From: Verrucomicrobiales bacterium
GTDB lineage: Bacteria; Verrucomicrobiota; Verrucomicrobiia; Verrucomicrobiales; DEV007
Length of the DNA: 55,124 nucleotides
Direction: 5' to 3'
NCBI GenBank assembly: GCA_024638765.1
Contig: JAHEJT010000016.1
Coordinates: 1 to 55,124, forward strand
Shown: positions 1-55,124 of the stretch, piece by piece
Position numbering within the stretch: the first letter of the stretch is position 1
How the letters are laid out: the number at the start of each line of letters is the position of its first letter
Made by a program: the position numbers and the translations under genes
The notes under the pieces: model-generated
Told to the model about the DNA's origin: nothing
The model's database searches: none
The model's input: only the letters and a program-made list of their open reading frames with translations

Positions 1-655
1 CACGATCCGCTTCGCCCGAGAGAAGCACCAGGGATCGCCGCGGATAACGACGCGCGAGGTGCAAGGTGAGTTCTTTCCACCCTGAGACCTGCCAGTTCTT
101 GCGCGGACTGCCGCTGCCGGGGTGGATGGCGAGGGGCTTTTCGTTTTCCTCGCCGGCGTCGGGCCCGAGGAGTTCCGCTGCCCGCGCGCGGGTCTCGGGT
201 GAAAATGGCAGATCCGGGGCGGGGTTCTCCAGGAAAAGCGCAAGCTGTTCCAGGGGCCTGGCGAGCTGCGCCGCGGCCGGAGCCCCTTGTTCATCAATGC
301 GGTGGGAGCACGTGACCAGGGATTCGACGCCGCTCCTTTCGAGGTTCGCCTTGAAGAATCCATCCGGGTCGTAGAGATAGGAGACCACGAGATTGAATCC
401 CGAAAAATAGTGCACCAAGTCCGGATCGAGGACGCCGGAAGGATTAAAATAGTTCGCCATCCCGGCGTATTCGATCGAGCGCACGTTGTCGGCGATCCCC
501 GCTTCTTTGGCCAGCGACGCGATCGCGGGGTATCCGAGAATTTCGATCTCTGCGCCGGGGATTCCTTCGCGCAGCATCTGGATGGCGGGAAGGGTGAGGA
601 TAAAGTCGCCGATGGCTCCTCCCCGGATGACGAGGATGCGGGGGTTGGGGTTCAC
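1..655 (-). CDS. Glycosyltransferase family 9 (heptosyltransferase-like), C-terminus beyond the window edge
   Basis: The reverse strand reads open from a GTG at 655 to the window edge and gives about 218 residues. The N-terminus reads NPNPRILVIRGGAIGDFILT, the Rossmann start typical of GT9 ADP-heptose:LPS heptosyltransferases (ILxIRxxxxGDxxLxxP). Near the visible end the motif AIHPGSGSPRKNW matches the GT9 nucleotide-sugar loop that opens the second domain. GT9 enzymes add heptose or related sugars to lipopolysaccharide core at the inner membrane, so a Gram-negative envelope is implied. GTG is chosen because an in-frame TAA lies only 18 bases upstream and the first ATG is already past the glycine loop. 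No clear Shine-Dalgarno is visible. It may be the last gene of a minus-strand unit with miaB and the membrane protein at 822-1394. The acceptor sugar cannot be told. Confidence 0.85.
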   Translation of the reverse strand, partial: MNPNPRILVIRGGAIGDFILTLPAIQMLREGIPGAEIEILGYPAIASLAKEAGIADNVRSIEYAGMANYFNPSGVLDPDLVHYFSGFNLVVSYLYDPDGFFKANLERSGVESLVTCSHRIDEQGAPAAAQLARPLEQLALFLENPAPDLPFSPETRARAAELLGPDAGEENEKPLAIHPGSGSPRKNWQVSGWKELTLHLARRYPRRSLVLLSGEADR

Positions 656-663
656 TTCGTGAA

Positions 664-680
664 CAGTTATCAGTTATCAG
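664..680. repeat. AT-rich repeat tract, 17-mer CAGTTATCAGTTATCAG
   Basis: Just upstream of the GT9 start lies CAGTTATCAGTTATCAG, followed by related ATTAGTTAACAGGTATTT. The identical 17-mer occurs inverted at 28397-28413, and shorter relatives occur at 48778-48797 and about 43757-43797. All are intergenic, in otherwise GC-rich DNA. Function unknown. Confidence 0.7.
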
Positions 681-821
681 ATATTAGTTAACAGGTATTT
701 ACCCCCGCTACGCGGGGCTCAGGATTTTCGCTTCGCGAACTTGTGGAGCGCTGCCCCGCCGCTAGAGGTGCTCCCCCGCCGGTTAACCATTAACCGATAA
801 CTCGGCGCGCAGCGCCGCCCC

Positions 822-1394
822 TCAATAAAACGCGAAGGCGCAGATGAGAAGCGCCAGACCGTAGGCGGCTCCCGCGGAACAAGCGGCCTTCCAGCGCACG
901 GGGTTGGCGCTGATCCAGTCGACGCCGTCGCGCATCAGGTAAGGCATGCCCACCCAGAAAAGGCCTTTCAAGATACAGGCGTAAGCGAGAATCGGGAGCA
1001 AGATCCGGCTGGCTGGCTCCTCGAGAAAGGCCGCTTCCAGCACTGGGCAGGCGGCCAGCAGCAGAAAAACTCCGAGCGCGCGCACCGCGAGAAACTCGTC
1101 GGCCTGTGTGATCACCAGGAAGAACGCGACAGGTATCGCAAATTGAATCGTGCGCCGGATCGTAAAGAACTCGCCGAGGTCCATGTTACTGATAACCAGA
1201 AACGCCCAGACAGCATCGATCGCGAGGAGAATCACGCCCAGCTTACGATTCCGTGGGAACTTCTTGAGACGCTCGCGGACTCTTGATCCTGAAATGAGCG
1301 CGTAAGAATACGCTGCGAGGAGAAGCATTCCGAGCCCGATCCCCATGGTCTTGAGGCCGATGGTCTCGTAAAAATATTCGTAGATTGCAGACAT
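822..1394 (-). CDS. Hypothetical polytopic membrane protein
   Basis: The protein has 190 residues, with about five or six hydrophobic segments separated by short basic loops (for example RVRERLKKFPRNRK at about residues 38-51). I do not recognise a family or any catalytic motif. It begins 17 bases after the end of miaB on the same strand, so it is probably co-transcribed with miaB; the GT9 gene lies 166 bases further on. The tail WISANPVRWKAA followed by a last helix gives no functional hint. It is counted as real because the hydrophobic periodicity is consistent along its whole length and it is tightly packed behind miaB. Confidence 0.75.
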   Translation of the reverse strand: MSAIYEYFYETIGLKTMGIGLGMLLLAAYSYALISGSRVRERLKKFPRNRKLGVILLAIDAVWAFLVISNMDLGEFFTIRRTIQFAIPVAFFLVITQADEFLAVRALGVFLLLAACPVLEAAFLEEPASRILLPILAYACILKGLFWVGMPYLMRDGVDWISANPVRWKAACSAGAAYGLALLICAFAFY

Positions 1395-1411
1395 TTTCCG
1401 TCGTAGTGGCG

Positions 1412-2776
1412 CTAGCTCGCGCGGAGGGCCTCTCCGTAAAGCGTGAACCCGGTGGATTCTCTGATTTTGACGGGAATGAGTCGTCCGGCGTCGCGCGCGG
1501 CTTCTCCCTCGAAGATTACGATTTTATTTGTGCGGGTCCGGCCGCTCATGCGGCGCGCATTCGTTTTGCTCGGTCCCTCGCAAAGCACTTCGAGGGATTG
1601 GCCCACCAGATTCTGGTTCTTTGCAATTGCGATTTCGTTGACGAGCTTGAGGAGGTCCTGGTTGCGTTCTTCCTTCACTCGCTCAGGCACCTGATCATCC
1701 ATTTCGGCCGCTGGTGTATCGCGACGCTTCGAATACCGGAAGATGAATGCGTTCTCGAAGTCGACGAGGCGCACCGCCGCACGGGTCGCCTGGTAATCTT
1801 CCCCGGTCTCTCCCGGAAAGCCGACGATAATGTCCGTGGTGATGGCGATGCCCGGGCGCGCTTGGCGCATGCGTTCGCAGATGTCGGCGAACTTTTCGAT
1901 AGTATAGGGGCGGCGCATCCTCTTGAGCACGCGGTTGGAGCCGGATTGCAGCGGGAAATGGACGTGGTCGGCGAGTTTCGGCAGGTAAGTGAAGGCGTCA
2001 ATGAGATCCTGTCGATAACCGATGGGGTGAGGCGAAGTGAAACGGATGCGTTCAAGGCCGTCGATCCCGTGAATCGCTTCCAGCAGCTGGACAAATGGGC
2101 TCTTATTTCCGATGCGCGGGATTTCATTGCGGCCATAGAGGTTTACGATCTGCCCGAGCAGGGTGACCTCCCTGACCCCTTCTTCCACCAGGGCGCGCAC
2201 TTCCGCGACTACTTCTGCGATGGGACGGGCGCGCTCGGGACCCCGGGTGTAAGGGACGATACAAAAGCTGCACTTCATGTTGCAGCCCTGCATGATGGAA
2301 ACGAATTCAGTGGCGCGGTGTTTTTCGGGAAGATGGTCCCGGATCGTGTTCTGGGAGTCTTCTTCTGCATCGGTATCGACGACCGCAATCCGGAGATCGT
2401 CCATGCGGCGGCCCTCGCGCTTGCGCATGATCGTTTCGACGTGATCGACAACGCGATGGTATTTTTGTGTGCCCGCCACCAAGTCCACGTGCGGGGTTTC
2501 TGCAATAAGATCGGCGCCGCGGCTTTGCGCCATGCATCCGAGAAATCCGTAAACGATACGGGGATTCTGTTTTCGGTAATGGCCCAGCATCCCCATTTTC
2601 CCGAGCGCCTTTTGCTCCGCCTGATCGCGGACGCTGCAGGTATTGATGAGAATGACATCCGCCTCCCGCTCTTCACCCGTGACGGTATACCCTCGCTCCA
2701 GAAACATTCGGGCCACCTGCTCCGAGTCACGCTCGTTCATTTGGCAGCCATAGGTTTTGATATAGACTTTTGGCAT
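1412..2776 (-). CDS. miaB: tRNA-2-methylthio-N6-dimethylallyladenosine synthase
   Basis: This 454-residue radical-SAM methylthiotransferase converts i6A37 to ms2i6A37 in tRNAs that read UNN codons. The N-terminal UPF0004 domain carries the three cysteines of the auxiliary 4Fe-4S cluster (C11 in KTYGCQMNERD, C47 in INTCSVR, C81 in GFLGCMAQ). The radical-SAM cluster is CNMKCSFC at C165, C169 and C172, followed by VPYTRGPERAR. A C-terminal TRAM domain of about 65 residues is present. The length is normal for MiaB, and the YGCQMNE and PYTRGPE motifs favour MiaB over RimO or MtaB. It is divergent from the recombinase gene at 2869, with 92 bases between the starts, and leads a minus-strand unit with the membrane protein downstream. 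Confidence 0.97.
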   Translation of the reverse strand: MPKVYIKTYGCQMNERDSEQVARMFLERGYTVTGEEREADVILINTCSVRDQAEQKALGKMGMLGHYRKQNPRIVYGFLGCMAQSRGADLIAETPHVDLVAGTQKYHRVVDHVETIMRKREGRRMDDLRIAVVDTDAEEDSQNTIRDHLPEKHRATEFVSIMQGCNMKCSFCIVPYTRGPERARPIAEVVAEVRALVEEGVREVTLLGQIVNLYGRNEIPRIGNKSPFVQLLEAIHGIDGLERIRFTSPHPIGYRQDLIDAFTYLPKLADHVHFPLQSGSNRVLKRMRRPYTIEKFADICERMRQARPGIAITTDIIVGFPGETGEDYQATRAAVRLVDFENAFIFRYSKRRDTPAAEMDDQVPERVKEERNQDLLKLVNEIAIAKNQNLVGQSLEVLCEGPSKTNARRMSGRTRTNKIVIFEGEAARDAGRLIPVKIRESTGFTLYGEALRAS

Positions 2777-2868
2777 CTTCGCTGAGTTCGGGAAGGCAGC
2801 GGCAAAACTAAACAGCTTTTTCCCCTGTAAACAAGTGCGGTCGGTGGTAATTTACCAAATAAGGCCGG

Positions 2869-3759
2869 ATGCAGCGCGAGATTGATCAATTTATTCTCTA
2901 TTTGGCGACGGAACGGGGATTGTCGGAGAATTACCAGCACTCGACGCGCATGACGCTGGAACGATTCGGCAAGTGGGCCGCGGAGGATCGCGGTGAGCGC
3001 CGGCCCCGCGAGGTGCAACTGCAGGATCTCACAGCATACCTGGGCCGGGAACGCGCCCGGGGTCTTTCGGCCGCCAGCCTCCGCCTGGAAATAATCGCGC
3101 TCAAGATTTTCTTCCGGCATCTCCAGGCAAGGGGAGTCATCGAGGAGGATCCGGCCGAGTTTCTCACGTCTCCAAAAGTCGAACGCTATCTGCCGGATAC
3201 TTTGAACGAGCCTGAAGTCCGGAAGTTAATCGAGTCCATCCAGGGAAAGAAGCCGCTGGATCTCCGCGACCGCGCCATCATCGAATTGCTTTACGCCAGC
3301 GGGTTGCGCATTTCCGAGCTGGTGAACTCCCGCCTGGAAAATCTTGACCTCGAGGAAGGGGTGATTCGCGTGACCGGCAAAGGGAACAAGACGCGTCTGG
3401 TCCCGGTCGGGAAACAAGCCATCGAAGCCATGGAACGCTATCTGGAGCATGAGCGTCCGAAGCTGGTGAAGCCGCGCACCGGAAGCGAGGTCTTCTTATC
3501 CGTCCGTGGAGGGAAGCTGACCACTCAGCGCGCCTGGCAGATTTTGAGGGAACGGGCAGGCGCGGCCGGCATGGAGGAACAAATTCATCCGCACATGCTG
3601 CGCCACTCCTTTGCGACGCACCTGCTTTCAAACGGGGCCGATCTCCGCATTATTCAGGAAATGCTCGGGCACGCGGATATTTCGACCACGCAGATTTATA
3701 CTCATGTCGACGAGAAACGGTTGAAAAAAGTGCACCGCCGTTTCCACCCGAGAGCCTGA
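2869..3759 (+). CDS. xerD: Tyrosine recombinase XerC/XerD type
   Basis: The protein has 296 residues, the normal length for chromosome-dimer-resolving Xer recombinases. An N-terminal SAM-like core-binding domain (about 1-90) precedes the catalytic domain. All catalytic residues are visible: R147 in ASGLRISEL, K171 in TGKGNK, H242 and R245 in HMLRHSFATHLL, H268 in LGHADISTTQ, and the nucleophile Y277 in IYTHV. The start MQREIDQFILYLATERGLSENY resembles XerD more than XerC, but the two cannot be separated with certainty without the partner and dif site. It acts in the cytoplasm at dif with FtsK. Nothing suggests an integron or prophage integrase. Confidence 0.93.
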   Translation: MQREIDQFILYLATERGLSENYQHSTRMTLERFGKWAAEDRGERRPREVQLQDLTAYLGRERARGLSAASLRLEIIALKIFFRHLQARGVIEEDPAEFLTSPKVERYLPDTLNEPEVRKLIESIQGKKPLDLRDRAIIELLYASGLRISELVNSRLENLDLEEGVIRVTGKGNKTRLVPVGKQAIEAMERYLEHERPKLVKPRTGSEVFLSVRGGKLTTQRAWQILRERAGAAGMEEQIHPHMLRHSFATHLLSNGADLRIIQEMLGHADISTTQIYTHVDEKRLKKVHRRFHPRA

Positions 3760-3766
3760 CGGATAA

Positions 3767-4102
3767 TTACGACTCCGACTCACCGGCGCGCGTGGATTCA
3801 GTGAGCCACGATAGGTAAGGCGGGAAGCCGCGGGCGATTTCCAGGGCCACGATCTCGGGCACTTCGTAGGGATGGAGATCGCGGAGGGTCTCCTCGAGAT
3901 CAGGGTATTTGGCGGCGGTCGTCTTGATGAGGGCCAGCGCTTCCTGCTGGCGCTCGATCGTGCCTTTCCACCGGTAAATCGACTCGACGGTGAGGGAAAT
4001 ATTGACGCAGGCGGCCAGTTGCTTTTCGACGAGGGATGTGCCAATTTGACGCGCTGTCTCGGCGTCGGGAAAGGTGCTGAGGACGAGTAGATGGCTGCTC
4101 AT
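3767..4102 (-). CDS. cutA: CutA1 divalent-cation tolerance protein
   Basis: The protein has 111 residues, matching the CutA1 fold, a small trimeric ferredoxin-like protein. Family signatures are visible: an opening strand followed by A-x-x-I-G-x-x-L-V-E-x-x-L-A-A-C-V-N-I (about 16-35), then SIYRWKGTIE and HPYEVPEIVALEI. The physiological role is uncertain even in model bacteria; it was first linked to copper tolerance. It ends seven bases from the convergent recombinase gene and is divergent from the histidine kinase at 4168. The tail of about ten residues after the last strand (TRAGESES) is unremarkable. Confidence 0.93.
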   Translation of the reverse strand: MSSHLLVLSTFPDAETARQIGTSLVEKQLAACVNISLTVESIYRWKGTIERQQEALALIKTTAAKYPDLEETLRDLHPYEVPEIVALEIARGFPPYLSWLTESTRAGESES

Positions 4103-4167
4103 GAGGCGATTCTAAGGCTTCGCGGGCGGCGTCGGAAACGCAATTTCCCCGCCGGGCGGGAAATAGG

Positions 4168-5427
4168 ATGAAGACGGGTTTTCTCCAGAAGCTGATCGAG
4201 CGGCTCGACCGGGTCGAGCCCGAGGAAGTGCAGAATTACTTGCTGCGGCTGCTCCAGGAGAAGGGCTTCCTGGAGCGGGTATTCGATGCGCTCCAGGAGG
4301 GAGTGGTGGTGCTCGATCCGGGCGGGACGATCACCTACGTCAATCGGGCGGCCTGCCGGCTCTTTGGATTGAGCCAGGAGGAAGCTCTCGGCGAAGAGGT
4401 GGGCGTAAAGATCCGCGGGCTGGAGTGGGATGCGCTGGCGCGGGCGGACCGGACCGTCAGCCGGGACCTGGAGGTTTTCTATCCGGAGAACCGATACCTG
4501 AATTTTTACCTGGCGCCCATCGAAGGTGAGGAGGGGGGGGAGCAGGAAGTTCTCGGGTACGTGATGATCGTGCGGGATCTGACGCGCGATCGGAGACTGA
4601 CTGAGGAGCGCATAGAATCCGAGCGACTCACGGCGCTGACGATGCTGGCGGCCGGTGTCGCGCACGAGATCGGCAATCCATTGAACTCTCTGAATATTCA
4701 TTTGCAGCTGGCGCGGCGCAAGATGGCGAAGCTGCCTGCCGAGGCGCGGGAAGCGATTGATGAGTTGCTGGACACCTCCCTGAGTGAAATCAAGCGATTG
4801 GATTTCATAGTTTCGCAATTTCTTGGAGCGATCCGGCCGCACGAGCCGCACCTGGAATTGACGGATGTGAACGCGTTGATCGAAGAGTCGCTGGGATTTC
4901 TCGATGCCGAATTGAAAGACCGGCGGGTGCGCCTGGAGTTGGAGCTGGGAGCCGCCTTGCCGATGATGCCGTTGGATCGCGATCAGATGAAGCAGGCGAT
5001 TTACAACCTGGTGAAGAACGCCTCGCAGGCGATAGGGACCGAGGGCTCGCTGAAAATCAGCAGTTCACGCGATCAATACAACGTCTTGATGCGATTCGAG
5101 GATGACGGGTTGGGCATCAGCGCGGAGAACATGGGCAACTTGTTCCAACCGTATTTCACCACCAAGCGTTCGGGCACCGGCCTCGGATTATTGATTGTGC
5201 GGCGCATTGTCCGCGAGCACGGGGGTGAGTTGGAAGTGGAGAGCAGGGAAGGGCGGGGGACCGTTGTGACGATTTATCTGCCGACCGTGCAGAAGCAGAT
5301 GCGGTTTCTGCCGCCTGCGGGCGAGACTGACGCGGGCGCCGGGGCTGGAACCGGGCCGGGACAGGCGGTGGAGGAATTGCCGAAGCGGCCGCCCAAGAAG
5401 GCCAAGGGGAGGGTGGTTGAAAAGTAA
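4168..5427 (+). CDS. PAS-domain sensor histidine kinase, NtrB-like
   Basis: This 419-residue soluble kinase has no transmembrane segment. A short N-terminal helical segment is followed by a PAS domain (about 36-140; FDALQEGVVVLDPGGTITYV), a HisKA dimerisation domain with H166 in AAGVAHEIGNPLNSL, and a HATPase domain with the N-box N280/N284 (YNLVKNASQAIG), G1 DDGLGIS and G2 TGLGLLIVRRIVREHGG. The last 50 residues form a Gly/Pro/Lys-rich tail. It should autophosphorylate H166 and pass phosphate to the NtrC-type regulator that follows; the stop and next start share one base (TAATG), so translation is coupled. The signal would be cytoplasmic and bound by PAS; the ligand is unknown. Confidence 0.93.
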   Translation: MKTGFLQKLIERLDRVEPEEVQNYLLRLLQEKGFLERVFDALQEGVVVLDPGGTITYVNRAACRLFGLSQEEALGEEVGVKIRGLEWDALARADRTVSRDLEVFYPENRYLNFYLAPIEGEEGGEQEVLGYVMIVRDLTRDRRLTEERIESERLTALTMLAAGVAHEIGNPLNSLNIHLQLARRKMAKLPAEAREAIDELLDTSLSEIKRLDFIVSQFLGAIRPHEPHLELTDVNALIEESLGFLDAELKDRRVRLELELGAALPMMPLDRDQMKQAIYNLVKNASQAIGTEGSLKISSSRDQYNVLMRFEDDGLGISAENMGNLFQPYFTTKRSGTGLGLLIVRRIVREHGGELEVESREGRGTVVTIYLPTVQKQMRFLPPAGETDAGAGAGTGPGQAVEELPKRPPKKAKGRVVEK

Positions 5428-6860
5428 TGGACTCTGGACGCAGTGAAGCCCCGATGCAACCGGCAAAAAAAGAGACGACTTTGTTAATCGTGGACGACGA
5501 GAAGCACACCCGGGAAGGGCTGCGGATGTCGTTGGAGGATGAGTTCGACGTTTACGTAGCGGCGAATCGATCCGAAGCGAGAGAGGTGCTGCGCAGCGAG
5601 AGTGTGGAGGTGATGGTGACCGATCTGCGGCTTGGAGGTGAGGACGGGATGGAGTTGATTGAGGAAGCGCTCAAGAGTTCCAAGCCGCCGATTTGCATCA
5701 TGATGACGGCCTATGGATCTGTGGATACGGCGGTCGAAGCGATGAAGCGGGGCGCTTATCACTTTGTCACGAAACCGCTGAACCTCGATGAGCTGGAGAT
5801 CACCATCAAGCGGGCGCTGCGGAGCCGGCATCTCGAAACCGAGAACAAAGCGCTTAAGAAGCAGGTCGAAAAGCAGTACTCCACCGCGAGCATTCTCGGT
5901 AAGTCGGCGCAAATGGTCGAAGTCCTCGAGGCGGTCGAGCAGGTGGCGCCAACGCGGGCAACGGTATTGATTGAGGGGGAGAGCGGGACCGGGAAAGAGT
6001 TGGTGGCGCATGCGATCCATAACCTGAGCGGCCGACCCAAATCCAAGCTGGTTATCGTGCACTGTGCCGCTCTGTCCGAGCAGCTGCTGGAGAGCGAATT
6101 GTTTGGTCACGAGCGCGGCGCATTCACGGGCGCGACCGATAAGAGGATCGGAAGATTCGAGCAAGCGGACGGGGGAACGCTATTCCTGGACGAAGTGGGG
6201 GAGATCGATCCGGGGACGCAGGTCAAGTTGTTGCGCGCTCTCGGAGAGAGAACGATCGAGAGGGTCGGCGGGAATACTCCTATTGCGGTCGATGTGCGGG
6301 TGATCGCCGCAACGAATCGCAACCTGGAAGAATTAGTCGCGGAAGGAAAATTTCGTGAGGACCTGTTTTACCGGTTGCATGTCGTTAGAATCATGATGCC
6401 GCCTCTGAGGGCGAGAAAGGATGACGTGGTGTTGCTGGCGCAGGTGTTCTTGAAGGAGTTTGCCGAGGAGAATAGTAAGAAAGTGGACGCGATTTCCGAC
6501 GAGGCGATGCAGTGTCTACAGAATCACGATTGGCCGGGTAATGTGCGTGAGCTGCGCACCGCGATCGAGCACGGGGTGGTGATGTCCAACGGGTCCAAGA
6601 TTACGCCCCGGCATTTGCCGATGGGGGTGCGAGAGGGAGCGCGGAGAGAGCGAGGGCGTTCCGGTGGGGATGGGGGATTCTCCGAGGCCGGACCCGGCGA
6701 TCTGAACCTGCAGGAGGTGGAGGGCGCGTTGATGCGGCGCGCGCTGGAACTGACGGATTCCAACCGGACGGAGGCAGCCAAACTGCTCGGGATCAGCCGC
6801 CGCACCCTGCAAAGAAAGCTCAAAGAGCTCAAGGAGGGAGAAGAAACGGGGGGAGACTGA
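5427..6860 (+). CDS. Sigma-54-dependent response regulator, NtrC family
   Basis: This 477-residue activator has a receiver domain (acidic pair D23/D24, phosphoacceptor D66 in VTDLRLG, T94, K116), an AAA+ domain with Walker A GESGTGKE (184-191), an intact sigma-54-contacting GAFTGA loop (231-236) and Walker B GTLFLDEVGEI, and a C-terminal Fis-type helix-turn-helix (TEAAKLLGISRRTLQRKLKEL). The intact GAFTGA means it should remodel sigma-54 holoenzyme rather than act as a sigma-70 regulator. Its start overlaps the kinase stop. An alternative ATG lies at residue 10 (MQPAKKE), but the coupled start is preferred. Targets are unknown; one candidate sigma-54 site in this window is at 40088. Confidence 0.95.
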   Translation: MDSGRSEAPMQPAKKETTLLIVDDEKHTREGLRMSLEDEFDVYVAANRSEAREVLRSESVEVMVTDLRLGGEDGMELIEEALKSSKPPICIMMTAYGSVDTAVEAMKRGAYHFVTKPLNLDELEITIKRALRSRHLETENKALKKQVEKQYSTASILGKSAQMVEVLEAVEQVAPTRATVLIEGESGTGKELVAHAIHNLSGRPKSKLVIVHCAALSEQLLESELFGHERGAFTGATDKRIGRFEQADGGTLFLDEVGEIDPGTQVKLLRALGERTIERVGGNTPIAVDVRVIAATNRNLEELVAEGKFREDLFYRLHVVRIMMPPLRARKDDVVLLAQVFLKEFAEENSKKVDAISDEAMQCLQNHDWPGNVRELRTAIEHGVVMSNGSKITPRHLPMGVREGARRERGRSGGDGGFSEAGPGDLNLQEVEGALMRRALELTDSNRTEAAKLLGISRRTLQRKLKELKEGEETGGD

Positions 6861-6960
6861 GATAAAACGGAGGATTGATAAATAATCCGGAACTCTTGAT
6901 TAATTCGTGATTGTTCGCTAATCACAGCTTGGGCCTCGGGCTCAGGGCCCGAATTGATCA

Positions 6961-8772
6961 ATGGCAGAGAGCAGCGGATATTTTAATAGGGGCGGAGAGA
7001 CGGGCGCCGCGGTGAAGGTGCGCCGGGTGGGGTATTTTGTGATGCTCCTGTGGCTGACGATTTTCTACCTCTTTATCGATTTCCGGGGTCTATCGGTGCC
7101 CGAAGGAATGGACCAGGCGCAGATCGCCCGGGAGATCGCAAGGGGCAACGGGTTTGAGACCAAGACGATTCGGCCGCTCGCACTCTATCAAATCAACCGG
7201 GGCAAAGAATTAAAGGATGAGCTTGTGCCCCTGGCGGGGTTTCAAGATACCTATCACGCCCCGCTGAATCCCCTGTTGAATTCCCTCTTTCTGAAGATGT
7301 TTCAGTCCAAGTGGGAATTCGACCGCAACGCGAACATCTATTTTCTGGACCGGATCGTAGCGCTGGTCTCGACGCTGCTTTTTCTTTCTTCAATCGGCGT
7401 CTCCTACCTGCTCTTGGCGCGAATTTTCGATGCGCGCATCGCGGGTGTCGCCGCGTTGCTTATGCTCTTGTCTGAGTTTTTCTGGGATTACGCCCGGAGC
7501 GGGCTTCCTCAGATGCTGATGCTCTTTCTCTTCATGTTTGCATTGTATTTTCTATATCAAGCCCTGGAGAGCGCGCAGGCATCGAGATCACCGTTGTTAT
7601 GGCTGGGACTTTGCGGCGGATTCATGGGATTGCTCACCCTGACGCATTGGATGACGGTGTGGCTCTTTCTCGGGCTGGTGGTTTACGTGGCGTTTTCCTT
7701 CAGGCCACGGGGATTGACGGCATTCCTGGTGATCGGAGTGTTTGCAATCATTGTCCTGCCTTGGTTCATCCGAAACGTATCGGTATCGGGCAGCCCGCTG
7801 GGATCGGGGATTTACGGTCTTTACAACGGGTTGGCTGGCGGGACCGAAGGCGTGGTGATGCGAAACTTCGATCCGGAGAACGACCCTCTGCCAACCGACG
7901 GTATGCCCACCAAGTTGATCATAAGTTCCCTGCGGCAATTGGAAAAACTCCATCTGCTGCTTGGCGGTATCGTGGTGGCGCCCATGTTTTTTCTCAGTCT
8001 GCTGCATCCGTTTCGAAGGCCGGAAATTGCATCCTTCCGCTGGGCAGTATTTTTGATGTGGCTCCCCGCCGTTCTGGCTATGTCGATATTTGGCCTTACT
8101 TCGCTCTTCGGGCACGAGCGAGCGGTACTGGACTCCAACCAGTTGCATCTGCTGTTTGTTCCGCTGATGACGGGATACGGTCTCGCTTTCTTGTCCGTGT
8201 TATGGACGCGGCTCGGTCTCCCCGCGCATTACCCCATGGTCCGCAATGGCCATTTTATCCTTGTCATCATCTTGAGCGCGGCGCCCCTGCTGTTGACCAC
8301 GCCGCAAAGGATCTCGCGCGGGGTGCGCACCAAGGGGTTGCCCCACTGGCCGCCGTATATTCCCGCGGGTATCACACGGCTGGGTGATTGGACGGAGGAA
8401 AATGAAATTATCGTCAGCGATGTCCCGTGGGCGGTGGCCTGGTATGCCGATCGCATGTCGATGTGGCTGCCCTCGACCCAGGATCAGTTTGAGGATCTCG
8501 GCACTTATGGAAAGCAGCGCGGCACTCCCTTCGCAGGCGTGTTCCTGACTCCCATGACCACCAACGCGCGTCTGGGAACCCAGATCATGCGCGGTGAATA
8601 TGGCGAGTGGGCGCGCCTGATCCTTCGCGGAGAGATGTTCAAGTTCCAGGTCGATGTCATCGATCCGGATTTCGCGTTTCCCTTCGCCACCCCCATGCCG
8701 ACCAGCAACCAGTCGTTTTTCTACTCGGACAGCCGCCGCTGGCTCAAGAATCCGGAGGAAGCGGAGAACTAG
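6961..8772 (+). CDS. GT39-like polytopic membrane glycosyltransferase
   Basis: The protein has 603 residues. A first transmembrane helix (about 23-42) is followed by the acidic motif VPEGMDQAQIAREIARGNGF, which resembles the catalytic-loop region of the GT39/ArnT/PMT superfamily using lipid-linked sugar donors. About ten hydrophobic segments follow up to residue 460, and the last 140 residues form a soluble, probably periplasmic domain. The exact donor, acceptor and EC class are not visible. It follows the two-component pair by 100 bases, in a spacer containing a GC-rich palindromic stretch (CTCGGGCTCAGGGCCCG), so it may be a separate transcription unit. Confidence 0.75.
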   Translation: MAESSGYFNRGGETGAAVKVRRVGYFVMLLWLTIFYLFIDFRGLSVPEGMDQAQIAREIARGNGFETKTIRPLALYQINRGKELKDELVPLAGFQDTYHAPLNPLLNSLFLKMFQSKWEFDRNANIYFLDRIVALVSTLLFLSSIGVSYLLLARIFDARIAGVAALLMLLSEFFWDYARSGLPQMLMLFLFMFALYFLYQALESAQASRSPLLWLGLCGGFMGLLTLTHWMTVWLFLGLVVYVAFSFRPRGLTAFLVIGVFAIIVLPWFIRNVSVSGSPLGSGIYGLYNGLAGGTEGVVMRNFDPENDPLPTDGMPTKLIISSLRQLEKLHLLLGGIVVAPMFFLSLLHPFRRPEIASFRWAVFLMWLPAVLAMSIFGLTSLFGHERAVLDSNQLHLLFVPLMTGYGLAFLSVLWTRLGLPAHYPMVRNGHFILVIILSAAPLLLTTPQRISRGVRTKGLPHWPPYIPAGITRLGDWTEENEIIVSDVPWAVAWYADRMSMWLPSTQDQFEDLGTYGKQRGTPFAGVFLTPMTTNARLGTQIMRGEYGEWARLILRGEMFKFQVDVIDPDFAFPFATPMPTSNQSFFYSDSRRWLKNPEEAEN

Positions 8773-9094
8773 CCACAAAGCCAGGCGAAAACGAAGGCAG
8801 ACGGGACTGCCACGGCCGCGGCGCGGCTCGCCAATCGCCGGAGCGAAGCGGAAGGATAACGCAGAGCTCGCTGTAAGCGGGATAAAAGAGCCGCATTTCA
8901 CTTTCCTTGCGCTTCGAAGCAGTGCCTGATTTCCAAGCTTTCATAGAACACATCCGCGGCCAGTCGAGTTTTGGAACAAGCCCTGGAGTCGGCCGGGAAG
9001 AGCGATCTCTCGTTTTAACTCTTGAATTTGCGCGGGCCCGGCGGGACAAGTATGAATGCGCGCCCCCTTCGTGGCCGTGTTCATCCGCAGAAAT
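8773..9094. other. 322-base stretch without a convincing gene
   Basis: No open frame here resembles a protein. A short minus-strand frame of about 100 codons crosses it, but its arginine/serine/proline-rich composition is typical of antisense noise. The sequence ATAACGCAGAGCTCGCTGTAAGCGGGATAAAAG near 8857-8889 contains only a weak imperfect palindrome. The promoter for xseB-dxs is probably in this stretch, but I cannot point to good -35/-10 boxes. Confidence 0.4.
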
Positions 9095-9424
9095 ATGGCA
9101 GCCAAAAAACAGTCCGGTCCGTCGAGCGCTGAGGCGCGGGATACCGAGGTGCCTTTTGAAAAGGCCATGGAGCAGTTGGAATCGATCGTCGAATCGATGG
9201 AATCCGAGAAGCTGCCCCTGGATAATCTGGTCAAAAAGTACGAGGAGGGCACAAAGTTGCTGAAGATTTGTCAGAGCCGCATCGCGGCGGCACAGAAGAA
9301 GATCGAATTGATTGCCAAGGAGGCCGAAGGCGATGATTTTAAATTGACGCCTTTTGAGTCGGACGAGGAGAGTGAGGCCTCAGATGATCCCGGCGACGAT
9401 AGCGATGAAGCCCGATTACTCTGA
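9095..9424 (+). CDS. xseB: Exodeoxyribonuclease VII small subunit
   Basis: From the ATG at 9095 the protein has 109 residues. The core VPFEKAMEQLESIVESME...LPLDNLVKKYEEGTKLLKICQSRI is diagnostic of XseB, the small subunit that, with several copies per XseA, degrades single-stranded DNA. The usual protein has about 80 residues; here an acidic tail (DESEASDDPGDDSDEARLL) adds about 25. An upstream start at 9056 is open but would add 13 unconserved residues. xseB is commonly found with ispA and dxs; here dxs follows after five bases and ispA is absent from between them. The large subunit xseA is not in the window. Confidence 0.93.
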   Translation: MAAKKQSGPSSAEARDTEVPFEKAMEQLESIVESMESEKLPLDNLVKKYEEGTKLLKICQSRIAAAQKKIELIAKEAEGDDFKLTPFESDEESEASDDPGDDSDEARLL

Positions 9425-9429
9425 AGAGA

Positions 9430-11376
9430 ATGCCTGAGGAGAATGAGAGCCCGGAGGAGGATTCCTCTCCAGGAAGCGGTCTCCCCCTGCCGGAGGTGAG
9501 ATCCCCTGTCGACGTCAAGAGTCTCCCCGAGGAAGATCTTCCCCTGCTGGCTCAGCGCATCCGCGAAGTTCTCATCGATTGCCTTTCGAAGACCGGGGGA
9601 CACCTCGGGCCCAACCTGGGTGTCGTGGAATTGACTTTGGCATTGCACCGGGTTTTTGAGACTCCGAAAGACAAGTTTGTCTTCGATGTGAGTCACCAGG
9701 GATATGTGCACAAAATGCTCACGGGGCGATGGGATCGGATTGACACCATCCGGCAATACCAGGGACTTAACGGGTTCCTGTTGCGATCCGAGAGCGCACA
9801 CGATGCTTACGGTGCCGGTCACGCCGGCACGGCCCTGTCCGCCGCGCTGGGCATGGCTGCGGCGCGGGATCTCAATGGAAGTGACGAACAGGTAGTCGCG
9901 GTGGCGGGCGACGCCGCCTTCACCTGCGGACCCAGTTACGAGGCGCTCAACAACATCGCCTCGGCCACCAAGAAGTTCATTGTCGTCCTAAACGACAACG
10001 AATGGTCAATCGGGCCCAATGTCGGCGCCATTGCGCGTTACCTAAACGAACTGCAAACCCATAGCGCTTACGCGCATCTTCATGAGAAAGCCGCGGCCTT
10101 CGTGGAGAAACTGATGGGTAAGTCCGTGCGTAAGCTGGCGGCCAAAGTCGAAGAAAGCGCCAAGAGCCTGCTCTTGCCGAGCGTTATCTTCGAGGAATTC
10201 GGCCTTCGCTATTACGGCCCTATCGATGGTCACGACCTTCCTTTGCTGATCAAGACCTTCGAGTTTCTCAAGGAACAGGAAGACCCGGTTCTCCTTCATA
10301 TCATTACCGAGAAAGGCCGGGGTTATAAACCCGCCCTGGAAAACCCGATGAAGTTTCACGGGCTTGGGCCTTACAAGACCGAAACCGGGGAAACGCCGCC
10401 CTCCGGGCAGGCGACCTATTCCCAGATCTTTGCCGAGACCGTGGCCCGCTACGCGAAGGATGACGAAAAGGTCGTCGCCATAACGGCTGCGATGCCAAAT
10501 GGCACCGGCCTGGTGCATTTTCAAAAGGAAATCCCGGAGCGTTATTTCGATGTGGGGATCGCGGAGGAACATGCGGCACTGTTCGCGTGCGGACTGGCGA
10601 CCCAGGGGATTAAACCTTTCCTCACGATTTACTCGACCTTTTTCCAGCGGGCTTACGACATGGCGATTCACGACATCGGCATTCAGAATCTCCCGGTCCG
10701 TTTGTGCATGGATCGCGCGGGATTATCCGGAGACGACGGCCCCACGCATCACGGCCTTTTCGATATTGGATATCTTCGGCATCTGCCTAACTGGGTGCTC
10801 ATGCAGCCGAAGGACGAGGATGAGTTCGCGGATATGCTCTGGACGATGACAAATTACGACGGTGGCCCCAGCGCGATCCGCTATCCGCGTGGAGCCGGGG
10901 TTGGCGCGAGTCCCAAGAGCACGCCGGAACTCCTTGAAATCGGCAAAGCCGAGGTTGTCGCCGACGGCAAAGATGTGGCCCTCTTCGGTTTGGGCAATCT
11001 CTTTGAGCTTGCCGAGGAAGCCAGGGAGAAACTCGAAGAGAAAGGATATTCCGTGGCCCTTATCAATCCGCGCTGGATCAAACCCTTGGACGCAGAGTGC
11101 GTCGAGCACTATGCCAAAAACTGTGCGGTTATTTGCACTTTCGAAGATCACGTGCTGCACAACGGCTTCGGATGTGCGCTTATCGAACATATCAACGATG
11201 CGAGAATAAATATTCCCGTCGAGCGCGTCGGCTGGCCGGACCAATTCATTGAACACGGCAAGGTTTCCATTCTACGCGAAAAATATGGGATCACCGCGGA
11301 CGCATGCCTGGACAAGGTGCTGCCGCACCTGGAGTCGCGCTCGCGCCCGGAGCGGTCCGCGGTCGAGGTGGGCTGA
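9430..11376 (+). CDS. dxs: 1-deoxy-D-xylulose-5-phosphate synthase
   Basis: This 648-residue thiamine-diphosphate enzyme condenses pyruvate and glyceraldehyde 3-phosphate, the first step of the MEP isoprenoid pathway. Visible motifs are GGHLGPNLGVVELTLALH (about 57-73), FDVSHQGYVHKMLTGR (85-100), the cofactor motif at 160-190 ending in LNDNEWSIGPNVGA, YYGPIDGHDLPLL, and the transketolase-like central and C-terminal domains (GIAEEHAALFACGLA, DRAGLSGDDGPTHHG). The cofactor motif reads GDA (160-162) instead of the usual GDG, and VGHQ reads VSHQ. A long acidic N-terminal extension (about 35 residues) precedes the domain. It follows xseB by five bases and ends 13 bases from the convergent SDR gene. 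Confidence 0.93.
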   Translation: MPEENESPEEDSSPGSGLPLPEVRSPVDVKSLPEEDLPLLAQRIREVLIDCLSKTGGHLGPNLGVVELTLALHRVFETPKDKFVFDVSHQGYVHKMLTGRWDRIDTIRQYQGLNGFLLRSESAHDAYGAGHAGTALSAALGMAAARDLNGSDEQVVAVAGDAAFTCGPSYEALNNIASATKKFIVVLNDNEWSIGPNVGAIARYLNELQTHSAYAHLHEKAAAFVEKLMGKSVRKLAAKVEESAKSLLLPSVIFEEFGLRYYGPIDGHDLPLLIKTFEFLKEQEDPVLLHIITEKGRGYKPALENPMKFHGLGPYKTETGETPPSGQATYSQIFAETVARYAKDDEKVVAITAAMPNGTGLVHFQKEIPERYFDVGIAEEHAALFACGLATQGIKPFLTIYSTFFQRAYDMAIHDIGIQNLPVRLCMDRAGLSGDDGPTHHGLFDIGYLRHLPNWVLMQPKDEDEFADMLWTMTNYDGGPSAIRYPRGAGVGASPKSTPELLEIGKAEVVADGKDVALFGLGNLFELAEEAREKLEEKGYSVALINPRWIKPLDAECVEHYAKNCAVICTFEDHVLHNGFGCALIEHINDARINIPVERVGWPDQFIEHGKVSILREKYGITADACLDKVLPHLESRSRPERSAVEVG

Positions 11377-11389
11377 GCCGGGCGCGCGC

Positions 11390-12259
11390 CTAGAGCTGCC
11401 GGGTGATTGAAGGAACCAGTGCCGCATCTCGGAGGATGGCATCCTTGAAGCTGGAATAGCACGTCTTCCACCCCAGGCCTTTTAGCTTGGCATTGGAGAT
11501 GCACTTGTCAGTCCAGCCGCGTTTGCGATTGAGGTCGCGGGGGCCGGATGGCGGGAGCGGTTTTTCGAAATGTCCGGCGAGGAACGCGTAGCATTCTTTC
11601 TGGGTAAGGGGCGCGTCGTCACAGACATTATAAACGTGACCGGGGGCTTCGGGGGAATTCAGGAGGAGGATTACAGCGCTCACGATGTCGTCCCGGTGGA
11701 CCTGGTTCAGATGGCGCGCGCCGTCGTCCTCGATGACCGCTTCACCGGCGAGGAATTTTTTCAGAATCACGGAGCGTTCGGGGCCGTAAATACCGGCAAG
11801 CCTGGCGACGATACCGCCGCCCGCTAGGACGAGGTCTTCCGTCTCGCGCAGGATTCGTCCGGTGTCGCGATCCGGGGCAGCGGGGGAGTCCTCGGTGACG
11901 GTTTCCCCGCCGCGCTGAGCGTAGACACTGGTGCTCGAGGTGAATAGAAGCTTTCCGGGTTCAAGAATCTCGAGGAGATTGCGTGCGCCTTCGAGATAAA
12001 CGGCGCGGTAAACATCCGCGCCACCGCGGCCGGAACTCGCGCAATGGATTACAGACTGGGGGCCGGAGATGCGGGACTTTAATGTGCGGATGTCGTCCGC
12101 GCTCGAGATGTCACAGGCGAACACAGGGAACGGCTTGGCGGCGTCGAGAGCTGCGGCGGATTCCGGGGACAGGGTCAGGCCGGCGACCTCCTCGCCCGAT
12201 TCGTGGAGGCGGTCGGCGAGGGCTTCTCCGAGGTAGCCGAGGCCGGCGATGAGCATCAT
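11390..12259 (-). CDS. NAD-dependent epimerase/dehydratase family protein (SDR)
   Basis: With the start at 12259 (MMLIAGLGYLGEALADRL) the protein has 289 residues, beginning directly with the Rossmann strand and the glycine motif GLGYLG. An upstream in-frame start would add 15 residues lying over a palindrome and is unlikely. Further SDR features are VIHCASSG, LLFTSSTSVYAQRGG, VARLAGIYGPER and LNQVHRDDIVSAVILLL. The classical YxxxK is not seen (YAQRG instead), so the enzyme may be an atypical extended SDR of the YeeZ type. The substrate is unknown. It is convergent with dxs and lies downstream of the amidase gene on the same strand with a 70-base gap. Confidence 0.82.
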   Translation of the reverse strand: MMLIAGLGYLGEALADRLHESGEEVAGLTLSPESAAALDAAKPFPVFACDISSADDIRTLKSRISGPQSVIHCASSGRGGADVYRAVYLEGARNLLEILEPGKLLFTSSTSVYAQRGGETVTEDSPAAPDRDTGRILRETEDLVLAGGGIVARLAGIYGPERSVILKKFLAGEAVIEDDGARHLNQVHRDDIVSAVILLLNSPEAPGHVYNVCDDAPLTQKECYAFLAGHFEKPLPPSGPRDLNRKRGWTDKCISNAKLKGLGWKTCYSSFKDAILRDAALVPSITRQL

Positions 12260-12274
12260 GGTGGTTTGAGTTGT

Positions 12275-12291
12275 TCCCGACTTCGTCGGGA
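12275..12291. repeat. Palindrome TCCCGAC-TTC-GTCGGGA, REP-like
   Basis: A perfect 7-bp inverted repeat with a 3-base loop lies in the leader of the SDR gene, about 15 bases before its start. The same arms with a two-base loop occur at 30478-30493 in the ceramidase/DUF1501 intergenic repeat. It is probably a solitary member of the same REP family. Confidence 0.6.
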
Positions 12292-12329
12292 CTTCGCTTC
12301 GCAAAGCATCCGGCGATCCTGATTCTTGA

Positions 12330-13712
12330 TCACTCTCCGGGGGCCGGCTCTACCGGGTCCTCCGGCTCCATGCGGCGGCTCGTATAGTAAGCCCTCAATC
12401 CCTTGGCGACGGCGTCCGCATATTCCTCGAAGATAGTAGGTGAGTCTTCCGATGCATTCTGAATGCGCCGGTAGACTTCCTTGTTGTTCATGACGTAGGG
12501 CTCGAGAAAGATCACCGGGCAGAGGTAAGTGCGGTTGGCGAGAAGATTGCGCGCGAACACGTAGGGATTGTCGTTGATGCGCCGGGCGTTTTTTCCCGGA
12601 TAGACATAAGGCTCGAGCCCGGTCCTCCGCGTAAAACTCCGAGCCACCGCTGCACAGAGCGGGATCTCCTCGCGATGGGTGCCCTGCACGATGCGGAGCA
12701 ACATTTCGAATCGGATGTCGTCGCGGCTTAATTCCTCAAGGCTGTAGGTGCCGTTGAGCAGGACATGGAAATGATTCTTATCGATGAGGGTGGGATTTCG
12801 GGGATCTCCCCATTTTTCCGCGTTGAAGTGCAGGCAGAGGACAAGATCGGGCTTGATCTTGCGGTTGATGATACGGGCGCGGTCGCGGATTTCCCGGGCG
12901 CGATAAAAAAACACCTCGCTTTGCCATTGGACGGTGAGTCGCTTGTCCGGGGACCAGCGCGGGAGATCCTCGTAGGACTCACGGGGGGGATCGAAGCCGG
13001 CGGCGACAAGAGATTCGCGGGCGAGTTCCTCGAAGTCCTCCGGACGCTTCTTGGTGACGGGTTTGAGCCCGGTCCGGATCACCGTGACCTCGGCGCCGAG
13101 CTTTTCGAGCTTGGGTTTGAGAACCTCGGCTGCTTTCAGCGTGAGTTCTCCCTCTTTGACCGGGGGTTCGTTTCCAATGCGGAACCAGCGTTCTTCCATG
13201 CGGGCCCAGCGCCCGCCGATGTGACCTGGATCGAGCGCGATGCGGAGGCCCTGGAGTGGCTGGGTCCGTGGCGGAGATTTAGGAAGTGCGGCGGCGGGGC
13301 GCCAGTAAGGGGTCACCGAGGGGGTAGCTTTTTCATCTGCGCTCGGTGCGAACTCAAGACGGTGGACCAGGGACGGGCTTCCATGCGCCGAGCGCTTGAT
13401 GTCGACGTGGTCAGGGGAGATCTTGATGGAAGACTTGTAAGCCTGGTCCGGGGCATAGATGCGATTGAGGAGGCGAAGGAATTCGGAGCGAGTCAGACAA
13501 CGCTGATAAGGATCGAGTTGAGCCCACTTGGGCGGCTGCCCGGTGGGACTCACCTCGTAAATCGAAGCCCGTTGATCCTTCGCATCTACGAGGGAGGGCG
13601 TGACAAAGAGTAAGGCAGTGAGGAGAGCGCGGCCAAGACCGGCGCCGGGATGCCGTGAATGCCCGCGGAGAAAGACCATTATTTGATGGACCCGTCTACG
13701 GCTTTTCATCAT
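12330..13712 (-). CDS. N-acetylmuramoyl-L-alanine amidase (Amidase_3 family)
   Basis: From the ATG at 13712 the protein has 460 residues; 13679 is an alternative start. A basic N-terminus and a hydrophobic stretch ending LLFVTPSLVDA suggest export. The Amidase_3 zinc hydrolase domain starts at GLRIALDPGHIGG; zinc ligands and catalytic residues are visible as H of DPGH, E of VKEGELTLKAAEVL, H of LCLHFNAE and E of IFLEPYVMNN. These enzymes cut the bond between N-acetylmuramate and L-alanine during cell-wall remodelling. The 140 residues before the domain match nothing I know. The reading frame extends further upstream, but that part overlaps the divergent YmdB gene and is rejected. Confidence 0.85.
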   Translation of the reverse strand: MMKSRRRVHQIMVFLRGHSRHPGAGLGRALLTALLFVTPSLVDAKDQRASIYEVSPTGQPPKWAQLDPYQRCLTRSEFLRLLNRIYAPDQAYKSSIKISPDHVDIKRSAHGSPSLVHRLEFAPSADEKATPSVTPYWRPAAALPKSPPRTQPLQGLRIALDPGHIGGRWARMEERWFRIGNEPPVKEGELTLKAAEVLKPKLEKLGAEVTVIRTGLKPVTKKRPEDFEELARESLVAAGFDPPRESYEDLPRWSPDKRLTVQWQSEVFFYRAREIRDRARIINRKIKPDLVLCLHFNAEKWGDPRNPTLIDKNHFHVLLNGTYSLEELSRDDIRFEMLLRIVQGTHREEIPLCAAVARSFTRRTGLEPYVYPGKNARRINDNPYVFARNLLANRTYLCPVIFLEPYVMNNKEVYRRIQNASEDSPTIFEEYADAVAKGLRAYYTSRRMEPEDPVEPAPGE

Positions 13713-13761
13713 TTCTAAGAAATCCCGCCGGAACGGGAACTGCTTGGAATTATAGAAGCGC

Positions 13762-14574
13762 GTGGACGAGACGAACGAGAGATTTCGAATTCTTTTTCTG
13801 GGCGACATCGTCGGGGAACCTGGGAGGAAAGCCGTCATCGAACGACTTCCTGAGCTTAAGAAAGAGCTGAGTCTCGATTTTATCATCGTCAACGGAGAGA
13901 ACGCCGCAGGCGGGCGTGGCATCACCCCCAAAATTTGCATCGATCTATTGCGGGCCGGAGCGGCCGTGGTCACTTCCGGGGATCACATTTGGGATCAGAG
14001 TGAGATCGTCCCCTACATTGATACGGAGCCGAGATTGTTACGGCCTGTTAATTATCCCGGAGAGACACCGGGTCAGGGGTCGGTGGTGCTCGACTCCGCC
14101 AAAGCCCGGATCGCGGTGGTAAATGTCCAGTGCCGGACATTCACGAGGCCCATCCTCGAGAATCCTTTCGAGGCCATGGATCGGGAGCTGGCGCGGCTTC
14201 GCGAGGAGGGGGCGCAAGTGATCTTCGTTGATGTCCACGGGGAGACCACCAGCGAAAAAATCGCAATGGGGCGCTTTCTCGACGGGAGGGTGGCGGCGGT
14301 GGTGGGCACCCATACCCACGTGCAGACGGCCGACGAGAGGATCTTCCCCGGGGGCACGGCTTTCCTGTGTGACGCAGGGATGTGTGGGCCCATCGAATCG
14401 ATTCTGGGCCGGCAGATAGAGGGGGTCCTGAAGCGGTTTCGGACCAGCATGCCGACGAATTTTCCGGTGGCCCGGGGGGATGTGCGGCTGTGCGGGGCCC
14501 TGGTGGACGTGGACCCCGGGGAGGGCCGGGCCCTCTCGATCGAGCGATTCAGCGAGGAATTTCGGCGGGAGTAA
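13762..14574 (+). CDS. ymdB: YmdB-family metallophosphoesterase (cyclic-nucleotide phosphodiesterase-like)
   Basis: This 270-residue protein starts at GTG 13762 and matches the TIGR00282/YmdB family. Metal-binding motifs are FLGDIVGEPG, IVNGENAAGG, SGDHIWDQ, VDVHGETTSEK and GTHTHVQTADE. In Bacillus, YmdB hydrolyses 2',3'-cyclic nucleotides and affects biofilm and motility; this is knowledge of the family only. The gene is divergent from the amidase, with about 50 bases between starts. No good Shine-Dalgarno precedes the GTG, but the conserved RFRILFLGDIVG begins only seven residues later, so no later start is plausible. Confidence 0.9.
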   Translation: MDETNERFRILFLGDIVGEPGRKAVIERLPELKKELSLDFIIVNGENAAGGRGITPKICIDLLRAGAAVVTSGDHIWDQSEIVPYIDTEPRLLRPVNYPGETPGQGSVVLDSAKARIAVVNVQCRTFTRPILENPFEAMDRELARLREEGAQVIFVDVHGETTSEKIAMGRFLDGRVAAVVGTHTHVQTADERIFPGGTAFLCDAGMCGPIESILGRQIEGVLKRFRTSMPTNFPVARGDVRLCGALVDVDPGEGRALSIERFSEEFRRE

Positions 14575-14659
14575 GTGCTTGGCAGTCAAGGGCTGGGGAG
14601 GCTGGTCATGGGGCCGTGGGGGACCCCGGAAATTTTGCATTTTTTTGGGCAGTTTTGTT

Positions 14660-14687
14660 TTGACACCGAAAGCCTTTTTGCTAGGTT
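14660..14687 (+). promoter_or_regulatory. Candidate sigma-70 promoter for the tRNA-Thr/tuf unit
   Basis: A perfect -35 box TTGACA (14660-14665) is followed after 16 bases by TAGGTT (14682-14687). It lies about 145 bases upstream of tRNA-Thr, in a T-rich region without a gene, and is the best promoter-like match between ymdB and tuf. An additional start nearer the tRNA is possible. Confidence 0.5.
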
Positions 14688-14830
14688 CTGGCTCGCTTCG
14701 TTCGAAAAGGGTTGATCGTGCGCTGGGTTTGGGGATTTTGCACCATTTCCGCGGGTGACGCTGCCCTGATTTCCCGAAGCGGAGTAAGAAGTTTTAGAAT
14801 CAAGAAACGCTCTTTATTCTAAAAATTTTT

Positions 14831-14905
<75 letters not shown>

Positions 14906-14998
14906 GAACAGCAAATCAACCTAGAAGAAACCTAGAAAGAAACCAGCAGCCCCTCGAGCCACAAGCGCTCGCTTATTTAAGAAGGAGATCCTGATCCC

Positions 14999-16183
14999 AT
15001 GGCTAAAGAAGCATTTCAGAGAACGAAACCGCATGTCAATGTGGGGACCATCGGCCACGTTGACCATGGTAAGACCACATTGACGGCTGCGATCACGAAT
15101 ACCCTCGCAGACAAAGGTTTTGCTGAGAAGAAGGGGTACGCCGAGATCGACGCCGCGCCCGAGGAAAAAGAGCGTGGCATTACTATTTCCACGGCGCACG
15201 TCGAATATGAAAGCGAAAACCGTCACTATGCCCATGTCGATTGTCCGGGACACGCGGACTATGTGAAGAACATGATCACCGGCGCGGCGCAGATGGACGG
15301 AGCGATCCTGGTGGTGAGCGCCGCGGACGGGCCCATGCCCCAGACCCGGGAGCACATTCTCCTCGCGCGCCAGGTGGGCGTCCCCGCGATCACGGTTTTC
15401 CTTAATAAGACCGACCAGGTGGATGACCCCGAACTTCTCGACCTCGTCGAAATGGAAGTGCGCGACCTCCTCACCCAATACGAGTTTCCCGGAGACGATA
15501 TCCCCATCGTCAAGGGATCCGCGCTCAAGGCCCTGGAAGGCGATGCCACCGAAAAAGAAAATATCCTGAAGCTGGTCGCCGCGGTGGACGAATACATCCC
15601 GATTCCGGAGCGCCCGGTGGACTTGGACTTCCTGATGCCCGTCGAAGACGTGTTCGCGATTGAAGGTCGTGGTACGGTGGCCACTGGCCGGATCGAGCGC
15701 GGGATCGTCAAGAAGATGGAAGAAATCGAAATCGTCGGCATCCGCGACACGGCGAAGACCACGGTGACTGACATCGAGATGTTCCGTAAATTGCTCGACG
15801 AAGGTCAAGCTGGGGACAATGTCGGGCTCCTCCTGCGCGGAATTAAGAAAGACGAAATTGAACGTGGCCAGGTGATCGCCAAACCGGGTTCGATTACGCC
15901 GCACAAAAAGTTCAAAGCCGAAGTCTACGTCCTGAGCAAGGATGAAGGCGGGCGGCACACCCCATTCTTCAGCAACTATCGTCCCCAGTTTTACTTCCGT
16001 ACCACGGACGTGACCGGAACCATTAAATTGCCCGATGGTGTCGAAATGGTGATGCCGGGTGACAACATCTCGATGGAGGTCGAGTTGATCACCCCAATCG
16101 CCATGGAGAAAACGATTCGGTTCGCCATCCGTGAAGGTGGCCGCACTGTGGGGGCCGGACGCGTCGCCGAAATTCTCGACTGA
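14999..16183 (+). CDS. tuf: Translation elongation factor Tu
   Basis: This 394-residue GTPase delivers aminoacyl-tRNA to the ribosome. It shows the G1 motif [10 protein letters not shown], the effector region ERGITIST, G3 DCPGHADY, G4 NKTDQVDD (the usual NKCD has T in place of C) and the domain 3 signature near [16 protein letters not shown] strong Shine-Dalgarno (AAGGAGAT) lies eight bases before the ATG. The gene is flanked by tRNA-Thr and tRNA-Trp. Between G4 and domain 2 it carries ordinary tuf sequence without insertions. A candidate terminator or attenuator follows at 16238. Confidence 0.98.
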
Positions 16184-16237
16184 GGCGGCCCATAGCCTGG
16201 AAGAGAAATACTTAGTCAGCCTTTTACCGGTTCGAAG

Positions 16238-16272
16238 AACCCGCCGGCCCATTTGGGACGGCGGGTTTCTCC
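16238..16272 (+). terminator. Candidate terminator/attenuator after tuf
   Basis: A perfect 9-bp stem AACCCGCCG/CGGCGGGTT with a 12-base loop is followed by TCTCC rather than a full T run. It may partly terminate transcription after tuf or act as a processing stem before tRNA-Trp. Confidence 0.45.
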
Positions 16273-16369
16273 GGCTTCAAGAGGAACAGATTGGAAAGGA
16301 TACCCAAATAGATAGCACTTGAATTCAGCGGGATTAAGGGTTTGGTGACTGAGTTCGGTGCGTTTTCTT

Positions 16370-16445
16370 AGGTCAGTAGCTCAATTGGTAGAGTAGCGGT
16401 CTCCAAAACCGTTGGTTGGGGGTTCGAGTCCCTCCTGACCTGCCA
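16370..16445 (+). tRNA. trnW: tRNA-Trp (anticodon CCA)
   Basis: A complete cloverleaf: acceptor AGGTCAG/CTGACCT, D arm GCTC-AATTGGTA-GAGT, anticodon stem GCGGT/ACCGT with loop CTCCAAA (anticodon CCA), T arm GGGGG-TTCGAGT-CCCTC, discriminator G and an encoded CCA. It lies between tuf and secE, a widespread bacterial arrangement. Confidence 0.97.
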
Positions 16446-16464
16446 TGAACCGCAAGGTTTCATG
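16444..16464 (+). other. Hairpin abutting the tRNA-Trp 3' end
   Basis: CATGAACC-GCAA-GGTTTCATG forms an 8-bp stem with one bulge and a GNRA tetraloop, starting inside the encoded CCA. It may guide 3' processing of the tRNA from the secE message. Confidence 0.4.
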
Positions 16465-16593
16465 AGGGAAGGAGGGGATGACCAGGCCGCCGGCCTTGCA
16501 CCAGGCTCTCCGTCCCGCATCGTCCACCCCATAAGCCCCGATCGACACAGACACGCAGATCCTCCCCGAGCTCCTCCGCCATCCAGTCAGTCC

Positions 16594-16806
16594 ATGTTTG
16601 AAAAAATTTCAAAGTTTTTCGGTGAGGTGAAGGTGGAGCTGCAGAAAGCCACCTGGCCTTGGGATCCGAAAGAGAAAGGATTTAAGAAATATAAAGAACT
16701 CTCCGATTCCACGGTGGTGGTGCTCATCGCGATGCTCTTGCTGGGCGCTTACGTCGCCTTTTGGGATTTTATCATGCTTCAGGTGGTCACCCTTTTGACC
16801 CTCTGA
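16594..16806 (+). CDS. secE: Preprotein translocase subunit SecE
   Basis: From the ATG at 16594 the protein has 70 residues: an amphipathic N-terminal part (FFGEVKVELQKATWPWDPKEK) with the conserved TWP of SecE, followed by one transmembrane helix (VVVLIAMLLLGAYVAFWDFIM). SecE holds the SecY channel together in the inner membrane. The frame is open back to 16462, but that part is proline/histidine-rich and unconserved. It lies between tRNA-Trp and nusG, its usual position. Confidence 0.95.
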   Translation: MFEKISKFFGEVKVELQKATWPWDPKEKGFKKYKELSDSTVVVLIAMLLLGAYVAFWDFIMLQVVTLLTL

Positions 16807-16876
16807 AAGAGTCACACCTCCGGCATCCATTCTAAAATTGTCCTCTTCCCTCACACAACCTTCCAGCTCAGGAAAA

Positions 16877-17449
16877 ATGGCCCAAGTTCCATCACCTCGA
16901 GACCAGTGGTATGTCGTTCACGTTCTCTCCGGACAGGAGCAGAAAGTGCGCGATAACATCCAGAAGCGCATCGAAACCGAGGAGATGGGAGATTATGTCT
17001 TCGAAGTCCTTGTCCCCACCGAACGTGTTTCGGAAATCAAGCGCGGGCGTAAGACGGAAACCACCCGCAAATTCTACCCGGGTTACATCATCGTGAACAT
17101 GCACCTCATTGATGAAAATAATGATCTGGTGGATAAGACCTGGTATTTTATTCGGGAAACCAACGGGGTGATTAATTTTGCCGGGACCAAGCACAACAAG
17201 CCGATCCCGATGAAGCAGGCGGAGGTCAACAGCATGCTCGCGCAGATCAAGGAGCGCGAAGAACATGTGACCCCGAAAATCGCCTTTGAGGTGGGTGAGA
17301 CCGTCAAGGTGGCCGACGGACCTTTTGAGAGCCAGAACGGCGTGGTGGAAGAAATCGATCCGGACAAGGGCAAGTTGCGGGTTTCTGTCAGCATCTTTGG
17401 CCGGGCGACACCCGTAGATTTGGAATACTGGCAGGTGGAGAGAGCCTGA
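16877..17449 (+). CDS. nusG: Transcription termination/antitermination protein NusG
   Basis: From the ATG at 16877 the protein has 190 residues. It has an NGN domain beginning QWYVVHVLSGQEQKVRDNI, the conserved PGYIIVNM stretch, and a C-terminal KOW domain (GETVKVADGPFESQNGVVEEID). NusG binds RNA polymerase and couples it to Rho, NusE or ribosomes. An upstream TTG at 16838 is in frame but adds 13 unconserved residues. The sequence reads GVINFAGTKHNKPIPM where the usual NusG has GVTGFVG, a modest difference. It sits directly upstream of rplK, as in most bacteria. Confidence 0.96.
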   Translation: MAQVPSPRDQWYVVHVLSGQEQKVRDNIQKRIETEEMGDYVFEVLVPTERVSEIKRGRKTETTRKFYPGYIIVNMHLIDENNDLVDKTWYFIRETNGVINFAGTKHNKPIPMKQAEVNSMLAQIKEREEHVTPKIAFEVGETVKVADGPFESQNGVVEEIDPDKGKLRVSVSIFGRATPVDLEYWQVERA

Positions 17450-17520
17450 TCCAGCCTCTCGATTTCGAGTAACCACAGCGAGCAGACGACAAATTTCAGC
17501 GAATACGAAAGATTCTTCCC

Positions 17521-17946
17521 ATGGCAAAAGAGGTTGCGACCACACTTAAGCTGCAAATCCAGGCCGGGCAGGCCAATCCGGCTCCGCCGGTCGGACCCGC
17601 GCTCGGACAGGCCGGCGTCAACATCATGGAATTCTGCAAGGAGTTCAATGCCGCGACGCAGAAGCAGTCCGGGGATATCCTCCCCGTCGTTATCACAGTT
17701 TATAAGGACAAGAGTTTCAGCTTCATCACCAAGTCTCCTCCGGCCGCCATCCTTCTGAAAAAGGCGGCGAATATCGCAGCCGGCTCCGGAGAACCGAACA
17801 AAAAGAAAGTCGCCAGCATCAGCCGGGCCCAATTGATGGAAGTTGTGAAAGCGAAAATGAGCGATCTCAACGCGAATGATGACGAAGCCGCCGCAAAAAT
17901 CATCGAGGGTACGGCACGCCAGATGGGAATTGAAATTGAAGGCTGA
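17521..17946 (+). CDS. rplK: 50S ribosomal protein L11
   Basis: The protein has 141 residues and shows the full L11 signature: [36 protein letters not shown] at the N-terminal domain (shown here only as a pattern of [16 protein letters not shown]), then [16 protein letters not shown] and a C-terminal RNA-binding domain with [25 protein letters not shown]11 binds the GTPase-associated centre of 23S rRNA and is needed for stringent-factor activation. It is 71 bases downstream of nusG and 148 bases upstream of rplA. Confidence 0.98.
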
Positions 17947-18094
17947 GAAAGCCGCGGCAAGCCTCTTTGGTTTTGGATTGATTAAGAAAACTTTATGCGA
18001 AAACCCCGGGGAACCGGGAAACCAGTAGAACCTCACCACTATACAGCAGGAGAATCCGCCGCCAGGGTTGATTCGCATGCACTGCACACCAAAC
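17947..18094 (+). other. rplK-rplA spacer
   Basis: This 148-base spacer is long for a ribosomal operon. It contains CCCCGGGGAACCGGG near 18004, able to fold into alternative short hairpins, and CAGCAGGAGAATCC near 18044. An L1-binding autoregulatory site is possible but I cannot recognise one. Confidence 0.3.
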
Positions 18095-18796
18095 ATGTCC
18101 AAGCACAGAAGCAAAAGATACCGGGAAGCGTCCAAGATCCTTGAGGAAGACAAAGCCTATTCGCTGGAAGAAGCGGTCGGCATCCTCAAGAAGTTTCCCG
18201 CGCCGAAATTCGATCAGACCGTTACGTTGTCGTTCCGCCTCGGGGTGGATGCAAAACAGTCGGACCAGATGGTCCGGGGCACCTGCCCCCTTCCTCATGG
18301 CAGCGGAAAAAATGTGCGTGTCCTCGTATTCGCACAAGGCGATGCCGCCAAAGCGGCCAAAGATGCGGGGGCCGAATTTGTCGGATTCGAAGACATGATC
18401 AAGAAGGTCAGCGACGGGTTCACCGACTTCGACGTGGCGGTGGCCACGCCGGAAGCGATGGCGCAGGTCCGTAAATTGGGGCGCTTCCTCGGGCCGCGTG
18501 GCCTTATGCCCAATCCTAAAACGGGGACCGTTACAGACGACACCGCGTCCGCGGTGACCGCGGTCAAGGCCGGGCGCGTGGATTTCAAACTGGACAAAAA
18601 CGGCAACGTCTCGGTTTCAGTCGGTAAAGTTTCCTTCGAGAATAAGGCGCTGGTGGAAAACGGCCTCGCCGTAATCGAGTCGGTGGTGCGGGCCAAGCCG
18701 GCTTCGTCCAAGGGGGTTTACATCCAGGGAGCCACCGTGGCCGCGACGATGTCCCCGGGCATCCGTCTCGATCCCTCCCCCTTCGCCAAGAACTAA
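18095..18796 (+). CDS. rplA: 50S ribosomal protein L1
   Basis: From the ATG at 18095 (MSKHRSKRYREASKILEEDK) the protein has 233 residues, the normal length for L1. Conserved segments include FDQTVTLSFRLGVDAKQSDQMVRGT, the domain II stretch RVLVFAQGDAAKAAKDAGAEFVG, and LGRFLGPRGLMPNPKTGTV. L1 forms the stalk near the E site and often represses its own operon by binding mRNA. A TTG at 18068 is in frame but adds nine unconserved residues. It precedes rplJ by 36 bases. Confidence 0.98.
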   Translation: MSKHRSKRYREASKILEEDKAYSLEEAVGILKKFPAPKFDQTVTLSFRLGVDAKQSDQMVRGTCPLPHGSGKNVRVLVFAQGDAAKAAKDAGAEFVGFEDMIKKVSDGFTDFDVAVATPEAMAQVRKLGRFLGPRGLMPNPKTGTVTDDTASAVTAVKAGRVDFKLDKNGNVSVSVGKVSFENKALVENGLAVIESVVRAKPASSKGVYIQGATVAATMSPGIRLDPSPFAKN

Positions 18797-18832
18797 ACGA
18801 CAGTCTTACCCAATTTTTCAGGAGTCGCTCAC

Positions 18833-19345
18833 ATGAAAGCGCAAAAACAATTTATCATTGATGATCTCCTTAAGAGGATCAACGAATCCCCGTTCATGCT
18901 GGTGGCGGAATACACCGGGCTCACGGTGGGTGACTTCAGCGAGTTGCGCAACCGCCTGAGAGAAACGGGTTCGGAGTGTCACGTCGTCAAGAATTCTTAC
19001 GTGAAACGTGCGGCGCGGGAGGCACAATTGCCCGAAGACCTCGGCGAAGCCTTGACGGGCCAGACCGCGGTGGTGACCGGACAGGAGGACATCTGTGCCG
19101 CCGCCAAGGTCCTCAAGACATTCGCTTCCGAATTTGAAAAACCGGCCGTCAAAATCGGCGTGCTCGACGGAAAACTGCTGACCGCCGAACAGGTCGGGGA
19201 ACTGGCGGCGCTTCCCTCTCGCGAAGTCCTTCTCGCCAAGTTGCTTGGGGTCCTCCAGGCGCCGGCTTCGAATCTGGCGCGATTGCTTAACGAGCCCGCG
19301 GGTTCGCTGGCACGCGTCTTGGGCGCCAAGCAAGCTGAGGGCTGA
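18833..19345 (+). CDS. rplJ: 50S ribosomal protein L10
   Basis: The protein has 170 residues. It shows the L10 pattern: a KxxIIDDLLKRI start, LVAEYTGLTVGDFSELRNRLRE, HVVKNSYVKRAA, and a C-terminal helix (LARVLGAKQAEG) that in the family binds L7/L12 dimers. A Shine-Dalgarno CAGGAG lies about eight bases before the ATG. The spacer to rplA is only 36 bases, too short for the classical L10 leader, so any L10 autoregulation would have to act elsewhere. The spacer to rplL is unusually long (221 bases). Confidence 0.97.
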   Translation: MKAQKQFIIDDLLKRINESPFMLVAEYTGLTVGDFSELRNRLRETGSECHVVKNSYVKRAAREAQLPEDLGEALTGQTAVVTGQEDICAAAKVLKTFASEFEKPAVKIGVLDGKLLTAEQVGELAALPSREVLLAKLLGVLQAPASNLARLLNEPAGSLARVLGAKQAEG

Positions 19346-19499
19346 CCGGAACCATTGACCCACCCGGTGCATCACCGATAGCCGCAACTGTAACTCCTTC
19401 CACACAACAGACAGAAATCGAATCAACCCCTTTAAACTGAGAGCAGGCTGAGCGCCAGTTTCGGCCCGCTTGAGCAAACAACAACAAAAGGTTCCTCGT

Positions 19500-19543
19500 C
19501 GGACCGGTGGCGTCCGGCCTTAAATGCTCCAACGCTTTGGAGC
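19500..19543 (+). other. Two stem-loops before rplL
   Basis: CGGAC/GTCCG (19500-19516, 7-base loop) and GCTCCAA/TTGGAGC (19526-19543, 4-base loop) follow each other in the rplJ-rplL spacer, ending 23 bases before the rplL start. They could affect ribosome access or mRNA processing and so the high L7/L12 output. The rest of the 221-base spacer (19346-19566) shows no gene. Confidence 0.4.
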
Positions 19544-19566
19544 GCGACGATACCGAGAACAAGAAA

Positions 19567-19956
19567 ATGGCAGACCTAGAAAAAATAGTAGACCAGCTCA
19601 GTGGTTTGACGGTCCTCGAAGTCGCGGACCTCGTCAAAGCCCTTGAAGATAAATGGGGCGTAAGTGCCGCCGCACCCGTGGCAGCAGCTGTCGCCGCGCC
19701 GGGAGCGGGCGGTGATGGAGGCGGAGCCGCCGCGGAAGAAAAGACCGAATTCGAAGTTGTCCTTACCGGCATCGGTGACAACAAGATTGCGGTTATTAAG
19801 GAAGTCCGCGGCTGCGTGGACGGCCTGGGACTTGCGGACGCCAAGAAACTCGTGGAAAGCGCGCCTGCGACCCTCAAGGAAGGGGTCAAGAAGGAAGAGG
19901 CTGACGAAATCAAAGCGAAGATGGAAGCAGCCGGCGCCAAAATCGAAATCAAGTAA
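19567..19956 (+). CDS. rplL: 50S ribosomal protein L7/L12
   Basis: From the ATG at 19567 ([22 protein letters not shown]) the protein has 129 residues. The N-terminal dimerisation domain is followed by an Ala/Gly-rich hinge ([20 protein letters not shown]) and a C-terminal domain ([24 protein letters not shown], then [15 protein letters not shown]), the factor-binding head of the ribosomal stalk. An in-frame GTG at 19507 lies inside a hairpin region and is rejected. The protein has one cysteine ([13 protein letters not shown]), not typical of L7/L12, where this position is usually a threonine or alanine. Confidence 0.97.
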
Positions 19957-19976
19957 TTTACCTGCTTCTCTCCGGC

Positions 19977-20016
19977 AATCCCCGCGCCGCTCCCGCTCCA
20001 GGGCGCGGCGGGGGAT
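19977..20016 (+). other. GC-rich hairpin between rplL and rpoB
   Basis: ATCCCCGCGCC and GGCGCGGCGGGGGAT pair with one bulge around a 14-base loop. No T run follows, so it is more like an attenuator or RNase-processing stem than a terminator. In E. coli the rplL-rpoB spacer also contains a partial attenuator and an RNase III site. The remaining spacer to rpoB (20017-20237) shows no gene. Confidence 0.45.
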
Positions 20017-20237
20017 GCCTCCCCGGCAGAGATTCAGTCTCTCGATCGAAATTTCAAAATCGCTTTGCGAATCAGCCCACCAACCGAGCGCCCGGTTCCC
20101 TGTCCCTGGGAGCGCGGGCTCTCGTTGTCTTTTCCCGGAACCGAATCCTGAATTTTTCGCCCTCTCCGGCGTAGCCGCCCCCGACCCGACACCGTTCAGA
20201 CTCACCACCACGTATTAATCAACTAGAGCGCAGCATC

Positions 20238-23200
20238 ATGTCAGACAGACTCTACTTCGGCCAAATCAAGGAAGTGATCGAAACGCCCAATCTTATTGAG
20301 GTGCAGATCAAATCCTACGCGGAATTTCTCCAACAAGACATCCCGCCTTCGCAGCGGAAGGACACGGGGCTGCAGGCGGTCTTTCGCGAGGTATTTCCCA
20401 TCGAGAGTTACGATCAAAAATTCACCCTCGATTTCGTCAGTTACGATGTTGCCGATCCTAAGATTACCGCGCTGGAGGCTCAGCGTGACGGGGAAACTTA
20501 CAGCGCCCCTCTTTATGTTACTTTCCGGCTTAAGGACGAATCCGGCACCAAGGAAGAGAAGGTCTATATGGGTGAATTGCCGCTCATGACCGGCCGCGGC
20601 ACCTTCGCGATCAACGGCGCCGAGCGTGTTGTTGTCAGCCAACTGCACCGTTCTCCCGGGGTCTGCTTCGAGTCCAATGTCCACCTCAACGGCAAGCTGC
20701 TCCACGGGTTCCGGATTATCCCCGATCGAGGATCCTGGTTGGAAGTGCAGTTCGATACCAATGATCTGCTCTACGTCTATCTCGACCGCCGGCGCCGGCG
20801 CCGCAAGTTCCTGGCGACGACATTCCTGCGCGCTATCGGGTATAGCAGCGACGAGGAAATCATCAGACAGTTCCATGAGATCGAACAGCTGAAGCTCAGC
20901 GAGAAAATGTCCGAGGAGCTTCTCAGTTCCAAGGTCCTCTTCAATGACGTGCTCGACGGCGAAGTCGTCGTCGCAAAGGCTTACGAACCCCTGACCATCG
21001 GGGTGGTCCGTCAGCTCATCGCCTTGGGCAACAAGACTGTGCCGGTGGTCGACATCAGTGAAGACGACATTCTTATCAAATCACTGAAAAAAGATCCCGC
21101 CAGTAACGAAGAAGAAGCCCTCAAGGATATTTACCGCCGGCTTCGCCCCGGAGATCCGCCCACCGTGGCCAATGCCAAGGCTTTGCTGAAGCGCCTGTTT
21201 TTCGATCCGAAGAAATACGATCTCACCAGGGTCGGCCGTTATAAGATCAACCAGAAGCTCAGTCTCAACATCGACGACAATGAACGCGTTCTGGTGAAGG
21301 AAGACTTCCTGGCCGCCATCAAGTATCTCCTGCAGCTAAAGAAAGGTGAAGGCGTCCTCGATGACATCGACCACCTTGGCAGCCGGCGGGTGCGGGCTGT
21401 CGGTGAATTGCTCGCCAACCAGTGCCGCGTCGGACTTGCCCGCACCGAGCGCCTCGTAAAAGAGCGCATGACGCTGTTCGACGTCAATATCGAAGGGATG
21501 ACTCCCCAGAAATTGATCAACCCCAAGGCGCTCAGCGCGGTGGTGCGTGACTTTTTCGGCCGATCCCAGCTCAGCCAGTTCATGGATCAGACCAACCCTC
21601 TCTCCGAGCTGACCCACAAGCGCCGTCTTTCCGCGCTGGGGCCGGGTGGTTTGAACCGCGATCGCGCGGGATTCGAAGTGCGGGACGTGCACCCCTCCCA
21701 CTACGGGCGCATCTGCCCCATTGAAACCCCGGAGGGACCGAACATCGGGCTCATCAACTCGATGAGCAGCTATGCCCGCATCAACGAATTCGGATTCATC
21801 GAGACTCCCTACCGGCGGATTGACGGCGGTGTGGTCACCAGCAAGATCGAGTATCTGACCGCCGACCAGGAAGAAAAGTATCTTATCGCCCAGGCGAACA
21901 ACCCCATCGACGATAAGGGGAACTTCACGACCAAGCGGATCACGGTGCGATACCGTGGCGATTTCCTCGAAGTGGAACCCGGCAAGGCCAGTTACATGGA
22001 TGTTTCGCCCAAGCAGCTGGTGTCCGTGGCGGCGGGATTGATCCCTTTTCTCGAACATGACGACGCCAACCGTGCGCTCATGGGATCGAACATGCAACGC
22101 CAGGGCGTGCCCTTGCTGGTCTCCGAGGCCCCTCTCGTCGGAACCGGCATGGAAGGCAAAGTGGCGCGCGATTCGCGGGCCGTTGCGGTCTGTGTGGAAT
22201 CCGGCATCGTCGCGGCGGCGATTGCGGAAATGATCGTCGTAACCAAGGACGGCAAGCTACCTATCAGCGACGCCCAGTTTCTCTCCAATCCAGGCAAGCT
22301 TAAGACCAACGCCACCAAGGGCGTCTGGGTGTATCCCCTGCGCAAGTTCATGCGTTCCAATGCGGGCACCTGCATGAATCAGAAGCCGGTCGTGCTCGCC
22401 GGCCAAAAGGTGAAGAAGGGTCAGATTCTGGCTGACGGGCCCAATACCGAAAAGGGTGAGCTGGCCCTGGGACGCAATGTCCTCGTGGCTTTCATGCCGT
22501 GGAACGGGTACAATTTCGAGGACGCCATCACGATTTCCGAGCGGGTGGTGCGCGACGATGTGTATACCTCCATCCACATTGACGAATTTGAAATCGGCGC
22601 CCGCGACACCAAGCTGGGGCCGGAGGAAATCACGCGGGACATCCCCAACGTCGGTGAGGAAGCGCTGCACAACCTTGGTCCCGACGGCGTCATCCGCATC
22701 GGCGCCGAGGTGAAGCCGGGCGATATCCTCGTCGGGAAAATCACTCCCAAGAGCGAGACCGAGCTGGCGCCGGAAGAGCGTCTGCTGCGTGCGATCTTTG
22801 GTGAAAAAGCCGCGGACGTGAAAGACACCTCCCTGCGGGTGCCGTCCGGCTGCACGGGAATCGTCATGGACGTTCGTGTCTCATCGCGCAACGAGGTGAG
22901 CCGCGAAAAACTGGCCCCTGCGGAGATGAAGAAGCAGCTCAAGCAGATCAACGAAGAGCACAAGAAGAAAAAGGATGAGCTCACGGAACAACTCACCGAA
23001 AAGCTTTCCGACATCCTGCTGGGCGAAAAGATTCCCTTGGACGTGGTCAACGCGCAGACGGGGGAAATCATCATTCCCGCCAACCGCAAAATTACCAAGA
23101 CTCTGTTGCGCAAGCTGGCGGCGGTGCACGATCATATCGAAATCGATCCCAGCCCGATCCGGAACAAGATCCTCGAGATCGTCAGTGGGTTCGAGCAGAA

Positions 23201-24068
23201 GTTCGCGGACCTTGATAACGAGCGTGAACGCGCCCTGGACCGCATTGAAAGCGGTGACGAAGTGGATCCCGGCATCATCAAGCAGGTAAAAGTTTACGTC
23301 GCCAAGAAGCGCAAGCTCAGCGTCGGCGACAAAATGGCCGGACGGCATGGCAACAAGGGAGTCGTTGCCACGATCGTGCCTGAAGAAGACATGCCTTTCC
23401 TCGAAGATGGAACCGCGGTGGATATCTGTTTGAATCCGCTGGGTGTGCCCAGCCGCATGAACGTGGGCCAGGTTCTGGAAACCCACCTCGGAGTCGCCGC
23501 CAAAGCGCTCGGATTCAAGATCGCGACCCCGGTGTTTGACGGAATTTCGGAGTCCAAGATCATGGAATACCTCAAGGAAGCCAAGTCCCAGGAGGGGTTC
23601 GGCTGGATCGGACTCAACGGCAAGTCGACATTGTTCGACGGCCGCACCGGGGAGGCCTTCTTTCAGGACGTGGTGGTCGGATACATCTACATGCTCAAGC
23701 TCGGTCACCTCGTGGAAGACAAGATCCACGCGCGTGCCGTGGGACCGTATTCATTGGTCACGCAGCAGCCGTTGGGCGGAAAGGCCCAGTATGGGGGACA
23801 GCGCTTCGGAGAAATGGAGGTCTGGGCCCTCGAGGCTTACGGCGCCGCCTACACTCTCCAGGAGTTGCTCACCGTCAAGTCCGACGATGTCCAGGGACGC
23901 ACCCGGATTTACGAGGCCATCGTCAAGGGAGACAACAATCTCGAGGCCGGCACCCCTGAGTCCTTCAATGTATTGATTAAGGAGATGCAAAGCCTTGGTC
24001 TCAACGTTAAGGCCGGCTCCAAGGACGGCGACAGCGATGCTCTCGATATCGAGAGCCTGACTGCCTGA
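20238..24068 (+). CDS. rpoB: DNA-directed RNA polymerase subunit beta
   Basis: The protein has 1276 residues. Typical stretches include the N-terminal [24 protein letters not shown], the rifampicin-region motif [45 protein letters not shown], the fork and hybrid-binding region [46 protein letters not shown], and the C-terminal [27 protein letters not shown]. The [14 protein letters not shown] stretch shows the wild-type pattern at positions where rifampicin-resistance changes occur. It lies 281 bases downstream of rplL and 80 bases upstream of rpoC. Confidence 0.99.
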
Positions 24069-24148
24069 CCACGGCCCAACCGGATTTTCTACAGCAAAAA
24101 GAATCGAATCGTCCGCCAACTCAACTACCCCTTAAGCCACACAACATT

Positions 24149-27100
24149 ATGAGTGTCGAAAGCAGCATCGGAGAGATCTTCGGGAGCGAACAACGCCAGA
24201 CCACCTTTGATCAGGTCGCCATCACGGTGGCTTCACCGGAAAACATCCGCTCCTGGAGCAAGGGAGAGGTCAAGAACCCCGAAACTATCAATTACCGGAC
24301 ATTCAAACCGGAAAAAGGCGGGCTGTTCTGCGAACGCATCTTCGGCCCCACCAAGGACTGGGAATGCGCCTGCGGAAAATACAAGCGTATCAAACACAAG
24401 GGAGTGATTTGCGATCGTTGCGGCGTGGAGGTGACGCTCTCACGAGTCCGGCGCGAGCGCATGGGCCACATTGAGCTGGCCGTCCCCGTCTCTCACATCT
24501 GGTTTTACAAGTGCATGCCCTCGCGCATCGGCTTGATGCTCGACATGAGCGCGCGTCACCTCGAGCGCGTAATTTATTACGAAGATTACATCGTAACGGA
24601 CCCGGGAAGCACCCCGCTTGATCACGGGCAACTGCTTACCGAACTCGAAAATCGGGAGGCCGAGGAGCAATACGGCGACAACTCTTTTAAAGCGGGCATG
24701 GGCGCGGAAGCGGTCAAGGATCTGCTTTCCCAGATCGATCTCAAGGCGCTGGTCGTTGAGCTGGAAGAAGCCATGACCAAAACACGCTCCAAGCAGGTGC
24801 GCAAGAAACTAGCCAAACGTCTCAAGTTGGCGCAGGGCTTCGAGAGTTCTCGTACTCGTCCCGAGTGGATGATACTCGAAGTGCTTCCCGTGATTCCCCC
24901 GGATCTGCGTCCCCTGGTCCCCCTGGAAGGAGGACGGTTCGCCACCTCCGACCTCAACGATCTCTACCGGCGCGTCATCAACCGGAACAATCGCCTTCGC
25001 AACTTGCTCCAATTGAAAACTCCGGACGTTATCATCCGGAATGAAAAACGAATGCTTCAAGAGGCTGTCGATGCGCTTTTTGATAACGGCCGCCATGGCC
25101 GCGCCGTGACCGGCGCCGGAAATCGCGCCCTCAAATCCCTCAGCGACATGCTCAAAGGTAAGAGTGGGCGCTTCCGTCAGAATCTCCTGGGCAAGCGTGT
25201 GGATTACTCCGGCCGCTCCGTCATTGTGATCGGACCCGAGCTCAAACTCCACCAGTGCGGCTTGCCCAAGAAGATGGCGCTGGTATTGTTCGAGCCGTTC
25301 ATCATCAGGCGGCTCAAAGAACTCGGCTATGTGCACACCGTGCGCAGCGCCAAGAAGATGATCGAGCGTAAGACGCCCGAAGTCTGGGATATCCTCGAAG
25401 AAGTTACGATCGGCCATCCGGTGATGCTCAACCGCGCGCCGACGCTGCACCGTCTTTCAATCCAGGCCTTCGAGCCGGTGCTGATTGAAGGATCGGCCAT
25501 TCGGGTCCATCCACTGGTGTGCACCGCTTATAACGCCGACTTCGATGGCGACCAGATGGCGGTCCATGTCCCGCTCTCGGTGGAGGCACAACTGGAAACG
25601 CGCATGCTCATGTTGGCGCCCAATAACATTTTCTCTCCGTCCAGCGGGCGCCCCGTGACCACTCCCTCTCAGGACATTACACTGGGCTGTTATTTTCTTA
25701 CGCACAGCCGCCATCTGCCCTTGCGCCAGCGGGATCAGGACACACATCTCCCTCTCTTCGCAGACACCACCGAGGTGGAATTCGCGATCGCAAACCGGTC
25801 CGTGCACATCCACGAAGTTATTCGCCTGCGCAACCCGGATTACGGTAAAGACACCATTTACGGGGACAAAGAGCGCAAGGTGATTGAAACCACCCCGGGC
25901 AGAGTTCGCTTCAACGAGATCTGGCCCGAGGGACTCGGCTTCATCAACGAAAGCTGCGGCAAGAAAGTTCTCAGCGATATTATCTGGCGTTGTTATCAAT
26001 TCTCCGGGCAGGACACCACCGTGGAAACGCTGGACCGCCTCAAGGCGCTCGGGTTCAGAGAATCCACCCGCTCCGGTATTTCCATCGGGATCACCGACAT
26101 GGTCATCCCCGATGAAAAGAAAGTGGAGCTGGAAAGCGCTTACAAAGAGCTTCAGACCGTCGACAAACAATACCGGCAGGGTATTATTACGGATGGCGAA
26201 CGCTACAACAAGGTCATCGACGTCTGGACACACGCCAGTGACATGATTCAGGGCGCCTTGTTCCGCACCCTCGAACACAACGGCGGTAAAGAGGAAGTAA
26301 ACCCTCTGTTCCTGATGGTCGATTCAGGAGCTCGCGGTAACCGGCAGCAAATCAAACAGCTCTCCGGAATGCGCGGGCTCATGGCTAAGCCGTCCGGAGA
26401 AATCATTGAGCGGCCGATCACGTCGAATTTCCGTGAAGGTCTCTCGGTGCTTGAATACTTCATTTCCACGCACGGCGCCCGCAAGGGTCTCGCCGACACC
26501 GCGCTCAAGACCGCGGACTCCGGATACTTGACCCGGAAACTCGTCGACGTGGCGCAGGACGTGATCATCACGGAAGAGGACTGCGGCACCGTGAACGGCA
26601 TTCTCGTGAAGTCGATTTATGAAGGAGACGAAGAGGTCGTCGATCTCAAGCAACGGGTTTACGGCCGGGTCAGTTGCGAAAAAATCATTGACCCCATCGA
26701 CAAGAAAGTAGCCGTCAAGGTGAACCAGCTGATCAGCGACGAAACCGCGGACAAACTGCAGCGTATCGGCGTTGAGCAAATGAAAATCCGGTCTGTCTTG
26801 ACCTGCGAATCACCGCGCGGTTGTTGTAAGAAGTGTTACGGGATGAATCTCGCCACGGGCGAGTCCTGTAAGATCGGTGAAGCCGTCGGTATTATCGCGG
26901 CCCAAAGCATCGGCGAACCGGGCACCCAGCTTACGATGCGGACCTTCCATATCGGCGGCAGTGCCAGCACCGCCTTCAAGCAGCCGATCATCAAGACCAA
27001 GAGTGCGGGGACTCTCCGGTATAACGACCTGCGCACCGTGCAGGCCGTTGACGGCAACTGGATCGTGCTCAACAAGAACGGCAGCGTCAGCGTGCACGAC

Positions 27101-28291
27101 AAAAGCGGCTTGGAGCTGGAATCTTACAAGGTCGTCATCGGCTCGGTCATCCAGAAAACCGACGACAGCGAGGTTAAGAAGGCCGAGACAATCGTGACCT
27201 GGGACCCTTATAATATTCCGATCATTTCCGAAAAAGGCGGGGTCGTCGAATTCCGCGACATGATCCCGGGCATTACCGTGGCCAAGGGAGTCGATGAAGC
27301 ATCAGGGATCCAGGGACAGGTCGTCATCGAGCACAAAGAGGATCTCCATCCGCAAATCGTCATCAAAGATCCCGGTTCGAAAGAGATCCTCGCCAGCTAT
27401 TCCATTCCTGCGGGCGCGCACCTTAGCGTGAACGAAAAGGAAAAAATCACGGCCGGGGTGCTCCTCGCCAAGACGCCGCGAAAAGTCGCCAAAACCAAGG
27501 ACATTACCGGTGGCCTTCCGCGTGTCGCCGAGCTTTTCGAAGCCCGCAAACCCAAGGATTCCGCTGAGATCGCGAAGATCGACGGCATCGTGGATATCCG
27601 CGGCAATGTCCGCGGGAAACGCAAGCTCATCGTCACAGATGCGGATACCGGGGAAGAAGAGGAACATCTCATTCCCTTGAGCAAACACATCATCGTCATA
27701 AAAGGCGATTTCGTGCGCAAGGGTTCACAGCTCACGGAAGGTCCCGTGGTGCCCCATGAGATCCTCGAAATCTGCGGTCCACACGAACTCCAGGAACACC
27801 TCGTCAACGAGGTCCAGGAGGTGTATCGCCTCCAGGGGGTGGAAATTAATGACAAGCACATCGAAATCATCGCCCGCCAGATGATGCGCAAAGTTAAAAT
27901 CACTGATCCCGGGGATACCCATTTCCTCTGGGGCGACCAAGTGGAGCGCACAAACTTCGAAGACGTGAACAAGGAAATGGTGGAGCAAGGCGGTAAGCCG
28001 GCCGAAGGCGAGCCCGTGTTGCTCGGCATCACCAAGGCCTCCCTGGAAACCGATAGCTTCATTTCTGCGGCGTCCTTCCAGGATACCACGCGGGTGCTCA
28101 CGGATGCCGCCACCCTTGGCAAAGTGGACTATCTGCGCGGGTTTAAGGAAAACGTCATCATGGGACACCTCATTCCCGCAGGCTCCGGATTCCACAATGC
28201 CCGCGGTCTCAGGATCATGGAAACTGCGGAACCCGAGGAACTGCTCGAGACCGAAGAAGCCGGCGCCGAAGGAGCGCTGGAGAAGGTTTAA
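24149..28291 (+). CDS. rpoC: DNA-directed RNA polymerase subunit beta'
   Basis: The protein has 1380 residues. It carries the N-terminal zinc ribbon ([24 protein letters not shown]), the lid/rudder region, the catalytic loop [12 protein letters not shown] that binds the active-site magnesium, the bridge-helix/trigger-loop region ([25 protein letters not shown]), and the second zinc site with [13 protein letters not shown]. The C-terminal ends in an acidic tail ([20 protein letters not shown]). It is the last gene of the superoperon; a strong intrinsic terminator starts three bases after the stop codon. Confidence 0.99.
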
Positions 28292-28293
28292 AG

Positions 28294-28320
28294 AAAGGCC
28301 CGCCTCGGCGGGCCTTTTTT
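28294..28320 (+). terminator. Intrinsic terminator after rpoC
   Basis: An 11-bp stem AAAGGCCCGCC/GGCGGGCCTTT with a loop of two to four bases is followed by a T run (TTTTTT). It starts right behind the rpoC stop codon and is a textbook rho-independent terminator. Confidence 0.93.
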
Positions 28321-28396
28321 ATGTCGGTTATCGCTTATTAGTTATTAGGCTTGGTATCCGCGCGCTGAGAACACCCCACCGCGTCCCTCCTCATGA

Positions 28397-28413
28397 CTGA
28401 TAACTGATAACTG
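28397..28413. repeat. Inverted copy of the 17-mer tract
   Basis: CTGATAACTGATAACTG is the exact reverse complement of 664-680. It is followed by GGTAACTGGAGCGCAGCGATCA, directly in front of the cobalamin adenosyltransferase start. Confidence 0.7.
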
Positions 28414-28434
28414 GTAACTGGAGCGCAGCGATCA

Positions 28435-28965
28435 ATGTCCATCACCACCAGGCGCGGCGATGACGGCACCACGGACCTGATGTTCGGGCGGCGGGTTTCC
28501 AAAAGCGATCCCCGGGTGGTGGCCTGCGGCGCAGTCGATGAACTCAACGCAGTGATGGGTGTCGCCCGGCGCTCCGATTGTGATTCCGCGGTTCAAGAAG
28601 AACTGAAGAAAATCCAGGAGCAGTTGATTCTCCTTATGGGAGAACTCGCCACCGCGGAAGAAGACCGGGAGCGCTATTTCAAAGAAGGGTTTAAACCGCT
28701 CACGAGTGAGAGCGTGGACGCGCTCGACGCCCTCATCATCCGCCTGGAAAAAGAAGAGCGTGTGGGCTCCGACGGATGGGCCACGCCGGGCGCGCGCGGC
28801 GCTATCTGTGCAGCCCAGCTCGATGTCTGCCGCACCGTGTGTCGCCGCGCCGAGCGAGCCGCCGTGGACTTGCTGGAGAAAGACATGCTGGCCAACCACG
28901 AGGCTCTGCGCTATTTGAACCGGCTCTCGGACGCTTTCTGGCTGCTGGCGCGGGTCGCGGAGTGA
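28435..28965 (+). CDS. Cob(I)alamin adenosyltransferase, PduO/MMAB type
   Basis: This 176-residue protein matches the PduO-type ATP:cob(I)alamin adenosyltransferases, which make adenosylcobalamin. Family motifs are ITTRRGDDGTTDLMFGRRVSK at the N-terminus (the ATP loop), VDELNAVMGVARR, the substrate-contacting CRTVCRRAERAAV, and RYLNRLSDAFWLLAR. The normal family motif GDxGxT is present as GDDGTT. No B12-dependent enzyme or B12 biosynthesis gene lies nearby, so the cofactor user is unknown. It is a separate unit after the rpoC terminator. Confidence 0.92.
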   Translation: MSITTRRGDDGTTDLMFGRRVSKSDPRVVACGAVDELNAVMGVARRSDCDSAVQEELKKIQEQLILLMGELATAEEDRERYFKEGFKPLTSESVDALDALIIRLEKEERVGSDGWATPGARGAICAAQLDVCRTVCRRAERAAVDLLEKDMLANHEALRYLNRLSDAFWLLARVAE

Positions 28966-29068
28966 GCGGCACATCACGCGACCCTTATTCCCTGGGGCCC
29001 GTCCCGCAGATTTGCGCTGAATAGGACTTGGAAGCCCGTGGTCTCCGGGTGCAGAATAATTCCCTACT

Positions 29069-30448
29069 ATGAAGTGCGCCGGAAATTCACGGACTACGGC
29101 CAGGGTCCTATCTTGCATGATCCCGGTCTTGTGGGCGCTGGCGGCCGCAGTTTCCGCGGATGACTCGGAATGGAAGATCGGTTTAGCGACGGCCAGGATC
29201 ACGCCCGATGCGCCCGTCTTTATGTCCGGGTACGCATCGCGGGATCACCCCTCCGAAGGAATCGTTTCGGATCTCTTCGTCAAGGCATTGGCTTTGACCG
29301 ATGGCGCCGGCAAACGCGCGGTCCTCGTCACCAGCGATCTCATCGGATTCCGCGGCGACGTCGCCAAGCCTATTTGCGAGCGAATTGAAGCGGAGACAGG
29401 ACTGGCGCGGGACGCGATCTTGTTGAACTCCTCCCATACCCACACGGGACCGTCCACTTCTGCGCAATCGGTTATTTCGGGGAAAATGACGCAAGTGGAT
29501 GCGGCGAGGGTCTACGAATATACCGAGTGGTTCTCCGATCGCGTCGTGGGAGTGGTCAAAGAAGCCATCGCGGCCGAGCCGCAGCCCTCCGTGCTGACAC
29601 GCGGCCTGGGCGTCGCCCACTTCGTGATGAACCGGAGAGAGGTCACGGACCAGGGGGTTATCCTGGGAGTCAATCCGCGAGGACCGGCGGACCGCAGCGT
29701 CCCGGTTTTGAAATTTACGAGCCCGGACGGCAAGGAATTGATCGCGGTCGTTTTCCAAGCTGCCGCCCATAACACCACCCTGGGAGGAAAGTTTTACCAG
29801 ATCTGCGGCGATTACGCGGGGTTCTCACAGCAATATGTGCAGGAAAAATATCCGGGGACACAGGCCATGTTCATGCTGGGGTGCGCCGGAGATGCCAATC
29901 CCTATCCGCGGGGCACCCTGGAATTAGCCCGGCAACACGGCGAGGCGTTAGGCGCGGAAGTCTGCAGGGTCCTGGAAGAAGGAAAACTGACGCCGGTCGC
30001 CGGGCCTTTACGAACGGAGCTGAAATGGGTGGATCTGCCCCTCCAATCTCTCGGAAGCAAAAAAGAAATCCGCAAGCTCGCGATGGGGCGCGGCGGCTGG
30101 CGGCAATTCGTGGCCGGCAAGATGATGGAGTTCCATGAGAGTGGCGAGACGGCGGCCACAAAATACACCGCGCCGTTTGCGCTCTGGAAATTTGGCGAAG
30201 ACCTGACGCTCGTGGGCCTGCCCGGCGAAGTCGTCGTCGATTATGTTTTCATGATCGAGAAAGCCCTCGGCCGGGAGCACCGCTTGTGGATTTCCGCTTA
30301 TTGCAACGATGTCTTTGGATACCTGCCCTCGGCGCGGGTGCTGCGCGAAGGCGGATACGAGACACGCGGGGTTTACACCGGGGTGGGATTATTTACACCC
30401 GAGGCCGAGAAAGTCGCCGTGGATGCAATCAAGGGGATGGGTAAATAG
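29069..30448 (+). CDS. Secreted neutral/alkaline ceramidase-like protein
   Basis: The protein has 459 residues with a signal peptide ending AAAVSADDS (about residue 30). The neutral-ceramidase N-terminal domain is recognisable from IGLATARITPDAPVFMSGYASRDHPSEGI, the zinc-binding NSSHTHTGPS (H123, H125) and FQAAAHNTTLGG. Classical neutral ceramidases have about 650-750 residues with a C-terminal Ig-like domain; this one lacks that domain, so true ceramidase activity is not assured. Similar short proteins are common in PVC genomes next to sulfatases. The TAG stop belongs to a repeat that fills the space to the convergent DUF1501 gene. Confidence 0.83.
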   Translation: MKCAGNSRTTARVLSCMIPVLWALAAAVSADDSEWKIGLATARITPDAPVFMSGYASRDHPSEGIVSDLFVKALALTDGAGKRAVLVTSDLIGFRGDVAKPICERIEAETGLARDAILLNSSHTHTGPSTSAQSVISGKMTQVDAARVYEYTEWFSDRVVGVVKEAIAAEPQPSVLTRGLGVAHFVMNRREVTDQGVILGVNPRGPADRSVPVLKFTSPDGKELIAVVFQAAAHNTTLGGKFYQICGDYAGFSQQYVQEKYPGTQAMFMLGCAGDANPYPRGTLELARQHGEALGAEVCRVLEEGKLTPVAGPLRTELKWVDLPLQSLGSKKEIRKLAMGRGGWRQFVAGKMMEFHESGETAATKYTAPFALWKFGEDLTLVGLPGEVVVDYVFMIEKALGREHRLWISAYCNDVFGYLPSARVLREGGYETRGVYTGVGLFTPEAEKVAVDAIKGMGK

Positions 30449-30499
30449 GACAGCCATCCTGGTTGTCCCTGGACAGCTCCCGACGAGTCGGGATCCTAC
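30446..30499. repeat. REP pair (BIME-like) filling a convergent intergenic space
   Basis: ATAG-GACAGCC-ATCC-TGGTTGTCC is followed by an inverted element that reads on the minus strand GTAG-GATCCCGAC-TC-GTCGGGAGC. The left TAG (30446-30448) is the stop codon of the ceramidase-like gene; the right TAG (30496-30498, minus) is the stop codon of the DUF1501 gene. The two stop codons and the 47 bases between them are therefore all repeat. Confidence 0.75.
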
Positions 30500-31881
30500 A
30501 TCAAGATCTCCCGCACGACCCTGCCGTGGACATCCGTGAGGCGAAAGTCCCTGCCCGCGTAATTGTAGGTGAGGCGTTCGTGGTCCATGCCGAGGAGGTG
30601 GAGGATGGTCGCGTGGAGATCGTGCATGTGGACCTTGTCCTGGACAGCCTGGAAACCGAATTCGTCGGTGCTGCCGTGGGCGTATCCGGGTTTCACGCCC
30701 CCGCCGGCGAGCCAGGTGGTAAAGCCCCGGGGATTGTGGTCGCGCCCGTTCTTGTTTTGCGAAAAAGGCGTGCGGCCGAATTCGCCGCCCCACCAGACGA
30801 GAGTATCGTCGAGCAGTCCGCGGCGCTTGAGATCCGCAAGGAGGCCGGCGATGGGTTTGTCCACCTGGCCTGCGAGTTCCTCGTGCTTGGGCATGTCGTT
30901 GTGTTGGTCCCAGACGGGGGTGGCCGAGTTGTCGCAGTGGCTGATCTGGATGTAGCGGACGCCGGATTCGGCGAGTTGGCGGGCCGCGATGCATTGGCGG
31001 GCGAATCCGTCAGTGGGCTCGGCGCCGACGCCGTAGAGCTCACGGGTTTCCGGGGTTTCGCGGTCGAGATCGACGATATTTCCGGCGTGGTTCTGCATGC
31101 GCCAGGCCATTTCGAGAGAATCGATGGCACCGTCGAGTTGGGGATCGTGGTTGGCCTTGAGCTGGGCCTGGTTGAGAGAGCGGAGGAAGTTGAATTCGCG
31201 TTCCTGGTCGGCGGCGGGGAGGGAACTGTGGATGTGGCGGATCTCGGGGGCGGCGTTGGGATTTCCCGGGTGGCCGAGCACTGTGCCCTGGAAGGAGGCC
31301 GGGAGAAAGGCGTTGCCGTAATTGCGTGGGCCGCCTTTGTTGGCAGGGGGATTGACTGTGACAAAGGAGGGAAGGTTTTCGTTGTCGGAACCGAGACCGT
31401 AGCTGATCCAGGCGCCGACCGAGGGTCGGACCAGCGAGGTCGATCCGGTGTGGAGAAAAATCGTCGCCGGCCCGTGGGCGACGCCCTCGGTGTGCATGCC
31501 GTGGAGGAAGCAGAGATCGTCGACGTGTTCGGCGACATGGGGGAAGAGAGTGGAAACCTGGCGGCCGCACTGCCCGTGGTGGGCGAAATCCCACAGGGGT
31601 TTGAAGACTTTTCGCGATTCGACCTGGCGGGTGCGGGGGACGTGGAAGTCGACCATCTTGCCGTCGTTGGCGAAGAGCGCGGGTTTGTAATCGAAAGTGT
31701 CGACCTGGCTGGGACCGCCCTGCATGAAGATGAAGATGACGCGCTTGGCGCGCGCCGGGTGCATGGTCGTGGGCGGGGCGGCCGCGAGGCGATGGGCCGT
31801 GCCCGAGAAGGCGAGGTATCCGAAGCCGCAGGCCGCGGATCGAAGCCATTGTCGGCGGGAGAAGTTGCTGGGATGGTCCAT
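30496..31881 (-). CDS. DUF1501 protein with Tat-type signal
   Basis: This 461-residue protein starts with a twin-arginine signal (FSRRQWLRSAACGFGYLAFSG). The DUF1501 pattern RVIFIFMQGGPSQVDTFDYKP, LFPHVAEHVDDLCFLHGM, ISHCDNSATPVWDQHNDM and LVWWGGEFGRTPFSQNKNGRDHNP is clear; the fold is related to alkaline phosphatase/sulfatase. DUF1501 genes normally follow a DUF1549/DUF1553 gene, as here (11 bases apart, same strand). The function of the pair is unknown; it is very expanded in Planctomycetes and Verrucomicrobia. Its stop codon is part of the repeat at 30446-30499. Confidence 0.93.
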   Translation of the reverse strand: MDHPSNFSRRQWLRSAACGFGYLAFSGTAHRLAAAPPTTMHPARAKRVIFIFMQGGPSQVDTFDYKPALFANDGKMVDFHVPRTRQVESRKVFKPLWDFAHHGQCGRQVSTLFPHVAEHVDDLCFLHGMHTEGVAHGPATIFLHTGSTSLVRPSVGAWISYGLGSDNENLPSFVTVNPPANKGGPRNYGNAFLPASFQGTVLGHPGNPNAAPEIRHIHSSLPAADQEREFNFLRSLNQAQLKANHDPQLDGAIDSLEMAWRMQNHAGNIVDLDRETPETRELYGVGAEPTDGFARQCIAARQLAESGVRYIQISHCDNSATPVWDQHNDMPKHEELAGQVDKPIAGLLADLKRRGLLDDTLVWWGGEFGRTPFSQNKNGRDHNPRGFTTWLAGGGVKPGYAHGSTDEFGFQAVQDKVHMHDLHATILHLLGMDHERLTYNYAGRDFRLTDVHGRVVREILM

Positions 31882-31892
31882 CGGGATGCTGG

Positions 31893-34787
<2,895 letters not shown>

Positions 34788-34887
34788 GACGACAGATTAG
34801 GCCGCACCGGTCCCCGTTTCAAGGGTCTCCGGACAGGAAAGCCATCGGTTGCATTACGGTCGATTCGCCGTTTAGGATGGAAAACCG

Positions 34888-36342
34888 ATGATCTCCCTGT
34901 TGCTCAGGAGCCTTTTGTTCCCGGCACTCGTGGCCGCCGCCGTCGCGGCGGAACGGCCGAACATCCTGTGGATCGTGTCCGATGATTTGGGCATTGAACT
35001 GGGCTGTTACGGGGAGCCCGCCGTGCAGACGCCGCACCTCGATCGATTGGCGGCGGAGGGCGTGCGGTTCACGAATGCGTTTGCGACTTCTCCGGTTTGT
35101 TCTTCGGCGCGCAGCGCCTTGATCACCGGGATGTATCAAACCTCCATCGGCGCCCATCATCACCGGACACGAAAGAAAAAACCCCTGCCGAAGGGCGTGC
35201 GGCCGGTCACCGAGCATTTCCGGAAGGCCGGGTATTTCGTGTCCAACGGCAGCAGCGCGTCCGGCCTCAACAATCTCGGGAAAACGGATTACAATTTTTA
35301 TGTCGCGAATGAGAAGGCGATGTTCGATGGCACCGACTGGACGCAGCGCAGTGAGGGGCAGCCCTTCTTCGCGCAGGTGCAAATCAAGGAACCGCATCGG
35401 GTGTTCCCGATCGTCGGTGATGACGTGATCGATGCCAAGGATGTGCGGCTTCCGCCCATGTATCCCGATCATCCCGTGGCGCGCGCCGATTGGCGCAATT
35501 ACCTGGCTGCGATCCAGATCATGGATGCACAGGTCGGCACCGTGTTGCAACGCCTGGATGACGAAGGGCTCGCCGAGAACACCGTCGTGCTTTTTTTCGG
35601 TGACCATGGCCGTCCACACTTGCGCGGCAAGCAGTGGCTTTACGACGGCGGGATTCACATTCCGCTGATCATGCGCTGGCCCGGAAAATTGAAGGCCGGG
35701 ACCGTCGATAATCGACTGGTCAGCATGATCGATTTTGCCCCCACCAGCCTGGCGGCGGCGGGGATCCCGGTCCCGGAGAACATGCAGGGGATCGATATCA
35801 ATGCGGATAAGGCGTTGGCACACTGGGAGATATACGCGGCCCGCGACCGCTGCGGAGACGCCATCGACCGGATCCGCTGCGTCCGCAGCGGCCGGTATAA
35901 GTACATCCGCAATTTCATGCCGGAGGTCCCTTACATGGTGCACAGCGGCTACAAGAAGTCGGCTTACCCGGTGTGGACGCTCATGGAGGTGTTGCACGCG
36001 CGCGGCGAGTTGCAACTGGAGCACCGCCTCTGGATGTCGCCGCGGCGTTGGGAAGAGGAGTTATACGATTTAAAAAGTGATCCGCATGAACTGCTCAGCG
36101 TAGCCGGTGATCCGGCGTATGAAAAAGTGCTCGTGGAATTGCGGGATAAACTGGATGGATGGATCCGCGAGACCGGCGACCAGGGCGCGGAAGTCGAGGG
36201 GGACGCGCGGTTTTATCGGGGATTGAAAGCGGAGAAACGGCGCTCTTATGCCCGCACCATGCAAAAGCGAGGGCTGGATCCGGACGTGCGGCCGGATTAC
36301 TATTTACGATGGTGGGAAGAGCAGTTGGGGGTGGGTCCTTAG
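34888..36342 (+). CDS. Secreted sulfatase (family S1)
   Basis: The 484-residue protein has a signal peptide ending VAAAVAAE and the sulfatase start RPNILWIVSDDLGIELGCYG (metal aspartates D32, D33). The active-site signature is C71-S-S-A-R75 followed by SALITGMY; C71 would be oxidised to formylglycine. The third residue is S where the classical motif has P or A; CSSAR is nonetheless seen in a branch related to heparan N-sulfatases. FFGDHGRPHLRGKQW supplies the second metal site. The substrate is unknown. No formylglycine-generating enzyme is in the window. A REP with a cognate RAYT gene begins right at its stop codon. Confidence 0.92.
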   Translation: MISLLLRSLLFPALVAAAVAAERPNILWIVSDDLGIELGCYGEPAVQTPHLDRLAAEGVRFTNAFATSPVCSSARSALITGMYQTSIGAHHHRTRKKKPLPKGVRPVTEHFRKAGYFVSNGSSASGLNNLGKTDYNFYVANEKAMFDGTDWTQRSEGQPFFAQVQIKEPHRVFPIVGDDVIDAKDVRLPPMYPDHPVARADWRNYLAAIQIMDAQVGTVLQRLDDEGLAENTVVLFFGDHGRPHLRGKQWLYDGGIHIPLIMRWPGKLKAGTVDNRLVSMIDFAPTSLAAAGIPVPENMQGIDINADKALAHWEIYAARDRCGDAIDRIRCVRSGRYKYIRNFMPEVPYMVHSGYKKSAYPVWTLMEVLHARGELQLEHRLWMSPRRWEEELYDLKSDPHELLSVAGDPAYEKVLVELRDKLDGWIRETGDQGAEVEGDARFYRGLKAEKRRSYARTMQKRGLDPDVRPDYYLRWWEEQLGVGP

Positions 36343-36375
36343 GAGTGCGGCAGTTCTCCTGCCGCTTTCGAATTT
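36343..36375 (+). repeat. REP element A1, 5' of the RAYT gene
   Basis: GGAGTGCGGCAGTTCTCCTG continues with CCGCTTTCGAATTT; the palindrome is CGGCAG/CTGCCG with a loop of five to seven bases. It begins at the base after the TAG stop of the sulfatase. Copies A2 (37058-37088) and inverted A3 (37114-37139) lie on the other side of the RAYT gene. Confidence 0.8.
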
Positions 36376-36441
36376 GCCGACCCTCACTTCAAGAGAGTAT
36401 CGGGTGAACGGCCCTTGACTCGATGGGAGCGGCTTGCAAAA

Positions 36442-36457
36442 CTGTTCTTATGAACAG
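36442..36457. promoter_or_regulatory. Palindrome over the RAYT start codon
   Basis: CTGTTC-TTAT-GAACAG, a perfect 6-bp inverted repeat whose centre contains the ATG (36450-36452). It could be an operator or a translation-blocking hairpin for the transposase gene. Confidence 0.35.
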
Positions 36458-37028
36458 TAGCAGAATTGGAACCAAAACCTCTTGGCATCATGCGCCGCTA
36501 CACATCTTCCAACCGGGCTCCATTTATATGATAACCGGAGGAACTCTCGGAAGACGGCACCTCTTTCGTGGACGGGAACGCCTTCGATTGCTAGAGTCTG
36601 TTTTCTTTGATGTTATCACGTGTCGCGACTGGGAACTCCGGGCGTGGGCTTTGTTTTCCAACCATTACCACTTCGTAGGAAGAGCGCCGGAAAAGGATGG
36701 GGACATCGGGCTCTTGATGAAGCATTTCCATTCTGAAGCCAGCAAGGAATTGAATAGGATGGATGCTATAGCGGGCAGGAAGGTGATGTATCAATACTGG
36801 GATAAATGTCTGACTTTCGAAAAAAGTTACTATGCACGCAGGAACTACGTGATGCACAATCCAGTTCGCCATGGCCTGGTTTCCGTCGCTGAGGACTATC
36901 CCTTCTGTTCCGCAGGATGGTTTCGAAACAATTTCCAGAATGCCTTCAGAAGCAAAGTTGGTTCATTCAAACATGACCGTCTCAATGAGAAAGATGACTT
37001 CGAGCCAGTTTGGGATGAAAGTGCCTAG
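36450..37028 (+). CDS. REP-associated tyrosine transposase (RAYT, Y1/HUH family)
   Basis: From the ATG at 36450 the protein has 192 residues. It matches the IS200/Y1 transposase domain of RAYTs: an early strand PGSIYMITGGT, the HUH motif as HYH (72-74 in FSNHYHFVGRAP), and a C-terminal helix with the candidate catalytic tyrosines Y127/Y128/Y133 in SYYARRNYVMHNPVRHGLV, a RAYT signature. RAYTs are single-copy domesticated transposases that nick and may disperse REP palindromes. Here three REPs with matching sequence flank the gene, one upstream and two downstream (one inverted). The gene is intact. It separates the sulfatase from the FAD oxidoreductase, so it may have entered this cluster with its REPs. 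Confidence 0.88.
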   Translation: MNSSRIGTKTSWHHAPLHIFQPGSIYMITGGTLGRRHLFRGRERLRLLESVFFDVITCRDWELRAWALFSNHYHFVGRAPEKDGDIGLLMKHFHSEASKELNRMDAIAGRKVMYQYWDKCLTFEKSYYARRNYVMHNPVRHGLVSVAEDYPFCSAGWFRNNFQNAFRSKVGSFKHDRLNEKDDFEPVWDESA

Positions 37029-37057
37029 ATGCATGGCGGTGGAACTGCCTTTAGACG

Positions 37058-37088
37058 GTCGGCAGTCCTCCTGCCGCTGTCGAAATTG
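37058..37088 (+). repeat. REP element A2
   Basis: GTCGGCAGTCCTCCTGCCGC then TGTCGAAATTG; same palindrome and right flank (TTCGAA/GTCGAA) as A1. It lies 30 bases behind the RAYT stop. Confidence 0.75.
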
Positions 37089-37113
37089 CGTGGATCTATC
37101 CGCCAGAAGAAAA

Positions 37114-37139
37114 GTGGCAGCAGAACTGCCGCACTCCGA
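37114..37139 (-). repeat. REP element A3, inverted
   Basis: Read on the minus strand it is CGGAGTGCGGCAGTTCTGCT then GCCAC, matching A1 in 22 of 25 positions. A2 and A3 together form an inverted BIME-like pair immediately in front of the FAD oxidoreductase start. Confidence 0.75.
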
Positions 37140-37143
37140 AGGA

Positions 37144-39438
37144 TTGCTTCGCAATCATGTGTTGCTCTCGGTGTTGGGATTATTATTAGTGGCAATGATG
37201 AGCGCCCGCGCCGACACCGTCCTCGTGGAAGCCGAGAGCTTCTCGGAGCACGGGGGATGGATGCTGGACACCCAGTTCATCGAGATCGTGGGATCGCCCT
37301 ATTTGATCGCCCACGGCATGGGCCGGCCGGTCGAGGACGCGGTGACCGCGGTGCGGATTTCCGAGGCGGGCAAATACCGGATCTGGGTGCGGACAAAGCA
37401 ATGGACCGGGCCGTGGAATACGGAGCAGGCGCCGGGCAAGTTTCAGGTAAGTGTCGCAGGCAAGCCGCTCGAGAAGGTTTTCGGGGCGGAAGGCGCCGAA
37501 TGGTTCTGGGAAGATGGCGGCGAAGTAGAGTTGCCGGCCGGCGACGTTGAATTGGGATTGCATGACCTCACCGGTTTCGACGGTCGCTGTGACGCGATCG
37601 TTTTCAGTAATGAACCCGGGTTCGTGCCGGACAACACGAGCGAAGTCTTGCCCGCTTGGCGCCTTGCGCTCCTGGGTTTGCCTGCGGAGCCTGTGGACGC
37701 CGGAGATTTCGATCTCGTGGTTGTGGGTGGAGGCTACGCCGGAACGGGCGCCGCGATTTCGGCCGCGCGCATGGGCTTGCGCGTGGCCCTGGTGCAAAAT
37801 CGGGAGGTGCTCGGGGGCAACGGGAGTTCGGAGGTGCGCGTTTGGGCAAAGGGGAACACGCCCTCGGGGCTCTACCCGGTCGGCGACATCATCCGCGAGC
37901 TGGAGGATCACGCTTCGGCGTCGCCCGCGCCCTACGCGGAATGGGAGGACGACAAGAAGGAGCGAATCGTGCGTGATGAAAAGTTGATTTCACTTTTCCT
38001 GGGGCATCATGCCTTTCGTGTGGTCAAGGATGGAGAGGACCGGATCGCGGCGGTCCAAGCGCTCGATGTGCGCACCAGCGAGGTCAGAGAGTTCCGCGCG
38101 CCGTTCTTTGTCGACAGCACCGGCCACGGCTTCATCGGGATGTGGGCCGGCGCGGACCGGGAAATGATCCCGGGCGGGCGCATGGGAATGAGCAACATGT
38201 GGATGTGGCGTCTCACGGAGGAGGAAAAGGATTTCCCGGAGACGCCCTGGGCCCTGGATCTTGCGGAAGGCGATTTCCCGTATCCCACGCGATTTCACGC
38301 GCAATGGTTCTGGGAGAGCGGGTTCGACAAGCATCCGCTGGAAGATCTCGAGGAGATCCGCGACTGGAATTTGCGGGCCGCTTACGGGGCCTGGAACGCG
38401 ATCAAGAACAAGGGCGCTTACGCGGATTACGACGAGACCGGAGAAGGGCACGCCAAGGCGGAGTTGCAGTGGCTCGCCTATATCGGCGGACCGCGCGAGA
38501 CGCAGCAGCTTCTCGGGGACATCATCCTCTCGGAGCCCGACATCCTCGAAGGGAGGAGTTGGCCGGACGCGGCCGTGCTCTCGACCTGGTCGATCGACCT
38601 GCATTATCCGAAAAAGGAGTATCTCGCGGCTTACCCGGACAATCCTTTCATTTCGATCGCGGAGCACGGGAAGGGTGTCGACCGGAAGAAAGGCTATCCC
38701 GTGCCCTACCGCTGCTTCTACTCGCGAAACATAGGGAATCTCTTTATGGCGGGCCGGAACATCAGCGTGACGCACAAGGCGCTGGGGACGGTCCGGGTCA
38801 TGAAGACCTGCGGCATGATGGGCGTCGTGGTGGGCAAGGCCGCCGCGATCGCGGTGAAGCGGGATTCGACGCCGCGCGGCGTTTACGAGGACCACCTCGA
38901 TGAATTGATTTCGCTGATGAAACTGCCGGGCCGGATGCGTCGCGACAGCCTGGAAGGGCCTTTTTACGAGGACGAATCTCTGCCGAGGCTGACGCCGCCG
39001 GAGTTCGAGTTCATGGATCCCGCGGATCTGGCGGGTATCGTCATTGACGACGACCAGGCGGTGCTCAAAGGAAACTGGAAAGGGGGCGAAGGCCTCAAGG
39101 GATACATCGGCGATCAATATCGATACGCAGCGAAAGACAGCGGCGCCGAGGCGCGGTATCCGTTCACGGTCAAAGAGACCGGGCGTTACGAAGTGCGTAT
39201 GTCTTATCAGCCGCATGAGAATCGCGGGAGCGCGACCCCGGTTACGGTTGAGGGCGCCCGGGAGGGGGCGGCCACGGTGCGGGTCAATCAGCAAGTGAAG
39301 GCGCCCCTGGAGCACGGATTTATCTCCCTTGGGGAGTTTACCTTTGAGCGCGGCAAAGCCGCGGCCGTCGTCATCGGCACCGCGGATGCGGGCGGCAGCG
39401 CCCATGCCGACGCGGTCCAAGTGGTGAAAATAGAGTAA
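37144..39438 (+). CDS. Secreted FAD-dependent oxidoreductase with golvesin-type C-terminal domain
   Basis: The TTG at 37144 gives a 764-residue protein with a good signal peptide (MLRNHVLLSVLGLLLVAMMS, then ARA). The frame is open far upstream, but that part runs through REP elements and the RAYT 3' end, so it is rejected. Domains: an N-terminal beta-rich CBM-like domain (about 25-180; VLVEAESFSEHGGW), an FAD_oxidored domain with the dinucleotide motif GGGYAG (195-200) and the FAD-end motif IGNLFMAGRNISVTHKALG, and a golvesin/xanthan-lyase-like domain (about 630-764; GRYEVRMSYQPHENRGSATPV). The substrate is unknown; homologues are typical of PVC polysaccharide-degradation loci. The N-terminal part upstream of the domain may have been replaced by the REP insertion. 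Confidence 0.85.
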   Translation: MLRNHVLLSVLGLLLVAMMSARADTVLVEAESFSEHGGWMLDTQFIEIVGSPYLIAHGMGRPVEDAVTAVRISEAGKYRIWVRTKQWTGPWNTEQAPGKFQVSVAGKPLEKVFGAEGAEWFWEDGGEVELPAGDVELGLHDLTGFDGRCDAIVFSNEPGFVPDNTSEVLPAWRLALLGLPAEPVDAGDFDLVVVGGGYAGTGAAISAARMGLRVALVQNREVLGGNGSSEVRVWAKGNTPSGLYPVGDIIRELEDHASASPAPYAEWEDDKKERIVRDEKLISLFLGHHAFRVVKDGEDRIAAVQALDVRTSEVREFRAPFFVDSTGHGFIGMWAGADREMIPGGRMGMSNMWMWRLTEEEKDFPETPWALDLAEGDFPYPTRFHAQWFWESGFDKHPLEDLEEIRDWNLRAAYGAWNAIKNKGAYADYDETGEGHAKAELQWLAYIGGPRETQQLLGDIILSEPDILEGRSWPDAAVLSTWSIDLHYPKKEYLAAYPDNPFISIAEHGKGVDRKKGYPVPYRCFYSRNIGNLFMAGRNISVTHKALGTVRVMKTCGMMGVVVGKAAAIAVKRDSTPRGVYEDHLDELISLMKLPGRMRRDSLEGPFYEDESLPRLTPPEFEFMDPADLAGIVIDDDQAVLKGNWKGGEGLKGYIGDQYRYAAKDSGAEARYPFTVKETGRYEVRMSYQPHENRGSATPVTVEGAREGAATVRVNQQVKAPLEHGFISLGEFTFERGKAAAVVIGTADAGGSAHADAVQVVKIE

Positions 39439-39518
39439 CAGCGACGGCCTGTTTTTATGGGGCTCGGTTCATTACCCAGCTCGGGGATCCGCTGGAAATT
39501 ATTACACCATTGGGCAGC

Positions 39519-39561
39519 AGAAGCTTCCCCTCTCCCTCTGGGAGAGGGTTAGGGTGAGGGG
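39519..39561 (+). repeat. CCCTCTCCCTCTGGGAGAGGG repeat, copy 1
   Basis: AGAAGCTTCCCCTCTCCCTC continues TGGGAGAGGGTTAGGGTGAGGGG. The palindromic core CCCTCTCCC-TCT-GGGAGAGGG is one of the widespread small bacterial repeats. It ends eight bases before the DUF559 start. Confidence 0.85.
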
Positions 39562-39569
39562 AATCGGTA

Positions 39570-39950
39570 ATGAGCAGAGCCCGCGCACTTCGAAAAAAAT
39601 CGACGGATGCCGAAATTAAACTGTGGTCGCACCTGCGCGATCGCAGATTAGCCGGACACAAGTTTCGGCGTCAGCATCCAGTTGACGCATACGGCCTCGA
39701 TTTCTTTTGCTTCGAAAAAAACCTGGCGGTGGAGGTTGATGGTTCCGGGAATGCCGAGGTAAAAGGAAAGGCGCACGATGAGGAGAGGGATGCGTATCTG
39801 AAATCAAAGGGAATTCGCGTGATTCGCTTTGCGAACTGGGACGTCTTTGAAGAACTAGATTCTGTTTTAGAAAGAATCAGCCGGGAGTTAAGGGTGAGGG
39901 AATCGAAATCCGGACAGGAAGAGCCGAGACGAGAATCGCCCTCACCCTAG
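39570..39950 (+). CDS. DUF559 (Vsr-like endonuclease fold) protein
   Basis: The protein has 126 residues and the DUF559 pattern: ARALRKKSTDAEIKLWSHLRDRR, KFRRQHPVDAYGLDFFCFEKNLAVEVDG, RDAYLKSKGIRVIRFANWDVFEELD. D44, E55 and D57 form the nuclease-like acidic core of the PD-(D/E)XK/Vsr-type fold. Activity is unproven for the family. The gene is embedded between copies of the CCCTCTCCC palindromic repeat: copy 1 ends eight bases upstream, and the inverted copy 2 supplies its last codons and its TAG stop. Such flanking is common for DUF559 genes in other genomes, so gene and repeat may move together. Confidence 0.87.
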   Translation: MSRARALRKKSTDAEIKLWSHLRDRRLAGHKFRRQHPVDAYGLDFFCFEKNLAVEVDGSGNAEVKGKAHDEERDAYLKSKGIRVIRFANWDVFEELDSVLERISRELRVRESKSGQEEPRRESPSP

Positions 39951-39972
39951 CCCTCTCCCAGAGGGAGAGGGG
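39939..39972 (-). repeat. CCCTCTCCC palindromic repeat, copy 2 (inverted)
   Basis: CCCTCACCCTAGCCCTCTCC continues CAGAGGGAGAGGGG, inverted to copy 1. Its CCTAGCC supplies the TAG stop codon (39948-39950) of the DUF559 gene. Confidence 0.85.
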
Positions 39973-40087
39973 ATGCCTGCTTCACATTACAGTGAAATTC
40001 CTTTATCCATCGGGTGTGGTCTTTGCCCGAAAGAATAGTGCCGTTCTCGTCGACTGGGAGCGATCTTCAAGATGGCGGCGGACTTTC

Positions 40088-40103
40088 TTGGCACGTGGAT
40101 AGC
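40088..40103 (+). promoter_or_regulatory. Candidate sigma-54 promoter
   Basis: TTGGCACG-TGGA-TAGC matches the sigma-54 consensus TTGGCACG-N4-TTGC except for one base, with the GG and GC at the required 12-base spacing. It lies about 120 bases before the NosR-like gene. The repeat copy 3 falls between them. A chance match cannot be excluded. Confidence 0.35.
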
Positions 40104-40133
40104 TGTGCTCGAATCAAGATCAAATCATCCGAA

Positions 40134-40178
40134 AGAAGCTTCCCCTCTCCCTCTGGGAGAGGGTTAGGTTGAGGGGGA
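40134..40178 (+). repeat. CCCTCTCCC palindromic repeat, copy 3
   Basis: AGAAGCTTCCCCTCTCCCTC then TGGGAGAGGGTTAGG, identical to copy 1 over the first 35 bases including the left flank AGAAGCTT. Then GTTGAGGGGGAGAGG. The shared left flank shows the repeated unit is longer than the palindrome. The rest of 39973-40223 shows no gene. Confidence 0.85.
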
Positions 40179-40223
40179 GAGGTTTGAAGCAGCTCTCAAG
40201 TTGTTGAGAAATCGGTTGATCGT

Positions 40224-41927
40224 ATGTCTCCCCCAGCACTGAAACTCCGCCTCGTCCAGGCCTACCGCCTCGCCGTCTTGCTGGGCATTCTCTGGCTCCT
40301 GCGGGCGCAGCATGAATGGGTCGCCGCCCAGCGCGGGGTCCCGGTCCTCGCTTTCGAGGAGGTGCAGGGGTTTTACTCCGAAGGAGCCCGGCTCGGCGCG
40401 GTCAATCCGGACACCGGTGGTCAGGTCGTCTTCGATCGGAAAGAACGCGAAGTCGGATTCGTCATCCAGACGTCGCCGCACAGCGACGGAATCGTGGGGT
40501 ATTCCGGACCTACAAATACCTTGATCGCTTTCGATGAGGAAAGCCGAATCATTGGAGCGAAAGTGCTCCGCAGCGGCGACACGCCGGACCACCTGGACCT
40601 CGTGCTCGATGACCCCGGGTTTCTGGCGTCTTACGAAGGGCGCACTTGGGAGGAGGCCGGGCAAGCGAGCGATGTCGACGGTGTCAGCGGTGCGACTCTC
40701 ACGAGTCTCGCGATCCGGGAGGGAATTCTCTTCCGGCTCGCCGGAGAACGCGTCAATCTGCGCTTTCCCGATTCGATTACGTTGGAGGAAGCGCGCGAGA
40801 TCTTCCCCGAGGCACTGCGATTGGAACCCATGCGCGGGCGGCGGGAATCCTTCGTTGTGATTGGCGCAGGGGATCGCGTCGTGGGGCACCTCCTGCGCAC
40901 CGGTCATCTCGCCGACCGCGTGCAGGGATACAAGGGTCCGACCGATGTCCTCATCGCTCTCGATGAAACGGGGGAAACCGTGATGACGGTACGGATTCGA
41001 TCGAGTTACGATACGCCCGAGTACGTCCGGGACGTGGCGCGGGACCGTCATTACCGGGCCAAGTTCGAAGGACAGGCAGTCGCCTCGGTGGCGGATATCG
41101 ATCTCGAGTCAGGAGAAATCGAGGGAGTCAGCGGCGCGACGATGACGAGCCTGGCCATGGTGGAAAGTGTGCGCGAAGCGCTACGGGAATGGCGTGCGGA
41201 AGCGCCGGATAGTGGCGGCGGCCTGCGTTTTGCGGCACGGGACGCGGGCCTGGTAATTGTCATCGTATTGGGGCTGCTGATGGCGTTCACGGATTTGCAT
41301 GGCCGGAAAACGTTGCGGCGCGTCTACCAGGTTGGATTGATTGTTTACTTGGGATTCATCAGCGGCGATATGCTCGCGCAGGCGTTGCTGCTCGGGTGGA
41401 CGCAAAGCGGGATTGCCTGGAGCACGGCGCCGGGCCTGGTGCTGCTGGTAGCGGCTTCGTTCCTGGTGCCGGCGGCGACCGGCCGGCAAGTCTACTGCCA
41501 TCACATTTGCCCGCACGGCGCCGCACAGCAGCTTTTGATGCGCTGGGTGCCCAAGAAGTGGCGGCTTTCCCTTCCCCACGCGCTTGCGCGGATCGGTGAA
41601 CGCGGACTTCCGATGCTGCTCCTGTTCTGGGTGCTTCTTGTCGGGATGCTGGGGCTTGGATTTGATCTCGCCGGTATCGAGCCCTTCGATGCTTACATCG
41701 TGCGTGCCGCAGGGATCGCGACGATTGCCGTATTTGTGATAGGCCTTTTGGTGTCCGCCTTCGTGCCCATGGCGTACTGTCGCTTCGGCTGTCCGACAGG
41801 GCGCCTGCTCGAGTTCGTCCGGTTCCGGCGCGGCGGCGAGCATTTTGGCAGGCGGGAAATTCTTGGTGGAGTGTTTCTCGTGATTGCGGTGGGGCTGTAC
41901 TTGGGAAGGGAGTTCTTCTTCTCGTGA
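40224..41927 (+). CDS. Membrane protein with two FMN-binding (flavinylation) domains and NosR/NapH-like polyferredoxin region
   Basis: The 567-residue protein starts with a signal/anchor helix (LAVLLGILWLLR) followed by two periplasmic FMN_bind domains. Each has the covalent flavinylation motif of NqrC/RnfG/NosR proteins: SGATLTS (155-161, flavinyl site T160) and SGATMTS (303-309, T308). Then come about five membrane helices and two cysteine clusters, CHHICP (C425, C429) and CRFGCP (C519, C523). In NosR/NapH these sites are CxxxCP and bind 4Fe-4S clusters, but with additional cysteines; here only two per site are seen, so the cluster type is uncertain. It probably moves electrons between the membrane and periplasm through two covalently bound FMNs. 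The next gene is the flavin transferase apbE, overlapping by four bases. Confidence 0.9.
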   Translation: MSPPALKLRLVQAYRLAVLLGILWLLRAQHEWVAAQRGVPVLAFEEVQGFYSEGARLGAVNPDTGGQVVFDRKEREVGFVIQTSPHSDGIVGYSGPTNTLIAFDEESRIIGAKVLRSGDTPDHLDLVLDDPGFLASYEGRTWEEAGQASDVDGVSGATLTSLAIREGILFRLAGERVNLRFPDSITLEEAREIFPEALRLEPMRGRRESFVVIGAGDRVVGHLLRTGHLADRVQGYKGPTDVLIALDETGETVMTVRIRSSYDTPEYVRDVARDRHYRAKFEGQAVASVADIDLESGEIEGVSGATMTSLAMVESVREALREWRAEAPDSGGGLRFAARDAGLVIVIVLGLLMAFTDLHGRKTLRRVYQVGLIVYLGFISGDMLAQALLLGWTQSGIAWSTAPGLVLLVAASFLVPAATGRQVYCHHICPHGAAQQLLMRWVPKKWRLSLPHALARIGERGLPMLLLFWVLLVGMLGLGFDLAGIEPFDAYIVRAAGIATIAVFVIGLLVSAFVPMAYCRFGCPTGRLLEFVRFRRGGEHFGRREILGGVFLVIAVGLYLGREFFFS

Positions 41928-43051
41928 AACCTGTAGGTGCGAGCGTGAGCGAGTACCTGGACGGGGTGAAGGCTGCGAGAGCGGGTAATCGCTCACGCTC
42001 GCACCTACATCGTCTCGGAGCAGTCTTACTGGTTCTCCTGGCGATTTCGGGATGCCAGAAACGCAATACGGCGCCACCCCTGGACAAAAGAGCCATTCTC
42101 AGCGGCGCCGCCATGGGAACCACCTGGCGCGTAACGGTGTCCCGGCAACTCACCGAAAAAGCGCACGACGAGTTGCGCGAAGCCGTCACCGCGCGGCTCG
42201 AGGAGATTGAGGCAAAAATGTCGCACTGGCGGGAAGACTCGGAGGTGTCGGTTTTCAATCGGGCGGGCGCCATCGCGCGTGTCGAAGTATCGGAGGAGAC
42301 GGCATGGGTGGTGGCGTTTGCGCAGGAAATGCGCGTGCAGTCGCGAGGCGCCTTCGATGTCACGGTGGCGACCGAAGTCGCAGCACGTGGGTTCGGGCCG
42401 GAGTCGCTACGGCCGGCTGCAGAGGAAAATGTGCCGCGCGGAGGAGGAGGAGAACACCTCCAGGTCTCCACCGAGCCGCCGTTTCTGCTGAAGGAGCTCG
42501 GCGGGCTTGCCATCGATTTGTCGGGGGTGGCCAAGGGATACGCGGTGGACCAGGTGGCGGCGCTGCTCGACGCGAAGAGATTTGAAAATTACCTGGTGGA
42601 ACTCGGCGGCGAACTCAAGGGCCGGGGCCGCGCGCCGGACGGCGATTGGTGGGCCATCGGGTTGGAGAATCCCGATCCACTCGGCCGGAAAGCTCCGGTG
42701 GCGGTGGAACTGCGCAACGAAGCGATCGCGACTTCGGGCAATTACCGGTTGTTTCGACAGGACGCAGACGGGGGCATCCGGTCGCACTTGATCGATCCGC
42801 GCTCGGAAAAAGATCAGGACCAGCTGTTTCGATCGGTGAGCGTGATTCATCCGTCGGCGGCGGAAGCGGATGCGTGGGCCACCGCGCTCTTCGTGATGGG
42901 GGAAGAGGAGGGACTGGCGGTAGCGGCGCGGAGCGGATTGGTGGCCCGGTTTGTCGAATCGCCCAAATCCGGCATGTCTCGCGGCAGATCGACGGCGTCT
43001 TTTGACGAGCGGGAGGTGGTTGGTTCTCGGTTGCCGGTGCAGGAAAAGTAG
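41924..43051 (+). CDS. apbE: FAD:protein FMN transferase, ApbE lipoprotein
   Basis: The 375-residue protein overlaps the preceding stop as GTGA. ApbE attaches FMN from FAD to the Thr of SGATxT motifs; the substrate is most likely the protein just upstream, with two such sites. Family motifs are MGTTWRVTVSR, DLSGVAKGYAVDQVAALL, YLVELGGELKGRGR, TSGNYRLFR, HLIDPRS and AEADAWATALFVMG. The signal peptide ends LLVLLAISGC (lipobox), so it is a periplasm-facing lipoprotein. Residues about 4-28, before the lipobox, are encoded by an inverted pair of REP elements (41933-42008). A later GTG at 41966 would still leave a basic n-region. The TAG stop is the head of another REP pair. Confidence 0.93.
   Translation: MKPVGASVSEYLDGVKAARAGNRSRSHLHRLGAVLLVLLAISGCQKRNTAPPLDKRAILSGAAMGTTWRVTVSRQLTEKAHDELREAVTARLEEIEAKMSHWREDSEVSVFNRAGAIARVEVSEETAWVVAFAQEMRVQSRGAFDVTVATEVAARGFGPESLRPAAEENVPRGGGGEHLQVSTEPPFLLKELGGLAIDLSGVAKGYAVDQVAALLDAKRFENYLVELGGELKGRGRAPDGDWWAIGLENPDPLGRKAPVAVELRNEAIATSGNYRLFRQDADGGIRSHLIDPRSEKDQDQLFRSVSVIHPSAAEADAWATALFVMGEEEGLAVAARSGLVARFVESPKSGMSRGRSTASFDEREVVGSRLPVQEK
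41933..42008. repeat. Inverted pair of 25-base GTAG-REPs (family B) inside apbE
   Basis: Copy 1 (41933-41957) begins GTAGGTGCGAGCGTGAGCGA and ends GTACC. Copy 2 (41984-42008) is inverted and differs in one base of 25. A third copy at 43806-43830 (minus) is identical to copy 1. The pair is translated as the N-terminal region of ApbE if the GTG at 41924 is the start. Confidence 0.9.
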
Positions 43052-43105
43052 CACAGGCATCCTGCCTGTGATTTCTTGAGCAGACAGGCAAGAGGCCCGT
43101 CCTAC
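43048..43105. repeat. GTAG-REP pair (family C) filling the apbE 3' space
   Basis: GTAG-CACAGGC-ATCCT-GCCTGTG (43048-43070) faces an inverted element reading GTAG-GACGGGC-CTCTT-GCCTGTC (43105-43082). The first GTAG contains the TAG stop of apbE; the second begins two bases beyond the TGA stop of the convergent membrane-protein gene. The whole intergenic space is repeat. Confidence 0.85.
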
Positions 43106-43107
43106 TT

Positions 43108-43683
43108 TCAAGCCGCCGAGGGCTTGATCAACGCCGCCATGACGAGGCCGGCGAGCAGCCAGTGGACGGCGGCGTCGATGACGTTGGGGACGACAAAACT
43201 TACCGGAAACTCCCACCAGATGTGGTAGGGGACGTGGGAGAAGATTCCCGCGAACAATCCGGCGAGCATCGTGAAACCAACCCGGCCGAGATAATTGAGG
43301 CCGTTTGCCGCGGCGGCGAGGAGGATGGCGATGATAAAGGCCGAGGCGAGGTTCGTGGCGAAGGTCTTCCCGATGGCGGCGCCCATTCTGAATTCGAATT
43401 CACCGGGGCGGATCACGCCGAAGAAGATGGGGCCCCGGTTCCAGTTGTCCATTGATTCGGGTCCGTGGGGCTCTGCGCCCTCGGGAAGTTTGTCCGGGTG
43501 CGGCATCAGGAACATGCTGTGTTCCGGTGCGTTCTTTTTCAGGACTGCCGCGACTTCGGCTTCGTTCTCGACCGGCTTGATGGGCGTCATGTGCCAGCCG
43601 AGGGCCATGTAGGAAACGGTGCCCCAGACTTGGAGGACGATGGCGCCGAGGACGACCGCGAGGAGGAGTCTTGGGATGCTCAT
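43108..43683 (-). CDS. Hypothetical membrane protein
   Basis: The protein has 191 residues with an N-terminal helix (LLLAVVLGAIVLQVWGTV), a soluble, probably periplasmic segment (about 30-100; WHMTPIKPVENEAEVAAVLKKN) and three more helices near the C-terminus. The GWHMTP and NWNRGPIFFGVIRPGEFEF parts look conserved in style, but I do not recognise a family. It is convergent with apbE, and a REP pair separates the stop codons. The neighbourhood offers no clear function. Confidence 0.75.
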   Translation of the reverse strand: MSIPRLLLAVVLGAIVLQVWGTVSYMALGWHMTPIKPVENEAEVAAVLKKNAPEHSMFLMPHPDKLPEGAEPHGPESMDNWNRGPIFFGVIRPGEFEFRMGAAIGKTFATNLASAFIIAILLAAAANGLNYLGRVGFTMLAGLFAGIFSHVPYHIWWEFPVSFVVPNVIDAAVHWLLAGLVMAALIKPSAA

Positions 43684-43826
43684 GGGGATCGGAGTAAAAG
43701 GTGGGAAAGTGAAAGGTAAAAAGTATCATCAACCAGACCGGGCCCAGAATTGCTAAACACTGACTGCTGAAAACTGTTTACTGATTACTGAATACTCGGT
43801 CGCAGGGTACTCGCTCACGCTCGCAC
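43684..43826. other. Intergenic, AT-rich tract and REP
   Basis: Contains ACTGACTGCTGAAAACTG and TTTACTGATTACTGAATACT (43757-43797), a diverged relative of the 17-mer tract at 664, and ends in the family B REP. No gene is seen. Confidence 0.5.
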
Positions 43827-43830
43827 CTAC
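43806..43830 (-). repeat. GTAG-REP family B, third copy
   Basis: On the minus strand it begins GTAGGTGCGAGCGTGAGCGA and ends GTACC, identical in 25 of 25 positions to 41933-41957. Its GTAG contains the TAG stop codon (43829-43827) of the sulfatase gene. Confidence 0.9.
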
Positions 43831-45551
43831 TTCTCTCTTTTCGATTTCCCGGCTGCTTTCTTCTTGTCGCTCCCCGGCCAGGGAAGGACGTGGGCGCGCT
43901 CGGCGTAAGCTTGCCAGAGGGCCGCCATTTGTTCGACTCTCTCCGGTTGCCGCGCTGCCAGGTCTTTCTGTTCGGTGCGATCCTTTTTGAGGTCGTAAAG
44001 TTCCCAGGCGCCATTGCGGCCCTTGGCGACAAGTTTAAGGTCGCCGACCCGGACCGCACGATTGCCTTCGTGTTCCCAGTAAATAGCGGTGCGCTTTTTC
44101 CGAATGAGATTGCCGCCGCCCTCAAATGCGGGCGCCAGGCTCAGGCCTTCCATGGAATGAATTGCCTGATCTCCCTCGTGAAATTTTTCAGGATATTTGG
44201 CGCCGCTGAGATCCACGCAGGTGGCCATGATATCGATGAGATGGCCGGGGGTGTGCTCCAGTTTTCCCAGCAGCTTGGAATCGATCCCGTCTGGCCAATG
44301 TGCGATCAGAGGACTGGAAATACCGCCCTCGTGGACCCAGTGCTTATATTCCCGGAAGGGCGTGTTGGACGCGTTGGCCCATTCGAGCCCGTAAGCCACG
44401 TAGGTATCGGGGGGGCCGGGCATGACGCCGTGACCTCGCCGGAGTCGCTTGCCGTCCCGGGTCTTGAAAGGGACCATGTCGACCTGCAACTCATCGGGTT
44501 TCATGGGCTCGAGCTGCTCGGGCGGGTTGGGATCGCCACGGCTTCCGTTTTCCTCGGCGCAGCCTCCGTTGTCGGCGATGAAAAAAATGAGAGTTTCTTC
44601 GAGTTCGCCGGTGCCCTCGAGGGCCTCGATGATACGGCCAATACCCTGGTCCATCCTGTCGATCATGGCGGCGTAAACTTCCATGCGCCTTTCGAACCAG
44701 GCCTGATCCTCACCGACATCTTCCCAGAGGCGTGCCTTGGGATCACGCGGGGTCAGGGGCCAATCAGGGTTTACCAGCCCCAACTCGATCATGCGCCGAT
44801 GGCGTTGGGCGCGCAGGGCGTCCCAGCCTTCGGAGTACTTTCCCTTGTACTTGGCGATATCGCTCTCACGGGCGTGCATCGGCCAGTGCGGGCAGGTGAA
44901 GGGGACATAGAGAAAGAACGGTTGATCCCCATCATGGAAATGGTGATCGTAAACACAACGCACCGCGAAATCGCAGATCGCGTCGGTGTAATAGAAGTCA
45001 TCCGACACCATCGCCGGCGGAATCTGAGTGTTGTCGAGCGTGAGAGAATTGGGATCGTAAAAACTTCCGGCGCCATGGATGGTGCCGAAGAAACGGTCGA
45101 ACCCGCGCTGCAGCGGCCAGTTGTCTTTGGGGCCGTCAGGCTTAACCTCCTTGGTGACATGCCATTTGCCGGACATGTAAGTGGCGTATCCGGCGGGCTT
45201 GAGAACTTCGGCGACGGTAACGCAGTTGCGATTGAGGTCGCCGCGGTATCCGTCGTGCCCGCGATCGTTCATCATGTGACCGACGCCGGCCTGGTGGGGA
45301 TAAAGGCCGGTCATCAATGAGGCTCGGGTGGGACAGCAGCGGGCAGTGTTGTAAAACTGGGTAAACCGCAGGCCGTTATCCGCAAGACGCTGCAGGTTGG
45401 GGGTCTCGATCTCGCTGCCGTAAGGAGAGATATCGGAGATGCCCATGTCGTCGGCCATCATCAGGATGATGTTGGGCCTTGGCGGCGGAGCCGCAGCGGC
45501 GGTCCAGAGCAGGCAGACCAGAGAGGCGAGAAGTGAGCAGAGGGGTTTCAT
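43827..45551 (-). CDS. Secreted arylsulfatase-type sulfatase (family S1)
   Basis: The 574-residue protein has a signal peptide ending LLWTAAAAPPP, the N-terminal RPNIILMMADDMGISDISPYG with metal aspartates D34/D35, and the formylglycine signature C72-C-P-T-R76 (CCPTRASLMTG). Further family landmarks are YATYMSGKWH, IFFIADNGGCAEEN and the C-terminal GDLKLVAKGRNGAWELYDLKKDRTE. The length and N-terminus resemble arylsulfatase A-type enzymes of PVC bacteria. It is divergent from the DUF4336 gene at 45617. Its stop codon is contributed by the REP at 43806. Confidence 0.94.
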   Translation of the reverse strand: MKPLCSLLASLVCLLWTAAAAPPPRPNIILMMADDMGISDISPYGSEIETPNLQRLADNGLRFTQFYNTARCCPTRASLMTGLYPHQAGVGHMMNDRGHDGYRGDLNRNCVTVAEVLKPAGYATYMSGKWHVTKEVKPDGPKDNWPLQRGFDRFFGTIHGAGSFYDPNSLTLDNTQIPPAMVSDDFYYTDAICDFAVRCVYDHHFHDGDQPFFLYVPFTCPHWPMHARESDIAKYKGKYSEGWDALRAQRHRRMIELGLVNPDWPLTPRDPKARLWEDVGEDQAWFERRMEVYAAMIDRMDQGIGRIIEALEGTGELEETLIFFIADNGGCAEENGSRGDPNPPEQLEPMKPDELQVDMVPFKTRDGKRLRRGHGVMPGPPDTYVAYGLEWANASNTPFREYKHWVHEGGISSPLIAHWPDGIDSKLLGKLEHTPGHLIDIMATCVDLSGAKYPEKFHEGDQAIHSMEGLSLAPAFEGGGNLIRKKRTAIYWEHEGNRAVRVGDLKLVAKGRNGAWELYDLKKDRTEQKDLAARQPERVEQMAALWQAYAERAHVLPWPGSDKKKAAGKSKREK

Positions 45552-45616
45552 AGCGCGGAGAGGCCGTGTCCGGATTTGATGGACAGAATACCGGGGAATC
45601 GTGAAAGGATTAAAGC

Positions 45617-46309
45617 ATGGAATCGCGGAAAGACGGGCAGCTCCGCGAAGTTGCCGAAAACCTCTGGGAGGTGAGTCAGCCGCTACCAGTCGCGGGAATC
45701 AATTTTGGACACCGCATGACGGTGGCGCGGCTCGCTTCAGGTGAGCTTGTGGTCCATTCACCGGTGGCCTGGAACGCGGAGCTGGAGGCCGAGTTAAGAG
45801 TGCTGGGAGATCCTCGCTACTTTGTCGCGCCGAGCCGGTTCCATGATCTCTTCTGGGCTTCCTGGTCCGAAAAAATGCGCGGTTCGCGATTCTACGGAGT
45901 GCCGGGGATGCGCCGCCGCTTTTCTTTTATGGAAACGTTGGCGGAGGGCGGCAAGGATCCGTGGGGCTCGGAACTGGAGCGGGTATCGTTGGCGGGAATG
46001 CCTTGGGCAAACGAAAATGTCTTTCTGCATTCTCCCAGCAGGACACTCATCGTGGCCGATATGCTGTTTAATCTCGGTGAGCCGGGGCCCGCACTCTCGC
46101 GGATCATGATGCGGGTGTTCGGTATTTCCGCGCATGCCGGCACTTCCCGGTTTTATCGCTTTGCGATTCGCGACCGCCCGGCTTTTTGGGAATCTCTGCG
46201 GCAGGTGATGGATCTGGAATTCGACCGTATCATCGTGGGCCACGGAGAGAATGTCTCGCGCCACGGCCGCGAAGTGCTGCGGGAGGCTTACCGCTGGTTG
46301 CGCGCTTGA
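45617..46309 (+). CDS. DUF4336 (metallo-beta-lactamase-like) protein
   Basis: The 230-residue protein matches DUF4336: an N-terminal LWEVSQPLPVAGINFGHRMTVARL, ELVVHSPVAW, PRYFVAPSRFHDLFWASWSEKM, LIVADMLFNLGEPGP, and the C-terminal DRIIVGHGENVSRHG. The fold is predicted to be like a metallo-beta-lactamase but lacks the classical HxHxDH. No function is established. It starts 65 bases from the divergent sulfatase gene and ends 163 bases from the convergent dodecin gene. No signal peptide is present, so it is probably cytoplasmic. Confidence 0.82.
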   Translation: MESRKDGQLREVAENLWEVSQPLPVAGINFGHRMTVARLASGELVVHSPVAWNAELEAELRVLGDPRYFVAPSRFHDLFWASWSEKMRGSRFYGVPGMRRRFSFMETLAEGGKDPWGSELERVSLAGMPWANENVFLHSPSRTLIVADMLFNLGEPGPALSRIMMRVFGISAHAGTSRFYRFAIRDRPAFWESLRQVMDLEFDRIIVGHGENVSRHGREVLREAYRWLRA

Positions 46310-46325
46310 GGCGGATAAGCCGTCG

Positions 46326-46475
46326 ATGAGTGCGAAGTCCGCGCCTGGAGGAGGGCCTCCGGGACCGGCAACCGGTACCTGTGGCGGTAATGCGGCTGCC
46401 GGCCTCGGAAGGCTATGCTACTACTATGGTTGCTACAGAAAGGAGGGAAAAAATGTTTGCAGTCATGCGCTCTAA
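46326..46475 (+). CDS. Possible small Gly/Cys/Tyr-rich peptide
   Basis: A 49-codon frame encodes a Gly/Pro/Ala-rich first half (APGGGPPGPATGTCGGNAAAG) and a second half with clustered Tyr and Cys (GRLCYYYGCYRKEGKNVCSH), four cysteines in all. It lies in the convergent space between DUF4336 and dodecin. The ribosome site is weak. I do not recognise it; it may be noise or a small secreted or modified peptide. Confidence 0.2.
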   Translation: MSAKSAPGGGPPGPATGTCGGNAAAGLGRLCYYYGCYRKEGKNVCSHAL

Positions 46476-46494
46476 TCTCCGAGGACAAAAGTGA
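46453..46494 (+). CDS. 13-residue open frame behind a perfect Shine-Dalgarno
   Basis: AGGAGG (46441-46446) is spaced six bases from an ATG opening MFAVMRSNLRGQK, ending at 46494 inside the antisense of dodecin. The site is the strongest ribosome-binding match in this part of the window, but the product is tiny and unsupported. Confidence 0.15.
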   Translation: MFAVMRSNLRGQK

Positions 46495-46672
46495 TCTTCG
46501 CGTTGACGCGGTATTCTGTCACCTTGCCGTCTTTGACTTTGCCCTGGATGCCTTCGACGTAAACACTCTTGATGCCGCGCACCGTTTTTGAGGCTTCTTT
46601 AACAGCGGCATCAATTGCTTTCTCGACCGAGTCGCCCTCGGCGATGACTTCGATTACTTTTGCGACAGACAT
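46472..46672 (-). CDS. Dodecin-family flavin-binding protein
   Basis: The protein has 66 residues, matching the dodecin fold (a beta-alpha-beta-beta unit that forms a hollow dodecamer): MSVAKVIEVIAEGDSVEKAI, KEASKTVRGIKSVYVEG and TEYRVNAKITFVL. Dodecins store flavins. In characterised dodecins a tryptophan stacks on the isoalloxazine ring; this protein has no tryptophan and shows Y or S at the matching place (KSVYVEG), so flavin binding may be weak or different. It stands 80 bases downstream of the DUF4332 gene on the same strand. A purine-rich GAGAGAAAAAA tract lies before the ATG. Confidence 0.9.
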   Translation of the reverse strand: MSVAKVIEVIAEGDSVEKAIDAAVKEASKTVRGIKSVYVEGIQGKVKDGKVTEYRVNAKITFVLGD

Positions 46673-46752
46673 TTTTTTCTCTCTCTTCAGGGGGTTTGAG
46701 GTTTCTACCGCGACCGCGTTCCTTGTGGAGGCGACCGCCGGCTACAAACGTA

Positions 46753-47160
46753 TCAATAGCTGACGACGCGCGGAAGCTTTTTCGCTTGTTTTACCCAACG
46801 CGCGACCATGCTCGGAGCGGGCGGTCGTTTGCAGAGGTGTTTGGAAGCATTGGTCTTTTTCATCGCGGCGTATAAATTTTCAGGCTTGCGATGGGAGAGT
46901 TCCACGACGGTATCGACACCGCTGGATTCGAGAAGCTCTGCGTACTGGCCCGCAACCCCTTTGACGCGAAAGAGATCGGCGTGGTTGACCCACTTGAGGA
47001 CCAGTTTCTTTGAGATATCGCATTCTTTGACGATCTGGTCGCGACCCTTGGGAGTGCGGCCCCTCTCGAGGAGTTTGTTTACCGAAGTGATCTTGCCACT
47101 CTTGAGTTTTCGGGAGTAGGAGGCGGCGATTCCTTCGATATCGGACAATTTCTTGGCCAT
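46753..47160 (-). CDS. DUF4332 protein
   Basis: The protein has 135 residues with the tandem helix-hairpin-helix-like pattern of DUF4332: LSDIEGIAASYSRKLKSGKITSVNKLLERG (first unit) and LFRVKGVAGQYAELLESSGVDTVVELS (second unit), ending with a basic tail. DUF4332 resembles DNA-binding or protein-binding HhH modules; no activity is established. It precedes dodecin on the same strand (80-base gap) and the two may be co-transcribed. A Shine-Dalgarno is not obvious. The 230-base gap to the cupredoxin gene (47161-47390) shows no gene. Confidence 0.82.
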   Translation of the reverse strand: MAKKLSDIEGIAASYSRKLKSGKITSVNKLLERGRTPKGRDQIVKECDISKKLVLKWVNHADLFRVKGVAGQYAELLESSGVDTVVELSHRKPENLYAAMKKTNASKHLCKRPPAPSMVARWVKQAKKLPRVVSY

Positions 47161-47390
47161 GATTCTTTATGGTTTATCTGTTATTTCTTTCGGATTCTGA
47201 GTAATGCGCGAACGCCGACGATCCCAAATCGGGTTGCGCCCGCGGGTGCGGCCCTGGCAGGCCACTCTGATTGTATAGAGAGGTTCCCGGCGCAAAAAGT
47301 CACAGGCCGGACCCCGCTATTCGAAAAACCGTCGCCGGGGCGGCCTCGGCCCCGCATTCGAGGATTGTCCGGGGTTGATCCCGGCGCGCC

Positions 47391-48137
47391 TCACTCCGTC
47401 ACCGTCATGACCCCCCGCATCAGCATCCAGTGGCCGGGGAATGTGCAAAGATAGGGGTATTCCGCGGGCGCCGGCGCGGTGAACTCAATGGTCTCGCTCT
47501 GTTGGGGCATAAGAAGTTTCGTGTGCCAAAGGATGTCTTCGCTATCGGGCAGATAGCCTTTGGCCATTCCCTGGGGATCAGTCATCATAGCGTTGGCAAG
47601 CGCGCCCACGGCTTCGAGCTGTCCCGGCTTCACGATAAGCATGTTATGGGGCTGGATGCCGTTGTTCGTGAAGACTACTTTGACCCGCTGGCCTGTCTTC
47701 ACGCTGAAGGCGGCCTTGTCGTACTTGAGGACGGCGGGAATGACGCCCATTTTGATTTCGACGCTGTCGCCTGCGGCCGCCGCTTTGGCCGCGCCGGGTT
47801 CGCCCTTCGGGGCCATTTGGGCTTTGGGATCGGTCTTGGCCGCGGTTTTCACAGGAGCGGGGGTCGCAGCCCCCGGGGTCGCAGGAACCGCCGCGACGGT
47901 AGATGCAGGAGCAGGGGCCAGGGGAGCGGGAGCGGGCGCCGGCTGTGCGGCGGCCTGGGCTTCTGCCTGCTGGCGGGCTTCGCGTTTGTGCTTGAGACTG
48001 CCTCCGATGAAAGCAAATCCGAATCCCCCGAGCAGGAAGACAAGCGACAAGCAGATGAAAAAGGTGACAAGTGACGGCAGGGCGGAGCCCTCCAGGGTCC
48101 GGGCGTGTCCAGTCGGATAGAGTGGCGGGATCTTCAT
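47391..48137 (-). CDS. Membrane-anchored azurin-like cupredoxin
   Basis: From the ATG at 48137 the protein has 248 residues. A transmembrane segment (FFICLSLVFLLGGFGFAFIG, about 26-45) is followed by a charged turn, a long Ala/Pro linker (about 55-125), and a C-terminal cupredoxin domain. The copper ligands follow the azurin spacing: H164 (GIQPHNMLI), C231, H236 and M240 (CTFPGHWMLM). It should be a one-electron carrier on the periplasmic face. Its partner is unknown; a cytochrome or the NosR-like protein at 40224 is possible. An upstream in-frame start at 48173 would add 12 residues. It stands alone on the minus strand, divergent from the next gene. Confidence 0.88.
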   Translation of the reverse strand: MKIPPLYPTGHARTLEGSALPSLVTFFICLSLVFLLGGFGFAFIGGSLKHKREARQQAEAQAAAQPAPAPAPLAPAPASTVAAVPATPGAATPAPVKTAAKTDPKAQMAPKGEPGAAKAAAAGDSVEIKMGVIPAVLKYDKAAFSVKTGQRVKVVFTNNGIQPHNMLIVKPGQLEAVGALANAMMTDPQGMAKGYLPDSEDILWHTKLLMPQQSETIEFTAPAPAEYPYLCTFPGHWMLMRGVMTVTE

Positions 48138-48281
48138 CGCGAGAAGGAAACCATTCGACGCGGCGGAAATCAACCCTGGATGCCGGGTGGTTCGCGGGGC
48201 AGGCGAGGCGGGCCCGCCCGTCGAGGATTGACACTGGGGTGGGGCGCCTTACATCATCCGTTTCAAGAGAGGAGAAGACCC

Positions 48282-48770
48282 ATGACGGATGCGCAAGGAC
48301 CGCCGCCGATGCCGGCGAACAAAGGGATGTCGACTGGGGCCAAGGTAGGACTGGGCGTCGGGATCGGTTGCCTGGCGCTGGTAATTATTTTCGGAATCGG
48401 GGGGTTCGTTGGCTACAAGTGGGTCAAGGGCAAGTACGACGAATTCGTGGCGGAGTTTGAAGCCAAGGGGTTCAAGAAAGTTGCTGGCCAGGCCCTCGTA
48501 ATTACCGAGCCACCCACGGAGCCGACCTATTACCTGGGCCAGACGGTGAACATTGAGACCGATGCCGATGTGGAACTTGGAGTGCTGGCCCAAATGGCGG
48601 AGTTGAGCGGCACTCACACTGAGAAAGTTTATTTCCGCGGACAGATCATCAAGATCAAGAAGGACGGACACCTTATGGGGGGCCTGGATGTCCAGTGCCA
48701 GGTCATTCAGAATTTCGGGACCATCGAGGGAGAGGTGACCGGGGCTTACCAGATGCGGGAGGGGGAGTAG
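48282..48770 (+). CDS. Hypothetical single-helix membrane protein
   Basis: From the ATG at 48282, with a good Shine-Dalgarno (GAGGAGAAG, seven bases away), the protein has 162 residues. A Pro/Gly-rich N-terminus is followed by one transmembrane helix (GIGCLALVIIFGIGGFVGY) and a soluble part that reads as two or three beta-strand repeats, with TEKVYFRGQIIKIKKDGHLMGGLDVQCQVIQNFGTIEG resembling polymer-forming (bactofilin-like) strands. I do not recognise a named family. It is divergent from the cupredoxin gene. The frame extends upstream to 48105, but that part is arginine-rich and unconserved. Confidence 0.72.
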   Translation: MTDAQGPPPMPANKGMSTGAKVGLGVGIGCLALVIIFGIGGFVGYKWVKGKYDEFVAEFEAKGFKKVAGQALVITEPPTEPTYYLGQTVNIETDADVELGVLAQMAELSGTHTEKVYFRGQIIKIKKDGHLMGGLDVQCQVIQNFGTIEGEVTGAYQMREGE

Positions 48771-48777
48771 GGGGGTC

Positions 48778-48797
48778 GTTATCAGTTAATAGGTATT
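48778..48797. repeat. Diverged copy of the AT-rich tract
   Basis: GTTATCAGTTAATAGGTATT, related to GTTATCAG...GTTAACAGGTATT at 667-698. It lies 14 bases before the MITE-like element. Confidence 0.5.
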
Positions 48798-48810
48798 CCC
48801 TTTCCTCGTC

Positions 48811-48972
48811 TGTCATCCCGAGCGAAGTCGAGGGATCTCTCACATCGGCCTGTGGGTTCGATTATTCTGAACTTTTCGGATACCATCAGGCACTCATCTA
48901 TTCCCCGAGATTCTCCCACGCGAAGGCATCGTCGATGAAGAGGGAGATCTCTCGACTCCGCTCGAGATGACA
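48811..48972. mobile_element. MITE-like element with 31-base inverted termini
   Basis: The 162-base element begins TGTCATCCCGAGCGAAGTCG and ends (reverse-complemented) TGTCATCTCGAGCGGAGTCG. The inverted termini extend about 31 bases with four or five differences. No gene is inside. Related TCATCCCGAGCGAAGTCGAG sequences are known as widespread small bacterial repeats. The surrounding 48771-49052 holds no gene. Confidence 0.7.
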
Positions 48973-49052
48973 ATTGGGGGCGGGCCGACTAAACGCGCGG
49001 GAGCGGGGAGAGGCGAAGACGTCGGATGACGCGTGCTTGGCGGCCGAAGAGC

Positions 49053-49613
49053 CTATTTCCACGAGGCGACGTTATCCCCGGCGGTGGCGGGATTGCCGTC
49101 GGGGCCGGCCGAGTAGGCGAGGATGTCTGTCTCGATGACGTCACCGTCGAGCGGATCGGCGACTCGGTTGTCACTATCGGCGTCGAGGACGATGTGATAG
49201 GGCGCGCCCCAGGGATCGACATAATCTCCCCTGTTGACGCCTTCCCCAATCAGGCCGCTGCGGTCATCCCGCGCGGGTTTTGCTTCGAAAAAGATGATCG
49301 CACGCCAATTCATCTCGCGGTTTTCAGCCAGCAACACGTCCATGAGTTGTTCATCGGATATCACGGAGGCGTCTTCCTTTGTTCCGATGAGAGGATAGTG
49401 GCCGTATTCGACGCGGAAATTTCGGATAGCGTTCGCAATTTGGCTGGCATCGTTCCTGGCCAGGGTCCGCACGGCGTCGATTTGGACAGCGTAGAATGCC
49501 GGCAACAGAAACCCGAAAACAATAGAGCCGATGACCAAGCCGACGGCCACCACCGGGAGGCCGAGGGCGAGTACAATTACCCAAGGCCAGCTCTTTTTGG
49601 GGAACGGTTTCAT
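49053..49613 (-). CDS. Pseudopilin-like (GspG C-terminal-type) protein
   Basis: The 186-residue protein has an N-terminal helix (WVIVLALGLPVVAVGLVIGSIVFGFLLPAFYAV) and a GspG-like globular domain: IANAIRNFRVEYGHYPLIGT, NRGDYVDPWGAPYHIVLDADSDNRVADP and LAYSAGPDGNPATAGDNVASW. The PW-G-PY and SAGPDG landmarks are the calcium-binding region of major pseudopilins. It lacks the usual FTLLEL prepilin-peptidase motif, so it is probably not assembled by a classical type II system; similar proteins occur next to PVC sulfatases. Its start overlaps the sulfatase stop as ATGA, so translation is coupled. Confidence 0.78.
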   Translation of the reverse strand: MKPFPKKSWPWVIVLALGLPVVAVGLVIGSIVFGFLLPAFYAVQIDAVRTLARNDASQIANAIRNFRVEYGHYPLIGTKEDASVISDEQLMDVLLAENREMNWRAIIFFEAKPARDDRSGLIGEGVNRGDYVDPWGAPYHIVLDADSDNRVADPLDGDVIETDILAYSAGPDGNPATAGDNVASWK

Positions 49614-51097
49614 GGCTGAGGTGTCTTTTTCTCCTTCGCTTTCTTGCCCTTCAGAGATTTCGGAGCCCCTTCTCTCGCATTCTCCGGATCGTAATCCGGA
49701 TTCGGCACCGGCATCTGCGCGGCGACCGAGTCGCGCCAGGCGTGCAATTGCTTGCGAAGCCGGGCGACTTTTTCGGGGTGCTGATCCGCGACGTTTTTGG
49801 ATTCCGAGAGATCTCTCTTCAGGTGGTAAAGCTCAGTGTCCATCTCCTCGTAGAACTCGATCAATTTCCAGTTACCGGCCCGCACCGCGCCGTATGGGCT
49901 GTCGCCTCCGGCATGGTAATGCGGAAAATGCCAGAACAGCGCGTCACGCCCGAGCGATGCGCCGGGTGCTTCGAGGACGGGGACCAGGCTGATGCCGTCG
50001 ACATTGGCGTTGTGCCCGGGGTCGCCCTGAATATCGACAATATCGAGGATGGTGGGATAGAAATCCACGGTGGAGACGGGCTCCGTGCAGATGCCGCCCG
50101 CCGGAGTGACGCCAGGCCACTTGACGATGAGGGGGACGCGGGTGCCACCCTCGAAGGCCGCTCCTTTGCCGCGGCGGAGCGGATCATTGCGCGTGATCCC
50201 GGTCGGGTTGCCGCCTTTGTGACTGAGCCCACCGTTATCGCTCGAAAAAATGACAACCGTGTTGTCGTCGAGGCCGAGTTTCTTCAATCTTTGGATAATC
50301 CGTCCGACGCTCTGGTCGAGACTGTGCGTCATGGCTGCATAAACCGGGTTGGTGTGCTGCTCGGGCGTGGGACCGGCTTCGAGTTTCTCTTTGTAGCGTT
50401 CCACCAAGTCAGCCCTGCCCTGGATCGGGGTGTGCACGTTGTAATAAGCGAAATAGAGAAAGAAGGCTTCCTCCTTCCAATCGTCGATGAGCTTCAACGC
50501 CTGCTTGGTGAGATGGTCAGTGAGGTATTCCCCTTCCTTGGCCCCGGGAAGATCGAGGTTGTTGGGCAGGAAATAACCGCCCGGAGGGGAACCTCTGTCG
50601 GTGCCGCCGATATCAATGTCGAACCCATGATTCTCGGGAAGAGAACCCTCGCCGCCGAGGTGCCATTTGCCGACGTGGGCAGTTTTATACCCGCCATCCC
50701 GCAGGACCTCGGCGATGGTCGCGTGCCGTTGTTCGAGGTAGAGGGTCCAGTCCGGGGGGCTGAGTTTTGCCTTGGGCATCTTGGTGCCCGGGATCCAGTT
50801 GGTAACGTGCAGCCGCGCCGGATAGATTCCGGTCATGGCAGCGGCCCGGGTCGGCGAGCAAACCGTGCACGCGGCGTAAGCGTCGAGGAACTTGGTGCCC
50901 CTGGCGGCCAGCCGGTCGAGGTTTGGGGTCTCGTGAAAATCGCTCCCGTAACAGCCGATCCCATTCCAACCGAGGTCGTCAGCCAGTAAGAGAATAATGT
51001 TAGGCGGGCGCTCCGTCTCTATTCTCGCAGCGAGCGGGGCCGCCATGAAGAGCGCAAGGAAGAAGTAGAAAGGGAGCAGGCGGTTCTGGCTTCTCAT
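49610..51097 (-). CDS. Secreted sulfatase (family S1)
   Basis: The 495-residue protein has a signal peptide (LPFYFFLALFMAAPLAARI), the start RPPNIILLLADDLGWNGIGCYG (metal aspartates D40, D41), the formylglycine motif C80-S-P-T-R84 (VCSPTRAAAMTG), YKTAHVGKWHLGG and VVIFSSDNGGLSHKGG. The C-terminal 30 residues are lysine-rich (SLKGKKAKEKKTPQP). The classic CSPTR motif suggests normal maturation. It is translationally coupled to the pseudopilin-like gene downstream. The upstream region 51098-51634 contains the repeats described separately. The substrate cannot be told. Confidence 0.94.
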   Translation of the reverse strand: MRSQNRLLPFYFFLALFMAAPLAARIETERPPNIILLLADDLGWNGIGCYGSDFHETPNLDRLAARGTKFLDAYAACTVCSPTRAAAMTGIYPARLHVTNWIPGTKMPKAKLSPPDWTLYLEQRHATIAEVLRDGGYKTAHVGKWHLGGEGSLPENHGFDIDIGGTDRGSPPGGYFLPNNLDLPGAKEGEYLTDHLTKQALKLIDDWKEEAFFLYFAYYNVHTPIQGRADLVERYKEKLEAGPTPEQHTNPVYAAMTHSLDQSVGRIIQRLKKLGLDDNTVVIFSSDNGGLSHKGGNPTGITRNDPLRRGKGAAFEGGTRVPLIVKWPGVTPAGGICTEPVSTVDFYPTILDIVDIQGDPGHNANVDGISLVPVLEAPGASLGRDALFWHFPHYHAGGDSPYGAVRAGNWKLIEFYEEMDTELYHLKRDLSESKNVADQHPEKVARLRKQLHAWRDSVAAQMPVPNPDYDPENAREGAPKSLKGKKAKEKKTPQP

Positions 51098-51190
51098 CTC
51101 GAGGTTCTCTAACCGGGAAATATTATTCCCACAGCGTCGCGGTGCGGTCGAGGAAAAGCCGCCCCTGTCCGGGATCTACACCGTTTGCCC

Positions 51191-51240
51191 GCGCTGGGAT
51201 TGAACGCGCTGGGATTGAACGCGCTGGGATTGAACGCGCT
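51191..51240 (+). repeat. Tandem repeat, 15-base unit GCGCTGGGATTGAAC x3
   Basis: Three exact copies (51191-51235) and a partial fourth (GCGCT). Pure tandem, no spacers, so not a CRISPR. It lies in the 537-base gap between the sulfatase and the metallopeptidase. Confidence 0.9.
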
Positions 51241-51324
51241 TTGACGGGACGGGTCGACCCCACGATCGGCCGGCTTCGGGGCCCACCCACCCGGCGCGCG
51301 AGAAAAAACAAGAGAATGGAAAGG

Positions 51325-51364
51325 CGTAACATTTATTGGGACATATGTCCCAATAAATGTTACG
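51325..51364. repeat. Perfect 40-base palindrome
   Basis: The two 20-base halves are exact reverse complements around a central CATATG, with no loop. The left half is CGTAACATTTATTGGGACAT. Pairing stops at 51324/51365. It lies about 305 bases before the metallopeptidase start and about 228 bases upstream of the sulfatase start on the other strand. Confidence 0.95.
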
Positions 51365-51410
51365 GCCGTGATGCTTGGCGGAAGCTTTTCCATGATGATG
51401 CTACGGCGCC

Positions 51411-51480
51411 GTCGGAGGGATTGCGGGGGCGAGGTCGGAGGGTTTGCGGGGGCGAGGTCGGAGGGATGCGGGGATGGGGG
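51411..51480 (+). repeat. G-rich degenerate tandem repeat
   Basis: Three units of about 23 bases, each opening GTCGGAGGG and containing GCGGGG. The G runs could form a quadruplex. It lies upstream of the metallopeptidase gene; no other feature is seen in this gap (51098-51634). Confidence 0.75.
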
Positions 51481-51634
51481 TTAGCGGCGATATGGTCTCG
51501 GCAGCGTATCTTGAGGATTGCAACGCAGGAGTAGGCGCAGGGTTGCGCATGATGGGATAGGCGGTCGGATTCGACCGAAACTCCCCTTTACACGCAGGGT
51601 TACCAATCTAGGGTGAAACGGACCCTCTTTGACC

Positions 51635-54277
51635 ATGCTGACCGCACGCACTGCCCGGGGCATAGCGCTGATCCCCGCGATCGCTCTTCTCGGGCATCTC
51701 GGCGGGTTTATCGGGAAGACACAATCGCAGACCCGCCGCATCAACGTCGAGGAGGCGATCGAAGCGGAGCTGTTGGACCGGACCCGAAATTTTTTCTGGT
51801 CGGGTGCTTACGACGATTGCGCGGCGCTTTGTGAATCGGGAATCGGCGCGGGCCGCGAATACGGTTTCCTGATTGATTTGTACTTCCGCGCGCTGATGGC
51901 GGAGGGAAAAGAGCCGTTAGCCTACCGGGAATTCGTCGAATTTCGTCAAAGGGATGCCGAGAATCTCCCCTTGCTGATGACGGGGTATCGTCTCGCCCGG
52001 GCGACCGGCAGACAGGAAGAGGCCGTAGAAATTCTGAGGCAGGTAAACCGGCTCGCCGGCGAGAGATCCAGGATGGAACTTTCAGCCGACGACCTGGTGG
52101 CGGTGGGCGAAGCGGCATTCGAGCTGGGAGCGGATCCCGAGAAAGTTCTGAAAAACTATTTCCGCGCAGCCAGGGAGAAAGAAAAGCACTACGGATTGAG
52201 TTATCTCGCTGCCGGGAACCTCGCCTTGGAAAAGCGCAATTTCGATGTCGCCGCTCGGGAGTTCCGCGCTGGCATCAAGGCTTATCCCGGGGATCCGGAC
52301 ATGCATTTTGGTCTGGCGGCGGCGTTCTTTCCCAGCAACCGCAAGCTTGCCAACGAGCTTATCGACAAAGCGCTATCCATTAATCCCAAGCACACCGCTT
52401 CGCTGCTGCTGCGGGCGGAGCACTTTATTGACGCAGAGCGTTACGACGAGGCTGGAAAGGTATTGCGGGAGATTCACAAAGTGAATCGCAATCATCCCGG
52501 CGCCTGGGCGTTGGCCGCAGTCATCGCGATCTTCGAGAACGACAAGAAACAGGTCGCGCGTGCGCGAAAGAACGCCCTCAAAAACTGGCGTGCAAATCCC
52601 GAGGTGGATTATCGAATCGGGAAGAGCATCTCGCGGATGCGACGCTTCGCAGAAGGAGCGGAATACCAGAGGGCGGCTCTCAAGATGGATCCCGAGCACC
52701 TGCCGGCAAAAATTCAGTTGGCGCAGGATCTGTTACGGTTGGGAAAAGAAGAGGACGCCTGGGAACTGGTGGAGCAGGTGCATCGCGGGGACGCCTATCA
52801 TGTGGTGGCGTTCAACCTGGCGACGCTGCGCGACGAGATGAAGGATTACCAAACCATCGCCACCGATGATTTCGTGCTGCGGATGACGCGGAAAGAGGCG
52901 GAAGTATACGGTGACAGGGCGCTGGAGATTCTGGAGGAGGCTAAGAGCACGCTGTGTCCGAAGTATGGAATCACCCTGGATGAGCCGGTCCTCGTGGAGT
53001 TTTTTCCTTCGCAACACGATTTTGCGGTGCGGACGTTGGGAGTGCCCGGGGGTGGCGGACTGTTGGGTGTGTGTTTCGGCAGCGTCATCACCATGAACAG
53101 CCCGGGCGGAATGGCACACGGTAGAAACAATTGGGAAGCAACCTTGTGGCATGAATTTTGTCACGTGGTGACCCTCGGTCTGACGCAAAACAAAATGTCG
53201 CGGTGGTTGAGTGAGGGCATTTCAGTTTACGAGGAGCTGCAGCGCGATCCCACTTGGGGCCAGCGCATGACGCCCGTTTACCGGCAGATGATTCTGGAGG
53301 GGGATGTCTTGAAACCGGTTTCGGAGATCGGATCCATGTTCCTGAACCCGCGCAGCGGCGCGGAATTGATGTTCGCCTATTACGAATCGGCGTTGGTCGT
53401 GGAATATCTCGTCGAGCGTTATGGAATCGACCGCCTGCAAAAGCTGCTGGCTGCTTTGGGAAAAGGCGACTCCATGGAGAAAGCGCTGTCCGCGCACATG
53501 GTGAAACCGAATCGGCTGGACGCCGAGTTTGAAGAATTCGCCAAGGATCGCGCCCGGAAGCTGGGGCCGGGAGTCGATTGGACTGAACCCGAAGGATTGG
53601 ATCTCTTGAACGCAGACACCGTCCAAGCATTTCTTGAGAAGCATCCCAACAACCTCGAGGCGCTAAAGATTTACGTGGGGCTCTTACTCGAAGAGGAGCG
53701 CTGGGAAGAAGCCGTGGAGTGGGGAGAGAAGCTGCGCTGGTTGTTTCCGCGGGATCTCGGGGAGGATAGCGTCTATCTTGCGCTGGCGCGCGCTTACCGG
53801 GAATCGGGCGACCTGGAAAAAGAGAAAGGTATCCTCCGGGATCTCGCGGATCTCTCGTCCGAAGCCCTCCCGGCGTATCTCCGGCTGATGGAATTGGATT
53901 TGAACGACCGGCGCTGGCCCGAACTGCGCGAGAACGCGGTGCGCGCCCTGGCGGTGAATCCTTTTCTCGAGCGTCCGTATTACGGACTCGGCCGTGCGCT
54001 GGAGATTGGCGGGGACTCGGAAGCCGCGACCGATGCGTTCGAAAAAGTGCTGCGACTGGGTTCGGAGAAACCCGCGGAGATTCACTACCGGTTGGCGCGA
54101 TTAAAGAGAGAGAAAGACCCGGACGAGGCGAAGCGCCATGTCCTCGACTCGCTTTCCGAAGCGCCGCGGTTTCGGGAGGCGCAGAGGTTGTTGGTGGAGA
54201 TGGTCGGTAGTCCACAGTCGTCAGTCGATGGTCCGGAGTCGAGAGAGGAAGGCCGGAAGCAGGACGGGGAGGAATGA
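51635..54277 (+). CDS. TPR-containing gluzincin-type metallopeptidase, secreted
   Basis: From the ATG at 51635 the protein has 880 residues with a short signal peptide (GIALIPAIALLGHLGG). Tetratricopeptide-like repeats fill about 25-410 and again about 650-850. Between them is a metallopeptidase domain (about 420-640) with the zinc motif HEFCH (506-510, in LWHEFCHVV) and a glutamate in WLSEGISVYEE as the probable third ligand, the peptidase-MA-like arrangement. The last about 25 residues (SPQSSVDGPESREEGRKQDGEE) are encoded by a TCGACGG/TCCGGAGTCG-like repetitive stretch. The peptidase is probably periplasmic. It precedes a DUF4159 gene by 70 bases; both may belong to one unit that continues past the window. 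Confidence 0.85.
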   Translation: MLTARTARGIALIPAIALLGHLGGFIGKTQSQTRRINVEEAIEAELLDRTRNFFWSGAYDDCAALCESGIGAGREYGFLIDLYFRALMAEGKEPLAYREFVEFRQRDAENLPLLMTGYRLARATGRQEEAVEILRQVNRLAGERSRMELSADDLVAVGEAAFELGADPEKVLKNYFRAAREKEKHYGLSYLAAGNLALEKRNFDVAAREFRAGIKAYPGDPDMHFGLAAAFFPSNRKLANELIDKALSINPKHTASLLLRAEHFIDAERYDEAGKVLREIHKVNRNHPGAWALAAVIAIFENDKKQVARARKNALKNWRANPEVDYRIGKSISRMRRFAEGAEYQRAALKMDPEHLPAKIQLAQDLLRLGKEEDAWELVEQVHRGDAYHVVAFNLATLRDEMKDYQTIATDDFVLRMTRKEAEVYGDRALEILEEAKSTLCPKYGITLDEPVLVEFFPSQHDFAVRTLGVPGGGGLLGVCFGSVITMNSPGGMAHGRNNWEATLWHEFCHVVTLGLTQNKMSRWLSEGISVYEELQRDPTWGQRMTPVYRQMILEGDVLKPVSEIGSMFLNPRSGAELMFAYYESALVVEYLVERYGIDRLQKLLAALGKGDSMEKALSAHMVKPNRLDAEFEEFAKDRARKLGPGVDWTEPEGLDLLNADTVQAFLEKHPNNLEALKIYVGLLLEEERWEEAVEWGEKLRWLFPRDLGEDSVYLALARAYRESGDLEKEKGILRDLADLSSEALPAYLRLMELDLNDRRWPELRENAVRALAVNPFLERPYYGLGRALEIGGDSEAATDAFEKVLRLGSEKPAEIHYRLARLKREKDPDEAKRHVLDSLSEAPRFREAQRLLVEMVGSPQSSVDGPESREEGRKQDGEE

Positions 54278-54347
54278 GAGGGACCCGATTGTTGGATTGT
54301 TGGATTGGCGGGGGTGCTGAAACTGTGAGACACTTTTTGGGACTGGC

Positions 54348-55124
54348 ATGGAAACACTGCGACACAAGCGGGTGATCGTGATCCTCGCGGTTCTCCTCAT
54401 GATTGGAGGACTGGCGTTTGCGCAGTTTGGAGGGAGAAGCCGTGGCGGTTTTGATGTCGACGATCCGCGGGCCTATTATGCGCAACGCGGCATCGAGTTC
54501 CCGGATTGGGAGTTGAACGAAGAGATGCCAGACGATTGCTTTACCTTTGCCCGGCTGCGTTACAACAGCGGGAGCGGCGGATACCGTCATCCTTACGGGC
54601 GCAACAAGTGGGCGACGGATTACCCTGACAGCGACCTGAACTTTTCCTACCGGCTCCAGGAATTGACTGCGTTGGAAGTGGACCCAGACGGCAAGATCGT
54701 GGATATCGACGCCGAGCAACTTGCGAATTATCCCTTCGTTTACATGATCGAGCCCGGCGATATTGTTTTGACCGACGAAGAGGCCAAGATCCTGCGCGAC
54801 TACATGCACAACGGCGGGTTTATCATGGTGGATGATTTCTGGGGATTAAATGAATGGAACACGTTTTATTTCGCGCTGAAAAAGATTTTTCCCGGCCGCG
54901 AGCCCGTGGAATTGGAGTTGGATCACCCGATTTTTCATTTCGTTTTCGATCTCGAAGAAAAGCCGCAGGTTCCCGCGATTGGCAACGCGATCATGGGGCG
55001 CAAGGAGCTCATCACCTGGGAATACCGTCCGGAGGGAGGATCGGAGAAGCCGCATTATCGTGCGATCTACGATGATAAGAAGCGCATGATGATGATTATC
55101 TGTTTCAACACAGACCTGGGAGAC
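54348..55124 (+). CDS. DUF4159 protein, C-terminus beyond the window edge
   Basis: The frame is open from the ATG at 54348 to the window end (259 codons). A signal peptide (VIVILAVLLMIGGLAFAQF) precedes the DUF4159 domain: CFTFARLRYNSGSGGYR, WATDYPDSDLNFSYRLQELT, YPFVYMIEPGDIVLTDEEAKIL, GGFIMVDDFWGLNEW and HPIFHFVFDL. DUF4159 genes are usually near MoxR/DUF58/BatA-type clusters or, as here, other exported proteins; its activity is unknown. A GTTGGATTGTTGGATTGG tract lies just before the gene (54290-54308). The upstream neighbour is the metallopeptidase on the same strand. Confidence 0.88.
   Translation, partial: METLRHKRVIVILAVLLMIGGLAFAQFGGRSRGGFDVDDPRAYYAQRGIEFPDWELNEEMPDDCFTFARLRYNSGSGGYRHPYGRNKWATDYPDSDLNFSYRLQELTALEVDPDGKIVDIDAEQLANYPFVYMIEPGDIVLTDEEAKILRDYMHNGGFIMVDDFWGLNEWNTFYFALKKIFPGREPVELELDHPIFHFVFDLEEKPQVPAIGNAIMGRKELITWEYRPEGGSEKPHYRAIYDDKKRMMMIICFNTDLGD

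Follow-up and report, generated by a model that had tools for sequence, protein, structure and literature searches.

Some GTAG REPs lie inside genes, also at their N-termini, and the largest number of GTAG cases comes from Opitutus terrae (Di Nocera et al. 2013, PMC3733652). N-terminal GTAG REP dimers were found to encode 20-30 amino acids, the TAG of the GTAG head is often the stop codon of the neighbouring gene, and different REPs occupy about the same recB site in two Xanthomonas species (PMC3733652). Intragenic and N-terminal GTAG REPs, as well as TAG stops supplied by REPs, have therefore been known since 2013, and the same authors considered that many N-terminal REPs are possibly untranslated, as a later start may be used (PMC3733652).

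The repeat reported here, located in the leader of an apbE gene, can be likened by its features to these GTAG REPs: it has a GTAG head, forms an imperfect palindrome, occurs in dimers, occupies intragenic and N-terminal sites and supplies TAG stops. Unlike the N-terminal cases described by Di Nocera et al. (PMC3733652), apbE has no ATG, GTG or TTG between the REP and the lipobox. The close inverted pair, the high copy number and a Y1 gene flanked by the same REP are also features of REPINs and REP doublets with RAYTs (PMC3116915, PMC2817692), although mobility is only presumed here and just one of several Y1_Tnp genes is clearly flanked by this REP family. Rickettsia palindromic elements (RPEs) are described as palindromic repeats which are likewise found in frame in protein genes and which are translated, as is very likely for the ApbE leader (PMC3733652, PMC10969869). 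RPEs are longer (~150 bp) and are described as modifying the product by translational fusion (PMC10969869), whereas the peptide in the ApbE leader is expected to be cleaved. No earlier description of REPs in signal peptides was found in the open literature, a scope outside which most subscription journals fall. The new elements are that the absence of a later start makes translation of an N-terminal REP very likely, a point which the literature leaves open, and that cleavage of the leader is suggested as a simple reason for which a REP peptide is tolerated.

The REP family and the dimer in apbE

The window, the whole stretch of 55,124 nt, corresponds to contig C275; the genome comprises 5.4 Mb in 309 contigs. 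The relevant features are:

40224..41927, + strand: FMN_bind/Fer4_5 gene preceding apbE in the operon; its stop TGA and the apbE start share bases (GTGA)
41924..43051, + strand: apbE, lipoprotein FMN transferase of 375 amino acids with a Pfam ApbE match; its GTG start overlaps the upstream TGA
41932..42009, + strand: REP dimer in the apbE frame, a head-out inverted pair of 26 + 26 + 26 nt = 78 nt
41933..41957, + strand: left REP copy, family consensus GTAGGTGCGAGCGTGAGCGAGTAC; read as VGASVSEY if GTG 41924 is used
41958..41983, + strand: spacer between the REPs, read as LDGVKAARA; holds the in-frame GTG 41966, a possible alternative start
41984..42008, - strand: right REP copy with one substitution, read as GNRSRSHL(H) right before the hydrophobic stretch
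42011..42055, + strand: rest of the leader, RLGAVLLVLLAISGC, with hydrophobic stretch and lipobox and no in-frame ATG, GTG or TTG
43806..43830, - strand: third REP copy in the window, supplying the TAG at which the sulfatase gene 43827-45551 stops

The arms of the dimer (41932-41957 and 41984-42009, 26 nt each) are separated by a gap of 26 nt and are 96% complementary. The right REP departs from the consensus by a single change, GAGTAC to GATTAC, and the third copy is 100% complementary to the left one. The repeat is of the GTAG-headed type with 24-25 nt, and as in the 20-40 nt imperfect palindromes of GTAG REPs, the GTAG is accompanied by a stem with an internal mismatch and a 4-nt loop. The predicted fold of a single REP is -10.0 kcal/mol as RNA (z -3.2) and is weak as DNA (-2.7, z -0.9). 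Genome-wide, 135 copies of GTAGGTGCGAGCGTGAGCGAGTAC were found at ≤3 mismatches and none of the reversed control, while 58 other genomes of the family yielded a single match in only one genome (≤2 mismatches). Arm complementarity and copy number confirm the starting observation of the first-pass annotation, namely that the apbE leader contains two inverted 25-base REPs, placed after the GTG start and before the lipobox.

The genomic context was analysed on stretches with 121 copies (≤4 mismatches) in 56 clusters, a part of the full set, with genes called by a home-made codon score rather than by a gene finder. A simple +- pair, the inverted arrangement of REPINs and BIMEs, was observed in 24 of the 56 clusters. 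The 33 +- pairs found in total fall into three length classes of 14, 11 and 8 pairs, and both in-frame leader pairs belong to one class, a number too small to weigh. The location is mostly extragenic and close to 3' ends: of the 67 genes with a 3' end near the 56 clusters, 47 terminate before or at the REP, and 4 continue past it. Read-through at L075, L086 and L110 was set aside, as these are probably antisense frames. In 16 of the 67, the stop falls exactly on the TAG of the GTAG head. One of these is the sulfatase gene, so that the third copy, previously annotated as intergenic, is not purely so. The Y1_Tnp domain has 18 matches in the genome. One of them, a weak match at C114:11534-11689 (E=1.6e-4, above the Pfam cut-off), belongs to a Y1 gene located between REPs at 10949-11162 and 11801-11898 (L078:2550-3499), as in a REPtron. 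By all features tested, the GTAGGTGCGAGCGTGAGCGAGTAC repeat is a RAYT-associated GTAG REP family.

The length of the dimer had been given as 76 bases, from which it was concluded that the original start may have differed. This length is right for the bare G..C core. The unit from T to A is 78 nt, a multiple of three, and T precedes 45 of 90 outer element ends genome-wide, against a T background of 20%. As the unit with its flanking T and A corresponds to 26 codons, no shift of the start is needed. Accordingly, in silico deletion of 41932-42009 restores a normal lipoprotein leader, VKPRLGAVLLVLLAISGC, from the same GTG, which argues against a different original start. If GTAG were instead a retained target site, the insertion would be of 72 nt and the leader VKPVDRLGAVLLVLLAISGC, also in frame; GTAG has, however, been described as a guide, and the reported cleavage sites of TnpAREP are CT or CA near the element (PMC8266576). 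The exact boundary of the insertion is not fixable from one sequence.

Translation of the leader and comparison with orthologues

The ApbE domain is well recognised (PF02424, E=2.4e-68, 231 bits), and a lipobox, LGAVLLVLLAISGC, read by eye from the translation, follows the hydrophobic stretch. The upstream flavoprotein (FMN_bind/Fer4_5) is a plausible substrate of the enzyme. At the level of the sequence, the frame is open from the GTG through both REPs, where the left arm, spacer and right arm are followed by HRLGAVLLVLLAISGC, to the lipobox and an intact ApbE domain downstream.

From codon 42011 to the lipobox Cys at 42053, no ATG, GTG or TTG was found in frame. It follows that export of ApbE requires translation of the right REP at least; if initiation took place beyond this REP, the leader would be lost and the periplasmic flavin transferase would stay unexported. 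A start downstream of 42009 was thus rejected for an exported protein, which largely removes one objection foreseen in the first-pass annotation, a true start beyond 42008. A rare CTG start at 42029 or 42038 was discarded as well, as the leader would be far too short. Three GTG codons were scored for their Shine-Dalgarno match: 41924 (-7.9 kcal/mol), 41945 (-3.7 kcal/mol) and 41966 (-6.0 kcal/mol). GTG 41945, which lies inside the left arm, has the poorest match, and the choice would remain mainly between GTG 41924, with both arms translated, and GTG 41966, with the right arm only. Translation of the N-terminal REP of apbE is, on these grounds, very likely.

Orthologues with an FMN_bind/Fer4_5-type gene upstream, in or near the same operon context, were compared; none belongs to the same genus, and GTDB genome contigs, searched for a closer relative, yielded only distant ApbE proteins. 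Among those with an unambiguous start and lipobox Cys, the leaders of G017, G010, G199 and G107 comprise 19, 15, 20 and 27 residues up to this Cys, respectively, versus 44 here. The leader of G027 would have 43 residues if the first start is used; later in-frame starts exist, so its length is uncertain. The REP-coded residues are shared by none of the operon orthologues compared, which also do not have the REP sequence. This points to an insertion rather than to a conserved protein segment, and selection on the protein, the other objection that had been foreseen, was rejected for the same reason. Together with the absence of a start after the right REP, it upholds the view that the n-region of this lipoprotein's leader derives its coding sequence from a palindrome pair of the mobile type.

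In the orthologue of G026, a genome belonging to another family of the order, the leader counts 54 residues up to the lipobox Cys. This leader (G026:C8, L014:1369-1570) contains a dispersed palindromic repeat of another kind, ACAGGCTTTCAGCCTGT...ACAGGCATTCTGCCTGT, which is matched 48 times in the G026 genome, and no start was found between this repeat and the lipobox except a GTG inside the repeat. Judging from these two leaders, that of apbE has been hit twice, independently, by unrelated repeats. One coincidence does not prove a preference for this leader.

Proposed origin of the leader and alternatives

Given the repeat family, its site, the open frame, the absence from orthologues and the fact that no further start precedes the lipobox, we consider it likely that a GTAG REP dimer entered apbE in frame, directly behind codon 3 and thus in the n-region of the signal peptide. 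The dimer is REPIN-like and was probably moved by a RAYT. GTG 41924 would have remained the start, with its translation coupled to termination of the preceding flavoprotein gene. In this way, the 26 codons of the REP unit would have become part of the ApbE leader. The peptide may be tolerated because an n-region needs little beyond a net positive charge, and that read from GTG 41924 is indeed net positive (K+R 6, D+E 2). Signal peptidase II is predicted to cut before Cys44, which would discard the whole peptide and leave the mature enzyme unchanged; this removal could explain why the insertion survived.

The hairpin formed by the dimer probably affects the expression of apbE. The RNA from 41920 to 42015 is predicted to fold into a hairpin of -58.8 kcal/mol (z -8.4), which begins 8-9 nt past the first base of the apbE GTG. 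Among ~32 gene starts in the window, the region from -30 to +120 of apbE has the lowest folding energy (-76.2; the mean is -45.2). Of 1100 150-mers scanned, 4 fold as well or better, some of them perhaps overlapping the apbE hairpin. Some loss of initiation at apbE is likely according to these models, and attenuation of ApbE by the hairpin is plausible and agrees with the folding. The long hairpin after the start would thus probably lower ApbE output modestly, and translational coupling may help ribosomes through it, offsetting the lost initiation.

By its strength and position, this hairpin could also be a selected regulatory element lowering ApbE relative to its flavoprotein substrate, rather than a tolerated passenger. 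The apbE start having the lowest energy of the gene starts, the unrelated palindromic repeat in the same leader of the G026 orthologue, and a report that REPs near the stop codon lower translation in E. coli (PMC12306157) point in the same direction. However, the two orthologous leaders carry unrelated elements, no such element is present in the other operon orthologues, and REPs of the GTAGGTGCGAGCGTGAGCGAGTAC family adjoin many unrelated genes, so that we regard selected regulation as quite improbable. Translation from the spacer GTG 41966 is somewhat less so, while still unlikely. It would give MKAARAGNRSRSHLHRLGAVLLVLLAISGC, leaving the left arm untranslated for apbE and only the right arm coding, and the insertion would have supplied a new start codon. 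This GTG is in frame with a moderate Shine-Dalgarno match, not far behind that of GTG 41924, and the resulting n-region is devoid of acidic residues (K+R 5, D+E 0). At another locus of the genome, L084, an ATG between two paired REPs is the sole start from which a leader of sufficient length could be read. Yet GTG 41924 shares bases with the upstream TGA, its Shine-Dalgarno match is the better of the two, the orthologue of G027 also begins in an overlap (ATGGTGA), and GTG 41966 lies inside the structured loop of the full hairpin.

An assembly artefact, in which two draft contigs were joined at a repeated REP, is very improbable. The genome is fragmented into 309 contigs, some of which end in a REP (e.g. 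C77 at its REP cluster), but the genes on either side of the dimer are also neighbours in other genomes of the order, and the frame is unbroken from the GTG through the REPs to the lipobox.

REPs in other leaders of the genome

In-frame insertion after a start codon, the reading we favour for apbE, has counterparts in the same genome. The gene of an OprD-like porin (L070:1055-2551, - strand; Pfam E=1.6e-36) carries an in-frame REP pair in the n-region of its signal peptide, after the ATG and ahead of the hydrophobic stretch, and no start codon was found between the pair and this stretch. In L102, which encodes a PSCyt1/WD40 protein, one REP occupies the corresponding position, at a TGATG junction. 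The L084 gene, whose product has no Pfam match and whose likely start is the spacer ATG mentioned above, probably contains a leader insertion as well. As leader cases are more readily recognised by the method than cytosolic ones, the four leader cases do not establish an enrichment.

We tentatively suggest, as a possibility that falls short of being probable, that n-regions of signal peptides, especially at translation-coupled junctions, may be a recurrent safe harbour in which palindromic mobile elements persist as coding DNA, since the peptide would be discarded; the independent hits of the apbE leader by unrelated repeats in two families of one order would fit this idea. Should this hold in genomes generally, one could predict that short mobile palindromes enter genes through secretion leaders, and choosing start codons so as to trim off REPs would shorten genuine leaders in annotations.

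Two further observations concern repeats at gene 3' ends. A protein which by eye is response-regulator-like ends in VAASVSE*, its C-terminus being encoded by a REP (L073:2401-2424, + strand). A second repeat family, ACAGGCATCCTGCCTGT, with 110 genome matches (≤2 mismatches), is present at 43053-43069 and starts beside the apbE stop; a motif like ACAGGCATCCTGCCTGT is the repeat in the apbE leader of G026.
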